A stretch of DNA of 64,000 bases from Nothopassalora personata (taxonomy: Eukaryota > Ascomycota > Dothideomycetes > Mycosphaerellales > Mycosphaerellaceae): positions 2,046,001 through 2,110,000 of the forward strand of contig CM066298.1 in assembly GCA_033816765.1 (NCBI GenBank), read 5' to 3'. The notes beneath the pieces were generated by a model, which worked only from the letters and a program-made list of their open reading frames with translations, had not been told where the DNA came from and did not search any database. A program made the translations under genes and the position numbers. This document shows positions 1 through 64,000 of the stretch, in pieces. The stretch's first letter is position 1. The number at the start of each line of letters is the position of its first letter.

Positions 1-465
1 CACTTTCGGAGTTTGCACCTGTAGGCCAGTACTCAGCACGACCTTGTCGAAGTGCACCCAGTTCGGGCCTTCGCCCTTCTGCTGAACTTTGAGCTTCCAG
101 GCATTGCTATCAGTCCGCGACACATGCAGAATCTCAGTGTTCAGTTTAATGTGTTCGCGCAGTTGGAAGTGATCAGCGTAATCGTTCAGATAATTTGCCA
201 CCTGAGCGGCGGTAGGGAAGTCAGGCGTGTCGTCTGGGTACGGGAAGTCTGTGTAACATCCTAGGCGTTTCGATAGATTGGCCATTGTGGTCGTCAGGAC
301 TGAAGTCTTGTTGGGATCGTCCGAGTACTCCCAAAGGCCTCCGATGTAGCTGCTGCTCTCAAAGCCGGTCGCCTCGAAGCCTGCTTCCCGCAAGTTCTTG
401 AGGGCAGTAAGGCCACATGCCCCCAGCCCTACCACGGCAATTTTCACGTTTCTCTTTTCGGCCAT
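1..465 (-). CDS. Flavin-containing monooxygenase-like protein, N-terminal part (cut by window edge)
   Basis: The minus strand is open from an ATG at 465 to the left edge, giving 155 residues with no stop. The N-terminus has a Rossmann dinucleotide-binding motif (residues 7-15, IAVVGLGAC, a GxGxxG type) followed by an FMO-type GGLW at about residues 45-48. The next stretch fits the FAD-binding domain of flavin-containing monooxygenases, which oxygenate nitrogen or sulfur in small molecules using NADPH. Two further in-frame ATGs lie upstream at 480 and 510. I chose 465 because the Rossmann fold begins directly after it. The NADP-binding half lies outside the window, so the substrate cannot be guessed. 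The family assignment is good; the exact start is uncertain. Confidence 0.8.
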   Translation of the reverse strand, partial: MAEKRNVKIAVVGLGACGLTALKNLREAGFEATGFESSSYIGGLWEYSDDPNKTSVLTTTMANLSKRLGCYTDFPYPDDTPDFPTAAQVANYLNDYADHFQLREHIKLNTEILHVSRTDSNAWKLKVQQKGEGPNWVHFDKVVLSTGLQVQTPKV

Positions 466-1122
466 CGAGGAGGTGTGCATGGCGCGCCTGGTCAGGCGCA
501 GTATGCCCATCCGGTTGCTTTCCAATATGTAGAGATGTCGATACACAGACCATGCCAGCAAACGAGCCTGAGCCTAGTCGCCTTGGATGCATTGAGACAG
601 ACATGATGTAGATGTTGATGACTGAGAATGCTTGCTCAGCTCGAAGGATTCTGTTAGTTCAATCTAACGAAGTATGTGGAACACGCAGATGTGGCTGGCT
701 CCGAGCCAATCGCTGAAATACATCACGCAGAGACAACCACTCCTTCTCACTTCATCCTTCATCCTTCGTGCTCCATCTCCATCCATATGAAGCTTGCTTA
801 CTTGGCAAAATATTACGGCTTGCAAAACACGCGCCATGCAGCAATAGCAGATTCTAAATCTCGCTACGTTGCCTTTGACATTTGTGATGCCTTAGCCTCC
901 AGGCACGTGCAAGCTCGTGTGAATGTTGCTCCAGTAAATATACTGATTCGATCCCAGGACAGGCGTTTCTCCACGAGATGTTCCACATTGGCCGCCCACA
1001 GGATGATGTAAACGGCGCGGGCATCTCATACCCAAAGGCCCAGGGCATCGAGTTGAAGGCACCTTTCGTCGGCAAAGGGACCAGACCGTGCAAAGGCTGG
1101 CCTATTCAGATACAAGTCAGCG
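466..1122. other. Intergenic: promoter side of the monooxygenase, nothing clear
   Basis: No convincing gene is visible. The short ORFs here overlap on both strands and lack recognisable motifs. A minus-strand ORF at 854-1093 may be the decayed 3' part of the neighbouring HET-like remnant, but I cannot show that. Confidence 0.4.
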
Positions 1123-1500
1123 TCATGAGGGCCGACAAAGCACAGTATCCAGAGCGAAGCAGCGTCGAAGACCAAGGAATCCTGGATGGCTCTCTTCACG
1201 GCTGATGTCAGCATGCTCCATGCTCAGAGCATGGAATCCGCACTGATTGATGACCCAACGCGCAGCAAATGTGAATACTTCAGCCATTGAGCGACCAGAG
1301 TCGACAAATGGCAGAGGTGACTCGCAGTCGGGATGCATACCATGAAGGCCGAAGATATGGTCTCGCGAGTTCACGCACTGCAAGACACGGGCGGTCGAGT
1401 ATTCTCGTGTTATGCCTTCACAATCCCCTTGAATCTGCTTGAGGCTAAGTCTTCGGATTAGCGCGACAGCGTCCAAGACGCTGCGGAAGTCCAGTGCGCG
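1123..1500 (-). pseudogene. HET-domain (heterokaryon incompatibility) remnant
   Basis: A minus-strand reading contains the pattern typical of the middle of HET domains: CVNSRDHIFGLHGM (the family form is roughly dPRDkiyaLLGl), then a short acidic stretch and SMAEVFTFAARWVI (compare svEEvYtefArwli). HET proteins act in non-self recognition and cell death in filamentous fungi. The reading stops at 1123, and the following sequence is only open in another frame (1026-1214). No start and no N-terminal HET motif are visible, so this looks like a broken copy. Introns could rescue part of it, but I found no clean splice sites. The family call rests on a short stretch and is moderate. Confidence 0.45.
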
Positions 1501-1976
1501 ATAAGCTGCCTCCAGACTGTACCTTTAGTCCTCGATGTTCTCGGTAGAGCTCGGCGAAACGACACACATGGAGGCCACATATGCCCATCGCCGACTGTCC
1601 TGGTACGGCCTCTTGAACACGCATATCGAGAAGCCTACATAAATAATATGTCCTTGAAGATCATGCTGTGCAATGCGCCACAGCGTTCTGTGAGCAATCT
1701 GTCCGCCTCACTAAAGTGGCACTGGTGTGATAACAATCCGAGACGCGTGTTGTCTTCTACGAATTTCCCTGTTGGCAGTCAGCAACTCGCGACGCACTCG
1801 AGGTGTATGACGGGGTAGCTGGGTCATTGAAGTACACAGGTGATGACAATGTCCACGTGAATTGCGCGGGGGAAGGAAGGAAAGAGCCTGTGCCCTGTAC
1901 TTTCTCATAACAGCTGTCCATCAATTGTACGGTACTTCGATGCAGTAATTATACATTCGCCCATCAATCATTCACC
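1501..1976. other. Intergenic: 5' side of the UBX gene
   Basis: No supported gene. A 65-codon minus ORF (1711-1908) has no recognisable features. The last about 60 bases before the ATG at 1977 are AT-richer and probably hold the 5' leader of the UBX-domain gene. Confidence 0.4.
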
Positions 1977-3638
1977 ATGTTCCACGAAGGCGATCTGCAG
2001 TCCGGCATATCGCTGGCCATCACCGAAGGCAAGTTTGTAGCCTGCTTCATCTGCCAGAACGACAACGCAGAGAGCCGGAAATGGGAGGAAGAATGGCTGG
2101 GTGAGACACGGCGTACATGCTTGCGCGAGCACGAGACGATACCGAACGACACGTCAGACATGTTCAGTACGCGAGCTGTCCTGCTACGTATCGAGCTGGG
2201 CAGCCAGGAAGCAGGATTCCTCAGTGCCTTCTGCCCGATAGATTCCGCGCCAGCCTTCATCGTGATACACAACGGACAAGTACGGGAGAAGGTGGAAAGT
2301 GGTGTGAGCAAAGAAGACTTCGTGCACAGAGTAAGTGCTGCACTGGGCATGGAGGTAAGCGTGCAGCACTCGCACGATATGCGACAGGAGCAGGGAGGAC
2401 GTAGCCAGGAGGACATCAACGATCAGGCACATTTGAGAAGAGACGTGGGCGCTCAGCAGGCAAGACAGGCTACAAATGAACCGGCGTCGACCTCAAGCCA
2501 CGAAGAAACGGCCTCACAACAACCTTCACACGAAGCCGCGACATCAGCTCCCGTGAACCCAGCAGATACCGAGACAGAAGCTCCGTCAAGCACGACACAG
2601 CAGGCTGGCGAGGTAGCAGACATGTCAAGTCTTTTCGGACCGGATCGGGCGAAGCGGCACGAAGAAGAGAAGGCGAAGCAGGAGGCTGCAGAGAAGGCAA
2701 AGCGGAAGGCAATAGCTGACCGAAGGCGGAAAGAGGCTGAAGCAGCATATGCTGCACATCGAGGTGACAAGGGCAAAGGCAAAGCGTCAGATGCGCCAGA
2801 AAAAGAGAAGGCACGACGAGATTGGCTGGTTCAGCAGAAGCAGCGGAAGGACGAAGCACAACAGGAAAAGGCACGCATCCTCGCCAGCATCGAAGCTGCC
2901 AAGCAGGACAGGAAGGCACGATCCCAACGACCTGCGGCAGACGACGCGCCAAGCTCGTCACTACCGCCGGCCGCCGACGCTGCGTCGAAGAGGCGAATGG
3001 GTCCGGGTGGAATGTGCAATCTCCTTATACGACTGTTTGATGGCACTTCGATCAAGGGTCGCTTCGAGCCAACGGCAAATCTCGCCACGACCGTACGAGA
3101 CTGGATTAAACGGCAAGCGACTGAAGCACAGGCTGGCGGCGAGGGTGGGACCGCAGCTGAGGGGAATGTGCCCTTCACATTCAAGCAGATCATGGCACCA
3201 CAGCCCAGCCGGAGCATCGAGATGTCTGAAGAGTATCAGTCACTTGCAGACCTTGGCCTCGTGCCAAATGCGACACTTGTGCTCATTCCGGTGCAAGGCT
3301 ACACGAGCGCGTACTCTTCAGCTGGCGGCCGAGGCTACACGAGTACAGCGCTTCATGCAGCATACAGCGTGGCGAACACAGCGGCCGGCATTGTATCATC
3401 TGCGCTATCTTATGTTCCTGGCTTTGGCGGAGCTGCACCTACGAGCGAAGTATCAGCTCCTAGCAGTAGTCCAGCTTCGACAACATCTGACGAGGCCAAC
3501 ACCTCCAGCAGCATCAAGGTCAAGACGTTGGCTGATCAGCGAGCCGAAGCGGCGAAGAACCAGGATCCTCAAACGTTCTACAACGGCAACTCGTCCGCTT
3601 TCGAAGGCAGGAAGGAGGAAGATGATGACAGGAAATGA
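1977..3638 (+). CDS. UBX-domain protein (UBXN4/Ubx-type p97/Cdc48 cofactor)
   Basis: A single exon of 553 residues. Residues about 1-130 form a thioredoxin-like N-terminal region (GISLAITEGKFVACFICQND, then AFIVIHNGQV), as in the UBXN4/erasin group. Residues about 220-330 are a lysine/glutamate/alanine-rich coiled coil. A UBX domain lies at about 345-440: it starts at LLIRLFDGTSIKGRF, contains the FTFKQI segment and ends at LADLGLVPNATLVLIPV. UBX domains bind the AAA ATPase Cdc48/p97. The C-terminal stretch from about 455 to 485 (HAAYSVANTAAGIVSSALSY) is hydrophobic and could be a membrane hairpin, which would fit an ER-associated degradation role. The start at 1977 is the first ATG of the conserved N-terminus. 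Family confidence is high; the ER location is inference. Confidence 0.88.
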   Translation: MFHEGDLQSGISLAITEGKFVACFICQNDNAESRKWEEEWLGETRRTCLREHETIPNDTSDMFSTRAVLLRIELGSQEAGFLSAFCPIDSAPAFIVIHNGQVREKVESGVSKEDFVHRVSAALGMEVSVQHSHDMRQEQGGRSQEDINDQAHLRRDVGAQQARQATNEPASTSSHEETASQQPSHEAATSAPVNPADTETEAPSSTTQQAGEVADMSSLFGPDRAKRHEEEKAKQEAAEKAKRKAIADRRRKEAEAAYAAHRGDKGKGKASDAPEKEKARRDWLVQQKQRKDEAQQEKARILASIEAAKQDRKARSQRPAADDAPSSSLPPAADAASKRRMGPGGMCNLLIRLFDGTSIKGRFEPTANLATTVRDWIKRQATEAQAGGEGGTAAEGNVPFTFKQIMAPQPSRSIEMSEEYQSLADLGLVPNATLVLIPVQGYTSAYSSAGGRGYTSTALHAAYSVANTAAGIVSSALSYVPGFGGAAPTSEVSAPSSSPASTTSDEANTSSSIKVKTLADQRAEAAKNQDPQTFYNGNSSAFEGRKEEDDDRK

Positions 3639-4412
3639 GATGGTCTCGTTTCTGGTCATCCATAATGCCTGCAATACTGATATTATTGCATTATACGTAT
3701 CTTTTCCGATCTTCGTCGTCAACATCCGCCTTTTCGCTCGCAAACGCGGCAGGCATGGTAGACGAGTATGCCTGGTACGGCACGAACGCAGCTGAACCAA
3801 TCTCGGTCGATCAACAGCCCAAGTGCGAAGGTGTCATCGTACGCAGGAACATACCACCTCGACATGGTTCAGACTGTCACTCTCGTCACGGACACCACCC
3901 TGTTGTCTTGACTTCAGCTCAGGTATAGAATGGAGTGACTGGACTGTTCGAGGCTCGAGGTGTTTTGATCGCCGTCCATCTTGTAACATAGCCTGTTTTG
4001 ACCCAGCCCTCGAGCAGGCAAGACTTAACACTGCAAGCCACAGATTCGAATTATTGTTTCTCCACCAAAGGTCCTCGTTTGGTCAACGAAAGCTCGAATC
4101 TGTCTACAGTAAAGTTTGTGGACCTCACGCGGATGCTTGGCCAAAGTCGCTCTTATTTACAAGTACATGCTTGGAGAGCAGCCCCGGGTTGGCGCACAGA
4201 CGGGCTCTTGCACGTACAAATACGCCTTCCACCTTTGGCCTTCTGCTCGCGATCAACAGCAACCGCTCTTCAGCAGCTTCGTCAACTCACGGTCTCTGCA
4301 AAGTCTGTACCACGCCACACCAAAAACACCACACCTCCAGCTCCGCACCTCTACAGTCCGCATATCCGCAGTACGATATCGACTTCTGGAGCAGGGCTCG
4401 ACATCCACAACA
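3639..4412. other. Intergenic between UBX gene and secreted-protein gene
   Basis: No supported gene. Several overlapping ORFs on both strands lack motifs. The ORF frame of the next gene stays open upstream to 4116, but the sequence before 4413 is low-complexity leader-like, with many CAC/CCA triplets, and is better read as 5' leader. Confidence 0.45.
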
Positions 4413-5084
4413 ATGGATTCCAAGAAAATTCTTCTTCTCGCATCCACTGTGGCCACCGCGTTGGCTGTGCCAAGTCTCGACGTACCAGCCTGTCCGGAAA
4501 AGGGCATCATGACCTATGACAAATCCGTTCCCGGCCTTGAAGACTTTCCACTCACCCAAGTCGAACTCTGCTACGACCACAACTTCATCCGCATCGACTT
4601 TATGGCCTACAACGAGACTAGCTACTACTACAACGAGTCGCTGACTACCAACGACCCGATCTTCAACTACGAAGTGCAGGAGACATTCATCTCCCGCGGA
4701 AGCTCCGTTCCAACTACCTATCTTGAGTTCGAAGTCGCCCCCAACAACGTCACATTTAACACCTTCATCTACAACCCGAGCAAGACTCGCGAAGAGGGAG
4801 CGGCTTTCGACACTTTCTACATTCAGGACCCGATCAAGGACGAGTTGACTGTGGAGACTACCCTGAACAAGAACGAAGAGACTTGGGTCTCGAAGGCGCA
4901 GGTCCCACTCAAGTTGTTCAACGTTGAGGAGGGCAAGGCTCAGGGCACCGAGTGGCGTATGAACTTCTTCCGTATTGTGTGCAATGTCAAGACCTGCCCG
5001 AATGAGCGACTTGGCGCGTGGAGCCCGCCAGATACGGCCAGCTTTCACAATACGCCGTTCTTTGGCATGGTGAAGTTCGTCTAG
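4413..5084 (+). CDS. Secreted protein, CBM9/DOMON-like beta-sandwich (putative)
   Basis: A 223-residue protein with an N-terminal signal peptide (MDSKKILLLASTVATALA, cut before VPSLD). The mature part reads as a beta-sandwich. It ends in the block WRMNFFRIVC, then LGAWSPPDTASFHNTPFFG and MVKFV, which matches fungal extracellular proteins with a carbohydrate-binding-module-family-9-like fold. Several N-x-S/T glycosylation sites and about five cysteines support secretion. I start at 4413 rather than at the longer frame (4116) because the signal peptide begins exactly there. No catalytic motif is visible. The role could be binding of cell-wall or plant polysaccharide, but that is inference. Confidence 0.78.
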   Translation: MDSKKILLLASTVATALAVPSLDVPACPEKGIMTYDKSVPGLEDFPLTQVELCYDHNFIRIDFMAYNETSYYYNESLTTNDPIFNYEVQETFISRGSSVPTTYLEFEVAPNNVTFNTFIYNPSKTREEGAAFDTFYIQDPIKDELTVETTLNKNEETWVSKAQVPLKLFNVEEGKAQGTEWRMNFFRIVCNVKTCPNERLGAWSPPDTASFHNTPFFGMVKFV

Positions 5085-5605
5085 AGCGAGGGAGAACGCG
5101 CAGCAGGATGGTGGAGTAACTAGCGCTTCTAATGAGCTAGATTGAGCAGCAAAGCGCAAAATCGAAGCAGCACGGAAGCTGCAAACTATGTGCCACAACT
5201 ACGGCATGATGAAGCAGAGGAGCCACGATGAGAGTTCATGGGAGGACATCAGGCATGAGGCTTGATGCACTCGAAGTCGCTACTCAATGGAACTATGATT
5301 GATCATTCCGTTCACAAGTCTCACTAAGGATGTCCTGAGGATGGTAGTCGCTATGTTACCCCATGTGCCCAGCCTCGACTCCTTCGCCGTAATAAATAAT
5401 AATCCTGTCTCATAGTAAAGCCTGCCTAGACATACACTTCCTTAATGACCACCTGAAATCTCCATGTCTCGATTGGATCACGTGCATACGGACTCTAGCG
5501 CGATTTTCCCACTTACGACATCGCGGTCGCGATTCCCCGGATGTCTCGTTCCATAACTCCGCTCGCCACCACATCTCACGACATTGCTTCAACACGAGTT
5601 TCACA
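5085..5605. other. Intergenic, nothing clear
   Basis: A 3' flank followed by the 5' flank of the SWIM/RING gene. An AT-rich stretch at about 5390-5410 (taataaataataat) may be part of a polyadenylation region for the upstream gene. No gene supported. Confidence 0.4.
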
Positions 5606-6631
5606 ATGAGCGTCGATAGTGGCTATCATGGCGCTGTTAGCGGGCCTTCGTCGTATCCGATGCCGAGTGGCTCAAGTAGAGCGCCCATAGACTTGACGAA
5701 CAGCCCACTCGAGAAGCGCAGGGCCAAGCGCAAGTCCGCCGATACAGACGAATGCATTGACGAGCCGCCGAAGAAGCGCAAGACCAAGCGTAAAAGCTCA
5801 GATGACGGAGGAGATGTCGAGAAGCCGGCCAAGAACAATACCAAAAGCAAGCCGAAGAACGAAGAGAAACGCCTGAGGCGATGGCGAGACAAGGCACCAC
5901 AATCGTACGGCGAGATTCGTGGTCGCGCCCTGACACAACGCATGTTCGTGGTGGATCGCCAGCGCCATGAAGCCACCGGGACAGGCGAGCTCGCACACCC
6001 GATCGAAGTCGTGAAACTGGCAGGCACGACTGGCAACATCTACACCATCACCATCGACAAGGTCCCGTCCTGCAACTGCCCACACGCTCGCAAAGGCAAC
6101 CAGTGCAAACACGTCGTCTACGTCCTCGCACGTGTTCTTCGCGCACCTGCACACCTGGAGTATCAGCTCGCACTGATCTCGCCCGAGCTCCGCGAAATCT
6201 TCGAGAAAGCGCCACCACTCCCATGCGAGACCGCCGATGGCAGCGCAAAGGATGGAAATCGAAAAGATCTCACAGATTGTCCTATCTGCTGCGAAGACTT
6301 TGAACCAGAGAACAGCAATGAGAAAGTGGTGTACTGCAAGGCGGCTTGCGGAAACAACATACACGAGGAGTGCTTCAAGCAATGGGCGGCGACCAAGGCT
6401 GGTGGCAACGTCACTTGTCCCTTCTGTCGCACCCCGTGGGACTTTGGTGGTGATGACCAGGCTATCAAGATGGTGGCGCGGAGTGGTGCTGTCAATGCGG
6501 AGGGATATGTCAATGTGGCGAGTCAGTTGGGCTTGAGTGGTCAGAGAGACTGCTCAACCTACCACGACTACTGGGTGCGGCGGCGCATCAGAAATGGCGC
6601 AGACGTGGGAGACTATGATGATGGATGGTAG
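5606..6631 (+). CDS. SWIM and RING zinc-finger protein, probable nuclear E3 ubiquitin ligase
   Basis: A single exon of 341 residues. Residues 1-100 are basic and disordered with several lysine/arginine clusters (EKRRAKRKS, PPKKRKTKRKS) that look like nuclear localisation signals. A SWIM zinc finger follows at about 155-170 (CNC, then CKH within PSCNCPHARKGNQCKHVVY). A RING-type finger lies at about 225-275 with CPIC, a CxxxCGNNIHEEC block and CPFC. The SWIM-plus-RING arrangement is found in fungal and plant E3 ligases. Ubiquitin-ligase activity is inferred from the RING; the target is unknown. The ATG at 5606 is the first in frame. Confidence 0.85.
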   Translation: MSVDSGYHGAVSGPSSYPMPSGSSRAPIDLTNSPLEKRRAKRKSADTDECIDEPPKKRKTKRKSSDDGGDVEKPAKNNTKSKPKNEEKRLRRWRDKAPQSYGEIRGRALTQRMFVVDRQRHEATGTGELAHPIEVVKLAGTTGNIYTITIDKVPSCNCPHARKGNQCKHVVYVLARVLRAPAHLEYQLALISPELREIFEKAPPLPCETADGSAKDGNRKDLTDCPICCEDFEPENSNEKVVYCKAACGNNIHEECFKQWAATKAGGNVTCPFCRTPWDFGGDDQAIKMVARSGAVNAEGYVNVASQLGLSGQRDCSTYHDYWVRRRIRNGADVGDYDDGW

Positions 6632-7019
6632 GTGGTTTTGAGGTATCCCCGGCTTGATCATGGAGCAACCTTGGAGACGATTGGGCGATTAGTATACCCT
6701 TGTACGAGTATTTCCATGGCTGATGCCCGCTGCCGAGATACTAGCGTCGCGATCTTGGCGTGCACGGCTGCAGTAGCCCAATCTATCGCGTTATGGCAAG
6801 TTGATTGGCATCACTCGATTTGGGCTCATATAATAGGTGTTTCAAAAGCAGGCAGTGTATTGCATGTGTCTATCTAGCACGTGTGCACCCGTGAATCGCG
6901 ATATGGGACAGTCTACTTGCTCGACCATCATTTATTGAAATAACTATAAAACAAGGCACTGAATGTCGCGTCTACGTTCTTCCGTACCTATGCTCTTGTA
7001 CGCCCAATGCTAGAGCTAC
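6632..7019. other. Convergent intergenic region
   Basis: Lies between the 3' ends of the SWIM/RING gene (+) and a secreted-protein gene (-). An 81-codon plus ORF directly after the stop has no motif and is taken as read-through noise. No gene supported. Confidence 0.4.
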
Positions 7020-7687
7020 TTACTTATGACCAACCTTCATGCACTTCGCCTGCGGGATCGGGTGGCACGGGTACCGGTCACCGTCCATGGTCTCTCCCAT
7101 AGCGCCATCAAGTTCTGCACAGCGTTAGTCGGACCTCAACCCGGGGCGCAAGAACGTCTTACTTAGGATGATGTTGCCTGTGCAGAAATGCTGCCCCCAT
7201 CGCTTCTTATGGTCGTCGTAGAAGGTAATGTCTACGCGAGACAAATGTCCATTCGATGGCAGTGCATATCGCATCGACTGATTCTTCTTCCACTTCTTGA
7301 AGGACTTGTGGCTGTGCGCTTCCATGTCGTCGCCGTCGCCTTTGATGATCTTGCCTTGGCAGTTGGGTTGCTGCAAGGGATGTGTCAGAAATGTGGTCAT
7401 TGAGTTGGTTGGGCCAGTTGATGTCCTGCATTGTATCGGAGTAATGTGAACTTATCTGTCACCTTGACAGGGAAGCCGTGGGCATATTGCCAGCCACCAT
7501 TCTGGCCATCGAAGCCTCCCCAGTTGGAGTGGCCCCAATCGACTTTCATGACCGGGATGTGATACTTAATATCGGCATCAGTCAGCTCTGCTGTTGCTGT
7601 TGCTGTGGTGTTGGTGTTGTTTGAGGCTTGACTTCCGAGCACACTTGGTATGCTCAGCAGAGGAGCTAGCAGGAGTACCATGCGCAT
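7020..7687 (-). CDS. Small secreted protein, three exons
   Basis: The predicted protein is 175 residues with a clear signal peptide (MRMVLLLAPLLSIPSVLG). Exons on the minus strand are 7687-7463, 7370-7163 and 7114-7020. Intron 1 (7462-7371, 92 bp) starts GTGACA and ends TTGCAG, phase 0. Intron 2 (7162-7115, 48 bp) starts GTAAGA and ends GTGCAG, phase 1. The mature part is rich in glycine, histidine and lysine (WGHSNWGGFDGQNGG; SHKSFKKWKKNQ) and has four cysteines, enough for two disulfides. I do not recognise the family. Size, secretion and cysteines make it an effector candidate, which is inference. The first intron's weak donor is the least certain point of the model. Confidence 0.7.
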
Positions 7688-8607
7688 CTTGCTGTCGTTA
7701 CGGATGTAGGATCAAGGAAGGAAAAATCTTCTGTAGCATGGAAAAGAGGAAAGTGAGAGGCAATCACAGACTGCTAGACATATTTGAGCAAGGACCCACG
7801 GTTCATGCTAGGTTGGAGCTAGTAATCCTTTACTAGCTTTGAAGTCGGAAGGCCAGTCACTGATGCAGTGCTTCCCTTTCGAAGATCCTTTGCTGACCTC
7901 GGAGGCATAATGTGGCCTTTTTGTTTGTGGCCGACTGCATTCCAAATCGTTCAACTTCTCGGGGCCTTTCAGAGGGGACACTCAGTTGATCTGAGTCAAC
8001 TCAAGGTACTCACATGAGTAAGAGTAAATCTAGATCCCGCTGACTTGCGTCTGCAGCCACATACGCGGAGTCGCGATGTGCCTCTGTGGGAGCGAGCGGT
8101 GCGATTGTGTCAGCAGTGGTATGAGTTGCGCTGCGGGAAGTATTTCAGAGTCAGGGCAGGAAAGGGCGGGAAGACACAGAAGGGTTAACATTTCTTGAAT
8201 TGATACTCTAACAGATTGCGGTCTCGCGCTCCGTGACCCAAGGTAACCATTGCTAATCAAATAGCAGCCAGCATGACCTGGTGCGCCAAATAAATACCTT
8301 CCAGGTGTGAAGTCGAGAGTGGTGAGTGAGTGAGTGAGTGAGTGAGTGAGTGAGTGGGAGAGGAAGTGAATGTCATTCGATCTCCTTCGACCGCATGAAT
8401 AGAACAGGCTTTAGTGCTACGCTAGTGACCAATCATAGTCTACCCGTGCCCGGCCAGTCAGCACAACTCCCGACTGCCGACGTTTCTTGGCTGGTCGTTC
8501 TACTCAAGTGCCACCCGGATCACTCTTCACAACTCATTCCGCAACTCATTCCACAACTCACCAACGTCGTCAGACCCATCGACAGTCTACCTAAATCAAC
8601 AGCGAAG
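7688..8607. other. Divergent promoter region with a GAGT microsatellite
   Basis: Shared 5' region between the minus-strand secreted protein and the plus-strand Mix17-like gene. It contains a (GAGT)n tract at 8322-8357. ORFs here are short and unsupported; the in-frame extension from 8350 to 8608 is probably 5' leader. Confidence 0.45.
8322..8357. repeat. (GAGT)n microsatellite, about 9 units
   Basis: A nearly perfect tetranucleotide repeat gtga/gagt lies about 250 bp upstream of the Mix17-like start codon. It is seen directly and is likely length-variable between isolates. Confidence 0.9.
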
Positions 8608-9128
8608 ATGCCTCGTCAATCCCGCGGACCAGCACCGCGCGCTCCTCCGAGCCGGCCAGTCGCCGCACCACAGCGACCAGCAGCACCAGCACAAGCCCGT
8701 CAAGCATCCACCGTCAGCCACCCACCCGCCCAGCAGCAAGCCCAGGCACCCACTCAGCAGGCGAGCGGTGGCAGTGGTCTTTTCGGCCAGATGGCCAGCA
8801 CAGCTGCGTAAGCTTCATCGACCTTCCTCCCCACCACCGACTTCCACTAACACATGCTCCCAGCGGTGTCGCAGTTGGATCCTCCATCGGCCACGCAGTC
8901 GGCGGTTGGTTCAGTGGCGGCAGCTCTGCGCCAGCACAAGCCGAGGCGGCCCCGGTCGCTCAACAAGACAGCTACGGCGCCGCACAGATGAACAGCGCTC
9001 CAGCGGTCTGTGGCAACGAGGTGCAGGGCTTCAAGAGATGCATGGATGAGAACCAGGGCAACTTGACCATCTGTGGCTGGTACATGGATCAGTTGAAGGC
9101 CTGCCAGCAGGCGGCTAGCCAGTACTAG
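8608..9128 (+). CDS. Mix17/CHCHD2-like twin-CX9C mitochondrial intermembrane-space protein
   Basis: Two exons (8608-8807 and 8864-9128) encode 154 residues. The intron (56 bp) starts GTAAGC, has CACTAACAC as branch region and ends CCCAG. The N-terminus is proline/alanine/glutamine-rich (residues 1-60), a glycine-rich hydrophobic segment follows (GVAVGSSIGHAVGGWF), and the C-terminus is a CHCH fold with two CX9C pairs: VCGNEVQGFKRC and ICGWYMDQLKAC. This layout is that of yeast Mix17 and human CHCHD2/CHCHD10, which are imported by the Mia40 disulfide relay and act in respiration and cristae organisation. The splice junction reconstructs the conserved glycine-rich segment, which supports the model strongly. 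Confidence 0.92.
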
Positions 9129-10246
9129 ATGGCGCCGGGCAGGGTCCAGGCAGGAAGACGCCGGCATCATCTGTACATATCTGCGTAAGGAGGAGTTCAA
9201 GTCGAGAGCACACCGGGAAGACGAGATGATAGACCCAGCGTGATTAGATTGAGCAATATAGCCATCTCTCCTCTGGCCTCCGTGGCATTGATCGTGTCAT
9301 GACGAGACAACGAGCGGAATGAATGGGCCGATAGAGACAGACAGTGAGCAGCGTCTACAGCGGTTTTGCTCTGTGGTCCTTCACCCGGTAAGTGTAAGGT
9401 CTCACGTGCCTGCCTCCAAGTCAGAAGGTATACGTGAGAGACATCAGTCGTAGTGTCATTGCGACACCAGTCGCTGAGCAGTCACTCGTGCCAACTGCTC
9501 GCACCTCACTTCCCGAACAAACGCGCGCCGACAGTTCACAGAAGCAGGATTTCCCGTCGCCTCCACGGCGACGACACTGGAGTCGCACAACAATGGCTTC
9601 GCAACACGACGCCCAGTACATGCCATGAAGACCACGGCATGTACTGCCGTCGAACAATGTATCAAGGCAGCCTTGAGTGGTCACATGATCGACTTCGGCA
9701 GTTGGGCGCGTTCTGCCACCGACCAGCATATTGTCCGCAACACGAACATACCCTGCGAGGTTGCAGTACGTGTAACATGTATGGCTACCACTTGCGCTCA
9801 CTTCACCTGATTGCCGACACTTTCGAGGCCCACTATAAATACATCTAAGCAGCTGGAATGTTTGGCCCACTTTTACCGCACAGCTCCGATTCCATGGTAA
9901 CACAGAACGATCATTTTATCACCTGAACCTCGTGTTACGCCACCATTCAGAATGATCGGTCATCGCTGACAACGAAGAAACAGTACCTGCAGTTGCACCA
10001 TGAAAACCACTTTGATGCTACGCTCGCAACCTGGCAATGGAATGATCGTACCTGCAGGTGTCAGCAAAGTTGCATTGACTCCTTTGCTGCTCTGTTGAAT
10101 CACGAGAAGTGACATCGAGCCCCACTATCACGGCAGGAACAGCAGTATAAAGACATCAACTCCAGCAGGTACCCAAGTATCCCATCAATCCCATCACATC
10201 ACATCAACAACACCAACGAGGAACAACTCCCACGACCACCATCAAC
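9129..10246. other. Intergenic, nothing clear apart from a TATA box near the right end
   Basis: Overlapping ORFs on both strands at 9421-9903 have no motif and cancel each other as evidence. A TATA-like stretch at about 9834 (ctataaata) has no gene close by. The last 100 bases form the promoter of the secreted protein at 10247. Confidence 0.4.
10146..10152 (+). promoter_or_regulatory. TATA box of the secreted-protein gene at 10247
   Basis: TATAAAG lies 95 bp before the ATG, followed by a CA-rich leader (many cat/cac triplets). Position and sequence fit a fungal core promoter. Confidence 0.55.
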
Positions 10247-10857
10247 ATGTTCACCACCAATATCTTCCTCGCCGCTGTCGCAGCCTCCTCAGCCAACGCC
10301 CTCTACTTCCAATTCACCCCCTTCGTAGCCGGCGACATCCGCATTCCCTCTGAATCGCACTACATCTCCTTCACAGTCTCCAATCCCACCGCTGTCTTCG
10401 AACAGGGCGGCCCTGCGCCACGTAACTGCTCCATCAGCTGGACCAGCTCTGACGTCCCAACCTGCTGGTCCGAGTGCGAGGATAACGGATGGCCGTATTT
10501 TGCTCGCGTGACGCCGGGGTCTTGGAAGTGAGTCTTGTATGTTGAGAGGAGGGCCAGAGCGGAAGCTGATCAGGGGACAGGAGTGCGGGAGACTTCCAGC
10601 TGGATGTGCAGAGTTATCACGTCTATCGAGCACCGAGTGTGTTCAATGTTACGGCCGTGCCGGTTGTTCAGGGCGGTGAGTTTGACTGCGTTCTGTGAGG
10701 GGAGGGGAGGTGTGCTAATGTGTGGGTAGCGCTTGAGGGGTATCTGTGTTCGAGAGGTGCTCAGAGTACCGTTTGTACGTTCCAGAATGAGAGCCAGGGG
10801 TTCAATGTTACTGTGGGGACTGGTGGTGAGCCAGTTGAGCCGACGCCGCAGTGTTGA
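10247..10857 (+). CDS. Small secreted cysteine-containing protein, three exons
   Basis: Exons are 10247-10527, 10581-10675 and 10730-10857 (167 residues). Both introns (53 and 54 bp) start GTGAGT. Intron 2 has a GCTAATG branch point and ends GGGTAG; intron 1 ends GGACAG. A signal peptide is clear (MFTTNIFLAAVAASSANA). The mature protein has six cysteines, several N-x-S/T sites and ends with a cysteine (PTPQC). I do not recognise the family. It is a secreted protein of effector-like size, possibly extracellular-matrix or host-facing; that role is inference. The reading frame is kept over both junctions. Confidence 0.75.
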
Positions 10858-11502
10858 ACGTTGGAGCTTAGGATGGAGGTAACAATTGGGGCGTGATGAG
10901 CGAATAGGCGGTATGGAGGGTGTGCGCGGGGGATGCCGAGAATGCTCGTGTTGAGTAAAACAGCGAATGATACTGTCTCTACCTTTGATGCTTATTCCTG
11001 TTCCACCATGAATCAAGCTGTTATCGCAGACTTATACCTATGCTCAAGCGTTACATCACCAGATCTTCTGTTCATACGTTGGCTTGTTCCAGATGGGCAA
11101 TGACCTCTCATTGCTTGCTTGCTCGCGACGGTGACAATGTTCATAAGTTCACTGAAAACTTGCTCCGTTACCAACCATTCAAGAGTCAATGGCGCAATGG
11201 TACGGCACTACGCTGTGTACTGAAGAAACGCTACGTTGCTCCAGCTGCCACGATGTAAACAAGCATGAGTCACTATGATGCACTGGCACAGTTGTTGGAT
11301 CTTGCAAGGTTGGTATCTCCTTCTGCATCTCGAAGGTGTCTTATTGGTTACACTTCGTTCCCCTTACCCTCGAGTCATATTCAGATTCAATTTATACATC
11401 TATGCTTTTTTCATCACAACAAAATCACCCCACACATTATTCACTCCCAAACTCTCAATACACCAAAGCACCACCATTATGCATTAAACACTTTCGCCCT
11501 CT
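10858..11502. other. Convergent intergenic region
   Basis: Between the 3' ends of the secreted-protein gene (+) and the long disordered ORF (-). The right part (about 11390-11500) is AT/CA-rich and probably the 3' UTR of the minus-strand gene. No gene supported. Confidence 0.4.
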
Positions 11503-14500
11503 CTAATAACCCCCCGCCCTCGGATCCCACTCCTGCCCAGGATAACTAGCACTCCTCATAATCAACTCCTCCTCACCCACGGTAGGATCATCTCTCCGTC
11601 CACTATAGCCACTACTTGGCCTCCTTCCACCACTCTGCGGCCGCCCTCCCCGGCTCGCACCAAAAGTCCTCGGTGCCCGCACTTGCGGCGGATATGGCTG
11701 TTGCTGTTGTTGAGACTGGGCATAGTAACGATTCTGACTCGGATTCTGCTGTGGTAACGATTGCTGATTTAGTAAAGACTGTAGAAATTGTTGTTGTTGT
11801 TGGTACTGTCGACCTGCATACTGCGGATATCGTGGCTGGGGTGGTGCATAAGAACTTGGTGGGTACGGCCCATTTTCACCAGTATACTGGCTCCGTATGG
11901 CCTGCTCGTCTTCCCAGGGAACCGGTCGTGGAGGACCGAGTTGTCCCGATGGCGTGTATGGCAAGCGCTGTTGCTGTTGCTGGAGGGCTCGTGCTTGATG
12001 ATACTGCGAAACTCTTGGATGCTCGGGCTGTGGCGCGCCAGTAATGTCGTAGTCTTGCTCGACGTTGTAATTGGCGCCAAACATTAGCCTGCCGCCTTGT
12101 CGCGATCGAGGCATGTCGATGGACAATGGATTTTGTTGATCATGATACTCTTTCGCTGTACTTCGGGCCATTTCTTTGCGCAGAGATCCGACTCCCTGGT
12201 CCCGTGTTGGTCCATCGTACTGTCCTTCGTCTCGAGTCTGAATCGGTGAGACGGCACCTTTCGCACCGAATGATCTCGCCGTTTGCGGTGACATTTGCGA
12301 CACTTCCGACCTAATCGACATCTGTCTGGGCCTGTTCGGATCCATCATACGCTCCATATTCATACTCAATGAAGGCTCGCTGTACGATCCCTGCCGTTCT
12401 GGAGCGACCTGCTCTTGTATATTTGAGCTCGAGAAGTTCCTGAAGGTCGGCGGCCGATCTTCGAGACTCCCAGGTGGCGGACCGATGGGCTCGACAGGTC
12501 TATTGAAGCTCGCATCGACAGGCCTGAAGGCTTCAGGCACTCTTGCAAGAGGCTTTGGTCGTCCTGGACTATTGCCTGAGCTGTGCAGTCTTCGGAACTC
12601 TGGCAAAGGCGCTCGATTTGACTGTGATGAGCTTGGCCCATACCATCCCTCAGGTGGTGGCTGCACAGCTCCACTAGCAGCAGGCGGTGGCCCATATGAG
12701 AGCGTACGCTGCTGCTGCTCAGAGACACTGCGCATGTGCGCTCTATTCGCCATGAAGGCTGGCAAATCTTGCGTCCGCCTGGCCTCGTACGCCTCATAGC
12801 CTCTAACACTACCTGTGACGGTGCTGCTGTTGGCGGAAGGCACATTCCTGATCACTGTGCCGCTTTCTTGGCGGAAAGTCATCGGAGGCGACTGCGCTCG
12901 GAGGCCATCTTCCCTGCTCGGTGGTACGTTCTTTGTCAAACGATTCGGCTTCTTACTATCACCAGCGGAAGTGTTCGACCTGCCGAAAAGCGAGCCCAGC
13001 CGAGAGAAACGCTTCTTCTTTGGATCAGCGCTGGGCTCAGCACGCTGGACCTTACGTAATGTGTTCGGCTTCAAGGTATCTTCTGGTGCTTGTGACGGCT
13101 GCTCAGCTTGTACGACATTGCTGAGAGGAAGTGGCGCCAAGGAGCTCTCTCTGCTGGCATCCACCTTTTCGATCCTAGAAGATCGTCTCGAAGAAAGCGC
13201 CTCCCAGATGCCAGATCGTCGTCTCGTCTGCTTCTGCTCCTGTTGCTGTTGAGCAGTCCTCTGCAGCTCGGGGCTTACAGTGCCATACTCATGCACATCT
13301 TCCGAACCCATCAGCATGTCCTGGTCCGTAACCTTACTTGGGGGCACAGAACTGCCAAAAACATCACCACTCGACTGTCTGCTGTGGCGCAGCCTTTCGT
13401 ACTTCGTCGGCTGAACTTCAGCGCTGTTTCGGAACACCGGATGCTGCTGAAAGGGCGGCGTTCCAGCTGGCGGACCACTGAGCGCGCTGACATCGACCGG
13501 AATGTCGATTGGTTGCTCAGCGCTTTTCAAGGTTTGCTGCTCCTGAGGCACGCCACTGGCGTCCTTCGGCCCATGCATGTACGATAGAGGGCGTTCGCCG
13601 ACCGGTGGCAGTTGATCAGGATGGGGAAGATGAGCAAGACGCTGTGGAAAGTCACCGGGCGTGAGTCCAACAGCGGACCCTGATTGCTGAGCAGTACCAA
13701 CATGGTCACTAGCAGCGTGACTCTGTGAGGTTCTCAAAGGGCCACTGATTGATCGTGCTGGTACAGCTTGCGCAGACATGGCCGGCTGTTCCAAGATTGC
13801 TGGCCGGTCTTGCGCCCCCAAGCTCGACACAGAAGAGTGCCTCGAAGGGCTGGTCGTGTTGTGGTAGCTATCAGGCGCGCCGCCTTCCACAGAGATCTCA
13901 CTCCTGGCATCGTCATCGGTAACTTTCATCGCCGCGACAGGAACACCAGCAGCGGCCGGAGACGCAGCTGCTTCCTGAATCTCACGCTCCATCTTCTCGA
14001 TCGCTTTCTCGTGACCAGTACTCAAAGCACGACGTACACCACCACTCGGAAGCAGGTCCTTATCACCGTGAGATCCTGTCAAAGGTATCCTTCCCGTAAG
14101 AGGAGTCTCTTCCTTTGAAGATGTGTTGTCCTGGGGTTTAACTGACTTGATCGTCGCTGGGCTGGCTTGGTATTCTTCGTTTTGAGCACCGACACTGTCG
14201 TCGCTTGGTATTTTCAGCGGTGCGGGCGCCATGCTGTCCGGCCTTCCGCCGTTGAACTCCGAGTTTCGCCGCTGGCTTGGCAAAAGCTCGATGTCACTGA
14301 ATTTACGCTGATGTTGCGCTGGTCGCGGCGATCCGCTTGCTGCAGCAATGACTCCGCCGAGACCAGTATACTTTCGAGATCGAATAGCCAGCGGGCCATC
14401 CTCTTCTTTGTCGCTGGGATAATCTGTGCCTTCGTACAAGTCATGCACTGACTCTTGCGCTACGCTGGACTTCGCAGATCCTTCCACCTGAGACTTCACG

Positions 14501-16236
14501 TCCGCTTCGCGTGCTATCGCGGCCTGATCGCTGGTTGGTGCTGCGTTCGGCTCGGCGCTGCCAGACCTGTGCTCACCAGGCTGACTAGTTCGACCAGACC
14601 TCTCTTTATCCCGCCTGTCCGCACTGGGAACAGGAAACAGTTCTCCACCAAATTCGCCGCTCTGTCTCCTTATGAACGGCGCAGCACTGCTTCGTCTCTT
14701 TGCGACCTCAAGTGAAGCTCTCCTATCGCCGTCAAAAGTTGTCGTAGTAGGCGCGGGACTAGGCAAAACACCCAGCCTTCTTGGACTCTCTGCTTTCTCC
14801 TTCATCGGCGTCTTAGGTGGAATTATGGCATCAGGTTCATTCCACGCTTCCGTACGATATGGCGATGCCATCGACATCATCCCAGAGGTTGCAGGCGATC
14901 GTGCTTTGGGACCAGGCCGACACTCCTCCCACTTATTAATTCTGCGCTCTGCACTGCGCACATCGACGACCGAAAAGCCCGACTGAGCACGTTCACAATC
15001 GCCCAGGCCCGGTCTCACTGCTATGTCAGAGAAGTTATTGAGCGCGAAATCAGCAGTGGCGGTGGCATCTGGTGCGACCTGATCTTCATCCCTAGGTGCG
15101 ACGAGGTCTGGGGTGAAAAGAACGAGACTGGCTGGCCGGCTGCGATGAGATCGTATGGAAGACTGACTCATCGATCTGGCTTTGTTCTTCAGCCGTCCGA
15201 AGGCCTGGCTGAGTGGCCTTCCGCTTGCGCCGGTGCGAGTGCTGGATGGTGTCTGCGAGCGATCTCTCTTCCGGAATGGGCTCGATCGCGAGGTTTGCCT
15301 TGACAGCGAATGGGGCGCGGGCGACTTGAGGCCTGCTGACAAGGTGGTAGGTATCGCCGGCGATTCGAGCGTGGGTGCCATGGCGGAGCTAGCGGTGCCG
15401 AAAGCTTCAAACTCTGCTGCAGCCATCCTAGCGGGAGCCAAGTCCGGACTTCGGGTTCTCTTCAACGCGAGAGGTGCAGCCTCCTGCAGAAGCAAGTTCT
15501 TGCCTGCGTCGGGATCGTGCATAGGCGCAGGTGCATGGATGGAGCCGTCTGGGACAGTCTCAAGATCAAGCCCCTCGCCAACGTTCGCAGGTGACAGACT
15601 TCCTGCGACAATATCCTGGCTCCTCTCTTCATCAGGCTGCTTCGTCACTGTGGAAGTAGACGCAGTCACAACATCACTCGCGACCTGCTCCTGTTCAGCA
15701 CTTACAAAGCTTTGTTCTCTTGATTCATCGTGCACCTCTAGATCGTGCATTGGCGTATCTCGACTTCGGCCCTGAGTCGTGGTAGTCGGCTCAGTGTTAT
15801 TGACTTCCATATCGACTGGATCATGTTTCGTGGTGCCGATGCCAGTCATGGCCGTGGGCAATGCCGAAGCAAGACCAGATATCAAAGCAATCTCGGGAGG
15901 AGCGGCTTGCTTGTCGAAGCTTAAGGCAGGTCGCTTGTTTGCCGCTGGCGCTGGCGATGAGGCATTTGCGTCGCTTGCAGTGATGTTCGAGATAGCCTCA
16001 ATGACAGGCTGTGGCTCAAACTTACGGACTGATCCCGTGGTGTCCTTGCCTGTAATGCGATCGGCGGCATTGACTTCCTCGTGCACATTCGCTGAAGCGG
16101 GAACAACATTGTTATACACTGCGTCAGTTGGCCCGCCCGGTATGACAGCGGATGTTGATTCGATTGACTGGATTGTTTGAGTGTTGAGAGGAGACGACTG
16201 AGCAGGAGTGCTCGACTTGACAAAGGGCGAAGAGAC
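11503..16236 (-). CDS. Very long, disordered Ser/Pro/Gln-rich protein; probably the 3' exon of the gene at 16573-21000
   Basis: About 1,577 codons open without interruption, ending in RAGGY and a TAG at 11503. The product is mostly low-complexity. Around the middle there is a basic conserved-looking block (KKKRFSRLGSLFGRS) and a stretch DLPAFMANRAHMRSVSEQ. The C-terminus is Gln/Pro/Tyr/Arg-rich with poly-Q runs. There is no good ATG at its 5' end: the frame starts right after a GGTGCAG acceptor. It therefore looks like an exon rather than a whole gene, continuing from the ORF upstream (see findings). A role as a cytoskeleton- or polarity-type scaffold is possible, but I cannot identify the family. 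Confidence 0.7.
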   Translation of the reverse strand, partial: VSSPFVKSSTPAQSSPLNTQTIQSIESTSAVIPGGPTDAVYNNVVPASANVHEEVNAADRITGKDTTGSVRKFEPQPVIEAISNITASDANASSPAPAANKRPALSFDKQAAPPEIALISGLASALPTAMTGIGTTKHDPVDMEVNNTEPTTTTQGRSRDTPMHDLEVHDESREQSFVSAEQEQVASDVVTASTSTVTKQPDEERSQDIVAGSLSPANVGEGLDLETVPDGSIHAPAPMHDPDAGKNLLLQEAAPLALKRTRSPDLAPARMAAAEFEAFGTASSAMAPTLESPAIPTTLSAGLKSPAPHSLSRQTSRSSPFRKRDRSQTPSSTRTGASGRPLSQAFGRLKNKARSMSQSSIRSHRSRPASLVLFTPDLVAPRDEDQVAPDATATADFALNNFSDIAVRPGLGDCERAQSGFSVVDVRSAERRINKWEECRPGPKARSPATSGMMSMASPYRTEAWNEPDAIIPPKTPMKEKAESPRRLGVLPSPAPTTTTFDGDRRASLEVAKRRSSAAPFIRRQSGEFGGELFPVPSADRRDKERSGRTSQPGEHRSGSAEPNAAPTSDQAAIAREADVKSQVEGSAKSSVAQESVHDLYEGTDYPSDKEEDGPLAIRSRKYTGLGGVIAAASGSPRPAQHQRKFSDIELLPSQRRNSEFNGGRPDSMAPAPLKIPSDDSVGAQNEEYQASPATIKSVKPQDNTSSKEETPLTGRIPLTGSHGDKDLLPSGGVRRALSTGHEKAIEKMEREIQEAAASPAAAGVPVAAMKVTDDDARSEISVEGGAPDSYHNTTSPSRHSSVSSLGAQDRPAILEQPAMSAQAVPARSISGPLRTSQSHAASDHVGTAQQSGSAVGLTPGDFPQRLAHLPHPDQLPPVGERPLSYMHGPKDASGVPQEQQTLKSAEQPIDIPVDVSALSGPPAGTPPFQQHPVFRNSAEVQPTKYERLRHSRQSSGDVFGSSVPPSKVTDQDMLMGSEDVHEYGTVSPELQRTAQQQQEQKQTRRRSGIWEALSSRRSSRIEKVDASRESSLAPLPLSNVVQAEQPSQAPEDTLKPNTLRKVQRAEPSADPKKKRFSRLGSLFGRSNTSAGDSKKPNRLTKNVPPSREDGLRAQSPPMTFRQESGTVIRNVPSANSSTVTGSVRGYEAYEARRTQDLPAFMANRAHMRSVSEQQQRTLSYGPPPAASGAVQPPPEGWYGPSSSQSNRAPLPEFRRLHSSGNSPGRPKPLARVPEAFRPVDASFNRPVEPIGPPPGSLEDRPPTFRNFSSSNIQEQVAPERQGSYSEPSLSMNMERMMDPNRPRQMSIRSEVSQMSPQTARSFGAKGAVSPIQTRDEGQYDGPTRDQGVGSLRKEMARSTAKEYHDQQNPLSIDMPRSRQGGRLMFGANYNVEQDYDITGAPQPEHPRVSQYHQARALQQQQQRLPYTPSGQLGPPRPVPWEDEQAIRSQYTGENGPYPPSSYAPPQPRYPQYAGRQYQQQQQFLQSLLNQQSLPQQNPSQNRYYAQSQQQQQPYPPQVRAPRTFGASRGGRPQSGGRRPSSGYSGRRDDPTVGEEELIMRSASYPGQEWDPRAGGY

Positions 16237-16572
16237 CTGCACCTACCATAAGCTTGCGTCCTGCATTTTTGACTCGTGCGGACATGTAACGTGATCAGTG
16301 TAGGAAAGAGTAGTGATGGGTGAACGGGGAAAATGTTGCGCCAGGCCAAGGAAGACATTATGCTCAATTATGATATACAGGGATGTGAAAAAGATAGGCA
16401 TGTCGTAACACCGTAGGGGAAGTCCCGCCAGTACGCCTTCGCTCAGGTGCATGTATCCAGCACGCATTCAACCCTGAAGCAGTTTCAGCCAGAGCCAAAA
16501 TGCCTTCACTTTGAGTGATGTGTGACGCGTATGGATGTGCTGGGTGTGCATGAGGAAGGGAGCAGATCATAC

Positions 16573-19500
16573 CTCGTTCTTGCCGCCTCGGACACTGCCG
16601 CTCCCACTCGCAAGTATGCTCTTTGACTTGTTGAACCAGCTCTTCGCGCCTTGGCTAGCCTTGCCACCGAGCACGTTAGCGTTCTTCATGAACTCTTTGC
16701 CTTTAGCCTTGACTTCTTCCATATCGACGCCTTTGCCGTCTCCCAATGTGCTCCTTGTATGCTTGTTCTCGACTGTGCTAGTGCCGTCCGTACTGCCTGC
16801 AGAAGTGGATCGGTGTGCATCACTACCCGCAAATTGTTTCTTGAAGTTCGCCAAGCTTGGACTGGCTTTATGTCCGCGCTTGGACGTGTTCGTGCCAGAG
16901 GTCTGAATCGCTGGAGGTTTGAAGCCAGTGTGCGATGTAGACAAGTTCGCATACTCTGGGTGGGTCTCAAGCATTCTGCTGAGCCAGTCATGGAGACCGG
17001 TGTTCATGCTGGCGAATGTATCTCGTGTCTCGTTGTACGTCGCAATGCGCTCTTCAGGCGTCTTCATAGCAAGGATGTTCCTGAAAGGTGGAATCGGTGC
17101 ACTCGGCCGTGAGGTTGAAGAGGAATCCGGGCCCGGGGCCATCGAAGAAGCAATCTTGTGTGTCTTTTGAGCAGCATGGGGAATTTCGCTGCCGCTCGTG
17201 TCATCGTAAGCGCCAGCATAGTATGAAGGCAGGTATCGCGATGCAGGCTCATCGTCTGAGATGGGTGATGGTGCCAGATCCTGGATCGAGCGATTGGTCT
17301 CACTCGGCTGCAGATTAGTGTCCGGCGATAGAACCTCCTGACTTCTCGTGATCGGAGACACAAGACTGTCATTGGTACCCACAGGCGCAAGAGACTGCGT
17401 GAGATCGTGCTCGGCTGCCGATGGCTCTTTGAGCACTGGGAGGTCATCGCCGACAGGAGAGTCGATGTTGTCTTCAGGGTTCATGACATGCAAGGCTTTG
17501 TCGCGAGGACGCTCGTACGCCATTATCGGCTTGATCTCAGGGCTGCGAGGCTCTGGCTCAGGTGTGGCTTTGTTGCTTGGCAAGAAGGCGACATCCTTGT
17601 TCTCCCAGCTGAACCTCGTGTCCAGGAAGCCAGGGCGAGTAGAGCTGGCCTCGGCAGCTGGATGGGGCGCGGTACTTTGCTCGATCCTGCGCGCGTTGCT
17701 CGGCGCATCGAGGGCATCTTGCGTGCGTTCAGCATCCTTAATGATGCTCTCCCGCTTGACCTCGTCCTTTTCGATAGGGTCCAAGCTGCGTACGATCTCG
17801 TGGCGCAGGCGATCACTGTCCATGTCGTTAGCGCCAGTGTCAGTCGACAGTTTTGGCAGGACGGCAGGTCTTTGCGGAGATAAAAGAGCTTGCTGCTTCT
17901 CGGGTGACGCCTCCCGCGACTGGAATTTGAGTGGCGCGACGGAATTGAAGTATTCCCCACCACCACCACCACCACCGCCGCCGCCAGCAGCGGCATGAGA
18001 TCCAGGCACGGTCAGCCTGGGCGTGTCTACTGCAGGCGGTGTAGGTGCGTCAGAAGACGCCACACTTGTTGGTGCATCCGTGCTTTCGCTGTCAAGGCGC
18101 ATAAGATGTGGCAGGTCGAAAACTGCGCCGGTAGGTGCTCTGGCTTGGGTCTCTGGTTGGTTGACCGGAGCTGCAGGTGCCGCAGACGCGAAGTCGCGAG
18201 TTTGATGACCCACGCCGTACTGCGAGATGAACGACGATCCCAGCTGATCGCCGTGCTGTTTAAGTGTGGCGAACGCTGCGGGTTGGGGTTCGGGTTGATG
18301 GTGCCTTGTTGGCGACAGGTCAACCATCTCATCAGATGTGGCTCGTTGCAACGTAGGGACAGCGTCCGATGCAGGCATAGAAGGTAGCTCTTGGAGTTGA
18401 TGCTTCTTTGTTGCTGGTGTCAAGTCGATGTTGTCATCCGAGGTTGCACGGTCCAGACCCTGGGGTATGGTTGGCGTAAGTGGTGAAGTCTCGTGCATGG
18501 CCCTGGCATCTTGCGTTGGCGGAAGTGTCTCGACCGAGGGTGTCGAAGCAGCACTGATCCACCCGCCAGGCAGATCTGGTCGGAACGATTCTTCACGTCC
18601 GAGTTCAGGCCGATGTGGCTCAGGCGCCGCCAACCCCACGGACTCCCTCGTATCCTGATCAGCTACCGGGCTCTCAATGGCTAGAGCCGATTGTGACGTT
18701 CCTTGTCGCTTCAGCCTTGGCGCATCACCACTGAATCGGCTCCAGCTTGAGTTGTTCGATCTTATTGATGCCGCTGAGTTGCGCCTAGATTGTTCGTGGA
18801 TCTGGTGGAATTTGTCTGCAATCTCACGCACACGACTGCGACTCTTGGCTGGACTATCTGGGCGGCCACCATGCATAGGGGTGCCAGTCAGTGGTGATCC
18901 TAGGTTAGCATTGGGCGAGTAGGGAGACGTAGGTCTGGATGTGCCAGAATGGGTCTCGAGGAACAGCGTCTGGCTGTGTCTCTGCGCCTCTGCTATCGCT
19001 GGTGAAGCAACATCTTTGTCGGATGAAGAATTGACGGTCGCTGCAAGATCAGCTTCGCGCTCGCTGTAGTTGGTGCCGCTCCTGCCTCGAGTGACGGTAG
19101 GAAGTGGTTGGTGCACGGCTGGTTCGCCAAAGTCTCTTAGGTCGTTGAGCTCACTGGCCGGCGTTTCGACAGGCTGGAGATGAGCATCCGGTATTTCTGC
19201 AGCTTGATCCTCGACGTCGGGCATGTCACCGTCCGTTACAGGAACCGCGGACATTGGGGCGCTCAGCCGCTTGTCCGCAGTCGTCTCGAGCTCAGGTGTT
19301 CGTCCTGGTGATGTGCCGGTGCTTGGCGGATCCAGACTTCGGCGATAACCAGGTTCGAAGCCCGATGGATGCTCATCACTTGCGCTTCTGCTGTGAGCTC
19401 CTGGCGATGGCTTACGAGAGATCCTATGTTGGCCTTGGAGTCCAGATCCGGGTCTTGATGCAGTGGGCGTGTTGGCGGAAGATGGTTCTTCAGAGATTGG

Positions 19501-21000
19501 TGGTACGGACTCCTCCATACGTTGCTGCTGCTGAAATTTTGCAGTGGCTGCAGAGGGCACTCTGCTCATGATCGGACTGATGCCGGCGGTCGAGCTTGTG
19601 TCACTTCTGTTGATGCCAGCACTAGCGTGTCCTTCTGAGTTGTCTCGCGAAAGTGGCGTGGCTTCATGGCGATCAAATGCCTGGTGCACCGCTGATCGGA
19701 AGCCTGCTGATGGCTGGTGCTGCAGGCCTCCTGCGGTCTGGTTGGCCATTTCTTCGACAGGAACATTGTGCTGCCGCTCTACTGCGATCTGCGCTGCCGG
19801 GTCGCTTCCATGAGGTGCTCGCGCGGTCGTCGGCGTGCTCTGCAGCGAACTGAAAGTAGTCTGCGAGCCAGACAACCCAGCTGTGTTGACTGATGTGATT
19901 GTCGCATCGGACCGACCGGGTTCGTTCTCTCGGGTGTAGGGAGCTTGCCTGGACCTGTCTTCAGACCCGCCTTGAAGTATGCGAGCAAAGTCATCTCCAA
20001 AGCCAGAGACAGGCGCCAATTGAGGTAGTGTTGGGCTCGTGTCGCGATGCTCACGAGCAGCCAGGGTGGGCCTACCCGCCTGAGCTGCACCTGTATGAAG
20101 AATTGGCAGCTGATCTCTGGATAGTGAGCCCTGCGCATCGATACTACCAGGCTGCCTGCTCTCTGTGTCCACACTCGGCACTTGACTGTCCATGAACCTC
20201 CTCGACTCGCGACTTTCAGCAACAGGTTCGAGTGAGGATCCCTGATGTGGGGCCGTCTCCTGGTTCAAGGCATCGACCGATGGCCTGCCACCGTCTTCAG
20301 CCTCAGATGCCCTCCGCCCAGCTATCTGCTTGTAGATGTCGCTGGGTCTGATGATTGGCAGAGGCTTGTCGGGATTGTTCGCGTCAGCTGACTCCGGTGA
20401 CTTTGTGACGCTCTCCGCCATGGCTCTCGCCTCAGCGGCCTGTGCTGCGGCCTCTGCTGTAGCACCTCGCATGCTGCTCTTTCTAGGAGGGAACCACTCG
20501 TTCGGTGTGGGAGAGGCATGTTGCACTGGCGGTACATTCTTCCTCATCGACAGTGGTGGTGGCACTTGCTCCGGATTGGTGAAGTCGCGCGGTCTGCTTC
20601 TGCTTCGCGGAATGTCATTGCTGCCACGTCCTCCGCTGGCCGCGCTTCGAGGTCCCGCTCCATGATCGTGCGAAGGTCGGCGCTGCTCTTCGTATGCGGG
20701 GAAGGGTGAAGCAGATTGAGATGCAGCGGGCGCGCTGAACTGTCGCGCCTCGTCGCCTCGTTCGAAGCTGTTTGTCCGGTCTCGTGGGCGTCCTTGCTGG
20801 TATGGTGCTTGCGACTGTGGTGGTGGCGTTGGTGGCCGAGGGTCATCGTAGCCGTAGTATTCATCATCGTATCCGCCCCATTCGTCACCTTCGTAGTCAT
20901 ATGTCGGGGCCTTCACCCACTTTTGTGTCTTATGCCGCTGCGGATTGCTCTTGAACGAGACTGGCCCGCCCGGATTGTTTGGCTGCTGCGTGTGCGACAT
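16573..21000 (-). CDS. Very long disordered protein, N-terminal exon
   Basis: The ATG at 21000 opens 1,476 codons. The N-terminus has a distinctive block, KTQKWVKAPTYDYEGDEW followed by a Tyr/Asp-rich stretch. Most of the rest is Ser/Pro/Glu-rich disorder with a poly-glycine run (near 17957-17995). A conserved-looking segment near the end reads PEERIATYNETRDTFASMN then LHDWLSRMLE, and the tail KGKEFMKNANVLGGKASQGA looks amphipathic. Translation would stop at TGA 16567, but that stop lies inside a good donor (GAG|GTATGA at 16572). I prefer a splice here, joining in phase 0 to 16236. Function unknown. Confidence 0.75.
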
Positions 21001-21995
21001 GGTATCTGGTGGCTGTCGCCGCGAGGGCTACCGCTGCCACACTGTGTTGTAGCTATATGGGTGGCAGCATCATCTGGGCAGGTGTCGTGCGCGGTCGTGT
21101 CTCTCCCGGCGCAGTGCAGTCTGTTGTATGCAGACCACGTAAGGCGAAGGCGAAGGCGACGCTAGTCCCCAAGACCCAGTCGTTTCGTGTCCGCCGCGGG
21201 CTTCGTCGACGACAGCCAGCTGCGTCGATTATGCGATAGGGCGTGAATGTGACAGCTAATTAAGAATTAGAGGATGAGGTTCAGCAGTGGGAGGAGGAAT
21301 GGTAGAGTGATTCTAGTTAGAATGGTCTGTCTACTCACGATCCGGTTTGATGTCATGGATCCTCCTCCTTGCGTGGCCGATGACCATATGTGCCGCACAG
21401 TCCCATCAAAGCCCACTGTTGTTTAGGTGATGTGAATGAATATTCGATGAGCACTACCTAAGTTTAGTCGGGTGGGAGATGGGGAAGACTTCCATGGGCG
21501 AACTACGAACTCCGGTATTTCCAAATAGAATAGTTCTACACAGCCACTGCACACCTGGCTACCCCCACGCACATATTGTTACACTGCTATCGGTTCACGT
21601 CTTTGCTCCTGTTTCACCTTGACCTACGCTCAGCCTCGATTTCGTGGTCGTCATCCGGTGTCTGGATCTCTTTGTCGCCGTGAGCATCGAGTGCGTACCT
21701 GGTGAAAGCGTGTTCTGGAGTAAGGCCTTAAATAAATAGAAACCGCCTCCGACGCGCTCGGGGAGGCACTCGCAGGCTGATAGTAGAGAACACCTTGCGC
21801 GAACGTGATACTCGCGGGACTCATCTCCTACCATTGGATCTTTGACGTACAGTACGGAGAAAGTCGTGTCGTGTCACCAGCATTTCCGCGAAGCCACGAG
21901 ACGTTCGTTTAGAACTGGCCTGGCCACCCCGAGACAACCATTATTGATCATCTTCTTCACAACTCCGCCCTACCACTTCCCCGCGACTCGCGCAC
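21001..21995. other. Divergent promoter region, nothing else clear
   Basis: Between the start of the long minus-strand gene and the start of SED5. Short ORFs without motifs only. Confidence 0.4.
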
Positions 21996-23048
21996 ATGTC
22001 CGCGCTCACCAACATGGTGACGCACGCCTCCATACAAGACCGCACACCCGAGTTCCGCAGCATCCTCGCGCAGGCACAGAAGTCTATCGCGCGTCAACGG
22101 AAAGCAGGCGGTGCGCAGGCACAACCACTTCTTTCGCAGCAAAATGGCCAAGCGACACCACCTACGAGGAAACAGCGCTCGGAGTTTGCGCGCAATGCCG
22201 CAGCAATTGGGCGCGGCATATCAGCGACCATGGGCAAGCTGCAGAGGCTGGGAGAGTTGGCCAAGCGGAAGACGCTCTTTGACGATCGGCCGGTGGAGAT
22301 CGCCGAGTTGACCTACGTGATCAAGCAAGATCTGGCCGGTCTGAATCAGCAGATTGGACAGTTACAACACATGCAAAGGCAGACGAATCAGGGCAAACAG
22401 GCGGATCAGGAAGGCGAGCACAACAAGAACGTGGTGGTGCTCCTGCAGGGACGCCTGGCAGATGTCAGCGTGAATTTCAAAGAGGTGCTAGAAGTCCGGA
22501 CGAAGAACATCCAAGCGAGCAGAAGTCGACAAGACAACTTCGTCAGCAGCGTCTCGCAACAGTCACATCTCGGAGATGGACCGGGCAGGACCGACTCGCC
22601 CTTATACGCAACACCGCAACGAGGACAAAGTCCAAGGCCCGCACAATCGAACGGCGCGGACGTCCTATCGCTCGACCCTTCCTCCGATCGTTCCGCCTTG
22701 TACTCGAGTGGTGGAGGCCAAGCATCCCAGCAACAGCTACAGCTTATGGAAGAAGGCAGCTCCAGCAACACATACATCCAGCAACGAGGCGAAGCCATAG
22801 AAGCCATCGAACGGACAATCTCCGAGCTAGGCGGTATCTTCGGCCAACTCGCCCAAATGGTCAGCGAACAAGCCGAGCAAATCCAGCGAATCGACGCCAA
22901 CACCGACGACGTGGTAGATAACGTCGAAGGAGCACAACGAGAGTTGATGAAGTACTGGAGCAGAGTTCAAGGCAACAGGTGGCTAGTCGCCAAGATGTTT
23001 GGGGTGCTGATGATATTCTTCTTGCTTTGGGTTTTGATCGCGGGATGA
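21996..23048 (+). CDS. SED5: Sed5/syntaxin-5 Golgi t-SNARE (Qa-SNARE)
   Basis: A single exon of 350 residues. The N-terminus has the Sly1-binding type peptide region (SIQDRTPEFRSILAQAQK, here ASIQDRTPEF). Residues about 60-180 fit the Habc helical bundle. A Qa-SNARE motif lies at about 260-325 (RGEAIEAIERTISELGGIF to the IDANTDDVVDNVEGAQREL segment, with the zero-layer glutamine in SEQAEQIQRID). A C-terminal membrane anchor follows (VAKMFGVLMIFFLLWVLIAG). Sed5 drives fusion of ER-derived vesicles with the cis-Golgi. An alternative start at 22014 (MVTHAS) would shorten it by six residues and is closer to the usual N-terminus. Confidence 0.93.
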   Translation: MSALTNMVTHASIQDRTPEFRSILAQAQKSIARQRKAGGAQAQPLLSQQNGQATPPTRKQRSEFARNAAAIGRGISATMGKLQRLGELAKRKTLFDDRPVEIAELTYVIKQDLAGLNQQIGQLQHMQRQTNQGKQADQEGEHNKNVVVLLQGRLADVSVNFKEVLEVRTKNIQASRSRQDNFVSSVSQQSHLGDGPGRTDSPLYATPQRGQSPRPAQSNGADVLSLDPSSDRSALYSSGGGQASQQQLQLMEEGSSSNTYIQQRGEAIEAIERTISELGGIFGQLAQMVSEQAEQIQRIDANTDDVVDNVEGAQRELMKYWSRVQGNRWLVAKMFGVLMIFFLLWVLIAG

Positions 23049-23995
23049 TCTGGTACAGGGTCTGGGCATAGCGATGACATTCGTGGGCGGGAGAAGATAG
23101 AGATGAAGCTTCGATGCATATGTCCGGTGTTTCTGGAAAGATGGCTTGGGGCATTGTACAGATATTTGCGGCTTCTTTGAGCATACCTTAGTAATTACAG
23201 CGCAGGACGTTTTTGATTGAGCCCCCCTTCCAGCGCGCATCCACTGCAGGTCTAGTATGCAGGGAGCGTCGCTAAAGTACAATCGGTCTCAGTGCGCGCG
23301 GCGTGGCTTGTTCTACTGCCTGTAGTTGCAGCTGACAGCAAGAGCGCCCACCTAGGTCTCGCACGGCCATGCGTTGTCCTTGACCAGGGGCTGCTCAACT
23401 CATCATCCTCCACGGCGCGGTCCGCATACAGCTCAGCACAACGACTAACGAGCGATTTCGTACACTATGCTATGCCACTTATGCCAATAGGGACGTAACG
23501 CCACTTGAGGCGCAGTCACTTAGCCGTTGACCTCCAAAGTGCCAAAAAATCCCCTACGGGCTACGGCCTCGCGATGCGCACGCAACTCGTTCAATTCGAT
23601 TCGTCATGGCGCGTGACCCGGTCCGGATCATCCCAGAAGCTCTATACCAATATTTCAGCCCTATGTCCAACAATGGTGGAAGCTTTGGTCCCGATGAATG
23701 GCTTCACATTACTGGTCATGATGCGGCCGCTTCATATGTGATCAAGATTCCGTCGGCTGGCTCGGAGCTTGTTTGGGTGGCGAGCATTGTTGTACCGGAC
23801 ATTGCTGGACTAGGGAATTGCGTGGGAATGGAGCGAAGGGCCTCCTAGCGGGAGGGGCTTCCGAGGGAGAGCATTGAGATTGCTGAGACGAGCGTGCCGG
23901 TGCAGGAGTGTAGGTGCGATGTTCCGGCTCAGGCAAGTAGCGAATTGGGCGAGCATGATGTATTCACACGCATTGGTTGCAAAAATTTAACGCAT

Positions 23996-24190
23996 TATCA
24001 CAGGTCGGAGCAGTGTCCGGACCTGGCGAGTTCGTGCAAGTATATTGGGCAATTCGCAAAGACACAGACAACTCTTCCACAACCTCGTACCGGGCTGCAT
24101 TACAGGTTGCAGTTCTCGATCAATTATTGGGGACTTAAGCTAAGGTATCATCGCAGGTCAAAGCAGTGTACGGACCTGGCGTACTTGTGA
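23996..24190 (+). repeat. Imperfect direct repeat, two copies about 150 bp apart
   Basis: Copy 1 (about 23996-24036) and copy 2 (about 24145-24190) share the core caggtc..agcagtgt.cggacctggcg and similar flanks (ttcgtg / cttgtg, then ctcgcaa). They differ at several sites. Origin unknown; possibly an old solo element or local duplication. Confidence 0.5.
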
Positions 24191-25007
24191 GACAGATCGA
24201 GCATCTCGCAATCTAATAAACAATTATTCTACGAGCTCGCACCTGCCTGCCACCTGCGCTGTCTGTCTCCGCGAGAGTACCTCTTCAGTTCACTTCTGGG
24301 ACCTAATGCAACTCTTGCAGGCTGGGCGGAGGCGCTGTGGTCTTGGCTCTGGAGCAAAGTTTACGCGATCTGCATTCCGTTGCGGGCAACATCTAGCAAC
24401 CTTCCTTTTTCGGCTCTACGTCCGGAATGTCGTATTCTCCAAGACGTCGAATAGGTAGGTGATTGCAGCTGACTGCATTACGGTGCCCACCAGCGAGGTA
24501 GCCTAGTTTACCAAGACCTATGGTATCCGCAGTATACCGTTGACTATACCTTGGGCCCAGCGAAAACCCTTCGAGCTGCTAGGCATCATCACTTCCACGA
24601 TGCAGCGTCGCCACAGTAGTTGAGCGGGACCTGAACAAGACGAACAGAAAAATACGCAAAGTCTGCTTGGTAAGTAGGATATCTATGATAGCCTGTTCAG
24701 CAATCATCATCGCCGATATCGCGTCCCATCTTCGCAGCCACCCTACTTCCTTGGCAGGAACTCCTCCGCCAAGTCCCAATCATGCAGCACGTAAACGGTT
24801 CGCACGACAGCCCGACACGCTCCCAAGACGCCGCCCAGGAGCCTATTCTATGCGACTAAGATGCTTGTGCCAGACTTCAAGATAGTGAGGCCTGGATAGG
24901 AAGGTACCATTGCATCAAATTGGCCCATGGTTGTCACACGACAATCAATGCAGGACTTGAATACGGTACGACAGATCATCACTCGCCGTAGTAGGGTAGA
25001 AGGTAGA

Positions 25008-25014
25008 TATAAAG
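25008..25014 (+). promoter_or_regulatory. TATA box of the LVIVD-repeat gene
   Basis: TATAAAG lies 81 bp before the ATG at 25095, followed by a short leader. Confidence 0.5.
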
Positions 25015-25094
25015 TGAAGCGCAGCCTGCGAAGTTAGGTGATTGTGGCTTCCTCCATCTTGATACATACAAAACGTTCGATCTGAGCACCAAAG

Positions 25095-26690
25095 ATGAAG
25101 TTCACCGCAGTCGCTGCAGCTGTGCTGCCTTTGGCTTCAGCCGCCACGTACTCGAAGGAGGAGTATGAGTCTGGTGTTGTCATGGCTGAGATGAGAGCTG
25201 AGAAAGAGGTGAATAGTTTCATGGGTCCTAAATATGAGATTCAAATCGCTGACCTCACCCAGGCACAATGGGCAGCTCACCGTGCTCGCGGCGACTACGA
25301 CTCAAAGAAGTTCAACGGTCAGGGGCCTAAAGGCGATCGTATCAAGTGTGTCGATGGCAAGGCAGATGCTGTCGAGGGAGACCCTTTGCAGACTTTCAGG
25401 TGCAAGGATATTGATATGTATGACTTTAAGTCTCATGCTGAGCTTGGTTCTGCTACTGGAGAGGGATCTGGATCTTGGGGTGAGTCAACGTTCGAAGTAT
25501 TGTCCTCGCCCGCAGGCTGACGACGATCAGGCTGGATCGACAAGGGTTCCCGCCGTGAATTCATCGCCATCGGCCAGGAAGATGGAACGGCATTCGCAGA
25601 AGTCACACAGCAAGGCAAGCTCGTCTACGTTGGCCGTCTTCCACAGCAATCTGCTCCATCTATCTGGCGTGAAATCAAAGTCAACGGCAACTACCTCGTC
25701 GTCGGCTCCGAAGCAGTCGACCACCATGTCCAAATCTTCGACATGCATAAGCTCCTGAACCTGGACCCACAGAACCCAAAGACCTTCAACATTTCAACCG
25801 ACCTCACCGGTCTCTTCAAGGACATGCCAATCGGCCGCTCGCACAACGTCGTTGTCAACGAGGAACTCAACTACGCCGTCGCCGTGGGCTCTGCCCCACG
25901 AAATAGCTCCTGCGCCGCAGGCCTAATCTTCATCGATATGAAAGACCCCTCTAAGCCCTTCTCTCCAGGCTGCGCACCGCAAGACGGTTACGTCCACGAT
26001 GCTCAATGTATCGTCTATCGCGGCCCCGACAAAAAGTACAACGGCCGAGACATCTGCTACGGCTACAACGAAGACACGCTCACAATATACGATGTGACGA
26101 ACAAAACTGGTCCTCAAGCCGCTTCGATTATCTCCCGCACTCCATACAAAGGCGCGTCTTATACGCATCAAGGCTGGGTCTTGGACCCGATGTGGCAAAC
26201 TCATCTCGTGATGGATGATGAACTCGACGAGGGCTCTGTCTCACCTACTCGCGCAAACCCCGAGTCCCCTGCTCTCGATGGCTTTCCCGTTACTTACATC
26301 TGGGACATAACCTCCCTCGAAGCCCCCAAAAACACCGGTTTCTACAAATCCTCTGTTCGCTCCGTGGACCACAACCAGTACGTCTACGACGGGTTGGCAT
26401 ACCAATCAAACTACGGCGCAGGACTTCGAGTTCTCGACGTCAGCACGATCCCAGAGAAGCCTGATGGTTCTGCGGTGGAGGAGATTGCGTTCTTTGATGT
26501 ATATCCAGAGGATGATTTGCTCCCTGGTGGTGGGGCCCCACTATATGCTGGGACTTGGAGCCATTATACTTTCCCAAGTGGGTACATTGTGGTGAATACA
26601 ATCGAGAGGGGCCCTTATGTGGTGAAAATGAGTCAGTTTGCTGGGAGGGGCAAGGGCAGGAGGTATGTGAAGCGTGGACCGGCGATTTAG
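25095..26690 (+). CDS. Secreted LVIVD-repeat (choice-of-anchor B-like) protein
   Basis: Two exons (25095-25479 and 25531-26690) give 514 residues. The 51-bp intron starts GTGAGT and ends GATCAG, phase 1, and the frame continues GSGSWG-WIDKGSRREF. The signal peptide is MKFTAVAAAVLPLASA. The body contains repeated beta-blade motifs of the LVIVD type, e.g. KLVYVGRLP, YLVVGSEAVDHHVQIFDM, AGLIFIDMKDPSKP, and LRVLDVSTIPEKP. Such proteins form beta-propellers and are secreted or surface-bound; no enzymatic activity is established. Several N-glycosylation sites agree with secretion. The splice joins two frames that are each clearly coding, so the model is firm. Confidence 0.85.
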
Positions 26691-27256
26691 GGATCCAAGA
26701 TCGCTGGATTTGTACATAGCGTTATCATTAAGGTGGAAGACTCCCCATACAAGCTGCCCTTAGATTCCGGAATGACTCCCATATCTCGCTGATGTGTCGA
26801 GAACGCCGTTCAGATTGCGGTATGCTGCTTTATAGTGAAGAATATATGGTATGTACTTAGTCATCTTCCGTCAGCACGAAATTGGTTTCCGCCGTCTGCC
26901 GTCCACAGCGGGGCCACCTTTATCTGCAATTGCCTCAAGATGATGGCCCAGTATCTCAAAGCTATAGGTAAAGCAGCGAAGAATTGGCCTCCAATCTTGT
27001 GCGCGGCGGCGAAGGTAGCTCTAGGTCCGTAAGCGTAGCTATTCCCCAGCTATTGTCACGTTATAGTGCCCGAACTTTTACTTTCTTCGGCCATTCCTCC
27101 AGTCTGTTCAATGTCGACAAACACCAAACATCCGTTCCTTGGTAACTCGCTGGCTCAAAGTGGCGAGGTACTGAATAATTGGTCCCGGGCGATTGAGCGT
27201 TTCCAGTCTCGATGTATTCCGCGGATATGGCTCTAGCCAGACGGCGGCCGGGAGGC
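26691..27256. other. Convergent intergenic region
   Basis: Between the 3' ends of the LVIVD gene (+) and the NTF2-like gene (-). Nothing recognisable. Confidence 0.4.
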
Positions 27257-27751
27257 TCAATCCATCCCAGGCACAATTTTCTGATTCGTACACAGCCAGT
27301 CATACCCTCCCTTCTCCGCATTCCAATAGCTCGAAAACACCAGCGTCAAACACATGCTCCTCACAATGCGATCAGGCGTATGATGATGCTTCGCATTGAT
27401 CAAAAGCTCGACGGCCGTAATCTGACCCTTGTCGCCTCTCCGTACCACATGCGGCATAACATCCACCACCTCACACTTCCATCCAGGATTCTTCTTCGCA
27501 TTCTCAGTCAACTGACTTACAAGCTCCGCGCGATTTAAAGACTTGGCCGAATACAACCATCCCGAACTCCGGTGAGAAGGAGCCAGAAAAGTGCTGTAGC
27601 GGTCCCATTCCTTGGTGTTCATGGCGTCGACCATGGCGAGGGGGATGTTCTTGACATGTTCTAGGAGTTTGATCTCTTCGGGATCGTACATGAGTATTGT
27701 TTGGGCGGATTCGGAGCTCCCAGCTTCGGACGGAGGAGGTGTCAGTGACAT
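27257..27751 (-). CDS. NTF2-like / SnoaL-like fold protein (putative)
   Basis: A single exon of 164 residues from an ATG at 27751. After a short Ser/Pro-rich N-terminus, a helix (NIPLAMVDAMNTKEWDRYSTFLAP) is followed by alternating strands (WKCEVVDVMPHVVRRGDKGQ, ITAVELLINAK, SMCLTLVFSSYWNAEKGGYDWLC). This is the cone-like helix-then-sheet layout of NTF2-like proteins, which include SnoaL-type isomerases and many fungal proteins of unknown role. I see no catalytic residues that decide a reaction. Gene confidence is fair; function open. Confidence 0.65.
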   Translation of the reverse strand: MSLTPPPSEAGSSESAQTILMYDPEEIKLLEHVKNIPLAMVDAMNTKEWDRYSTFLAPSHRSSGWLYSAKSLNRAELVSQLTENAKKNPGWKCEVVDVMPHVVRRGDKGQITAVELLINAKHHHTPDRIVRSMCLTLVFSSYWNAEKGGYDWLCTNQKIVPGMD

Positions 27752-28118
27752 TGAGATTGAGCTTGCGCGTCGTCCATCGCCAGGCTCGGCGAGGCGAGAC
27801 GACCTGGTCGGTGTAAAAGTATCTGCCGTGACGGTGCGTGCTTGGAAGTGGATATCGTGCAGGATCGTCAGCGGCGCCGGAGTAAGAGAGAAGTAATGCC
27901 GCGGGGCACTAGGCTAGCGCCGGTGAATGAGAAACATGGATCGGCATAGAAGTGGTTGTGCCAAGGCGTCTGGATCTATATTGGATGGTACAACCTTTGT
28001 CGGACATTTCCCTCTCCCACAGTTGTGGATCACAGAGCGCTCGCATATGCCCACGTCTACACTTGGCCCTATATCACTGCACAAGGTTTGATCCACAATT
28101 TACTCTGCTTCTCAGACA
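27752..28118. other. Intergenic, nothing clear
   Basis: 5' flank of the NTF2-like gene and 3' flank of the next minus-strand ORF. Overlapping short ORFs only. Confidence 0.4.
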
Positions 28119-28709
28119 TCACCTTAGCCTGATTCTGACTCTCGGACGTCGCCCTACCATGCAAATTTGGCATGAACCATACTTCATTATGCTGCAGCCA
28201 GTCCTTCGTACAAAGGGGGGCATATCACCCGGCCGATTGATAATCAAGAAGAATTCCTGCCCACAATACTCGATCCCGGCGAACACGGATCGCTTGATGT
28301 CTGCTGGACAGGACTGGAAGATCGTGGACACAAGCTCGTATCTGTCGATACTCAGCTTCTCCGCAAGTGTCTGAACACCTTCCCGAACGACTTCCCAGAT
28401 ACAGCCCTTGTGCGTGTCAGATGATTGGTATCCGAAGAATCTGGTGATGGCCTTCGTGGCATGCTCGGGCAGGACGCCGGGTTTGGAACTTGGCCCATGG
28501 ATACGATCCCAGATATAGCTGATAAGTTGACTCTGCCCCCTCCTGTTTGGCGTTGCGCTCCGGAGGCCATCATGGCATTCCAAGCTCCGATCATCGATGC
28601 GTGCAAAGTACTGCCGCTCTGCTGGCGAAAGTTTGATCCTTGGCTTGACTTGGTAGTCGATGCAGATGGTATACTCGAGGAACCGTTGGATGTGCTCCTC
28701 CCTACTCAT
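28119..28709 (-). CDS. Hypothetical protein, possibly lacking its upstream exon
   Basis: The ATG at 28709 opens 196 codons; no family recognised. The same frame continues upstream past an in-frame TGA (in a cgt-cag-atg-agc context) into a serine-rich, coding-looking stretch (EKKLLIADSKALAGTSDSTS, ending ENFLSCVR). Either the true start lies further upstream with a very short intron removing the TGA, or the gene has lost its 5' part. No signal peptide or membrane span is visible. Confidence 0.45.
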   Translation of the reverse strand: MSREEHIQRFLEYTICIDYQVKPRIKLSPAERQYFARIDDRSLECHDGLRSATPNRRGQSQLISYIWDRIHGPSSKPGVLPEHATKAITRFFGYQSSDTHKGCIWEVVREGVQTLAEKLSIDRYELVSTIFQSCPADIKRSVFAGIEYCGQEFFLIINRPGDMPPFVRRTGCSIMKYGSCQICMVGRRPRVRIRLR

Positions 28710-28944
28710 GATTTCGTTGCTGGATGTGGGAACTTCTCTCGCTCATCTGACGCAGGAGAGGAAATTCTCAATCACCGCGTCTTCCCTCGATGGTGTCCTT
28801 GCGTCGCTGGAGCTTCCGCTGGTGCTGTCGCTGGTGCCCGCTAGAGCCTTCGAATCGGCAATCAAAAGCTTCTTCTCGGACAGTCGCGCCTCAGAGGTTT
28901 GGTGTACTCGTCGTACTAACATCTTGCTTGATCAATTGCGCGGC

Positions 28945-29097
28945 TTACACTTCTTCGCCACTTCCAGTGCTATCTCCCCGAGCTCCGGAGCCTATACGGC
29001 CGACGTTTGTTTGGACTCTCCAGATGACTACTCCGGCGATGATCGCCAGGAAAAAAATGACCAGAAAGGTTGCAAGGATTCCGACGTAGGCTGGCAT
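28945..29097 (-). CDS. Single-pass membrane microprotein or first exon
   Basis: The ATG at 29097 gives 50 residues: MPAYVGILATFLVIFFLAI begins one strong transmembrane helix, followed by VVIWRVQTNVGRIG and a Gly/Ser-rich tail ending in GEEV. It stands just upstream of the ORF at 28119-28709 on the same strand, so it may be the first exon of a membrane protein, but no splice junction keeps a frame cleanly. It could equally be an independent small protein. Confidence 0.4.
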   Translation of the reverse strand: MPAYVGILATFLVIFFLAIIAGVVIWRVQTNVGRIGSGARGDSTGSGEEV

Positions 29098-29922
29098 TGT
29101 CTTGTGTTGTGAGATGATGATACATTTTGGAGGATCAGTGACGAAGATATGAAGTCTGATCTGAGAAATCCTGAGGACAGACACGTGGTATGAGGACACA
29201 GCTGCTGTACTTACGTTTCCCGACCTTGAGCTGAATTGGATGTTTCGCGCCAAGGAATGCTGTCGATGCTTGCGGTTCTGCATAGCGGTGATCCAGTCAC
29301 TGATTCATAGCATAGCATGTCTCGACCTCAATTGGTGGAGCTCGTGGTGAACCTAACGATCGTTGCGCCTAAGCCAAGGTCCACACGCCTTATGGAGCTT
29401 TTCGAACATCACATCAAACGGGAAAGACCTCTCCAAATGTCCAGCGTTATGCCACGGCCCAGTGTAGCTTATTACAAGAACTTCATTATCATGGCTCGAG
29501 CGTTGTCCACACGAGCAAGGACGTGTTCCTCCAAGTCTGGTGGAGGATAAGGTCTTTCGAGGGGGAGAGCGATTCTCTTCGACATCATTGCATGACTCTC
29601 ATCACAGTCAATGTGACGAAGGGCATGGTATACGGAGGCAATGCTACCAGGGAGGCAATGAGGGAGTGGTATACGGAGGCAATGCTACCACCGAGGCATC
29701 AAGAGGTTCTATGCCTCTTCAAGAACGCGTCAGTATTTGGGTCGGCGATCTTTGCCGAGGTGGATGACTTGATGACTAAGGAGCACGGCGAAATATGATC
29801 TCCGTCCGCCGTTGCACAGTGGTTGTCGTTTGGGAACGACTTGTCCCTGTTCTTTCGTACAGTATCACCATCACGAGGCCGGTATCCTTGCGCTTCATTC
29901 TCGATTCCGCCCACGATGCATT
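29098..29922. other. Divergent promoter region with a short tandem duplication
   Basis: Between the small membrane ORF (-) and the DUF3431 gene (+). Holds the direct repeat at 29626-29690; no gene supported. Confidence 0.4.
29626..29690 (+). repeat. Direct repeat of 24 bp with 41-bp spacing
   Basis: The segment tggtatacggaggcaatgct (plus acca) occurs at 29626-29649 and again at 29667-29690, with related aggcaatg sequence between. It is seen directly and lies 230-300 bp upstream of the DUF3431 start. Confidence 0.8.
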
Positions 29923-31059
29923 ATGCCGCTGCGCAAAGTCATGATCGTACCGTTTCGCCCTACAAACAGCCCTAGGACCCTCTTTCTACTTGTACCTTTC
30001 ATTTTCTTTGTCTATGTCCTCGTTCTCCGTGTCGTGCCGGCATTCCATCACAATGTTCTGGCCCTTCTCGTCCACAGCAAAGCGGCGTACCCTCCGACGA
30101 CCTACGCCGACACCATCACGGTCAACCTCGTGGTAGCGTCGCAAGCCAAGGACGACATCTCCTGGACTTCGAAGCTCTCAATTCCAAATCTCAACATCAT
30201 CCGCTATGTTAGCGATGATCCCAATGCTCAATATCGTCCTCCAGTTCTCAACAAAGGTCGCGAGGCCTTGATGTATCACACCTATCTCTACGACTTCTAC
30301 GATGACCTTCCGGACCTCACCATCTTCACTCACTCCGAGGAGCATCCATGGCACATGGACGGCGTTCTACAGCAGAGCATGTCTGTGGCATTGTCGAGGC
30401 TGAACCTGACCGCTGTGATTGAAAGAGGCTATTTCAATCTCAAGACCGGTTGGAAAGATGCATGTCCCGCATGGATCAATACCACAAAGACATCAGATGA
30501 TTGGCATGTGAGGGAAGAGCCGTTCGTGGCTTCGGCATGGGCTGATAATTTCAGAGACGATCCGCCGGCGCCGGAGATCGTGGCAGGTCCATGTTGCTCG
30601 CAGTTTGCGGTGACTAGGGAGAGAATTCGAAGTAGGGACAGGAGCCAATATGAGTGGAGTCGGGAGTGGTTGAGGATAAGCGATTGGCACGACTACTTCA
30701 CCGGTCGTGTCTGGGAGCACATGTGGCCATGGCTGTTCCTCAGGGAGGCTGTGGATTGTGTGCCAGAGCAGGAAAGCTTGTGCAGGATGTATGGCATATG
30801 CTTCGAGAATGGTGAAAAGTTGGCGAAGTGGGAATTGATGTGGGAAGAGAGGAAGAATGCAACAGAGAGCATGAGCTTCATAAAAGAGGTATGGGATCCG
30901 CGGAAAGTGAAAGAGCAGAGGATAGTGGTGCAGGAGCTCAGCAAATATCTTGATGCGGAGATGGACGATGCTATTAGGCGAGGAAGTGACAAGAAGACAA
31001 GAGCTAGGCTTCTCGCTGGCACGACAGACGTGGAGCACAGTGACGGTCTGGAAACATGA
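29923..31059 (+). CDS. DUF3431 family type II membrane protein
   Basis: From the ATG at 29923 the protein has 378 residues. A short basic N-terminus precedes a signal anchor (LFLLVPFIFFVYVLVLRVV). The lumenal domain has the DUF3431 hallmarks: LVVASQAKDDISW near the start, then IIRYVSDDP, NKGREALMYHTYLYDFYDDL, LTIFTHSEEHPWHMDG, and later GPCCSQFAVTRERI. DUF3431 proteins are common in fungi; their fold and topology suggest Golgi- or ER-resident glycan-related enzymes, but activity is not established. An upstream in-frame ATG (29812) would add 37 residues before the anchor and seems less likely. Confidence 0.85.
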   Translation: MPLRKVMIVPFRPTNSPRTLFLLVPFIFFVYVLVLRVVPAFHHNVLALLVHSKAAYPPTTYADTITVNLVVASQAKDDISWTSKLSIPNLNIIRYVSDDPNAQYRPPVLNKGREALMYHTYLYDFYDDLPDLTIFTHSEEHPWHMDGVLQQSMSVALSRLNLTAVIERGYFNLKTGWKDACPAWINTTKTSDDWHVREEPFVASAWADNFRDDPPAPEIVAGPCCSQFAVTRERIRSRDRSQYEWSREWLRISDWHDYFTGRVWEHMWPWLFLREAVDCVPEQESLCRMYGICFENGEKLAKWELMWEERKNATESMSFIKEVWDPRKVKEQRIVVQELSKYLDAEMDDAIRRGSDKKTRARLLAGTTDVEHSDGLET

Positions 31060-31277
31060 GCCAGCATGTTGGTGTTCACGCACACGTAGGCGGTCATGGA
31101 TAAGACCATGCCTCGATGAAGTGTACCGTGTAACAATTCCCTCCGAACATCTCCTCTGTGGGCAAAATGCAGCGAGACCGATCAACAATTCTTCGGACTG
31201 AGCTGCCATTCGCACGCAGCAAATGCACATCCAATGCCTGAAAGCAAAAGATGGATTTGACGACATTTGTACGAATG

Positions 31278-31401
31278 TGCCCCTGTTAGGAGTCGAACCT
31301 AAGACCTCATCATTACTAGTGATGCGCTCTACCACCTGCAGACGGTTAGATAATTTCGATTGTATTTCAAGAGAGGGTGAGACGTACTGAGCTACAAGGG
31401 C
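31278..31401 (-). tRNA. tRNA-Thr(AGT) with a 52-bp spliceosomal-intron-like insertion in the D loop
   Basis: Without positions 31336-31387, the minus strand folds into a complete 72-nt tRNA: acceptor GCCCTTG paired with CAGGGGC plus A73, D stem GCTC/GAGC, anticodon stem CATCA/TGATG around loop CTAGTAA (anticodon AGT, threonine), T stem TTAGG/CCTAA with loop TTCGACT. The B box (GGTTCGACTCC) is intact. The insertion sits between GCTCA and GTGGTAGAGC, so it breaks the A box. It starts GTACGT, contains CTAAC 16 bp before its end and ends CTGCAG, exactly like a fungal spliceosomal intron. Normal nuclear tRNA introns lie beside the anticodon, so this position is abnormal. The gene may be dead or rescued by an unusual route. 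Confidence 0.8.
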
Positions 31402-31897
31402 GAAGTCTTACTTGTGCAGAATACACAGCCTGTGGTTGGGCGACATGATGTTGCACAGCTGCTACAGCGAATATCTCACTTGGTAGACCGCCAGAACTAA
31501 AAGGGCCATAAACGACGAGAAGACGCCGCAAACACGATGACAGCACCCAATCAGCACGTTGTAATGCTGCAAAGGCCCCATGATACTCGCCTGGTTCTTG
31601 GGTCGAAAAAATTCTGGCTCGGCAACATCCCGGAGATTCACGCACCGTCGAGCTTGGGCAACCCAGGAGCCAAAAAAGAAAAAAAAACATACAACACAGG
31701 GAATTCCCATACGGTCACCCATTATAGTACTAATCCTGCGATTCCGTGCTTGAGTGCGGCAGAGCGAACGGGATGCCCTGTTTTCACGAATCTGTGGTCG
31801 TATGTGCTGTGGGAAGTGTGTAATGTCTTTATAAAGGTATATTGATAGCGACCAACATTCATTGGGCAAATGCAGTTCCTACTAGGCTTGGAATTCC
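31402..31897. other. Intergenic, no gene; short A-rich tract
   Basis: No supported gene. An A-rich tract lies at about 31670-31690. Overlapping ORFs on both strands carry no motifs. Confidence 0.4.
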
Positions 31898-32197
31898 CTA
31901 GTTCTTTGGCTCAGACGTCATTCGCAGAAGCCTCTGCCCCGGAACCCATCCACCATATACTCCATTTGCTTGAGCATAAAGGCATTTCACATCTTCCACC
32001 TCACTTACGAGAGTGGCAAGCTTGACGGACCTTCGATAGCTCATGGCTACGTTTTTCTTTGAGAAATCTTGGAGGCTTTCGAGTGCGATAGGCAAAATGG
32101 TAAAGAGTAGACAGATTAATGACGAGGAGTTTCTTCGAAGAAGTACCAGCTGAGAAAAGTTGATGCTTATTTTTTTCGCTGGCAATGTTGAGTACAT
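31898..32197 (-). pseudogene. Possible HeLo-like N-terminal domain fragment
   Basis: 99 codons. The segment LFTILPIALESLQDFSKKN followed by YRRSVKLATLVSEVEDVKC resembles the start of the helical N-terminal domains (HeLo-like/prion-inhibition type) of fungal NLR-like proteins, where a hydrophobic helix with a central IP is followed by a basic helix and a long amphipathic helix. Nothing continues downstream, so it is at best a fragment. Low confidence. Confidence 0.25.
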
Positions 32198-32440
32198 CCG
32201 TTTCTGCTTGAGTTAGCTAGTGGCTTCCGCCGGAAGAGATACCACCTTCAATTAGCGGCCATATCACAATAGTGGAGCAACATGGTGTATATTCTAGCTG
32301 CACACTTTATCGAGACCCCAAGTTACGTACAGGCCCGCTGTGCGAAGCGGAGGAAAAGAACCACCAAGTACTGTTCCGACCTGTGGAATTCTTGATAGAG
32401 GATATAGATTCCGGTCTCCGAGCCTTCGACGCGGGACAAG

Positions 32441-33139
32441 ATGATTGAGGAGTGGGCACTTTTAGAAATAGCTATCAACAGACATATAACGTCGGAAGCC
32501 ACTTCTATCAGACTGCCCAATGACTGTCAAGAATCAATGCGCAGGACCAGTTGCGTCAGCGGTGCCGGCATACCAGCCGAGACCGCACATACAGTGCTTG
32601 TCAGTCCACCAAGTTTGGGACCTGGAAGTATCATGAAGCCGAACTCTAGCAATATTTTGGACCTCTCTTCCTATGATCGACTGGCTGACCATACGCCGTA
32701 TGCTGAATGTAGACCTGGCGGCTGCACGCAGTATGTTGACATATTATGTGCTTTGCCGAAGATCGAACGAGGAGACTCCTCAACGACGTGGAGGATCTTT
32801 AGCAGGAATGATGTTGAAATGGATGTGTACGACGATCTAGTACACTTCCTTCGAGAACAGACCACGTACACCGAGCACAGACCTGGCGGACACAGGCAAG
32901 AGCACCTGTTCCTGGCCGAGAGGTATCCACCAGAGGTGGGTGATTCGTGCTTCACGCAAAGATTATTCTATCATTGGGACTTCTTTTTGCTGGACGCGCT
33001 ACACATCGTGATCTTTGTATGCGTCCTATGCAGCTGTGGGCGTATCGGCAAGTCGACCGCACATCCATGTATGAAATCTACCAGAAGCACTTGCAGGATA
33101 CTTCAACGGTGTCGAAGATGCTTCGATATATCTGGTTAA
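32441..33139 (+). CDS. Unsupported hypothetical ORF in a decayed region
   Basis: 232 codons with no recognised domain. Two related segments (PYAECRPGGCTQ and TYTEHRPGGHRQ) hint at an internal duplication, and the C-terminal part has a hydrophobic stretch (FLLDALHIVIFVCVLC). It lies between pseudogenes, so it may itself be a relic or a chance ORF. Confidence 0.25.
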   Translation: MIEEWALLEIAINRHITSEATSIRLPNDCQESMRRTSCVSGAGIPAETAHTVLVSPPSLGPGSIMKPNSSNILDLSSYDRLADHTPYAECRPGGCTQYVDILCALPKIERGDSSTTWRIFSRNDVEMDVYDDLVHFLREQTTYTEHRPGGHRQEHLFLAERYPPEVGDSCFTQRLFYHWDFFLLDALHIVIFVCVLCSCGRIGKSTAHPCMKSTRSTCRILQRCRRCFDISG

Positions 33140-33300
33140 TGAAAGATCGTTCAGCCGCGTGAGAAGTGATCTGAACGCTCCTCAGTCGTGGCACTATAGT
33201 GTAGGTTAGTTCGAGGCATCGCGAGCTAGCAAACTTCATCTACATGCATTAACTCTACTACCTCCGTCCACTTCTCGAGGTCTACATTCTCTTTCTAGAG

Positions 33301-34024
33301 CTAGAGTTTGCGGATGAGCAGGTCGACAATCGCCTTGGCGAACTTAGCTGGGTCCCCCTTTGAACTTGCGTGCAACTCCACCAGGTGATTCTCCATCCAG
33401 CGCATGGTATCAGTTTACGCCGTGTTCGAGGGGAAATTGTACTTTTCGGAGCTGGTGATGTTGGTGCGAAAGCCGTCAGGCTGGACGATTGGGTCTTGAT
33501 GCCGAAGGTTGGTTCTCGCTCGCCATGGTGGAGAAAAGAGCTCCTGAATGGGAAGTGGCCCGAGTAAACTGAAAGATTCGAGGTCCATCCTAACCTTCAT
33601 CAGCTGCCTTGGTGGCACTGTGAGCACCAAGACCCGGCCCGCCAGTCCAGGGAGTGCCAGAGCTGATCTGGATAATGGTACACTGCGCACGCGAGCGGAA
33701 GTGAGGGAGGACGGCCTTCGCGAGGCTCACAGGGCCGAATCCCTTTGTGGCGATCTCTGCTCGGATGAGATTTCCACTACGACAGCAACATCCGCAACAT
33801 TTCTGTCTGGTGGCATCATGGTGAAACACACGTCAAGTCCTCCACAGCTCCAAGCTGCATCGAGCCAGCATTGTAAACCAGGATGTCAAGCTTGCCGTTG
33901 ATCGCGATTGCCTCTTGTACTTGTTGCTAAAGAGTCGAAGCGGTGCTGTGACATCGAGCTCAATCGCCTTGGCGCCGAGAGCCTGTAGGTGGTCGATGGA
34001 TGACGGCTTTTGCGCTGTCAACAT
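33301..34024 (-). pseudogene. Short-chain dehydrogenase/reductase (SDR) pseudogene
   Basis: SDR segments occur in the right order but in different frames. Reading from 34024 they are: LQALGAKAIELDVT; then in another frame GKLDILVYNAGSMQLGAVED (the NAG motif); then GPVSLAKAVLPHFRSR, IIQISSGTPWTGGPGLGAHS and SATKAADEG (the catalytic Y of YxxxK is replaced, giving HSATK); then RVLVLTVPPRQL; and a tail FAKAIVDLLIRKL ending at TAG 33301. The Rossmann TGxxxGIG start is missing, several frameshifts are present and one in-frame stop precedes the last piece. It is a dead gene. Its 5' end abuts a sulfatase fragment, so a deletion probably joined the two. Confidence 0.75.
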
Positions 34025-34028
34025 TTCA

Positions 34029-34131
34029 TCACGCTAGAGGATGGTTTTGATGAGTATCGGGCAGTCGGTTATTGATCTCATCATTCAACGTGGAGACATG
34101 ATTTTGCATTCCGGTGAGGATGATGGCTCTC
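34029..34131 (-). pseudogene. Sulfatase pseudogene, piece 3 (downstream of copia insertion)
   Basis: Reads (S)RAIILTGMQNHVSTLNDEIN then NRLPDTHQN, the part of a sulfatase just after the active-site signature (family form C-x-P-S-R-x-x-x-L-T-G). Joined across the copia element with one copy of the 5-bp target site it continues the C-T-P-S-R signature found at 62364-62487. It ends in a stop at 34029, next to the SDR pseudogene, so the rest of the gene is gone. Confidence 0.75.
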
Positions 34132-34307
34132 TGTTGTAAATAGGTATTTGACGAGTACAAGCTTCTAGATTGAAACGATAGGGTGGATTAGTAACCCTTA
34201 TGAATTGCTACAAGGTGTGAGACTATCTAGCTACAGAAAACAGTGTGATATAGTATGTGCGTGCTAAGTCCTAACTAATATAGACCTTAGTTACCTGATT
34301 TATAACA
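34132..34307 (-). repeat. 3' LTR of the copia element
   Basis: 176 bp, TGTT...AACA ends; aligns to 62188-62363 with only C/T and G/A differences. The adjacent inner purine tract (34308-34319 on the minus strand) marks this as the 3' LTR. Confidence 0.9.
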
Positions 34308-34568
34308 CTCCCCCTTTAGACTAACTACTATAAAGACAGTCTAATCAACTTGATATCACCTATGTTGCTGTATTAGTCTCGAACACCTTTACTAGCTCTA
34401 GATACTAGGTTTCTACTATAAGCAAGCATATGCCAAGGACAGTAATCTTATTAGATTTGCATATGCAAGAGACCTACTCTTAGACATACTTAGGCCTTAT
34501 CTTTCCGCTTTTAGAAGTAAATAGACGGTTCTCTCGGCTTAAGAAGGTCTAGCTAGGCAGTAGGTACG

Positions 34569-34576
34569 TATAAAAG
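34569..34576 (+). promoter_or_regulatory. TATA box for the antisense gene of the copia element
   Basis: TATAAAAG sits in a clean context about 250 bp upstream of the antisense reading frame and is oriented with it, opposite to the copia genes. It suggests the antisense gene has its own promoter; this is inference from sequence only. Confidence 0.45.
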
Positions 34577-34989
34577 AAGCTAGTTCTTTACTAAACAACT
34601 CTCTCTACTTTATACTACTTTATACCTCTCTTCCTACCTTTTTAGACTACTACACACTTACACACCCTAACAACTACTATATACACATTCTTAAAGCTTT
34701 TAAGAAGCTTTTAGTAAGGTATGCTGTATATGTAATAGTGTTTTAAGGGTGTTGCTAACTTGTAAGTAGCATTATAGTAGATGTTGTTAAGTAGACTCCT
34801 ATAAACTAGTTTAGTAGTACTAGCAATGTCTTTAGTAGTAGATCTAGCTCTAGTAACGATTAAGATCCTAATAAGCGTCCTCCTAGTAATAGTAGAAAGG
34901 GTCTACCTACATCTAGTAGGATCTCTAAACGTAAGACCCTTATTAAGGCACTTAGACTAGTTAAGTAGATTATCGAGAGCAGGCGCAAG

Positions 34990-35181
34990 TGTCACCGTAC
35001 CGGCGCCCATCATTCACTTGGACCCGCGCGCACGTGCGTGGATCCCGCGCGCGCCGCTGACTAAGCCGGCCCGAGGGCTTGGCGCGTGTATATCTACCTC
35101 GCGCCCTCCGCGCCTCTCTTAGACAGACCGTCTATTCGACTTGTACCTTATCCGACCACGTGCTTGCACCTGCTTGTGACA
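34990..35181 (+). repeat. 5' LTR of gypsy A
   Basis: 192 bp, TGTCAC...GTGACA ends form an inverted repeat. Contains a TATA-like TATATC at 35089-35094 and, about 40 bp later, the segment GTCTATTCGA (35130-35139) complementary to the PBS, which is the predicted start of the transcript. Confidence 0.93.
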
Positions 35182-35193
35182 CTTCGAATAGAC
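35130..35193 (+). promoter_or_regulatory. Self-priming pair: predicted transcript 5' end and primer-binding site
   Basis: The PBS region begins 2 nt after the LTR: TCGAATAGAC at 35184-35193 is exactly complementary (10 of 10) to GTCTATTCGA at 35130-35139 within the LTR. No match to a tRNA 3' end is visible at this place. In the Tf1/sushi group of chromoviruses the 5' end of the RNA folds back and primes reverse transcription; this pair fits that mechanism. The TATA-like element at 35089 places the start near 35130. Confidence 0.7.
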
Positions 35194-35339
35194 CATTACC
35201 AACGTGTAGAAAGACACGAGAAGCTGCGATCGGGAGATCGCATAAGCAAACGCGACAGCACCTAGGAGTGCTGAGATATTAGGTGCCAGACTCAAATCGA
35301 GTCGCACCTTGAGTAAGTCCAAGGCTAACACGACAGCTG

Positions 35340-37391
35340 ATGGCGAGAAAGAACAACAATAACGACGACGACATGGCGACTACTGACCGCCGCGTACATC
35401 GCGCGAACATCACCAGATCCTCCCTCTTCGTCCTACCCCCCGACGCGACAAACAACGCAAACGGCGATGCGACACAGACTCAAGGCAGAGAAGAGGAGGT
35501 TCTGAAGCAGCTGACGGCTGAAGACAACACCTACCACAAGCAGCACAAGAAGGTCTTCGACCGACTCCAAGAGATCGAGGAGGAGGATGTTGAGACCGAG
35601 CTCAACTTGGCTGACCTGTGTGGGGATGAGTACATCGAGGACATTACTGAGGATGAGAGCGAGGCTCTTGCTCCAGGTGCGAAGAAGAGGAGGGTCACTG
35701 TTGACCAGTTTCAAGACACCTTCGAGTCTCTCAATGGGCTAAGCTCGGAGAAGCTCAAGAAGCGAGTCAACGACTACCCTGAGGAGGTCCACAAGATCCT
35801 TGTCGACATCGAGTCCGACCACCGACGAGCACACAAGACTATTGAGGCTCTCCAACTCGCTAACCGCATCAATATTCGCAAGGCCAAGGATGCGAAGGAG
35901 CAGATGGATCGACTCGAGGACGAAGCTGGTACTGCACAAGCTGAAGCAGACCAGAGACAAGCTGAGGTGGACAAGCTGAAGGCAGAACTTGCGAAGCACA
36001 CCGACAAAGTCATTATCGACCCGGATGAGCTGGACAAGGTCAAAGCCGAGTTGGCCACGACCATGGAAGCGAGGAAGCTGTATCGCACCCAGTGCAAGGC
36101 AGCTGAGGCTAAGCTTGTTGATGCTGAGAAGCGCATCGAGGAGCTTGAGAAGAAGGAAAAGGAGAGACGTGAGAAGCGTGGGCGATCCAAGCAACGCAAG
36201 GACTCACGCAAGGAGTCACCACCTCCACGCACCGAATCCGAGGAGTCGCTGGAGCGTCGTCGCAATGGCAACAAGCCAAAGCCGACTGGAGAAGACGACA
36301 ACCCATCATCAGACTCCTCCGACTCCGAATCCTCCGACAGCGATGACGAGCGCGGTCACCGTCGTGGCAGCAAGCGCAAGAATTCTAAGTCCAAGAAGAA
36401 GGGCTCGAAGAGCAAGGAGCCGCAGTCCCGCTACACCACATACGACTCCACGATGACCACTGGCATTAAGTCGTCAAGTGAGCCGAAGGCACCGAAGGAG
36501 TTCGACCCACTGGATGAGAAGGGCATTAAGTTCGAAGAGTGGCAGCGTGCCGCCGAAGCCAGGCTGGCAGCGTCCAAGTACCGCACTGTCACGGCTTCAC
36601 TGCAGAATGTCCAAAGCTGGCTCAAGAACTCAGCCTGGAAGTATGTCGACTCCAAGATTCCCAGTCTCACCAAGGTCACAAGCGGCACGACACCAGCTTA
36701 CGCCTCGGTTGATGACATGATGGACGATCTGGCAGCCCGCTACGGCACTCGCAATGCGCACGCCACTGCTATGACCAAGCTCACTACACTGGACCAGGGC
36801 GAGAAGCAGAAGTTCAGCGAGTTCTACCCTATCTTCCGCGAGAACGCAGACATTGTCAACCTGGACGCCGGTGCTGCCGACAAGAAGCTTGAGAAGGACT
36901 TCCTGCTGCGCAAGCTGAACGCGAGATACGACAACCGCATCATGAGTGAGAACACGGCCAACATGACCCTTGATCAGGTCGTGTCTGCGCTGTACACTTA
37001 TGAGGACAAGTTCGAGCAGTACGACCTCAAGCACAAGAAGCAGTCCGCTGACAAGCCCAAGAACACTAAGGGCAACGACGACAAGAAGGACGGTGCCACA
37101 GGTGGAGGTAGAGGTGGAAGCACTGACGCTCCTGCCAACCCCAACTCCAAGACCAAGTGGGCCGACCGTCCGCAGAAGTACCAGCACCTGCAGCCACTGG
37201 ATGCTGCCAAGGCGCAAGAGTGCATTGATCAGAACAAATGCATGAAGTGCGAGGAAGTGGGTCACCGCCGTGTCGACTACGACCAGTGCCCACTGAAGGA
37301 CGTTAGCCGGCGTCCATACGCGCCAGGCTACAACCCAAGCACCAACCGACGCAACGGCAATAACACCGGCGGCGGTTCGGGAAACGCATAG
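35340..37391 (+). CDS. gag: Gag polyprotein of gypsy A
   Basis: 683 residues from the ATG at 35340. Residues about 40-290 are acidic then strongly coiled-coil (many KAELA, EELEKKEKE repeats), 290-375 are Ser/Asp/Arg/Lys-rich and disordered, and about 385-540 form the retrotransposon capsid region (FDPLDEKGIKFEEW to FLLRKLNARYDNRI). A zinc knuckle near 634 reads CMKCEEVGHRRVDYDQC, a CX2CX4HX7C variant in which the last spacing is longer than the usual four residues. The frame ends in TAG at 37389, directly after a slippery GGGAAAC. The protein packages the element RNA into virus-like particles. Confidence 0.93.
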   Translation: MARKNNNNDDDMATTDRRVHRANITRSSLFVLPPDATNNANGDATQTQGREEEVLKQLTAEDNTYHKQHKKVFDRLQEIEEEDVETELNLADLCGDEYIEDITEDESEALAPGAKKRRVTVDQFQDTFESLNGLSSEKLKKRVNDYPEEVHKILVDIESDHRRAHKTIEALQLANRINIRKAKDAKEQMDRLEDEAGTAQAEADQRQAEVDKLKAELAKHTDKVIIDPDELDKVKAELATTMEARKLYRTQCKAAEAKLVDAEKRIEELEKKEKERREKRGRSKQRKDSRKESPPPRTESEESLERRRNGNKPKPTGEDDNPSSDSSDSESSDSDDERGHRRGSKRKNSKSKKKGSKSKEPQSRYTTYDSTMTTGIKSSSEPKAPKEFDPLDEKGIKFEEWQRAAEARLAASKYRTVTASLQNVQSWLKNSAWKYVDSKIPSLTKVTSGTTPAYASVDDMMDDLAARYGTRNAHATAMTKLTTLDQGEKQKFSEFYPIFRENADIVNLDAGAADKKLEKDFLLRKLNARYDNRIMSENTANMTLDQVVSALYTYEDKFEQYDLKHKKQSADKPKNTKGNDDKKDGATGGGRGGSTDAPANPNSKTKWADRPQKYQHLQPLDAAKAQECIDQNKCMKCEEVGHRRVDYDQCPLKDVSRRPYAPGYNPSTNRRNGNNTGGGSGNA

Positions 37392-37420
37392 TCCACTCTG
37401 TGAGCGCAACACACAGTGGA
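37379..37420 (+). promoter_or_regulatory. Programmed -1 ribosomal frameshift signal (gag-pol)
   Basis: The heptamer G GGA AAC (37379-37385) stands in the correct X XXY YYZ phase relative to gag. A 6-nt spacer (which holds the gag stop TAG) is followed by a hairpin: 37392-37402 pairs with 37410-37420, 10 of 11 pairs with one C-C mismatch, loop of 7 nt. Slipping back one base moves the ribosome into the pol frame (next codons CGC ATA GTC), which is open without a stop for 1,653 codons. All three classical elements are present at normal spacing. Confidence 0.85.
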
Positions 37421-40400
37421 CGAGACGAGTCAGTACGAGAGTTACGAGATCACGAACATGAGAAGGAGCCTCCAGATAGAGGCAAGAATTTGAGCATATC
37501 GGCACACTCCCTGCTGGCAGCCAACCATTCTGTAGATGAACACAACCCAGTGATAGCTTCTCATCTGGTTATGCCATGCATAGTGAATGGAAAGATCCCT
37601 GCTCAGTCCTTCCATGATGATGGTGCCAACTCTACGTACTTTGACATCGACTTTGCGCATAAGAACGACCTTGATTTGGTCGAGCTGCCCAACCCAATGG
37701 GACTAATGTTAGCAGATGGCCAACCTGCTAGTGAACTGATTACTCACAAAACAACGGCACAGATTCAAATCGGCAATCACGTTGAGACGCGAGTTGGTTA
37801 CTGCACATCGCTGGAATATGATGTTATCCTCGGCCGTCCATGGCACGACGAGCATCAGCCTGTGTTCCACTATGCGTCAGGAACTATGACCCTGTTTTCA
37901 CAATACTGTCGAGAGAACTGCATACATGGCGACGAGCCTGTGTGCGTGCAGTCTATCAACGATAAGGGCGTTACGCCAGTGGGCATCCTGCAGATAGAGA
38001 TACCCGTGCCAGAGTCGTCACCAGCTTCGACAGGATACGTCAAGCCCTATGTCGAAGATGAAGAGCCAGCAGTAGTGCAAGAGACGCACTCCACGAAAGC
38101 CGCTATGAGACATGCGCCACCGGTGGAGATGCAAGACGAGTCGGAGCCATCACACCACGTCCGACAACCATTGCCAGCTGATAGCCCGGAGACCTTGAAA
38201 CGACCAGCACGCCGCACTGACAAGAAGGCGTCAGTGCAGCCGGAGCCGGAGATCGACATCCAACCTATCACTGCCGAGGCATTGAGGCGCATGAGTAGGC
38301 GCAAGGGTTTCAAGGGATGTGAGATCCACATGATGTGGATGTTTGATCCGAAGGAGGACTTGGACAGACAGGTGGCTCGCGATCCCCTGTCCGCCTGCGC
38401 ACTGAATGCATCCGCCATCTCGGCCGACGACTACCAACGCTTCATGAACCCAAAGGACAAGGACCAGGACCCCATACCTTTGTTGCCACCAGAGTTCCGA
38501 GAGATGGCCAGGCTATTCAGTCGCAAGGAAGCAGACAAAGTGCCACCACGGCGACCGGGCGTAGATCATGAGATCAAACTCAAGGCTGGCCAGACTCCAC
38601 CGTTTCGACGACCATACTCCTTCTCTGCACGAGAGAACGAGGTGATCAAGAAGTGGCTCGATGATCAGCTCGAGAAAGGCGCAATACAGCGCAGCGTGTC
38701 ACCAGCAGCAGCACCTGTCCTAATAGTCAAGAAACCAGGAGGTGGGCTGCGGGTCTGTGTCGACTACCGAGCATTGAACGCGATCACAACGAAAAGCCGG
38801 TATCCTATCCCCCTCTTCCAAGAAACACTGGATCGCATTGCAGGAGCGCAATGGTTCACCAAGCTGGATGTCATCGCCGCATTCAACCGCATCCGCATCG
38901 CAGCGGGTGATGAATGGAAGACAGCCTTTACAACGAGGTACGGGCAGTTCGAATGTGTTGTTATGCCTTTCGGCCTGTGTAACGCCCCAGGCACATTTCA
39001 GTCGTTCATCAACGACACGCTTCGTGAGTTCCTAGATGACTTCGTATCATGCTACCTAGACGATGCGCTCGTTTTCAGCAAGACTCGTGAGGAACACGTG
39101 GAGCATGTTATGAAAGTTCTTAAACGACTGGACAAAGCAGGCTTACAGCTTGACATCGACAAGTGTGAGTTCTTTAGACACGAGACGACATACCTTGGTG
39201 TCATCATCACAAATGAGGGCATCAAGATGGATCCTAAGAAAATCGAATGCGTCAAGAACTGGCCCACACCCGCCAATGTCACCGACATTCTGTCGTTCAC
39301 AGGGTTCGCCAATTTCTATCGCAGATTCATCAAGAACTTCAGCAAGATCTGCTTACCGATGACCAAGTTGACCCGCAAGAACGTACCATGGGAATGGTCA
39401 GAAGCTTGCCAGAAGTCGTTCGATGCCCTAAAGCAGGCATTCATCGACGCGCCCACGCTGAAGCACTTCTATCCAGGAAGAGAGACGATCCTTGAAACGG
39501 ATGCATCAGACTACGTAACAGCAGCAGTCCTGTCGCAGCGTAATGAGAACGGCGTACTGCATCCTATTGCATATATGTCCAAGAAAATGGACCCACAACA
39601 ATGCAACTATGACATCTACGACAAAGAGTTGCTGGCCATTGTGCAAGCCTTTGAGGAATGGCGCCCAGAGCTCACCGTCAATGAGTTCGGCACGGACGAT
39701 TACGAGAACCTGCCTGACCCAGAGTCAGCAGAAGACAAGCCGACGCTCGTGTACTCTGACCACAAGAACCTAGAGTGGTTCATGAGCACGAAGCAGTTGA
39801 ATCGCCGCCAAGCAAGGTGGGCCGAGTTCCTCTCTCAGTTCTTCTTCAAGATCGTGTATCGACCAGGGGTGCAAGGCACCAAGCCTGATAGCCTCACCAG
39901 GAGATCTCAGGACTTGCCAATCCACGGTGATCTGAGCGACCCGCGCAATCAGCAGCAGCACCAGGTGCTACTAGGACCAGACCGCATTCTCAACCTGTCG
40001 TCGTCGCGAGTTCTGAACATTAGTGCGAACGACGTGGTCACTCCGTTGACGACTGCGATCCGAGAGCTGTACGCACAGCCAGAGACCGAGGAAGCAGTAC
40101 GGCAGCTAGAGAACGACTTACCCTGTTCTTTGCTACGCAAGCACCGTCTGGATGACCGACACGCCGTGCCAGTAGGAGGCATGATCTACATGAAGAACGT
40201 GTACGGTGGGTACAGTCTCTTTGTGCCTCCTGAGTCAGAAGAAGCACTCGACGACGGTGAAGTGCCAGTACGCACCCGCATCACCCAAGCCTTCCATGAT
40301 CACGCAGTTGCAGGTCACATAGGTGACGAGAAGACGTACGAGCTGGTAGCCCGCAACTACGTCTGGCCTGGCATGGCACGTTTCGTCAAGTCCTATGTGC

Positions 40401-42346
40401 GAGCCTGCCGCATCTGTCGCACGAACAAGAGTACGAACATCCAATACCCAGGGCTGTTGAAACCCTTGCCAGTTCCCTTTGCAGCATGGGAGGATGTTGC
40501 GATGGATTTCGTGACTCATCTGCCACCAGGCAAGAGTGCGCTGGATGGGCAAACGTACGAAGATGCCCTGACCGTCACATGCCGACTTACCAAGGAGAAA
40601 CACATGATCCCAGTTCAATCGATGACTGCAGAGCACACAGCCCTCGTGTACCTGCGATATGTGTTCAGCAGGCATGGACTCCCGAAGAGCATTGTCTCTG
40701 ACCGTGGCACACAATGGGTGTCCGCATTCTGGAGACGTCTCTGCGCCCTGTTGGGAATCAAGCAGAAGCTTTCGTCAGCATATCACCCTGAGACTGATGG
40801 ACAGTCCGAGAACACGAACAAGGCTATGGAGCAGTATTGGCGCATGTTTGTCAACTACGCTCAGGATGACTGGCCAGACTGGACTCCCCTCGCTGAGTTC
40901 ACAGCCAACAATGCCGTGTCAGCTACAACAGGTGTATCGCCGTTCTATGCTAACACTGGCCGCAACCCAAGGTTCTCTGAACTCGAGCTGGATCTTCCAA
41001 TGCCACTCATGCCCCACAAGCAACGCTTGGATGCTGAAGCAGCGGATCGCTTTGCAACAAAGATGCACGACATGCAGCAATATCTTCGCCAACAGATGGC
41101 TCTCGCCCAAGCCGTGCAAGCCGAGTATGCTAATCAGAACCGCACACCAGCGCCGCTCTACAAGGAAGGCGATGAGGTGTGGATTAGCACCGAGAACTGG
41201 ACCATGGAGAGACCTTCACGAAAGATGGATGTCAGGTGGTCGGGCCCGCACGTGATCACGGAGGTGCTTCCGGGCAATGCTTACAAAGTGGATCTCCCAC
41301 CCACCATGAATATCGACAACCACTTTCATTCGCACCTTCTTGCACCAGTACACCCGCCAGTCCAGGGACAAGTACAACCAGCTCCTCCGCCGATTCGCAT
41401 TGTCGACGATGAAGAGCACGAGACCGACCCCGCCGAACCCGACCACTGGGAAGTTGAGCAAATCCTGGATTGCAAGAAGAGATGGCCGTGCGGACGCGCA
41501 CCAGCAGGAGGGAAGCAGCCGTATTGGGAATACTTGGTGAAGTACGTTGGATACAATCGGCCATCCTATGAAGCTGCGGATCAGGTTATTGAGGGTGCCG
41601 CCGCCTCTGTGGCCGACTTTCACCACAACCACCCGCGAGCGACCAAACCACCTGGTTTTCAACCACCTGCAGACTGGGTTGCAAATGAGAATGCCACAGG
41701 CATGCGAGTAGCACGCACAGCACCCACGTCGTCAGCAGCGATGACTCTGATGCCGGTGGGACCAGGCCTCCGGACTTGTGAGAAAGAGAGCGATACGCGT
41801 CGCGATAACGATCCTTCTCGACAAGCAGACCGAGTCCCTGAAGCTGAGCGCTTGCGTGGCGCGAGTCACAATGGCAGCAACACTGCCGATGGTCATCAGA
41901 ACACAGTGTGCAGCCGCCTAGATGGCGCGAGTCACTATGGCACAGGGCGCCTGTGCGACGAGCTCAGTACACACACCGAAGAGGACACCGTCCGGACAGT
42001 AACTGAGGTTGCTGTGCCGTGTCGCCGCGACAACCCACCTGCGTTACGTAGCATCATGGATGGTCACGAGGTGGGTACAACGACAGTGGTTACGAATGAC
42101 GATGAGATGGACGTAATAGATAACGACCTGATGGATGATGAGACATTTGCAATGGCAATGATGGATGTGAGAGGAAAGAGTGCTCCGGAGCGCACTCTGA
42201 AAGGGGGGGGTAGTGTCACCGTACCGGCGCCCATCATTCACTTGGACCCGCGCGCACGTGCGTGGATCCCGCGCGCGCCGCTGACTAAGCCGGCCCGAGG
42301 GCTTGGCGCGTGTATATCTACCTCGCGCCCTCCGCGCCTCTCTTAG
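37385..42346 (+). CDS. pol: Pol polyprotein of gypsy A (protease, RT, RNase H, integrase, chromodomain)
   Basis: Expressed as Gag-Pol by -1 frameshift, so it has no ATG start of its own; 37385 is the first codon after the slip. Order (residues from 37400): aspartic protease about 65-150 with FHDDGANST, where DDG replaces the usual D-S/T-G, and ILGRPW; reverse transcriptase about 430-610 with LRVCVDYRALNAIT, MPFGLCNAPGTFQ and the catalytic YLDD at about 550; RNase H with TDASDY and YDKELLAIV; integrase with the HHCC zinc finger (HDHAVAGH...CRICR) and the D-D-E core (DFVTHL, SDRGTQW, DGQSEN); GPY/F-type segment; chromodomain about 1348-1413 (WEVEQILDCKKRW, YLVKYVGYNRPSYE). The frame runs 133 nt into the 3' LTR. 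Confidence 0.95.
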   Translation, partial: RIVHSVSATHSGRDESVRELRDHEHEKEPPDRGKNLSISAHSLLAANHSVDEHNPVIASHLVMPCIVNGKIPAQSFHDDGANSTYFDIDFAHKNDLDLVELPNPMGLMLADGQPASELITHKTTAQIQIGNHVETRVGYCTSLEYDVILGRPWHDEHQPVFHYASGTMTLFSQYCRENCIHGDEPVCVQSINDKGVTPVGILQIEIPVPESSPASTGYVKPYVEDEEPAVVQETHSTKAAMRHAPPVEMQDESEPSHHVRQPLPADSPETLKRPARRTDKKASVQPEPEIDIQPITAEALRRMSRRKGFKGCEIHMMWMFDPKEDLDRQVARDPLSACALNASAISADDYQRFMNPKDKDQDPIPLLPPEFREMARLFSRKEADKVPPRRPGVDHEIKLKAGQTPPFRRPYSFSARENEVIKKWLDDQLEKGAIQRSVSPAAAPVLIVKKPGGGLRVCVDYRALNAITTKSRYPIPLFQETLDRIAGAQWFTKLDVIAAFNRIRIAAGDEWKTAFTTRYGQFECVVMPFGLCNAPGTFQSFINDTLREFLDDFVSCYLDDALVFSKTREEHVEHVMKVLKRLDKAGLQLDIDKCEFFRHETTYLGVIITNEGIKMDPKKIECVKNWPTPANVTDILSFTGFANFYRRFIKNFSKICLPMTKLTRKNVPWEWSEACQKSFDALKQAFIDAPTLKHFYPGRETILETDASDYVTAAVLSQRNENGVLHPIAYMSKKMDPQQCNYDIYDKELLAIVQAFEEWRPELTVNEFGTDDYENLPDPESAEDKPTLVYSDHKNLEWFMSTKQLNRRQARWAEFLSQFFFKIVYRPGVQGTKPDSLTRRSQDLPIHGDLSDPRNQQQHQVLLGPDRILNLSSSRVLNISANDVVTPLTTAIRELYAQPETEEAVRQLENDLPCSLLRKHRLDDRHAVPVGGMIYMKNVYGGYSLFVPPESEEALDDGEVPVRTRITQAFHDHAVAGHIGDEKTYELVARNYVWPGMARFVKSYVRACRICRTNKSTNIQYPGLLKPLPVPFAAWEDVAMDFVTHLPPGKSALDGQTYEDALTVTCRLTKEKHMIPVQSMTAEHTALVYLRYVFSRHGLPKSIVSDRGTQWVSAFWRRLCALLGIKQKLSSAYHPETDGQSENTNKAMEQYWRMFVNYAQDDWPDWTPLAEFTANNAVSATTGVSPFYANTGRNPRFSELELDLPMPLMPHKQRLDAEAADRFATKMHDMQQYLRQQMALAQAVQAEYANQNRTPAPLYKEGDEVWISTENWTMERPSRKMDVRWSGPHVITEVLPGNAYKVDLPPTMNIDNHFHSHLLAPVHPPVQGQVQPAPPPIRIVDDEEHETDPAEPDHWEVEQILDCKKRWPCGRAPAGGKQPYWEYLVKYVGYNRPSYEAADQVIEGAAASVADFHHNHPRATKPPGFQPPADWVANENATGMRVARTAPTSSAAMTLMPVGPGLRTCEKESDTRRDNDPSRQADRVPEAERLRGASHNGSNTADGHQNTVCSRLDGASHYGTGRLCDELSTHTEEDTVRTVTEVAVPCRRDNPPALRSIMDGHEVGTTTVVTNDDEMDVIDNDLMDDETFAMAMMDVRGKSAPERTLKGGGSVTVPAPIIHLDPRARAWIPRAPLTKPARGLGACISTSRPPRLS
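42201..42210 (+). promoter_or_regulatory. Polypurine tract of gypsy A
   Basis: aagggggggg, three bases before the 3' LTR; serves as plus-strand primer in the gypsy replication cycle. It also lies within the pol reading frame. Confidence 0.75.
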
Positions 42347-42405
42347 ATAGACCGTCTATTCGACTTGTACCTTATCCGACCACGTGCTTGCACCTGCTTG
42401 TGACA
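42214..42405 (+). repeat. 3' LTR of gypsy A
   Basis: 192 bp, identical to 34990-35181 except one C-to-T change in a CpA context. Followed by the target duplication GCAAG. Contains the pol stop codon (TAG 42344). Confidence 0.93.
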
Positions 42406-43313
42406 GCAAGATTACTAAGAAGAATATAACCTTGTAGCTTACTATAGCATCCCTTAAGGTTGCCTTCTATAAGAAGAAGCTTCTAACTACTAAGGGTAGT
42501 ATTACTAATCTACCGAACTAGGGTTAGATTAACGCGGCTGCCTAGGATTTTGATTATATAACAGTTAACCCTTAAGGTCGTATTTCTAACACTATTACTA
42601 TAAACCTTAATAGTGGTTAGAACTACCTTCCTACCTTATAGGCTTCCGCTATAGACTATCTTATTTAGCACTTCGGCAGTACCTACAACCGCTATAAGGA
42701 GAGATCTAACCTTCCCTTTTCTAGTTGCTACACTATTCTAGGATAGTTTAAGGGCTACTATACTAACTGCGCTCTTAACAATTATTACGACAAGTGCAGC
42801 TTCTTCTCTCTACGGACCCTATAGTAGAGTGTCGCTAGTCTATCTAGAACCTACTAGTAGCCTAGTATAGGTTATACTCGCTCCGCTAGTGCTACATTCT
42901 AGGGTAGTGCATAGTATAGTCGATCTCCTCCTATTATGCGTAGCAGTCCTCTACGTAAGGGCTTCCTATCTCTAGTTCTATACTCTCCTAGTATAAGTAC
43001 CTCTAGATATAGTCTTTAGATGCTACCTACCTAGCTTATTCCTAGCGATGTGGACTGGCGCCTAAGCATCCCTAGGGCTCCTAGTAATAGTTCTAGAACT
43101 GTCCTCCTAGAGCTTCGCCTCCTATTCTCTAACTCCCTCTCTTAGGATAAGGTTACTACCTTAATTCGTTAGTTCCTACAGCGCTTAGGCACTAATAATG
43201 ACTTTTAGGAGGGTGCTATATTTAACTCGAGTTCCTATAAGAGGGGTTCTAGAGGCTCTAGTGGTTTTAGTAGCAAGTAGTAGTCTAGATAGTGTACTTG
43301 TATTAGGTCTTAG

Positions 43314-43619
43314 TGATTTAGTTAGGGCTAAAGGATAAAAAGGCCGTTATAAGCAAGGGCGGTCTACTTCTCTATTTCCTTTTGTTTTAATACTATAGCT
43401 CCCCTGAATTGGAGTCTATAATAATAAACTAGATCTTGCCTTAAAAGGCGGTTCTAAAGCAGGCCTCTCTATAGTCTAGTTATATAAGTATAGTAAGATA
43501 TGCGATACCCTAAATGAATACAGCCCTTAAGGCTAATAAAAACTTTCCTCCACTGTCTCTAAACAAATGAGATATTGCTTTATAAATACTTGTGAATAAA
43601 TAAAGGTCTTGCTATATAT
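43314..43619. other. Copia: space between the ends of the antisense gene and pol
   Basis: AT-rich, no coding signal; the two convergent genes of the copia element end on either side, so it probably holds both 3' ends. Confidence 0.4.
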
Positions 43620-45985
43620 AAATGAAAGTGTGGTTAGTCTCTAGAAGCCTCCCTTAGAGAATGTAGTTTAGTGACTTTAGCTTTATGAGCTAATCTATAA
43701 GCTGCTATGCAGTAGGGATATACTTAACTACAATTAAGCCTTCTTTATAAGTATGTCTACAAAAGTGGTTCCTTAGTCTAACATGCTTAGTTCTTCTATA
43801 GTTAGTGTGATCTCTAACTAGCTTAATAGTAGACTAGTTGTCTACAAAGATCTTGAAGGCTTAAGCTTTATAGTTGGTTATTTTCTAGGTTTTATAGAGT
43901 AGATTTCTTAACTATATTACTTCCCTACAGCATTTAGTCAAGGCTATATACTCTACTTCAGTGCTTAATAGCACTATCTCCTTCTGCAGGTTAGATTTCT
44001 AGATAATAGGACTTCTAGCCATTTTAACTAGGAGTCCTAAGGTGGATCTACCTATTAGATCTCTAGAGAAATTAGAGTCTATGTAGATCTCTAGCTTTAG
44101 GGATTGTGTTTTTCTAAAGATTAGGCACTTATTAATTGTTCTAGCAATGTATCTCTAAACATGCTTTGCTATAGTAATATGTTCTACTACCGGATTTACT
44201 AAGAATTTAGCTAAGTGGTTTGTTGCATAGGAGATATCTAGCCTAGTTTAGTTAGCTAGGTACTAGAGTTCCCTAATTAATGTGTTAAACAGATTGTAAT
44301 CCTATATGTTGCATTACTCTTTATAAGCTTTATATAGGCGGTTAAGGGGATACTTAACACTTTTAGCTAAGTCTAGGCTATGTTTCTAAAGTTTCTCTAA
44401 AGTATAGTGCTTTTAGGAGACATAGAGATCTCTATTCTTTTTACTCTTTAGTTGCATGCCTAGGAAAAGGTTAGCGTTAACAGTTTTAATAGAGTACTTC
44501 TTCTTTAGTCTAGTAATGAACCTCTTAATCTTCTAATTACTATCGCTGAAGATCTAAAAGTTATCTATATATAGGAGAACTAAAAGATTCTCCCCCTAAA
44601 AAAGACATGCATTAGAATTAAGTCTCTTTAGGCCTAATTCTTCTAGAGCTTCCTTAGCATTATAGTACTAGAGGTTTGCAGCTTGTTTTAATCTATATAG
44701 TCCCTTCTTAATTTCTAGGACTTTGTTAGATAGATCTTTCTTAATAAGTTCTGCCCCTTCTAGTAGTTTAATGTATAAAGGTCTATTAATGTTAGGGTTT
44801 ATAAATGCTGTTTTAACATTAATCTATCTCCTCTTCTAGCTAAGAACTATGCATAGGGCTAGGAGAATCCTGCTTGTTAGTAGCCTTAGGGTTAGAGTAA
44901 AGGTTTTAATATAGTCTGTCCCTTGCTTTTAAGTAAACCCCTTTACTACCTATCTAGCTCTACGCTTCTTAATAGACCTATTAGGAAGATACTTGTAGTG
45001 TAGGACCTATTTTCCTATAAGTAGTTTCCTGCCCTTAGGGACTTTCTATAATAGGATCTATACAACACATTCTGTATCTTCTAAGGAGTTAAATTCCTTT
45101 CTAATTGCCCTAATCTATTTAGCTCTATTAGGTCTGTTTAATGCTTTAGTTAGGGTAGCAGGATCTATAAGCTTCCCCTTCTTTACATTATCTATAGCTA
45201 TTGTAGCGAATACTTTCTTAAGTTTACTGTAATTATAATAGGATCTATTCTGTCTTAAACTTCTCCTAGTTGGCTTAGGATAGACCTTAGCTTATTTAGT
45301 CTTTATAGGCTTATAAGTCCTATCTCTCTTCCTCTTGCTAATATATAGGGTAGGGTAGAATAGTATTATAGCCTAATTAGGGTCTTCTTGCATAGCTAGG
45401 GCTATGTCTTCTTAGTGTAGCTCTTTAGACTATAAAGTCTAAGGCTTATACTCTATAGGAGATTGTTCCTAGAGCTAGGTATGCTCTATAGGAGATTGTT
45501 CCTAGAGCTAGGTGTGCTCTATAGGAGACTGTTCCTAGAGCTAGGGGGATGTGTCTCTAAATAGTAGACGTGAATCTTCTGTCCTATGCTCCCCCTAAGA
45601 CTAACCTTAGTTAGGGGAGTCTTGTTGCGAAGCCCTTTATGTTTTAGGTTGGTTACTATGCTATAGTAGCTCCCCCTCTAGCTACATAGCTCCCCTTAAA
45701 GGTTTATAGGGTTAGTGACTCGCTTCTAGCTCGTATAGCCCTTTATAAGGCATATGAATACCTTTATAGTAAGGGTCCTTAGGGTTATTATAGGGATGTC
45801 TAAGGAAGGTAATCTCGTTATCTAGGACAGTATGCTTATTACTAGTAGTAAGCTAGGAGCTCTTAACAGTCTACCCTATCTACTCCCCCTAAGCGACCTA
45901 CTTACCTATAGGGATTTAGTATTGCGAGTTCTATAAGAAATCTTTATTAAAAGTTATATAGGGGGAATAGGTTATCTTATAGACC
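43620..45985 (-). pseudogene. Copia pol: reverse transcriptase and RNase H (RIP-decayed)
   Basis: On the minus strand, ignoring RIP-type stops, copia motifs appear in order: an RT region with GLYRLKQAAN and LLVLLYIDN (family form YVDD; the second D is mutated) at about 44550-44720, and an RNase H end with EAEYIALTKCCREV, IFVDNQSAIKLV and TKHVRLRNHF at about 43700-43980. Stops are mostly TAG for CAG/TGG. The linker region holds a threefold 33-bp repeat (45451-45546). Gene is dead. Confidence 0.8.
45451..45546 (-). repeat. Three tandem 33-bp units in copia pol
   Basis: The unit starts ctctataggagattgttcct and recurs at 45451, 45484 and 45517 with few changes. Unit length is a multiple of three, so it would encode three 11-residue repeats in the linker between integrase and RT. 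Confidence 0.85.
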
Positions 45986-45989
45986 TATT

Positions 45990-46375
45990 TGTTACGGTTT
46001 AGTCTAAACAGCGGCCCCGACTAGACACACGTAACACTAACTACTTAGATACACGTGATACTAATCACCTAGACGCACGTGACACTAATCACTCCACGAA
46101 CTAATTAGTGTAATTAGTATACTTAGTAGGACTGATTAAGGTGATTATACTAAGCTATAGGCTCTACGCCGAGAATCTCTTTGTATTTAGGAACGCTAGA
46201 AACCCTTATAGTTCTAATACGTTCAACTTATGTTACTATCTCACTGATTGGAATACAACTCTCATTCCTATTATTTATCTTCGCCTAGCTTACTTTAGCC
46301 TCTCTAAAGAATAATACCGCCACGTGACTTAACTTATCTCTCTTTTGAGACTAGCCCTAGAACGAGACAATAACA
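45990..46375 (+). repeat. 5' LTR of gypsy B
   Basis: 386 bp, aligns to 52460-52845 over its full length with transitions only at the sites I compared. Confidence 0.9.
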
Positions 46376-46499
46376 CTTTAAACGCCCTTAGGATAAGCGC
46401 TACTCAAGCAGCTAGTAGGGGAACACCCGCCCCTAGCGAAGTAGGAAGCATCCGCCGTGCGCTACTACAATAGACTACTACGAAGGACGATGAGTCTAA

Positions 46500-49400
46500 T
46501 AACGATAACGAGCCTACTCTAAGGAGGAACGACGTTAAGGCTACTAAGCTAGACCTCTTCTATAGAGATAGGGCTAAGTTCGACGACTGGATTAATTAGA
46601 TAGATATATATCTCATGTTTAACCTAGTCGATGCCGATAAAAGAACTATCTTCGCTATTACGTACCTTCGCGGAAGTGCGCAGAACTAGATTAAACCTTA
46701 CCTTAAGGAATACCTTAAAGGTATAGGACGATTGGACCCTACTAGAATGTTTAGGAGCTACACTCTCTTTAAAGATAAGATGAAATTAATCTTTAGAACC
46801 TCGAACGAAGTTTAACAGGCTATACGAATCATTTAACACCTAAAGTAGAAGACGTCTACTTTAGAGTATGCAGCCAAATTCGAAGAATACGGACAAATCA
46901 CCGGATAGGACTAGACGGCGTTAATAACTATGTTCCGACGTGGACTTAAGGACTCCGTTAAGGACGAGTTAATAAGACACGGAGGACGGATTACTAACCT
47001 CGAAGAGCTAATAAAGGCGTCGATTAACATCGATAACTAGCTCTAGGAACGACACTAGGAGAAGAGATACGACTCCAAAGTAGGAGGAATAGTAGGATAT
47101 GCTCCGGACCGTAGACCCTTAGGAGGATACGTTGCGAAGGGAGAATTCTTACGACAAAGCTAGCACTACTATAGACTACAGCTAATAGAACTAGACGTTA
47201 CCTAACGAGGACGGAAGATCGATAAGAGTAGGGGCTACGGAAAGCCCTTTAAAGGAAAAGGAAAACTTACATATTATGCCTATAGTAAGGAAGGCTACAT
47301 AGCGCGGGATTGCCGCGGTAAAAATATAGTGCGCCGCGAGCAGTTTAATATAATGCAACTAAAGGTAGGCAAATCTAGGAGCAGTGTTAGACCCCGACAA
47401 TTTAACTATACCTAGAGAGTAGAGGAGAAGGATAGTAACCGGGTTGCGACGCCTCTCCTAGACCCCTTATAAGGACGAGGAGGATACTATGTTTAATAAC
47501 ATATACTACTACCGAATAACTAACAATTAAAGACTATTAGATTGTTTAGCATAATAGTACGAGGAGTTAACCACGAAGTTAAGAAAGAATCTCGACACGG
47601 TTACGGAAGCCTTTATTAGCGATTCTATTACTAGGACTCGTGTTAAACCCACTACGACGCTAAGTTAGGCGTAGGGTACTAGCCACGACAACTAGTAGGA
47701 ACCCTAGGAGCTTAACACGGACAAAACAAGCTCTAAGAAGTGGACATAGACGAATCTTGCTTCGATAACGACAATAAAGAAAACTAGGATCTAGAATAGG
47801 ACGGACGCTAGTTACTAGTACTAGAACAATAAACGAACGAGCTAGATACTATCGAAGAAGATTACGTACCGGAGGAGTTAAGCGAGGACTTATCCGAAGA
47901 AGAAGAGAGCGACACCGACGACGAAAACGAAGTATACACATTCACGGTAGATGCGCTAAAGAAACTCTATAAGTTGATTATCTACCTCTAACGAAGGCAC
48001 GAAGAATTCCTACTAAAGTTCTTAGGGAAACGATACCTAAACCCTAACGAATTCGATAAGACACTCGACATAATAAGGGGTATAGTATAGGGCTACCTAA
48101 CCATGAACAATACTAAGAACTTAGCTAAAGCGGTTATCGAACGACCACCTATAGGAAGCCGAATAACGGATACCGGATATCTAACACCGGTAGGAACTTT
48201 CGTCTCGAACGAACTACGAACAGCAGTACAGCACGTACGCGTACTCTACTTAGAATCGTAGAAGATCTAGGAACGTAATAGACTATAAGTATAGACATAG
48301 AGCAAGGGGCTATAGGTTCTAGCCGAAGCTTCTAGGCACGAAGCACAGCGAACTATATACCATTCGGGAAAAGGATTAGCTCCCTAGGAATAAGCGACCG
48401 GAGGGAGTTATGTAATACTTAGGCTCACGCATCGACATTAAACACAGTTTTCTAGACATAAGCAATCGTTAACGGACACAAGACTAGTGTCATAATCGAC
48501 TTAGGAGTAGCGGGGAATTTTATCTCCGAGTCTTTTATAAGAAGAAACGGGTTAGCTACCCTAAAGAAGAAATAGGGTTACGAGTTAATCGCGGTAAACG
48601 GATTATCGTTACCTAGCGTAGAATAGGAGACGATACTATTGCTACTAGCTATCTAACAGCACTACGAGAATATTACCTTAGATGTTACTAATATAGCTAG
48701 TTATAACATAGTATTAGGTATGCCTTAGTTAAGAAAGCATAATCCAGTAATCGACTAGAGAAGAGGAGTACTCACATTTAGGAAATGCAATTGCGTTATC
48801 GACATTTAGCCTACGTAGTAGTAGCGTTCACTAGTAGATAAGGCAAGGAAATAGCTAAACGAGATATAGCTTGCGCCGAATAGAAGGATAGAAGAACTAT
48901 CTTCGACCGGGATAGACACTAGCGTAGGGCCGCCGGGTTACGAAGTTACTAGAAGTGATAGAAGTAACGCACTATCGAAGAATACTAACATCTTAGAGTT
49001 AAGTATTCCTAAGGAGTATCGTAAGTGGTCGCGACTCTTTAAAGAGGAAAGAGGCAAAACCGCCTTACCTAAGTACCGCCTATAGGATTATAAGATTAAC
49101 ATTTAGCTAGGGAAAGAGTCTCTATAGGGACCCCTATATTAAATGTCTAAGAAAGAGCTATAGACCCTACGAGAATAGCTAAAGAAGAAGCTAGCTAAAG
49201 GATAGATAAGAAGATCTACCTTAGGTATAGGAACTCTATGCATGTTCGTTCTAAAAGCAAACGGGAAGTTACGGCTCGTATAAGACTATAGGAAGTTAAA
49301 CGAGATTACGATTAAGAACCAATACCCGCTACCTAACATCGAAGAAGTATAAGATAGATTAACCGGATTAGACTAGTACATAAAGATTAACCTACGAGAT

Positions 49401-51870
49401 GCCTTCTACGCTATACGGATAGCGGAAGGAGAAGAATAGAAAACCGCTTTTAGAATAAGATACAGACTTTATAAATTCTTAGTTATACTAATAGGATTAA
49501 CTAATATACCCGTATCCTATTAGGATCTTATTAATAAAATACTTAGAGACCTACTTAATATATATATTATCTTATATATAGACGATATACTACTCTATAC
49601 GAAAGGATCCCTATAGAATCATATAAGATAAGTCTAGGACGTATTTTAATAGCTTACGCGTTTGGGATTTAAGATAGTACCTAAAAAATACGAATTCTAT
49701 AAGAAAGAAGTTAAATTCGTAGGCTTTATTATTAGTATAATAGGGATAACGATCGACCCTACGAAGACATAGTCAATTAGAGAATAGCTAGAACCGAAAA
49801 CAGTTAAGGACGTACAATCATTCCTTAGACTAGCGAACTACAACCGGAAATTTATTAAGGACTACGCGAAAATAGTAGTACTAATAACGATGCTTACGAG
49901 AAAAGACGTCACTTAGAAATAGGGAAAGGAACAGACTAAAGCGTTTAAGAAACTTAAGGAACAATGCGCTTTAGCCCCTACGCTTTGACTATTCGATAGT
50001 AGAAAGGAAGTCTATATCGAGACCGATGCGTCTAATATAGCAATAGGCGCATGTCTAACATAGACATACGATAGGTAAAGACACCTAGTAGCCTATTACT
50101 CCCGGAAAATGACTATAGCGGAATAGAACTACGACATCTATAATAAAGAGCTTCTAGCCATTATTGCTACTATACAACATTAGAGAGTATATGTCGAGGG
50201 CCTACCGAAGTTAACGATTCTTTCTAACTATAAGAATCTTACGTACTTCACGACGACGAAAGAACTTACCCGAAGGCAAGCCCGCTAGTCGGAGCTGCTA
50301 GGACAGTATAAGTTCGAAATTAAATATACTCTAGGACGAGAGAATGGCCGCGCCGACGCGTTAAGCCGAAGAAGCGACTACATGGAAGAAAAAGAACTAG
50401 TGCAACACAAAATACTAAAGACAAACCCCGACGGAAGCCTTAGTACTAACATAAGAGAATTTAATAACATCGTACGGATATTAGGCGATAGGGACGAACA
50501 ATTCCCTATATCGTAAGGAAAATACTAAGTACCTAAGGATCGAGAAGAAGAATGCATACGATAACATTACGACGGACTAACTTATAGACACCCTAAGACT
50601 TCAAAAACAATGGACCTAATATAGCGCAGTTTCTCATTCCTATAGATAAGACTTAAGGTGTTACGCTACATTAAACAATACGTACACTGCTAACGAAACA
50701 AGGCTACGAGACACGTAAAATACGGTTACCTACAGTTTAGGACACTACCGACAAGACCATAGGACGAAGTTATAATAGACTTTATTACGAAACTCCTACC
50801 GTTAAGAGACTAAGTTACGAAATAACTATACGACATAATACTAGTTATAGTTAATAGACTCACGAAATACGCACACTTTATTCCTGTATTAGAGACATAT
50901 AATGTAGAGTAGCTCGGATACCTCGTACTAGATAGACTTATCCAATACTATAGATTCCCCTAAGCGTTCATAACGGATAGAGACAAGCTATTCACATTAA
51001 ATTACTAGAAGACGCTTATAGGAACGATCGGAATTAAACATAAGCTATTAATAGCATATCATCCGGAGATAGACGGATAAACCGAAAGGATGAATTAAAC
51101 GCTAGAACAATACCTACGACACTACATCAATTATGCACAAGACAACTAGGTTTTATTACTGCCAATAGCGTAGATCGCACTAAATAACCACAAATCGGAG
51201 ACAACTTCAACGACGCTATTCTATGCGAACTTTAGAAAAGATCCTAACCTATTTAGAACACCTAGATCTCACCTACAAGCCGAAAGAGCAATCGTGACGA
51301 CGGATACTCTTAAGGAAGTGTATAAAGAAACACGTAAGGCGATCGAAGATGCATAATAAAAACTGTCTTAATAACGGCAGGACACGAGAAAAATGGCACC
51401 TCTACTAAAAGAGGGGGATAAGGTCTATCTCCTTACAAAAAACTTAAGAATAAGAAGATAGATTAAGAAACTAGATTATGTTAAGGTCGGACCATTTTTT
51501 ATCGATAAAGTTATAGGGCTAGTTAATTACCGCCTACGACTACTACCCGACGCTAAAATCTACCTAATCTTCCATATCTCTAAGTTAGAACCCGCGGACG
51601 CTAAAACACCTTGCTAGGAAAGCTTCTATTTTGAGCTAGAAGTAGAAAACGAATTTGAAGTCGAAAAGATCCTAGATAAAAAAGGTTAGCGATACCTTAT
51701 TAAGTAGAAAGGATACGACAAATTGGAAAATACCTAGGAACTAGAAAAGAACCTACAAAACTGTTAACAAAGAATCCGAGAATACTATAAGGAGAATAAA
51801 GACTCATAAGTTAACCCGCAGGGAGTAGTTCGGGTACCTCCTAGAACTCGTTACCGAGACCCTTAATAGC
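46500..51870 (+). pseudogene. Gypsy B gag-pol (RIP-decayed)
   Basis: Ignoring TAG/TAA stops at former CAG/CAA/TGG codons, the plus strand reads: gag capsid (LFYRDRAKFDDWINQIDIYL), a damaged zinc knuckle (YYAYSKEGYIARDC), RT with LRLVQDYRKLNEITIKNQYP and LYIDDILLYTKG at about 49560-49610, RNase H (IETDASNIAIGACL, NYDIYNKELLAI), integrase (ITDRDKLFT, AYHPEIDGQTERMNQTLEQY) and a chromodomain near 51650-51740 (FEVEKILDKKG, YLIKQKGYDKLENTQ; Q marks restored tryptophan or glutamine stops read by eye). Gag and pol appear to share one long frame or close frames; RIP damage prevents a firm statement. Confidence 0.82.
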
Positions 51871-51873
51871 ACC

Positions 51874-52368
51874 CTATATGCCTAGTAATAAGTTAAGGGC
51901 TAGACCCTTATAAGGGATATCCGAAGGAAGTAGAGAAGCCTCTTCTATCTCCTACTCCTCGATCTCCCTTTCCTCGACGGAAATCGCCTCCTCGGCACGA
52001 CGATCTACTAGATCCATCTACTAACGTAAGCGCTCCTCGCGCGCGCGAGCAATCTTTAGATCCTCGAGAGCCTTCTCGTAAACCCGCATCGCCTCCTCCT
52101 AAGCGGACCGAGACTCCTAGATTTTCTAACGGAGACGAGCCTTCTCCTCTACTAACCGCTTAAACTCCGACTAAGTCACCCTTACGTCGTACCTTTAGCC
52201 GCGACGAAGACACTTACTACACTTCCCGGAACGAATGTGCACCTTGCATACGCGACTATACTTTTCACACGTTAAGCATTTCTTAACTATAACTTCTCCC
52301 GCAGATTCGACGAACTCGTAAAGACGGCGGCGACGGATAGTACTAGAAGGACGTTAGTGGATAGGCAT
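51874..52368 (-). pseudogene. Antisense gene of gypsy B: CxxC zinc-binding plus coiled-coil protein
   Basis: From an ATG at 52368 the minus strand has 164 codons, and every internal stop is TAG or TAA in a glutamine-like position. The product has RRRLYEFVESAGE, then a cysteine-rich block (CLTCEKYSRVCKVHIRSGKC and SKCLRRG: C-x2-C, C, C-x2-C), then a long Glu/Arg coiled coil (FKRLVEEKARLR, EERLR..MDLVDRRAEEA). It begins between pol and the 3' LTR and its 3' end touches the pol end. A zinc-binding, dimerising, possibly nucleic-acid-binding protein is plausible; that is inference. Confidence 0.65.
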
Positions 52369-52459
52369 CGCAAAAGAAAGAAGCTATACGCAAATACATA
52401 GAGGATGCCGTTCGTTATAAGTAAGCTTAAGGGACTAAGCTAGGCTAGAAGGGAGATAG

Positions 52460-52845
52460 TGTTACGGTTTAGTCTAAATAGCGGCCCCGACTAGACATAC
52501 GTAACACTAACCACTTAGATACACGTGATACTAATCACCTAGACGCATGTGACACTAATCACTCTACAAACTGATTAGTGTAATTAGTGTACTTAGTAGG
52601 ACTGATTAAGGTAATTATACTAAGCTATAGGCTCTACGCCGAGAATCTCTTTATATTTAGGAACGCTAGAAACCCTTATGGTTCTAATGCGTTCAACTTA
52701 TGTTACTATCTCACTAATTGGAATACAACTCTCATTCCTATTATTTATCTTCGCTTAGCTTACTTTAGCCTCTCTAAAGAATAATACCGCCACGTGACTT
52801 AACTTATCTCTCTTTTAAGACTAGCCCTAGAACGAGATAATAACA
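52460..52845 (+). repeat. 3' LTR of gypsy B
   Basis: 386 bp; partner of 45990-46375; followed by target duplication CTATT. Confidence 0.9.
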
Positions 52846-52850
52846 CTATT

Positions 52851-54557
52851 TTCCTTTCTCCTACTATAGCTTCTATAGTAGGTAGTTAGTTAATAAACTA
52901 CCCTAGAATCCTATATGCTACTATATGTCCGCCCTTATAGAGAACTTTTTAGACTTAGTGTAATTGTCGTTATGTTTATATGCTTTATATCTAAACCTCC
53001 TTACATTCCTTGAGTCTATCTCTTTAACATTAATGCCTAGGTCCTTCTTAAAGTTAATCTATAGTACATTTTTTATTGTTAAGTTAAAGAGGCGGTTCGT
53101 AATATAGTATGCAAAATCTATAGCCTAGGGCTAGAGGTTCTATAGTAAGCTAGAGTCTATAAGCATAGCTCTAGCCTTGTTAATAATAACTTTGTTCGAA
53201 GCTCTAGCAATTCTATTCTACTTAGGTGTGTATAGTAATGCAAAATCCTATCTAATTCCTTTATGTTAGGTATGTGTTCTAAGTTTAATGTTATTGAATT
53301 CCCTACTACTATCTAAGAACTAGATCTTAGGTTTCTTCTTATAGTAGTTCTATATTATAGTAAGCTAAGTCTTAATTGCTATTAGAGCAGCACTTTTCTT
53401 TAGAAGTAGTAAGCACTATCTTATCCTAGTTTTAGCATACGTAAGCATAAGGCAATATGCGTAACCATTATAAGAGAGTAGAGTAATTAGACTAACTAGG
53501 TTAGTATAGATTTTATCTAATGCCTCTAGTACAGGTCTCCTAGGGATTCTTAAAACAACTCTTTATAACCTTATAAGCTTATAAGTCTTACAATGCCCTA
53601 ACTCTATAGTATTAACATCTTCTAGGCCCTTAACTGCTTCTTTTATAGCATTAAGTAATGTGCTCCTAATATGCCTAAGTCTTTAATGCTATCTAACTAT
53701 GTTAGTTCTTAGCTTAGTAAATGTAAGAGTAGCAAGTCCTTTTAGTACTAATCTGTCTTTATCCTTCCTAGAACCCCTCTTTACCCTAAGGTTCCTAAAG
53801 ACAATAATATTTTTTATTATCTTAACTAAGCCTACCGGCTTATCCTTCTAGAACAGCATTTTAGATAGTCTATCTAGGTAAACTCTATGTTTCTTATATA
53901 TGAGTTCTATAGAGACTAGTGTTATATCTAACTCTAGTAAGTAAAGCACATTACGAAGGAGGAGGGTAGTCTCTTAACTAAGATAGTTCTTTATAACCTA
54001 CTCTAATTCTCCTTTAGTCGTAAGAGATCCTTGCCTAACGGCCTATAAGAAGTATGTAGGCCTTAGTCTTAGCCTAACATTCTAAAGGTCTATAAAATTA
54101 TTGTAGATATAGAAGGATGTACCTATTTTATAGACTTTGTCTATTGACATTAGGTTTAATGCGGTAGCTGCTATCCTTCCTATACATACTAGTTATATAA
54201 CTACAATAGCTACTCTAGACCTCCTATGTAGTTATCTCTAGTCCCTATTACTATTAGAGCTATGCTCCTAATTAGATAATAAGTCTAACTAGTTATTAAT
54301 TGCTGTAGCAATCCTCTTCCTAGGGGATTTGCTACCCTTTACCTTCTTTACCCTATCCTTTATAGTATCTTTACCCTTCTTAGACCTGTTCCTAGGGTTC
54401 TTCTCTAGATGCTACTTATAGCAGTTCGCGTTAGTGTGCTTATGTAAGCACTGTATATACTGCTTATTATCATTCTTACTTAAGAATACTCTAATAAAGC
54501 TATTACTAGGCTTATAGGTAGTAGGTACTTACTCCTTCCTAAGAGTTATAAACATTC
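52851..54557 (-). pseudogene. Copia pol: protease and integrase region (RIP-decayed)
   Basis: Minus-strand copia motifs after allowing for RIP stops: a basic region near the gag zinc-knuckle end (54400-54300), a protease-like segment followed by NVLYLLELDITLVSIELI, the GAG-pre-integrase block (LRHIRSTLLNAI, then IELGHCKTYKLIRL), and the integrase core (LDKIYTNLVSLITLLSYNG, FLDSSREFNNI, TPKQNRIARASNKVIINKA). It continues to the RT part left of gypsy B and to gag right of gypsy C. Confidence 0.75.
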
Positions 54558-54754
54558 TATTAAGGGGATGTCGTAATGTATAGCACGCCCACGACCTACT
54601 AGTCGTAGATAAACTAATTCTTACCTTTTATTTAAGACGCATCGCGCGTCGTAAGGTGTACTTATGCGTGTTACGTGCGGCTTAGTAGCCGGTCGCGACC
54701 GTATGTTACATGTAAGGCTATATGTAGGGGTTAGCTACTAGGCTACCCCTTACA
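54558..54754 (-). repeat. 3' LTR of gypsy C
   Basis: 197 bp; partner of 61053-61249. The inner neighbour on the minus strand is a purine-rich GGGAGGGGAGG tract, which marks this as the 3' LTR. Confidence 0.9.
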
Positions 54755-55055
54755 ATTGCCTCCCCTCCCGTGCGAGCTGTCCTTAGCTCGCTAGTTGCTA
54801 CGTAGAGGCTCCTACGAACTTCTAGAACTATAGTTACTATACGGCCTACATACGGGTTACGTACGTGTCGTTATATAGGTGTAGGTAAGTAAGGCTTAGT
54901 TACTATGCCGACGTAGCTAGTTAGGGGCATAAAACTCTAGCCTAACCTAGCCCTATTCTCCTAGCACGTTCCCTAGCGCACTACCTCCGTTACACTACTA
55001 CTACGCACCCGTACCGTACCCTTACAGTAAGCGCCTCGCTAGCATTATTATTATT

Positions 55056-56074
55056 ATGTCTAACGGGCCCTCCTCGCCTCCGTCCTCTAGCCGCTCCGCC
55101 TCCTCCCGTAGTATTAGTAGCGATAGTACTACTAGCGCCTTAGAAGACGAGCGCCGCTAGGCGGCTCTAGTGCGCGACGCCCCTAGAACGCCTAGTGGTC
55201 GTAAGCGACTAGTATTACCCTCGTAGCTACTAACGCCCTCGCTAGCTACTAAGCTCTCGTAGAGAATTAACATGTACATACGGTGCCTCCCGTACTTCGT
55301 TAGGGGTAAGTCTCTACGCGCGTCGCCTACGATTCGCATACTAACCACTTACTAGACGAGGCCGATAACTGTAATAGTGTTACTACCGGCGAGCTCCTAA
55401 AGAAGTATAGCCGCTATAGGCGTAGTAAACACAGCTACGTACCTAACACTAGCTACGCTATCGCCTCGCTAGTAAGCCGCCTACGCGCCGCGCGGTCCTA
55501 GCGCGACTTCCTTACGGCTATAATAGGCTAGGCGCCTATAGACCTCTAGTAGTAGGAGCTAGTGGAGCAGATCCGCCTATGTGCCTAGCTAGGTAACGAC
55601 ATTAAGGAGGTAAGTCGCTACTTCGCTCGTGCGAGTCGACTACTACTCGCGGGGGAGGGCTCTAGTACGTCCCCTATGCTTCGGCTAACCCTTTCTATAG
55701 GCTATTAGGTAGTTTAATGCCTACAAGTATAAGCGTGCCGGGGAGACCCGTATACGTGCCTCCGCCGCCGCCGCTACTACTGCCGCCGCCCCCGCCGCCG
55801 AAGCCCTCGCGCTCTAGTAGGAGTAGAACCGCGCCCTTAATAGGCTATTCGAACTCGGCCGCGCCGTAAGTCGTATGTTCCTCGTCTACGTGTACCCTAC
55901 TAACCGTAGTCCCAGTTCCTATAGGCGTAGAACATCGACACTACCGCCGCCGACTAGGCATTCTTACCTAAGTTACTACGTAACGATAACTAAGGCGCTC
56001 GCCTTACACGCTACTCGCGGGCTCCTCGCCTACTACTACTCTACGTAGCCCCTAGTAGGCGCGCTACTCTTTAG
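55056..56074 (+). pseudogene. Antisense gene of gypsy C with three spliceosomal introns
   Basis: Plus strand, opposite to gag-pol. ATG at 55056; exons 55056-55305, 55356-55609, 55701-55865 and 55910 to TAA 55991 or TAG 56072. Introns: 55306-55355 (GTAAGT, TACTAAC, CTTACTAG, phase 1), 55610-55700 (GTAAGT, GGCTAAC, TCTATAG, phase 0), 55866-55909 (GTAAGT, TACTAAC, CCGTAG, phase 0). Splicing keeps one frame in which all stops are TAG/TAA at glutamine-like sites. The product starts MSNGPSSPPSSSRSASSRSI, continues with basic and helical segments (KLSQRINMYIRCL; YAIASLVSRLRAARS; ELVEQIRLCAQLGNDIKEA-like), an alanine run and NRALNRLFELGRA. No family recognised. A TATATAG at 54872 may be its promoter. 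Confidence 0.72.
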
Positions 56075-56099
56075 CTTTTGTTTTATTTATAGTTAAGAA

Positions 56100-59000
56100 A
56101 AGTTTTATTTATGCTCTAGTACTAGTCTCATTTGCTTCTCCTTAACGCCTTATAGTCGGCTACTATGCGATCCGCATTCGCGAGGCCCTCCGCCGGTTCC
56201 TAGCTATTATACTCCTCTAGCTAGTCCTTCTACTAGACTAGATACTACAGCTTACCCTTACGCTTACGCCTATCTAGTACTGCCTCTACCTTATACTCTC
56301 CGTCCTTATTAGCTAGAGGGGGTACGGGTCTATCCTTATCGCTACCGATATACGGCTCGAGGAGAGAGACATAGAAGACGTTATAGAGCCTTAAGTCGGC
56401 TAGTAGCGCTAGGCGGTACGCCTACGAACCGATAGCGTCCGTAATACGGTATAGGCCGATAAACTTCGGACCTATCTTCTTCTTTAGTACTGCTAACTTA
56501 AGGTTCTTCGTTAATAATAGGACTAAGTTACCTACGCGGTAGGTCTTAGCTTAGTAGGTCTTATTATAGTAGCGAGCCTAGCTTTCTACTATAGCCTTCT
56601 ATCGCTCCTCGAGTGTAGCGCGTAGTTTTCGCATACGACTCGTAGCTATTACCGCTACTAGTACTTCCCCCCCCTAGGTCTCGTCTCGAGATCTAGTTAG
56701 TATAGGGGTAATCTTAGGTCGCTAACCGTGCGCTATTTCGAACGAACTCATCCGTAGTGTTAGGTAGATGCTGTTATTAGCTACGAATTTAGTAACTGCA
56801 AGCCACTTAGCCTACTTAGTTTAATTGTTACTATAGTAATAACGAAGGTATTGTTCGAGGGTTTAGTTTACCCTCTTAGTTTAGCCGTTAGTCTAAGGGT
56901 AAAAGGCCGTAGATAGCTTACGCTTTATACGCGCCTCGAAGTAGAAGTTACTCTAAAACTAACTAGTAAAGACCGGACCTCGGTCGCTTACTATGCCTAA
57001 CGGGACACTATAGTATCGTACGACTTCGTCTCGTAGGAGCCTCGTAAGCTCTACGGCTGTATAAGTCTTCGTCGTCGGGATGTATAAGCTTATTTTTAAG
57101 TAGCGATCGACTATTACTAGGATCGCATCATATACGTAACCGGCTCGCGTGCTTAGAGGTAGGTCGTAATAAAATCTATAGTAATTTCCTACTACGGTCG
57201 CTCCGGTCTAGGAAGCGGTTATAGCTCGCCGTAGGGTCGATAGCGCCTCGCCTTCGAACCCTAGTAGGTTCTATAGGCTTAGACGTATTGTTTTACGTCC
57301 GTACTAAGTAAGTCCTACTAATAATTACGTCGTAACAGCTCTTTAGTCTTAGTCCTTCTAAAGTAACCCGCGAGGACGTCGTCGTAGTACATACGAATTA
57401 GATGCGACCTAATTGCGTAATCCCTAGGTACTACGATCGCGTCTCCGTAGTACATAAGGTCATCCTTTATATACTATCCCTTAGCGTCCCTCGCGCTTAG
57501 CGCCTACGCTAAGCATGCGACATACTAGTCGTCTTACTGCTACGCGATCTTTATTAAGAGTAGGATTAACTTACCCGTCGAGCTATAAGCTTAACTCTAT
57601 ATTACTATAGCGCATACTACTACTAGTAAAGACGGCTTGTCTTAATAGGGAAGGTTACCTCTCCGCACTACTATCGCCGCGCCTATGTCGCCCTATATCG
57701 CCTCGTAGGTAGTAAGCACGCGCTTTACCGTCGGCTTGCTTATCCCTTCTAGAGACTCCTTCTAGAAAGATAGCTTACTTTATAAGGTAGGTAGTAAGTT
57801 CGAAGTTTGTTACGTTATAGCTACGTAGTTACTACGTCTCGAAGGCGCGTCGGCTAGGTTAGTCTTACCCGGCCGATGCTCTACTATGAAATTAAAAGAC
57901 TATAGGAACGTAGCCTATCGAGCTTACCGCCTATTTAGCTGCTTTACTATTATAAAGCCCTATAGGTTAGCGTAGTCGACTAGTACTCGTACCGTATACG
58001 TAGCGCCCTCTAAGTATAGCCTCTAATGCTTAAAAGCCTTAACTACTGTAAGTAGCTCTTAATCGTACGTCTCGTAGTTACACTTAGCTAGTATTATCTT
58101 ACGTAAATAGAACGCGATAGGATGCTACTTAGTACTAAACAATTAGGATATAATACCTACGATCGCGAAACCTAAGGCATCCGTCTCGACTCGCGTACGT
58201 AGCGTAGGATCGAAGTGCCTAAGTATTAGTGCACCTAAGAATCCGGCCTTAAGCTATCGAAACGCCTACTCTTCGCTTACGGTCTACGTAAGAGGGCCGT
58301 GCTTCTTACCGTCCTTAGATCCCTTTAGTAGCTCCGTTAGGGGCTTATAGACCCTTAAGTATCCTTCTATAAAACGCCGGTAGAAGTTGTAAAACCTAAG
58401 GAAGGACTAGACCTTATAAAAGGTCGTAGGTGTAGGCTATTCCTCGATAGCGGCTACCCTACTCCTGTCTATCGATACGCCTACGGCGCTTACGATAAAC
58501 CTAAGGAACTCTATACTCTCCTAGAAGAAGTGACACTTCTTAGGGTTTACGAATAGGGCAAACTTTCGTAGCCTCTCTAGCACCGCGCGTACGGCTCGTA
58601 CGTATGCCTCACGCGTCTCGCTATAGATAAGGATATTATCTAGGTAGACTACGTAAATGTCATTAACTAAGCCGGTTAGCGCCTTGTTAATATACCCTTA
58701 AAAGGTTACCGGTGCGTTAGTTAACCCGAACGGCATTACTAGGTACTCGTAGTGTCCGTATCGCGTGCGAAACGTAGTCTTCCACTTATCGCCTCGCTTA
58801 ATAGGGATACGATAGTAGGCGTCCTTTAAATCGATTATAGTAAAGAACATAGAACCTAACAGCCTATCTAGCGTCTCGCTAATTAGGGGCAGGGGGTATC
58901 GGTTCTTTACTATACTCTTATTTAGGCCTCTATAATTAACATAGAGCCTAAGAGTGCTATTCTTCTTTAGCACGAACAGGATAGGCGTATCCGCCTCGCT

Positions 59001-61030
59001 TACGGACCGCCTAATCTACCCCTTCTCTATTGCTTACGTAAGGTACTCCTTTAAGGCCTCTAACTTAGTTAAGGACTAGTAGTATAGCGGCTTAAAAGGG
59101 GGTTTCTTTCCTTTAACGAGATTAATCGTATACTTAACCCCGTCGGGCATCTTGCGCTTCGCCTACTTATTAGGTACGTATATATCTCGGAAGTCTATAA
59201 ATTCTTTAGGCTACGAGGGGCCCTCTCCTTTAGGTACTACTATAGTAATAGCCCGAACACTTATCGCATAAACCTACTTTAAGCTCTCGAGATCCTTAAG
59301 GAACTCGCGTGCGTTACGCTACTAAACCGTAGGCGTCTCTATACCGTAGTACTACTAGTTATTCTTATCGGCCTTTACTATCCGATTACGATACCGCTAG
59401 GGTCTACCTAAAATCACTAATGGCCTACCTATAGGCACCGCGTAGTAGATAGCGTTACTTACGCGCTCTACTCCCGCGTTATTACCGAGTCGCAGCCGAA
59501 CCGTAAAGGCGCCGTAGCAATACCCTAGGTTATACGTATACGACTCTAACTTCGGTAGCCTTACCCTATTAATAGGTTACATTTAATGTCGGAGTACATA
59601 CTTATACAATACTAGGCTAAGATCCGTATAGTTATCTAGGAGAAACGTAGCCTCGCGAAAGCCCTTACGAGTCTCGACTACGCCTCGTAAGTAACGCGCT
59701 AGACACGTATCTACTCGCCTTAAGGGGTCGACTTTAGGAAAACTCGGACTTAGGAGCGACCTACTTATAGTCCTCTACCTTTTCCCTAGTCGCTACGATA
59801 GACATACATCTACTCGCCTTAAGGGGTCGACTTTAGGAAAACTCGGACTTAGGAGCGACCTACTTCTAGTCCTCTACCTTTTCCCTAGTCGCTACCCTTC
59901 TTAGTTAGAGCCTTTGTAGCGTCTACCCTACGAACCGCTTACGCGCTACGGTCCTTCTATAGGTGCCTATTCGGGCAATCCGTCTTAATATAACCCTTCT
60001 TATAGTATCTATAGCACTCCGCTTTAGTTCTATCGAAGGTTATAGACGATCCGCCGGCCTCCCGCTAGTAACTCGTACCCGGGTCGCGCGACGCCTAACT
60101 ATGCTTCTACTACTTCGAGCTACGATCGCTTTGCCCTTAGTCGCCCTTAGTCTCTCGCCTACGGCGACTATGCTACCCGCGGTCGTACCCTCCGCTACTA
60201 CGCTCCGTGCTTTTAATGCGCGAAGCTAGGATTACTAGTTCCTCTCTAGTTATTAGGATGTTATAAAACTTAACGATTGCGGACCGTAGGCTAGGCGTAA
60301 GCTTAGCGAGCATATGTCGCACGCGTTGCGCCTCCGTATAGTCCCCTAACTAATCCTCTATAACATCTAGCTTAGTCGTAAACTAACGTACTATCTAGTT
60401 GTCCTTCTATTTTACCGCCTTATACTCTAATATTACATTAAGTACGCGGTTTATAGGATTACCGCATACGTCTCGATAGAACTCCTTAAAGTCCTAGTAT
60501 ATATACCCTTTAAGGTTAAGGACGCTATAGTTAGCGTACTATCGCTTACTTGCCTCTCCGCTTAGGTACATAACCCTATATAGGACCTTTAACTCGTTCG
60601 TCGCATACGTGCCGCCTAAGAGGGTAAAGATAAGAGAGAGCTCCCTTAGGAATACCCGTACTTTCTTAATCGAGTCCCCTCTAAAAGGCGTAGGTTCTTT
60701 AAGACGTAAACGTGTCGCATGCGATGCGACCGCGCCTCGAGCTACGATATTATCGTTAGTTACTATAGATAGAGGAGGGGGAGGGGGAGTAGGGGATAGT
60801 TCTCCGCCGGATTCGCCCTAAGGGTCCGCCGGCGGTACGCTTACGTCCCGCAAGATCTCTAACTGTTTAATCTCCCTCTATATCTCCTTCTCCTTAACCT
60901 CTGCCCGAAGGGCATCCCTCCTTACGACTAAGGCTATACGCCTCGCTTATTGCTAGGCCCTAGGGCTTAGGGGAGCCGTAGGCGTAGCGCTGCTATCGTC
61001 GCGTTTGGACTCTATAGCGTATATAGATTA
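56100..61030 (-). pseudogene. Gypsy C gag-pol (RIP-decayed)
   Basis: Minus strand, right to left: gag near 61000-59700 with a damaged zinc knuckle (ECYRYYKKGYIKTDCPN at about 59970-60025, C and H changed to Y by RIP) and a 99-bp tandem duplication; RT at 58698-58973 still open ([32 protein letters not shown]); RNase H and integrase further left with many TAG stops; a chromodomain near 56200-56330 (EYKVEAVLDRRKRKGKL, LEEYNS.EPAEGLANA). Stops are those expected from CAG, CAA and TGG codons. Frames between gag and pol cannot be settled. Confidence 0.8.
59702..59899 (-). repeat. Two tandem 99-bp units in gypsy C gag
   Basis: The unit beginning gacacgtatctactcgcctt (59702) recurs at 59801 nearly unchanged. 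At 99 bp it is an in-frame duplication of 33 residues, between the capsid and protease regions. Confidence 0.9.
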
Positions 61031-61052
61031 TAACGAAGAGAAGAATTAGAAC

Positions 61053-61249
61053 TGTTAAGGGGATGTCGTAATGTATAGCACGCCTACGACCTACTAGTCG
61101 TAGATGAACTAATTCTTACCTTTTGTTTAAGACGCATCGCGCGTCGTAAGGTGTACTTATACGTGTCACGTGCGGCTTAGTAGCCGGTCGCGACCGTATG
61201 TTACATGTAAGGCTACATGTAGGGGTTAGCTACTAAGCTACCCCTTACA
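61053..61249 (-). repeat. 5' LTR of gypsy C
   Basis: 197 bp, TGTTAAGGGG...CCCCTTACA; partner of 54558-54754; followed by target duplication CATTC. Confidence 0.9.
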
Positions 61250-61254
61250 CATTC

Positions 61255-62175
61255 TCTCTAGGATAGTTAATTCTAGGGGATTATTATGTCTCTATGTCCT
61301 AAGCTATTCGACATAGTTTAGACCTTTAATAAAGTACAATCTATAGATGCTATCTAGGAGGACAAAAGAGGATTTAAGCCTTAACTTGTTATTAACTAGG
61401 GAAGATCTAATAAATTGCTCTATAGCAGTCTTATTGTTATTTACCTATGCTTAAAAGTCTTTATAGTACTTTAATGTATTAGGTCTTGTAGCATCTAGTT
61501 TAATATGCCTAACTGCCTTTAGAGTATTATATAGATTAATTGTAATAACTAGCTTATATATTGCCTTAATCAAATTATACAATTCCTTAGCTAACTTATC
61601 TACATCTCTAAAGTTTAGCCTTAGGGTAGAATCTAATCTAGCTATAATAATGCTATATACTTATATGTCCTCTTTCTTCTATCGCTTGTAGGCAGCTTTA
61701 TATCCTACACTACTAGTAATGTCCTAAGGGGCTTTATTCTAGGTAGTCTTATCTTAGACATTCTTAGTTGCATCTTAGGGTTAATTATAAGCTACCCTGT
61801 TTAGAGCGTACTTTAGGTTAACCTAGTCTAGATTATAGATTACGTATCTAACTAGATCCTTCTCTAGCAGTGCGCTAATTAGCATAGATTTCTATGCCTA
61901 GAACTACACGCCTTTCCTAAGTACCTAGTTATCCTTAGCGGATCTTACTAGGTTGCTAGAGGTGTTGTTTCTAAACTCTATACCTAGTCTAGCTCTTTTA
62001 GATGCTGTACTATAGTACTAGTGCTTAGTGCCGATCTCCTATAGTAGTTCTTAAATCGATTAGGTAGTTGTCCGTAAAACAAATGTAGGGTTAAGTCTAC
62101 TAGTAAGGTAAGCTAATCCTTAATAGAGCTTCGATAACGATTTAGGTTTTAAATTAGATAGGTAGAGGAGCACCC
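61255..62175 (-). pseudogene. Copia gag (RIP-decayed)
   Basis: Minus strand with RIP-type stops: helical gag segments such as LEKDLVRYVIYNLDQVNLKY, YSIIIARLDSTLRLNFRDVD, LAKELYNLIKAIYKLVITI and FIRSSLVNNKLRLKSSFVLL match the helical copia Gag (UBN2-like) type. It is the 5' part of the copia coding region, next to the 5' LTR. Confidence 0.7.
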
Positions 62176-62187
62176 GGGCTTATAACC
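62176..62187 (-). promoter_or_regulatory. Copia primer-binding site, initiator-tRNA-Met half type
   Basis: Directly inside the 5' LTR the minus strand reads GGTTATAAGCCC. This equals the complement of the anticodon-loop region of fungal initiator tRNA-Met (GGTTATGAGCCC) with one G-to-A change in a TpG context, as RIP produces. Copia elements are known to prime from a cleaved initiator tRNA. Confidence 0.55.
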
Positions 62188-62363
62188 TGTTATAAATAGG
62201 TATTTAACGAGTATAAGCTTCTAGATTGAAACAATAGGGTGGATTAGTAACCCTTATGAATTGCTACAAGGTGTAAGACTATCTAGCTATAGAAAACAGT
62301 GTAATATAGTGTGTATGTGCTAAGTCCTAACTAACATAGACCTTAGTTACCTAATTCACAACA
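62188..62363 (-). repeat. 5' LTR of the copia element
   Basis: 176 bp; partner of 34132-34307; followed by the target duplication CTCTT. Confidence 0.9.
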
Positions 62364-62487
62364 CTCTTGAGGGCGTGCAAATTGAGTTTATTACATAGCA
62401 ATAGTTAAGTCGGGCGCCCTTAGTACAGTGTAGCTACGAGTCTACTAAAGGTAGGTGTTATACTTTATGCCTACTCCATAGGTAAAG
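62364..62487 (-). pseudogene. Sulfatase pseudogene, piece 2 (between copia and DNA transposon)
   Basis: On the minus strand this piece carries YGVGIKYNT, then (in a shifted frame) TPTFSRLVAT, then GARLNYCYVINSICTPS, which is the sulfatase lead-in and the active-site signature C-x-P-S-R whose cysteine is turned into formylglycine. The frames do not join, so indels have occurred. The last codons are completed by 34029-34131 beyond the copia element, and the first by 63717-63783 beyond the DNA transposon. Confidence 0.8.
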
Positions 62488-63716
62488 TTACCTTAGTAAG
62501 CTTAGTCGCTTCTTTCTCGGCTCGGCACCGTTTAGCTCCGATCATTACGGGTTAGCACGGTTTAGTACCGTTTAGCTAATCGGGTGATTCCGTAGTAGCG
62601 AGCCTTAGCGAAGCGTCTAAGATTAAATAGGGCTTATTTTAGTATAGCTTAAAGCTATGTAGCACTACTACTATATTTTAGTACGCGATAGCAACCGATT
62701 ACCACGCCCGGCCGAGCTCCTATAGATTCAAATAATAGCGCCGATAGTAGAGATTACGACGGCGTCGAGAACGTAACGATCCGATAGCGCGTTATGTACG
62801 AAGTACATCCTCGAATGTAAAACCGACTTTATGTAGTTTAAACCAATATTAGCTAGCGAGCCACTAACGCCTCTCACGAGTATACTACTACCCCCATTCG
62901 ATTCCTTAGGCTAAATAAGTAAGAGTTGTTAATATTAAAGGTAGTGCATTATGTTCGGTAGGCGCGCTAAGACGCGAAGCTAGGTGGATACACAACTATT
63001 AAGTCTATTGTATAGCGCGCAATTGTCTATCGTGCCGTATACTATACGTACACCTTCCTAGTTAATCGTACGCTTCGCAGTCGTGCTAGTGTAGTTATGT
63101 CGCTATAGTAGAACAGTAGTGCGTAATAAGAGCGTCGTCCTGCCGTCGTGTATACCTCCTCCTTGCTCTAGGTTGCTATGCCCGCGTAGGCTCCGTAGTG
63201 CGCGGCGCGTATAGACTTCGTAGCATAACCGGAGGGAATCTAATGTAGTCCTCCTCTTCGTCGCTATTAGGGGCGTTGTTATCGGCATCGGAGTACTCGT
63301 CTAACGATTCTTCTAACTCTACATCTTCGAAGGCGTGTAGCAAGGACTCGTGTCGCGCGGACGGCGATTATAGGTGATTATAACAAGTAGACGACGCCAT
63401 TGTTGATTCAATTGAAAGCGCCGAGCGTACGCTGTCGAATGCAGTAGTTATTAAGGCGATAGAGCAACGTAGTAATAGAGATGTATGCCTTCGAATGTAA
63501 TAGTGCTTGTTTGTATACAGGGCTGAATTCGTATACACCAAAACAGCCCCATTTGGTCTCAGACTCGCTGCGCGAATTGGCGCTCCTAGCCCTCTAATTG
63601 GCTGAACGGTGCAGAACCGTGCTTAACGGAGCTAAAGCGAGCTTAAGCGAGCCTAGCGCGTGCGCTAGGCGAAGCCAAAGCCAATTCCTGCGGCGAGTCT
63701 GAGTTTACTGAGGTAA
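62488..63716. mobile_element. 1.2-kb DNA transposon, hAT-like by target site, with long terminal inverted repeats
   Basis: Left end TTACCTTAGTAAGCTTAGTC and the complement of the right end TTACCTCAGTAAACTCAGAC match, and similarity goes on for about 150 bp (shared blocks acggt.c..aaccgtgct.aac and GCGA..AGCG.GTCT.AG). The 8-bp target duplication is AGGTAAAG (62480-62487) / AGGCAAAG (63717-63724), one C/T difference; 8 bp fits hAT elements. Each end is itself a foldback. Inside, a minus-strand relic near 63100-63402 reads MASSTCYNHL then HAFEDVELEESLDEYSD with stops; no transposase domain is recognisable, so the element is non-autonomous or decayed. Confidence 0.7.
63558..63703. repeat. Foldback structure in the right end of the DNA transposon
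   Basis: ctcagactcgctgcgcgaat (63558 on) and its inverted partner ending gcgagtctgag (63681-63703) frame the subterminal region, which also holds a perfect 9-bp stem palindrome gcctagcgc-gt-gcgctaggc at 63651-63670. Confidence 0.75.
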
Positions 63717-63783
63717 AGGCAAAGATGGCTTTAGCGGCGTGATCATGTGCCACGATGAACAGGAAGTTCGGAAAGACCTTCAT
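63717..63783 (-). pseudogene. Sulfatase pseudogene, piece 1 (N-terminus)
   Basis: ATG at 63783 on the minus strand gives MKVFPNFLFIVAHDHAAKAI, the typical start of alkaline-phosphatase-superfamily sulfatases (family form rPNiLfimaDDhaakAis), where the first metal-binding Asp pair is here HD. The DNA transposon interrupts the gene right after this. Using one copy of the 8-bp target site, the frame continues into YGVGI at 62364-62487. Confidence 0.75.
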
Positions 63784-64000
63784 GATGATGTCATGTTCGA
63801 GTGGAACAGGTGCTGTTCGAAGAAGCGGATAGCGACGCTGTGATACATCTTTAATTGATGCCTCTCACATGTGGAAAATACTGTACAGCCAAGAACTCAT
63901 GTATGCTTGGTGCTGCGAAGTTGCGGATATAGACTCCAGATTGTGCGCAAAGGCAACGCGAATGGCACGATGAGCAAGGCTCTACACCCTCCACATCCGA
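63784..64000. other. Upstream flank of the broken sulfatase
   Basis: Not RIP-like in composition; no ORF of note. Probably the former sulfatase promoter and the next neighbour's flank. Confidence 0.4.

Follow-up and report, generated by a model that had tools for sequence, protein, structure and literature searches.

An interrupted tRNA-Thr gene

The window, by which is meant the whole stretch of 64,000 nucleotides of Nothopassalora personata that was analysed, carries on its minus strand a tRNA-Thr(AGU) gene (31278..31401) that is interrupted in the D loop, and that ARAGORN calls as tRNA-Thr(agt) once the insert has been excised. Exon 1 (31388..31401, minus strand) comprises the 5' strand of the acceptor stem, positions 8-9, the 5' strand of the D stem and A14, and includes the first half of the A box, TAGCTCA (31388-31394, minus strand). 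Exon 2 (31278..31335, minus strand) extends from the remaining D loop, through the anticodon AGT, to the discriminator base, and contains an uninterrupted B box, GGTTCGACTCC (31289..31299, minus strand), identified from the box consensus. Between tRNA positions 14 and 15, dividing the A box, lies a 52-nt GT-AG intron (31336..31387, minus strand), which begins with the 5' splice site GTACGT (31382..31387, minus strand), ends with the 3' splice site CTGCAG (31336..31341, minus strand) and holds the branch-point motif CTAAC (31345..31349, minus strand), whose A, at 31346, is found 10 nt from the intron 3' end. Excision of the 52 bp generates a 72-nt tRNA-Thr(AGU) in which the acceptor, D, anticodon and T stems are all paired, the span reported by ARAGORN being one 3' base longer than this product; three adjacent excisions yield the same tRNA, GT..AG being one among the three. 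An intron at the canonical position 37/38 is absent from this gene. The original prediction had described a perfect 72-nt tRNA restored by removal of this segment, the three intron motifs and an insert that breaks into the A box, all of which are borne out. The first TTTT 3' of the gene, 28 nt past its end (31246..31249, minus strand), is a possible candidate for its Pol III terminator.

In its unspliced form the gene escapes recognition: ARAGORN in default mode finds no tRNA, its intron mode returns a tRNA-Leu call, and the Rfam tRNA model scores 27.4 bits against a cut-off of 29. The only Rfam match in the window at gathering level is an uninterrupted 5S rRNA gene (31686-31805, minus strand, 79 bits), which shares the strand of the tRNA-Thr gene and precedes it by approximately 285 bp.

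Interrupted tRNA genes across the genome

In the textbook view, introns of nuclear tRNA genes are removed by the tRNA endonuclease. The insert in the window is of another kind, and it cannot be ascribed to chance, since 24 further tRNA genes in this genome carry inserts of this type, whose excision likewise yields good cloverleaves. The earlier reading, in which a nuclear tRNA gene has its D loop split by an intron of the spliceosome type, is upheld; it missed the extent of the phenomenon, which takes in much of the tRNA set, genes with two or three introns and a U6 gene.

The genome search covered 54.5 Mb in 40 contigs and relied on patterns combining a T arm with a downstream T-run, on DNA searches, and on the subsequent solving of the fetched regions. 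This led to a partial inventory of 43 nuclear tRNA genes with 24 anticodons (42, to which L119 was then added). A total of 34 GT-AG introns interrupt 25 of these genes, with one to three introns per gene; 21 genes carry both a GT-AG intron and an insert at position 37/38, four carry GT-AG introns only, 16 a 37/38 insert only and two neither, the 37/38 insert being present in 37 of the 43. The GT-AG introns measure 50-80 nt, with a median of 54 (n=34), and occupy 19 different positions of the mature tRNA, from after 6 to after 56, in the acceptor stem, D arm, anticodon stem, variable loop, T stem and T loop; none of the 34 is at position 37/38. The tRNA-Cys(GCA) gene L088 has three GT-AG introns in addition to its 37/38 intron, and seven genes (L039, L047, L053, L059, L074, L084 and L119) have two each. 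Introns fall inside the A-box region (positions 8-19) in ten of the 43 genes and inside the T loop, which holds the B box, in one (L119). A TATA-like motif was found upstream of 6/10 genes with an intron at positions 8-19 versus 13/33 of the others, a comparison that is uninformative.

Five isoacceptors, each with at least two solved genes, had no uninterrupted member among them, namely Thr-AGU (3/3), Phe (3/3), Asp (3/3), Glu-CUC (5/5) and Arg-ACG (2/2), while Val-AAC (1/2) and Thr-CGU (1/2) were mixed. The original prediction had proposed a count of the other tRNA-Thr(AGT) genes. A DNA search of the genome with exon 2 yielded two more Thr(AGU) genes, both interrupted after position 10 by other GT-AG inserts, and the search with mature sequences described below showed no uninterrupted copy among its best candidates.

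These counts are shaped by the manner in which the genes were found. A generic T-arm pattern performed approximately as expected by chance (261 matches versus 235 in a reversed control) and was replaced by the patterns that include a T-run; these miss genes with an interrupted T loop, L119 having been reached through the mature-sequence search alone. The catalogue solver accepted GT..AG inserts only, with a filter on the +3 or +5 base and a small motif bonus, and inserts of other kinds would therefore escape the catalogue. The count of 43 leaves out 11 T-arm-like loci (L022, L041, L042, L060, L076, L079, L081, L085, L086, L087 and L090) and the degenerate Arg copy L120, and ordinary genes for Leu, Ser, Lys, Asn, Trp, initiator Met and others lie outside this partial set. 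Several loci were discarded by eye as chance or non-tRNA T-arm matches (L033, L045, L055, L071, L073, L080, L093-L095, L103, L104, L012-L015 and L024). One of the two intron-free genes in the count, L072 (G000:C13 near 602100, on a 0.93-Mb contig), resembles a class-I tRNA gene, is uninterrupted, and combines the anticodon CAG (Leu) with a variable loop that is short, which is unusual for a nuclear tRNA-Leu.

Intron motifs and excision tests

The first 32 introns of the catalogue share a well-defined set of motifs. At the 5' splice site, +3 is A or G in 30/32 and +5 is G in 32/32, figures to be read with the fact that the +3 or +5 base formed part of the catalogue filter and that GT..AG was built in by construction. 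The 3' end is YAG in 29 of the 32, and a CTRAY branch motif occurs in 27/32, compared to a mean of 7.1 and a maximum of 14 in 1000 shuffles. In our own count, YTRAY with its A 10-12 nt before the intron end is also present in 27/32, and YTRAY is missing altogether from two. Two mRNA introns in a window gene for a choice-of-anchor-like protein, delimited through homologous proteins, have a similar build: intron 1 (25209..25262, plus strand) is 54 nt long and reads GTGAAT..CTGAC..CAG, intron 2 (25480..25530, plus strand) is 51 nt long and reads GTGAGT..CTGAC..CAG, and in both the A of CTGAC is 10-12 nt from the intron end. The lengths of the tRNA introns are typical of host mRNA introns, as represented by these two. 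Splice-site consensus, a branch motif at fixed distance and length are thus all as expected of U2-type introns. A consensus scan of the window for intron-like stretches gave 10, versus 5-11 in shuffled sequence, with no excess.

Since the solver tried GT..AG only, the first 32 introns were subjected to a separate, motif-blind test, in which excisions were ranked by cloverleaf score only. GT..AG was in the best set for 28/32, with 1.2 expected; the four introns outside the top set were those of L019, L047 (position 23), L083 and L089. A second test started from 89 T-arm anchors. One excision, of whatever kind, sufficed to solve 20 loci, and GT..AG came first among the 256 dinucleotide pairs, with 13 of the 20 loci, the other 255 pairs averaging 0.33. 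The runner-up, GG..CA (10 loci), looks like the same cuts shifted by one base. GT..AG was not favoured at the remaining seven loci, two of which are L019 and L083, while the other five are copies of a tRNA-like element that is repeated in the genome.

Could such inserts be introns of the tRNA endonuclease placed outside the anticodon loop, with GT, CTAAC and AG merely incidental? Endonuclease introns that carry the bulge-helix-bulge (BHB) motif are described for archaea and the red alga Cyanidioschyzon merolae, where they also occur several to a gene in the D, T and variable arms (PMC3978253, in its available part), and the prevalence of 37/38 inserts in the present genome lends the idea some ground. 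However, the 4-bp central helix of the BHB motif, the one element scored, is possible in only one of the 34 introns, against 1.3 in shuffled sequence, so that the motif on which the archaeal and Cyanidioschyzon introns depend is here at chance level. In addition, endonuclease introns would not be expected to show GT followed by G at +5, YAG and a branch motif whose distance is fixed; the lengths match those of the two mRNA introns, and this explanation is considered extremely improbable. The canonical 37/38 introns, which also interrupt nuclear tRNA genes, including 21 of the 25 described here, differ in the same manner, being cut by the endonuclease, lying in the anticodon loop and needing neither GT-AG ends nor a branch motif.

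Group I or II self-splicing introns do not fit the size, 50-80 nt versus a catalytic fold of hundreds of nucleotides, and none is among the Rfam matches of the window at gathering level. An assembly chimera would be implausible, given that as many as 34 inserts, spread over numerous contigs, have their motifs in common.

Conservation of the mature tRNAs

Comparison of paralogues indicates that the interrupted genes are alive. Three Phe genes have identical mature sequences (73/73) and introns at positions {10,30}, {30} and {10,25}; three Glu genes are identical as well (72/72), with introns at {16,51}, {16,51} and {51}. The Thr(AGU) genes L010 and L011 encode the same 72-nt mature tRNA, and the same holds for the Asp genes L044 (intron 28) and L119 (introns 48 and 56, the latter inside the T loop), from which a third Asp gene, L034 (intron 27), differs by one base (71/72). 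Mature sequences agree at 70/72 positions between Arg L075 and L077, and Glu-CUC L052 and L064 form a more diverged pair (63/73). Every paralogue thereby provides an empty site for the introns of its sisters.

The introns themselves have fared differently. At sites shared by paralogues they are 44-64% alike, versus shuffled means of 44-51%; four of the ten pairs exceed the shuffled 95th percentile and six do not, the likeness that persists being faint or gone. Mature sequences that have been kept while introns diverged point to selection that held the spliced product as the introns drifted.

The proposal that interruption marks gene copies which are dead or in decay finds some footing in the existence of degenerate relatives, such as L120 and the Thr-like L022. 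In a dead gene, however, decay of exon and intron would run alike, whereas the Phe, Glu and Thr(AGU) paralogues combine mature sequences that are 100% identical with shared-site introns that are 44-58% alike, and several isoacceptors are interrupted in all solved copies, with no uninterrupted copy among the best candidates. A genome search with 19 distinct mature sequences retrieved, among the best candidates listed, 40 matches and no full-length uninterrupted copy of any query; the matches were exon pieces, relatives that are partial or degenerate, and one gene free of interruption, for Val(AAC), at 91%, and since only best candidates were covered, this absence does not amount to proof. Taken together, these data leave the dead-copy explanation with almost no credence. 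The original prediction had held that the gene either died or is read from a Pol II transcript; given the interruption of Thr(AGU) in 3/3 copies, the conserved mature sequences of the paralogues and, more weakly, the absence of TTTT described below, this alternative is not supported.

Two degenerate loci were noted: L120 (G000:C6:4752724) is a tRNA-Arg(ACG) copy whose T-arm region contains a GT..AG stretch of 35 nt, and L022 (G000:C8:1863901) is a copy of a tRNA-Thr-like gene.

Transcription and the U6 gene

The usual substrates of the spliceosome are Pol II transcripts, and it could be argued that the same introns reside in genes read by Pol II in longer capped transcripts, from which the tRNA is cut out after splicing; the introns that strike the A box in 10/43 genes and the B box in L119 would fit such a scheme. 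Against this stands the lack of TTTT in all 34 introns and all 43 solved genes. In shuffles of the first 32 introns, TTTT occurs 3.5 times on average (P about 0.016), and its absence weakly favours Pol III over Pol II. T-runs lie just downstream of the genes but were not counted in favour of Pol III, as the pattern through which most of the genes came to light requires one. Spliced U6 and U3 RNAs, as presented in the available part of PMC5832005, also offer a precedent for the splicing of small transcripts other than mRNA. Transcription by Pol II is thus regarded as unlikely, and transcription of the interrupted tRNA genes by Pol III as the favoured reading.

A U6 gene, L136 (1457-1717, plus strand, G000:C6 near 4370284), appears to have three introns of the same type: the putative GT-AG introns measure 51, 53 and 54 nt and carry the same motifs. 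Once the exons are joined, identity to the Rfam consensus increases from 71/112 in the Rfam-matched stretch, which in the unspliced gene is chiefly the middle exon, to 84/115 aligned columns. The third intron holds a TTTT, which disfavours a strict rule against such runs. A second, diverged U6-like gene, L135 (1501-1600, G000:C3:3902167; 78/113), has no introns and ends in a T-run.

Origin of the introns

Introner-like elements of Dothideomycetes are also spliceosomal introns, gained in related fungi, and the original prediction had suggested that the window intron derives from such a mobile element. The close relatives Fulvia fulva, the tomato leaf-mould fungus, and Dothistroma septosporum are known introner hosts (PMC4457414, in the part available). 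Among proteins encoded in the window, Sed5/syntaxin-5 shares 96% identity (336/350) with its Fulvia fulva counterpart and 85% with that of Zasmidium cellare; for a second protein, Pseudocercospora fuligena (78%) ranks first among the 120 matches listed, which include no Fulvia. These matches suggest a genome of the Mycosphaerellaceae close to Fulvia. However, when 32 introns were joined as a query against the genome, in a search that skips very common words, the 26 matches were all to the introns' own places and together covered 32/32. The many near-identical intron copies by which introner-like elements are recognized were not found for the tRNA introns, which show no repeat family in that search, in contrast to the Dothideomycetes introners, and the available part of PMC4457414 does not mention tRNA. 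Recent copies of an introner-like mobile intron are therefore a very unlikely source. The tRNA introns may be old, and may go back to ancient introners, as old introners lose their likeness.

Two patterns searched in viral contigs gave no match, and an 18-base pattern searched in genome contigs had prokaryotic titles among the matches listed.

A probable role for the spliceosome in tRNA maturation

The window very probably contains a working nuclear tRNA-Thr(AGU) gene with a 52-nt U2-type spliceosomal intron at 14/15, one member of a genome-wide set, whose expression would involve Pol III and the spliceosome. The support, all at the level of sequence, includes the introns and their motifs, the exact restoration of cloverleaves, the empty sites in paralogues and the conserved spliced product. 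In the corresponding pathway, the interrupted tRNA genes would be transcribed by Pol III, the spliceosome would take out the GT-AG introns, and the tRNA endonuclease and ligase would take out the 37/38 intron, where there is one (21 of the 25 genes), before the spliced tRNA enters its usual maturation.

Since several isoacceptors are interrupted, the spliceosome would be an obligatory tRNA-processing enzyme for them, and cells would probably need the mRNA-splicing machinery to obtain working tRNAs. It is quite likely that this obligation extends to the lineage, where Thr-AGU, Phe, Asp, Glu-CUC, Cys and His were present among the solved genes only as genes with GT-AG introns, and that Pol III transcripts are generally open to intron gain, as the U6 gene with its three introns suggests. 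With such a U6 gene, the spliceosome would be required to make one of its own RNAs. If this is correct, two splicing systems are joined in one transcript, a split A or B box does not prevent a gene from being transcribed and its RNA from being spliced, and the tRNA introns represent a natural test of intron gain in small structured genes.

Spliceosomal introns in small structured RNA genes are known. According to the available part of a 2017 study, frequent interruption by an intron was at that time known for no small structured RNAs other than U3 and U6, and work on fungal U6 introns is cited there (PMC5832005). The introns of fungal U6 snRNA and U3 snoRNA genes are likewise GT-AG and offer a precedent for the mechanism; the present case differs in that many tRNA genes are involved, with up to three introns per gene, alongside a second intron type. 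What appears to be new is tRNA as a host class, the scale, and the coexistence with 37/38 introns. Reviews of tRNA introns describe endonuclease introns (PMC4090602, PMC3978253), the available part of the former making no mention of the spliceosome; nor does that of the tRNAscan-SE 2.0 paper, in which the noncanonical-intron search is for archaeal candidates. No report of spliceosomal introns in nuclear tRNA genes was found in a literature search that covered titles and abstract openings, with few subscription papers and no bioRxiv preprints.

The trait may hide in other published genomes, given that standard tRNA finders can miss such genes. As the window gene goes undetected by both ARAGORN and the tRNA model of Rfam, the numbers of tRNA genes given for related fungi may be incorrect; a possible case is Zymoseptoria tritici, in which 11 codons were without isodecoder tRNAs by tRNAscan-SE (PMC5315462, in the part available).

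Repeated tRNA-like elements

The Rfam search of the genome returned 60 full-length nuclear tRNA-like matches outside contig C17 and three more on C17, which looks mitochondrial; the search was not exhaustive, since it missed the uninterrupted Val gene L027. Six matches that would pass for intact nuclear tRNAs were examined (L004-L008 and L020) and, together with the copy L018, proved to be a tRNA-like stretch within a repeated element rather than ordinary tRNA genes, a reading that covers these seven singly examined copies, with 54 other Rfam matches outside it. Five copies of the element (for instance G000:C1:7751404) were called by ARAGORN as stop or Pyl, with anticodon TTA or CTA. The tRNA-like stretch of L004-L008, L018 and L020 lies downstream of what we take to be the end of a chromodomain.

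A different repeated element, of approximately 130 nt, has tRNA-like ends, GGAGAGGTCGTCTAACGGC ... GGTTCAATTCCTTCCCACTCC, a conserved middle and a T-run. It is present in at least 15 copies in 12 loci (L040, L048, L049, L054, L056-L058, L061, L062, L065, L066 and L068), including one array with a spacing of about 160 bp, and an Rfam search with one copy (L040) gave no match. Within the window itself, two long open reading frames at 35313-42346 (plus strand) resemble gag and pol, and presumably belong to a retrotransposon of the Ty3/gypsy type.
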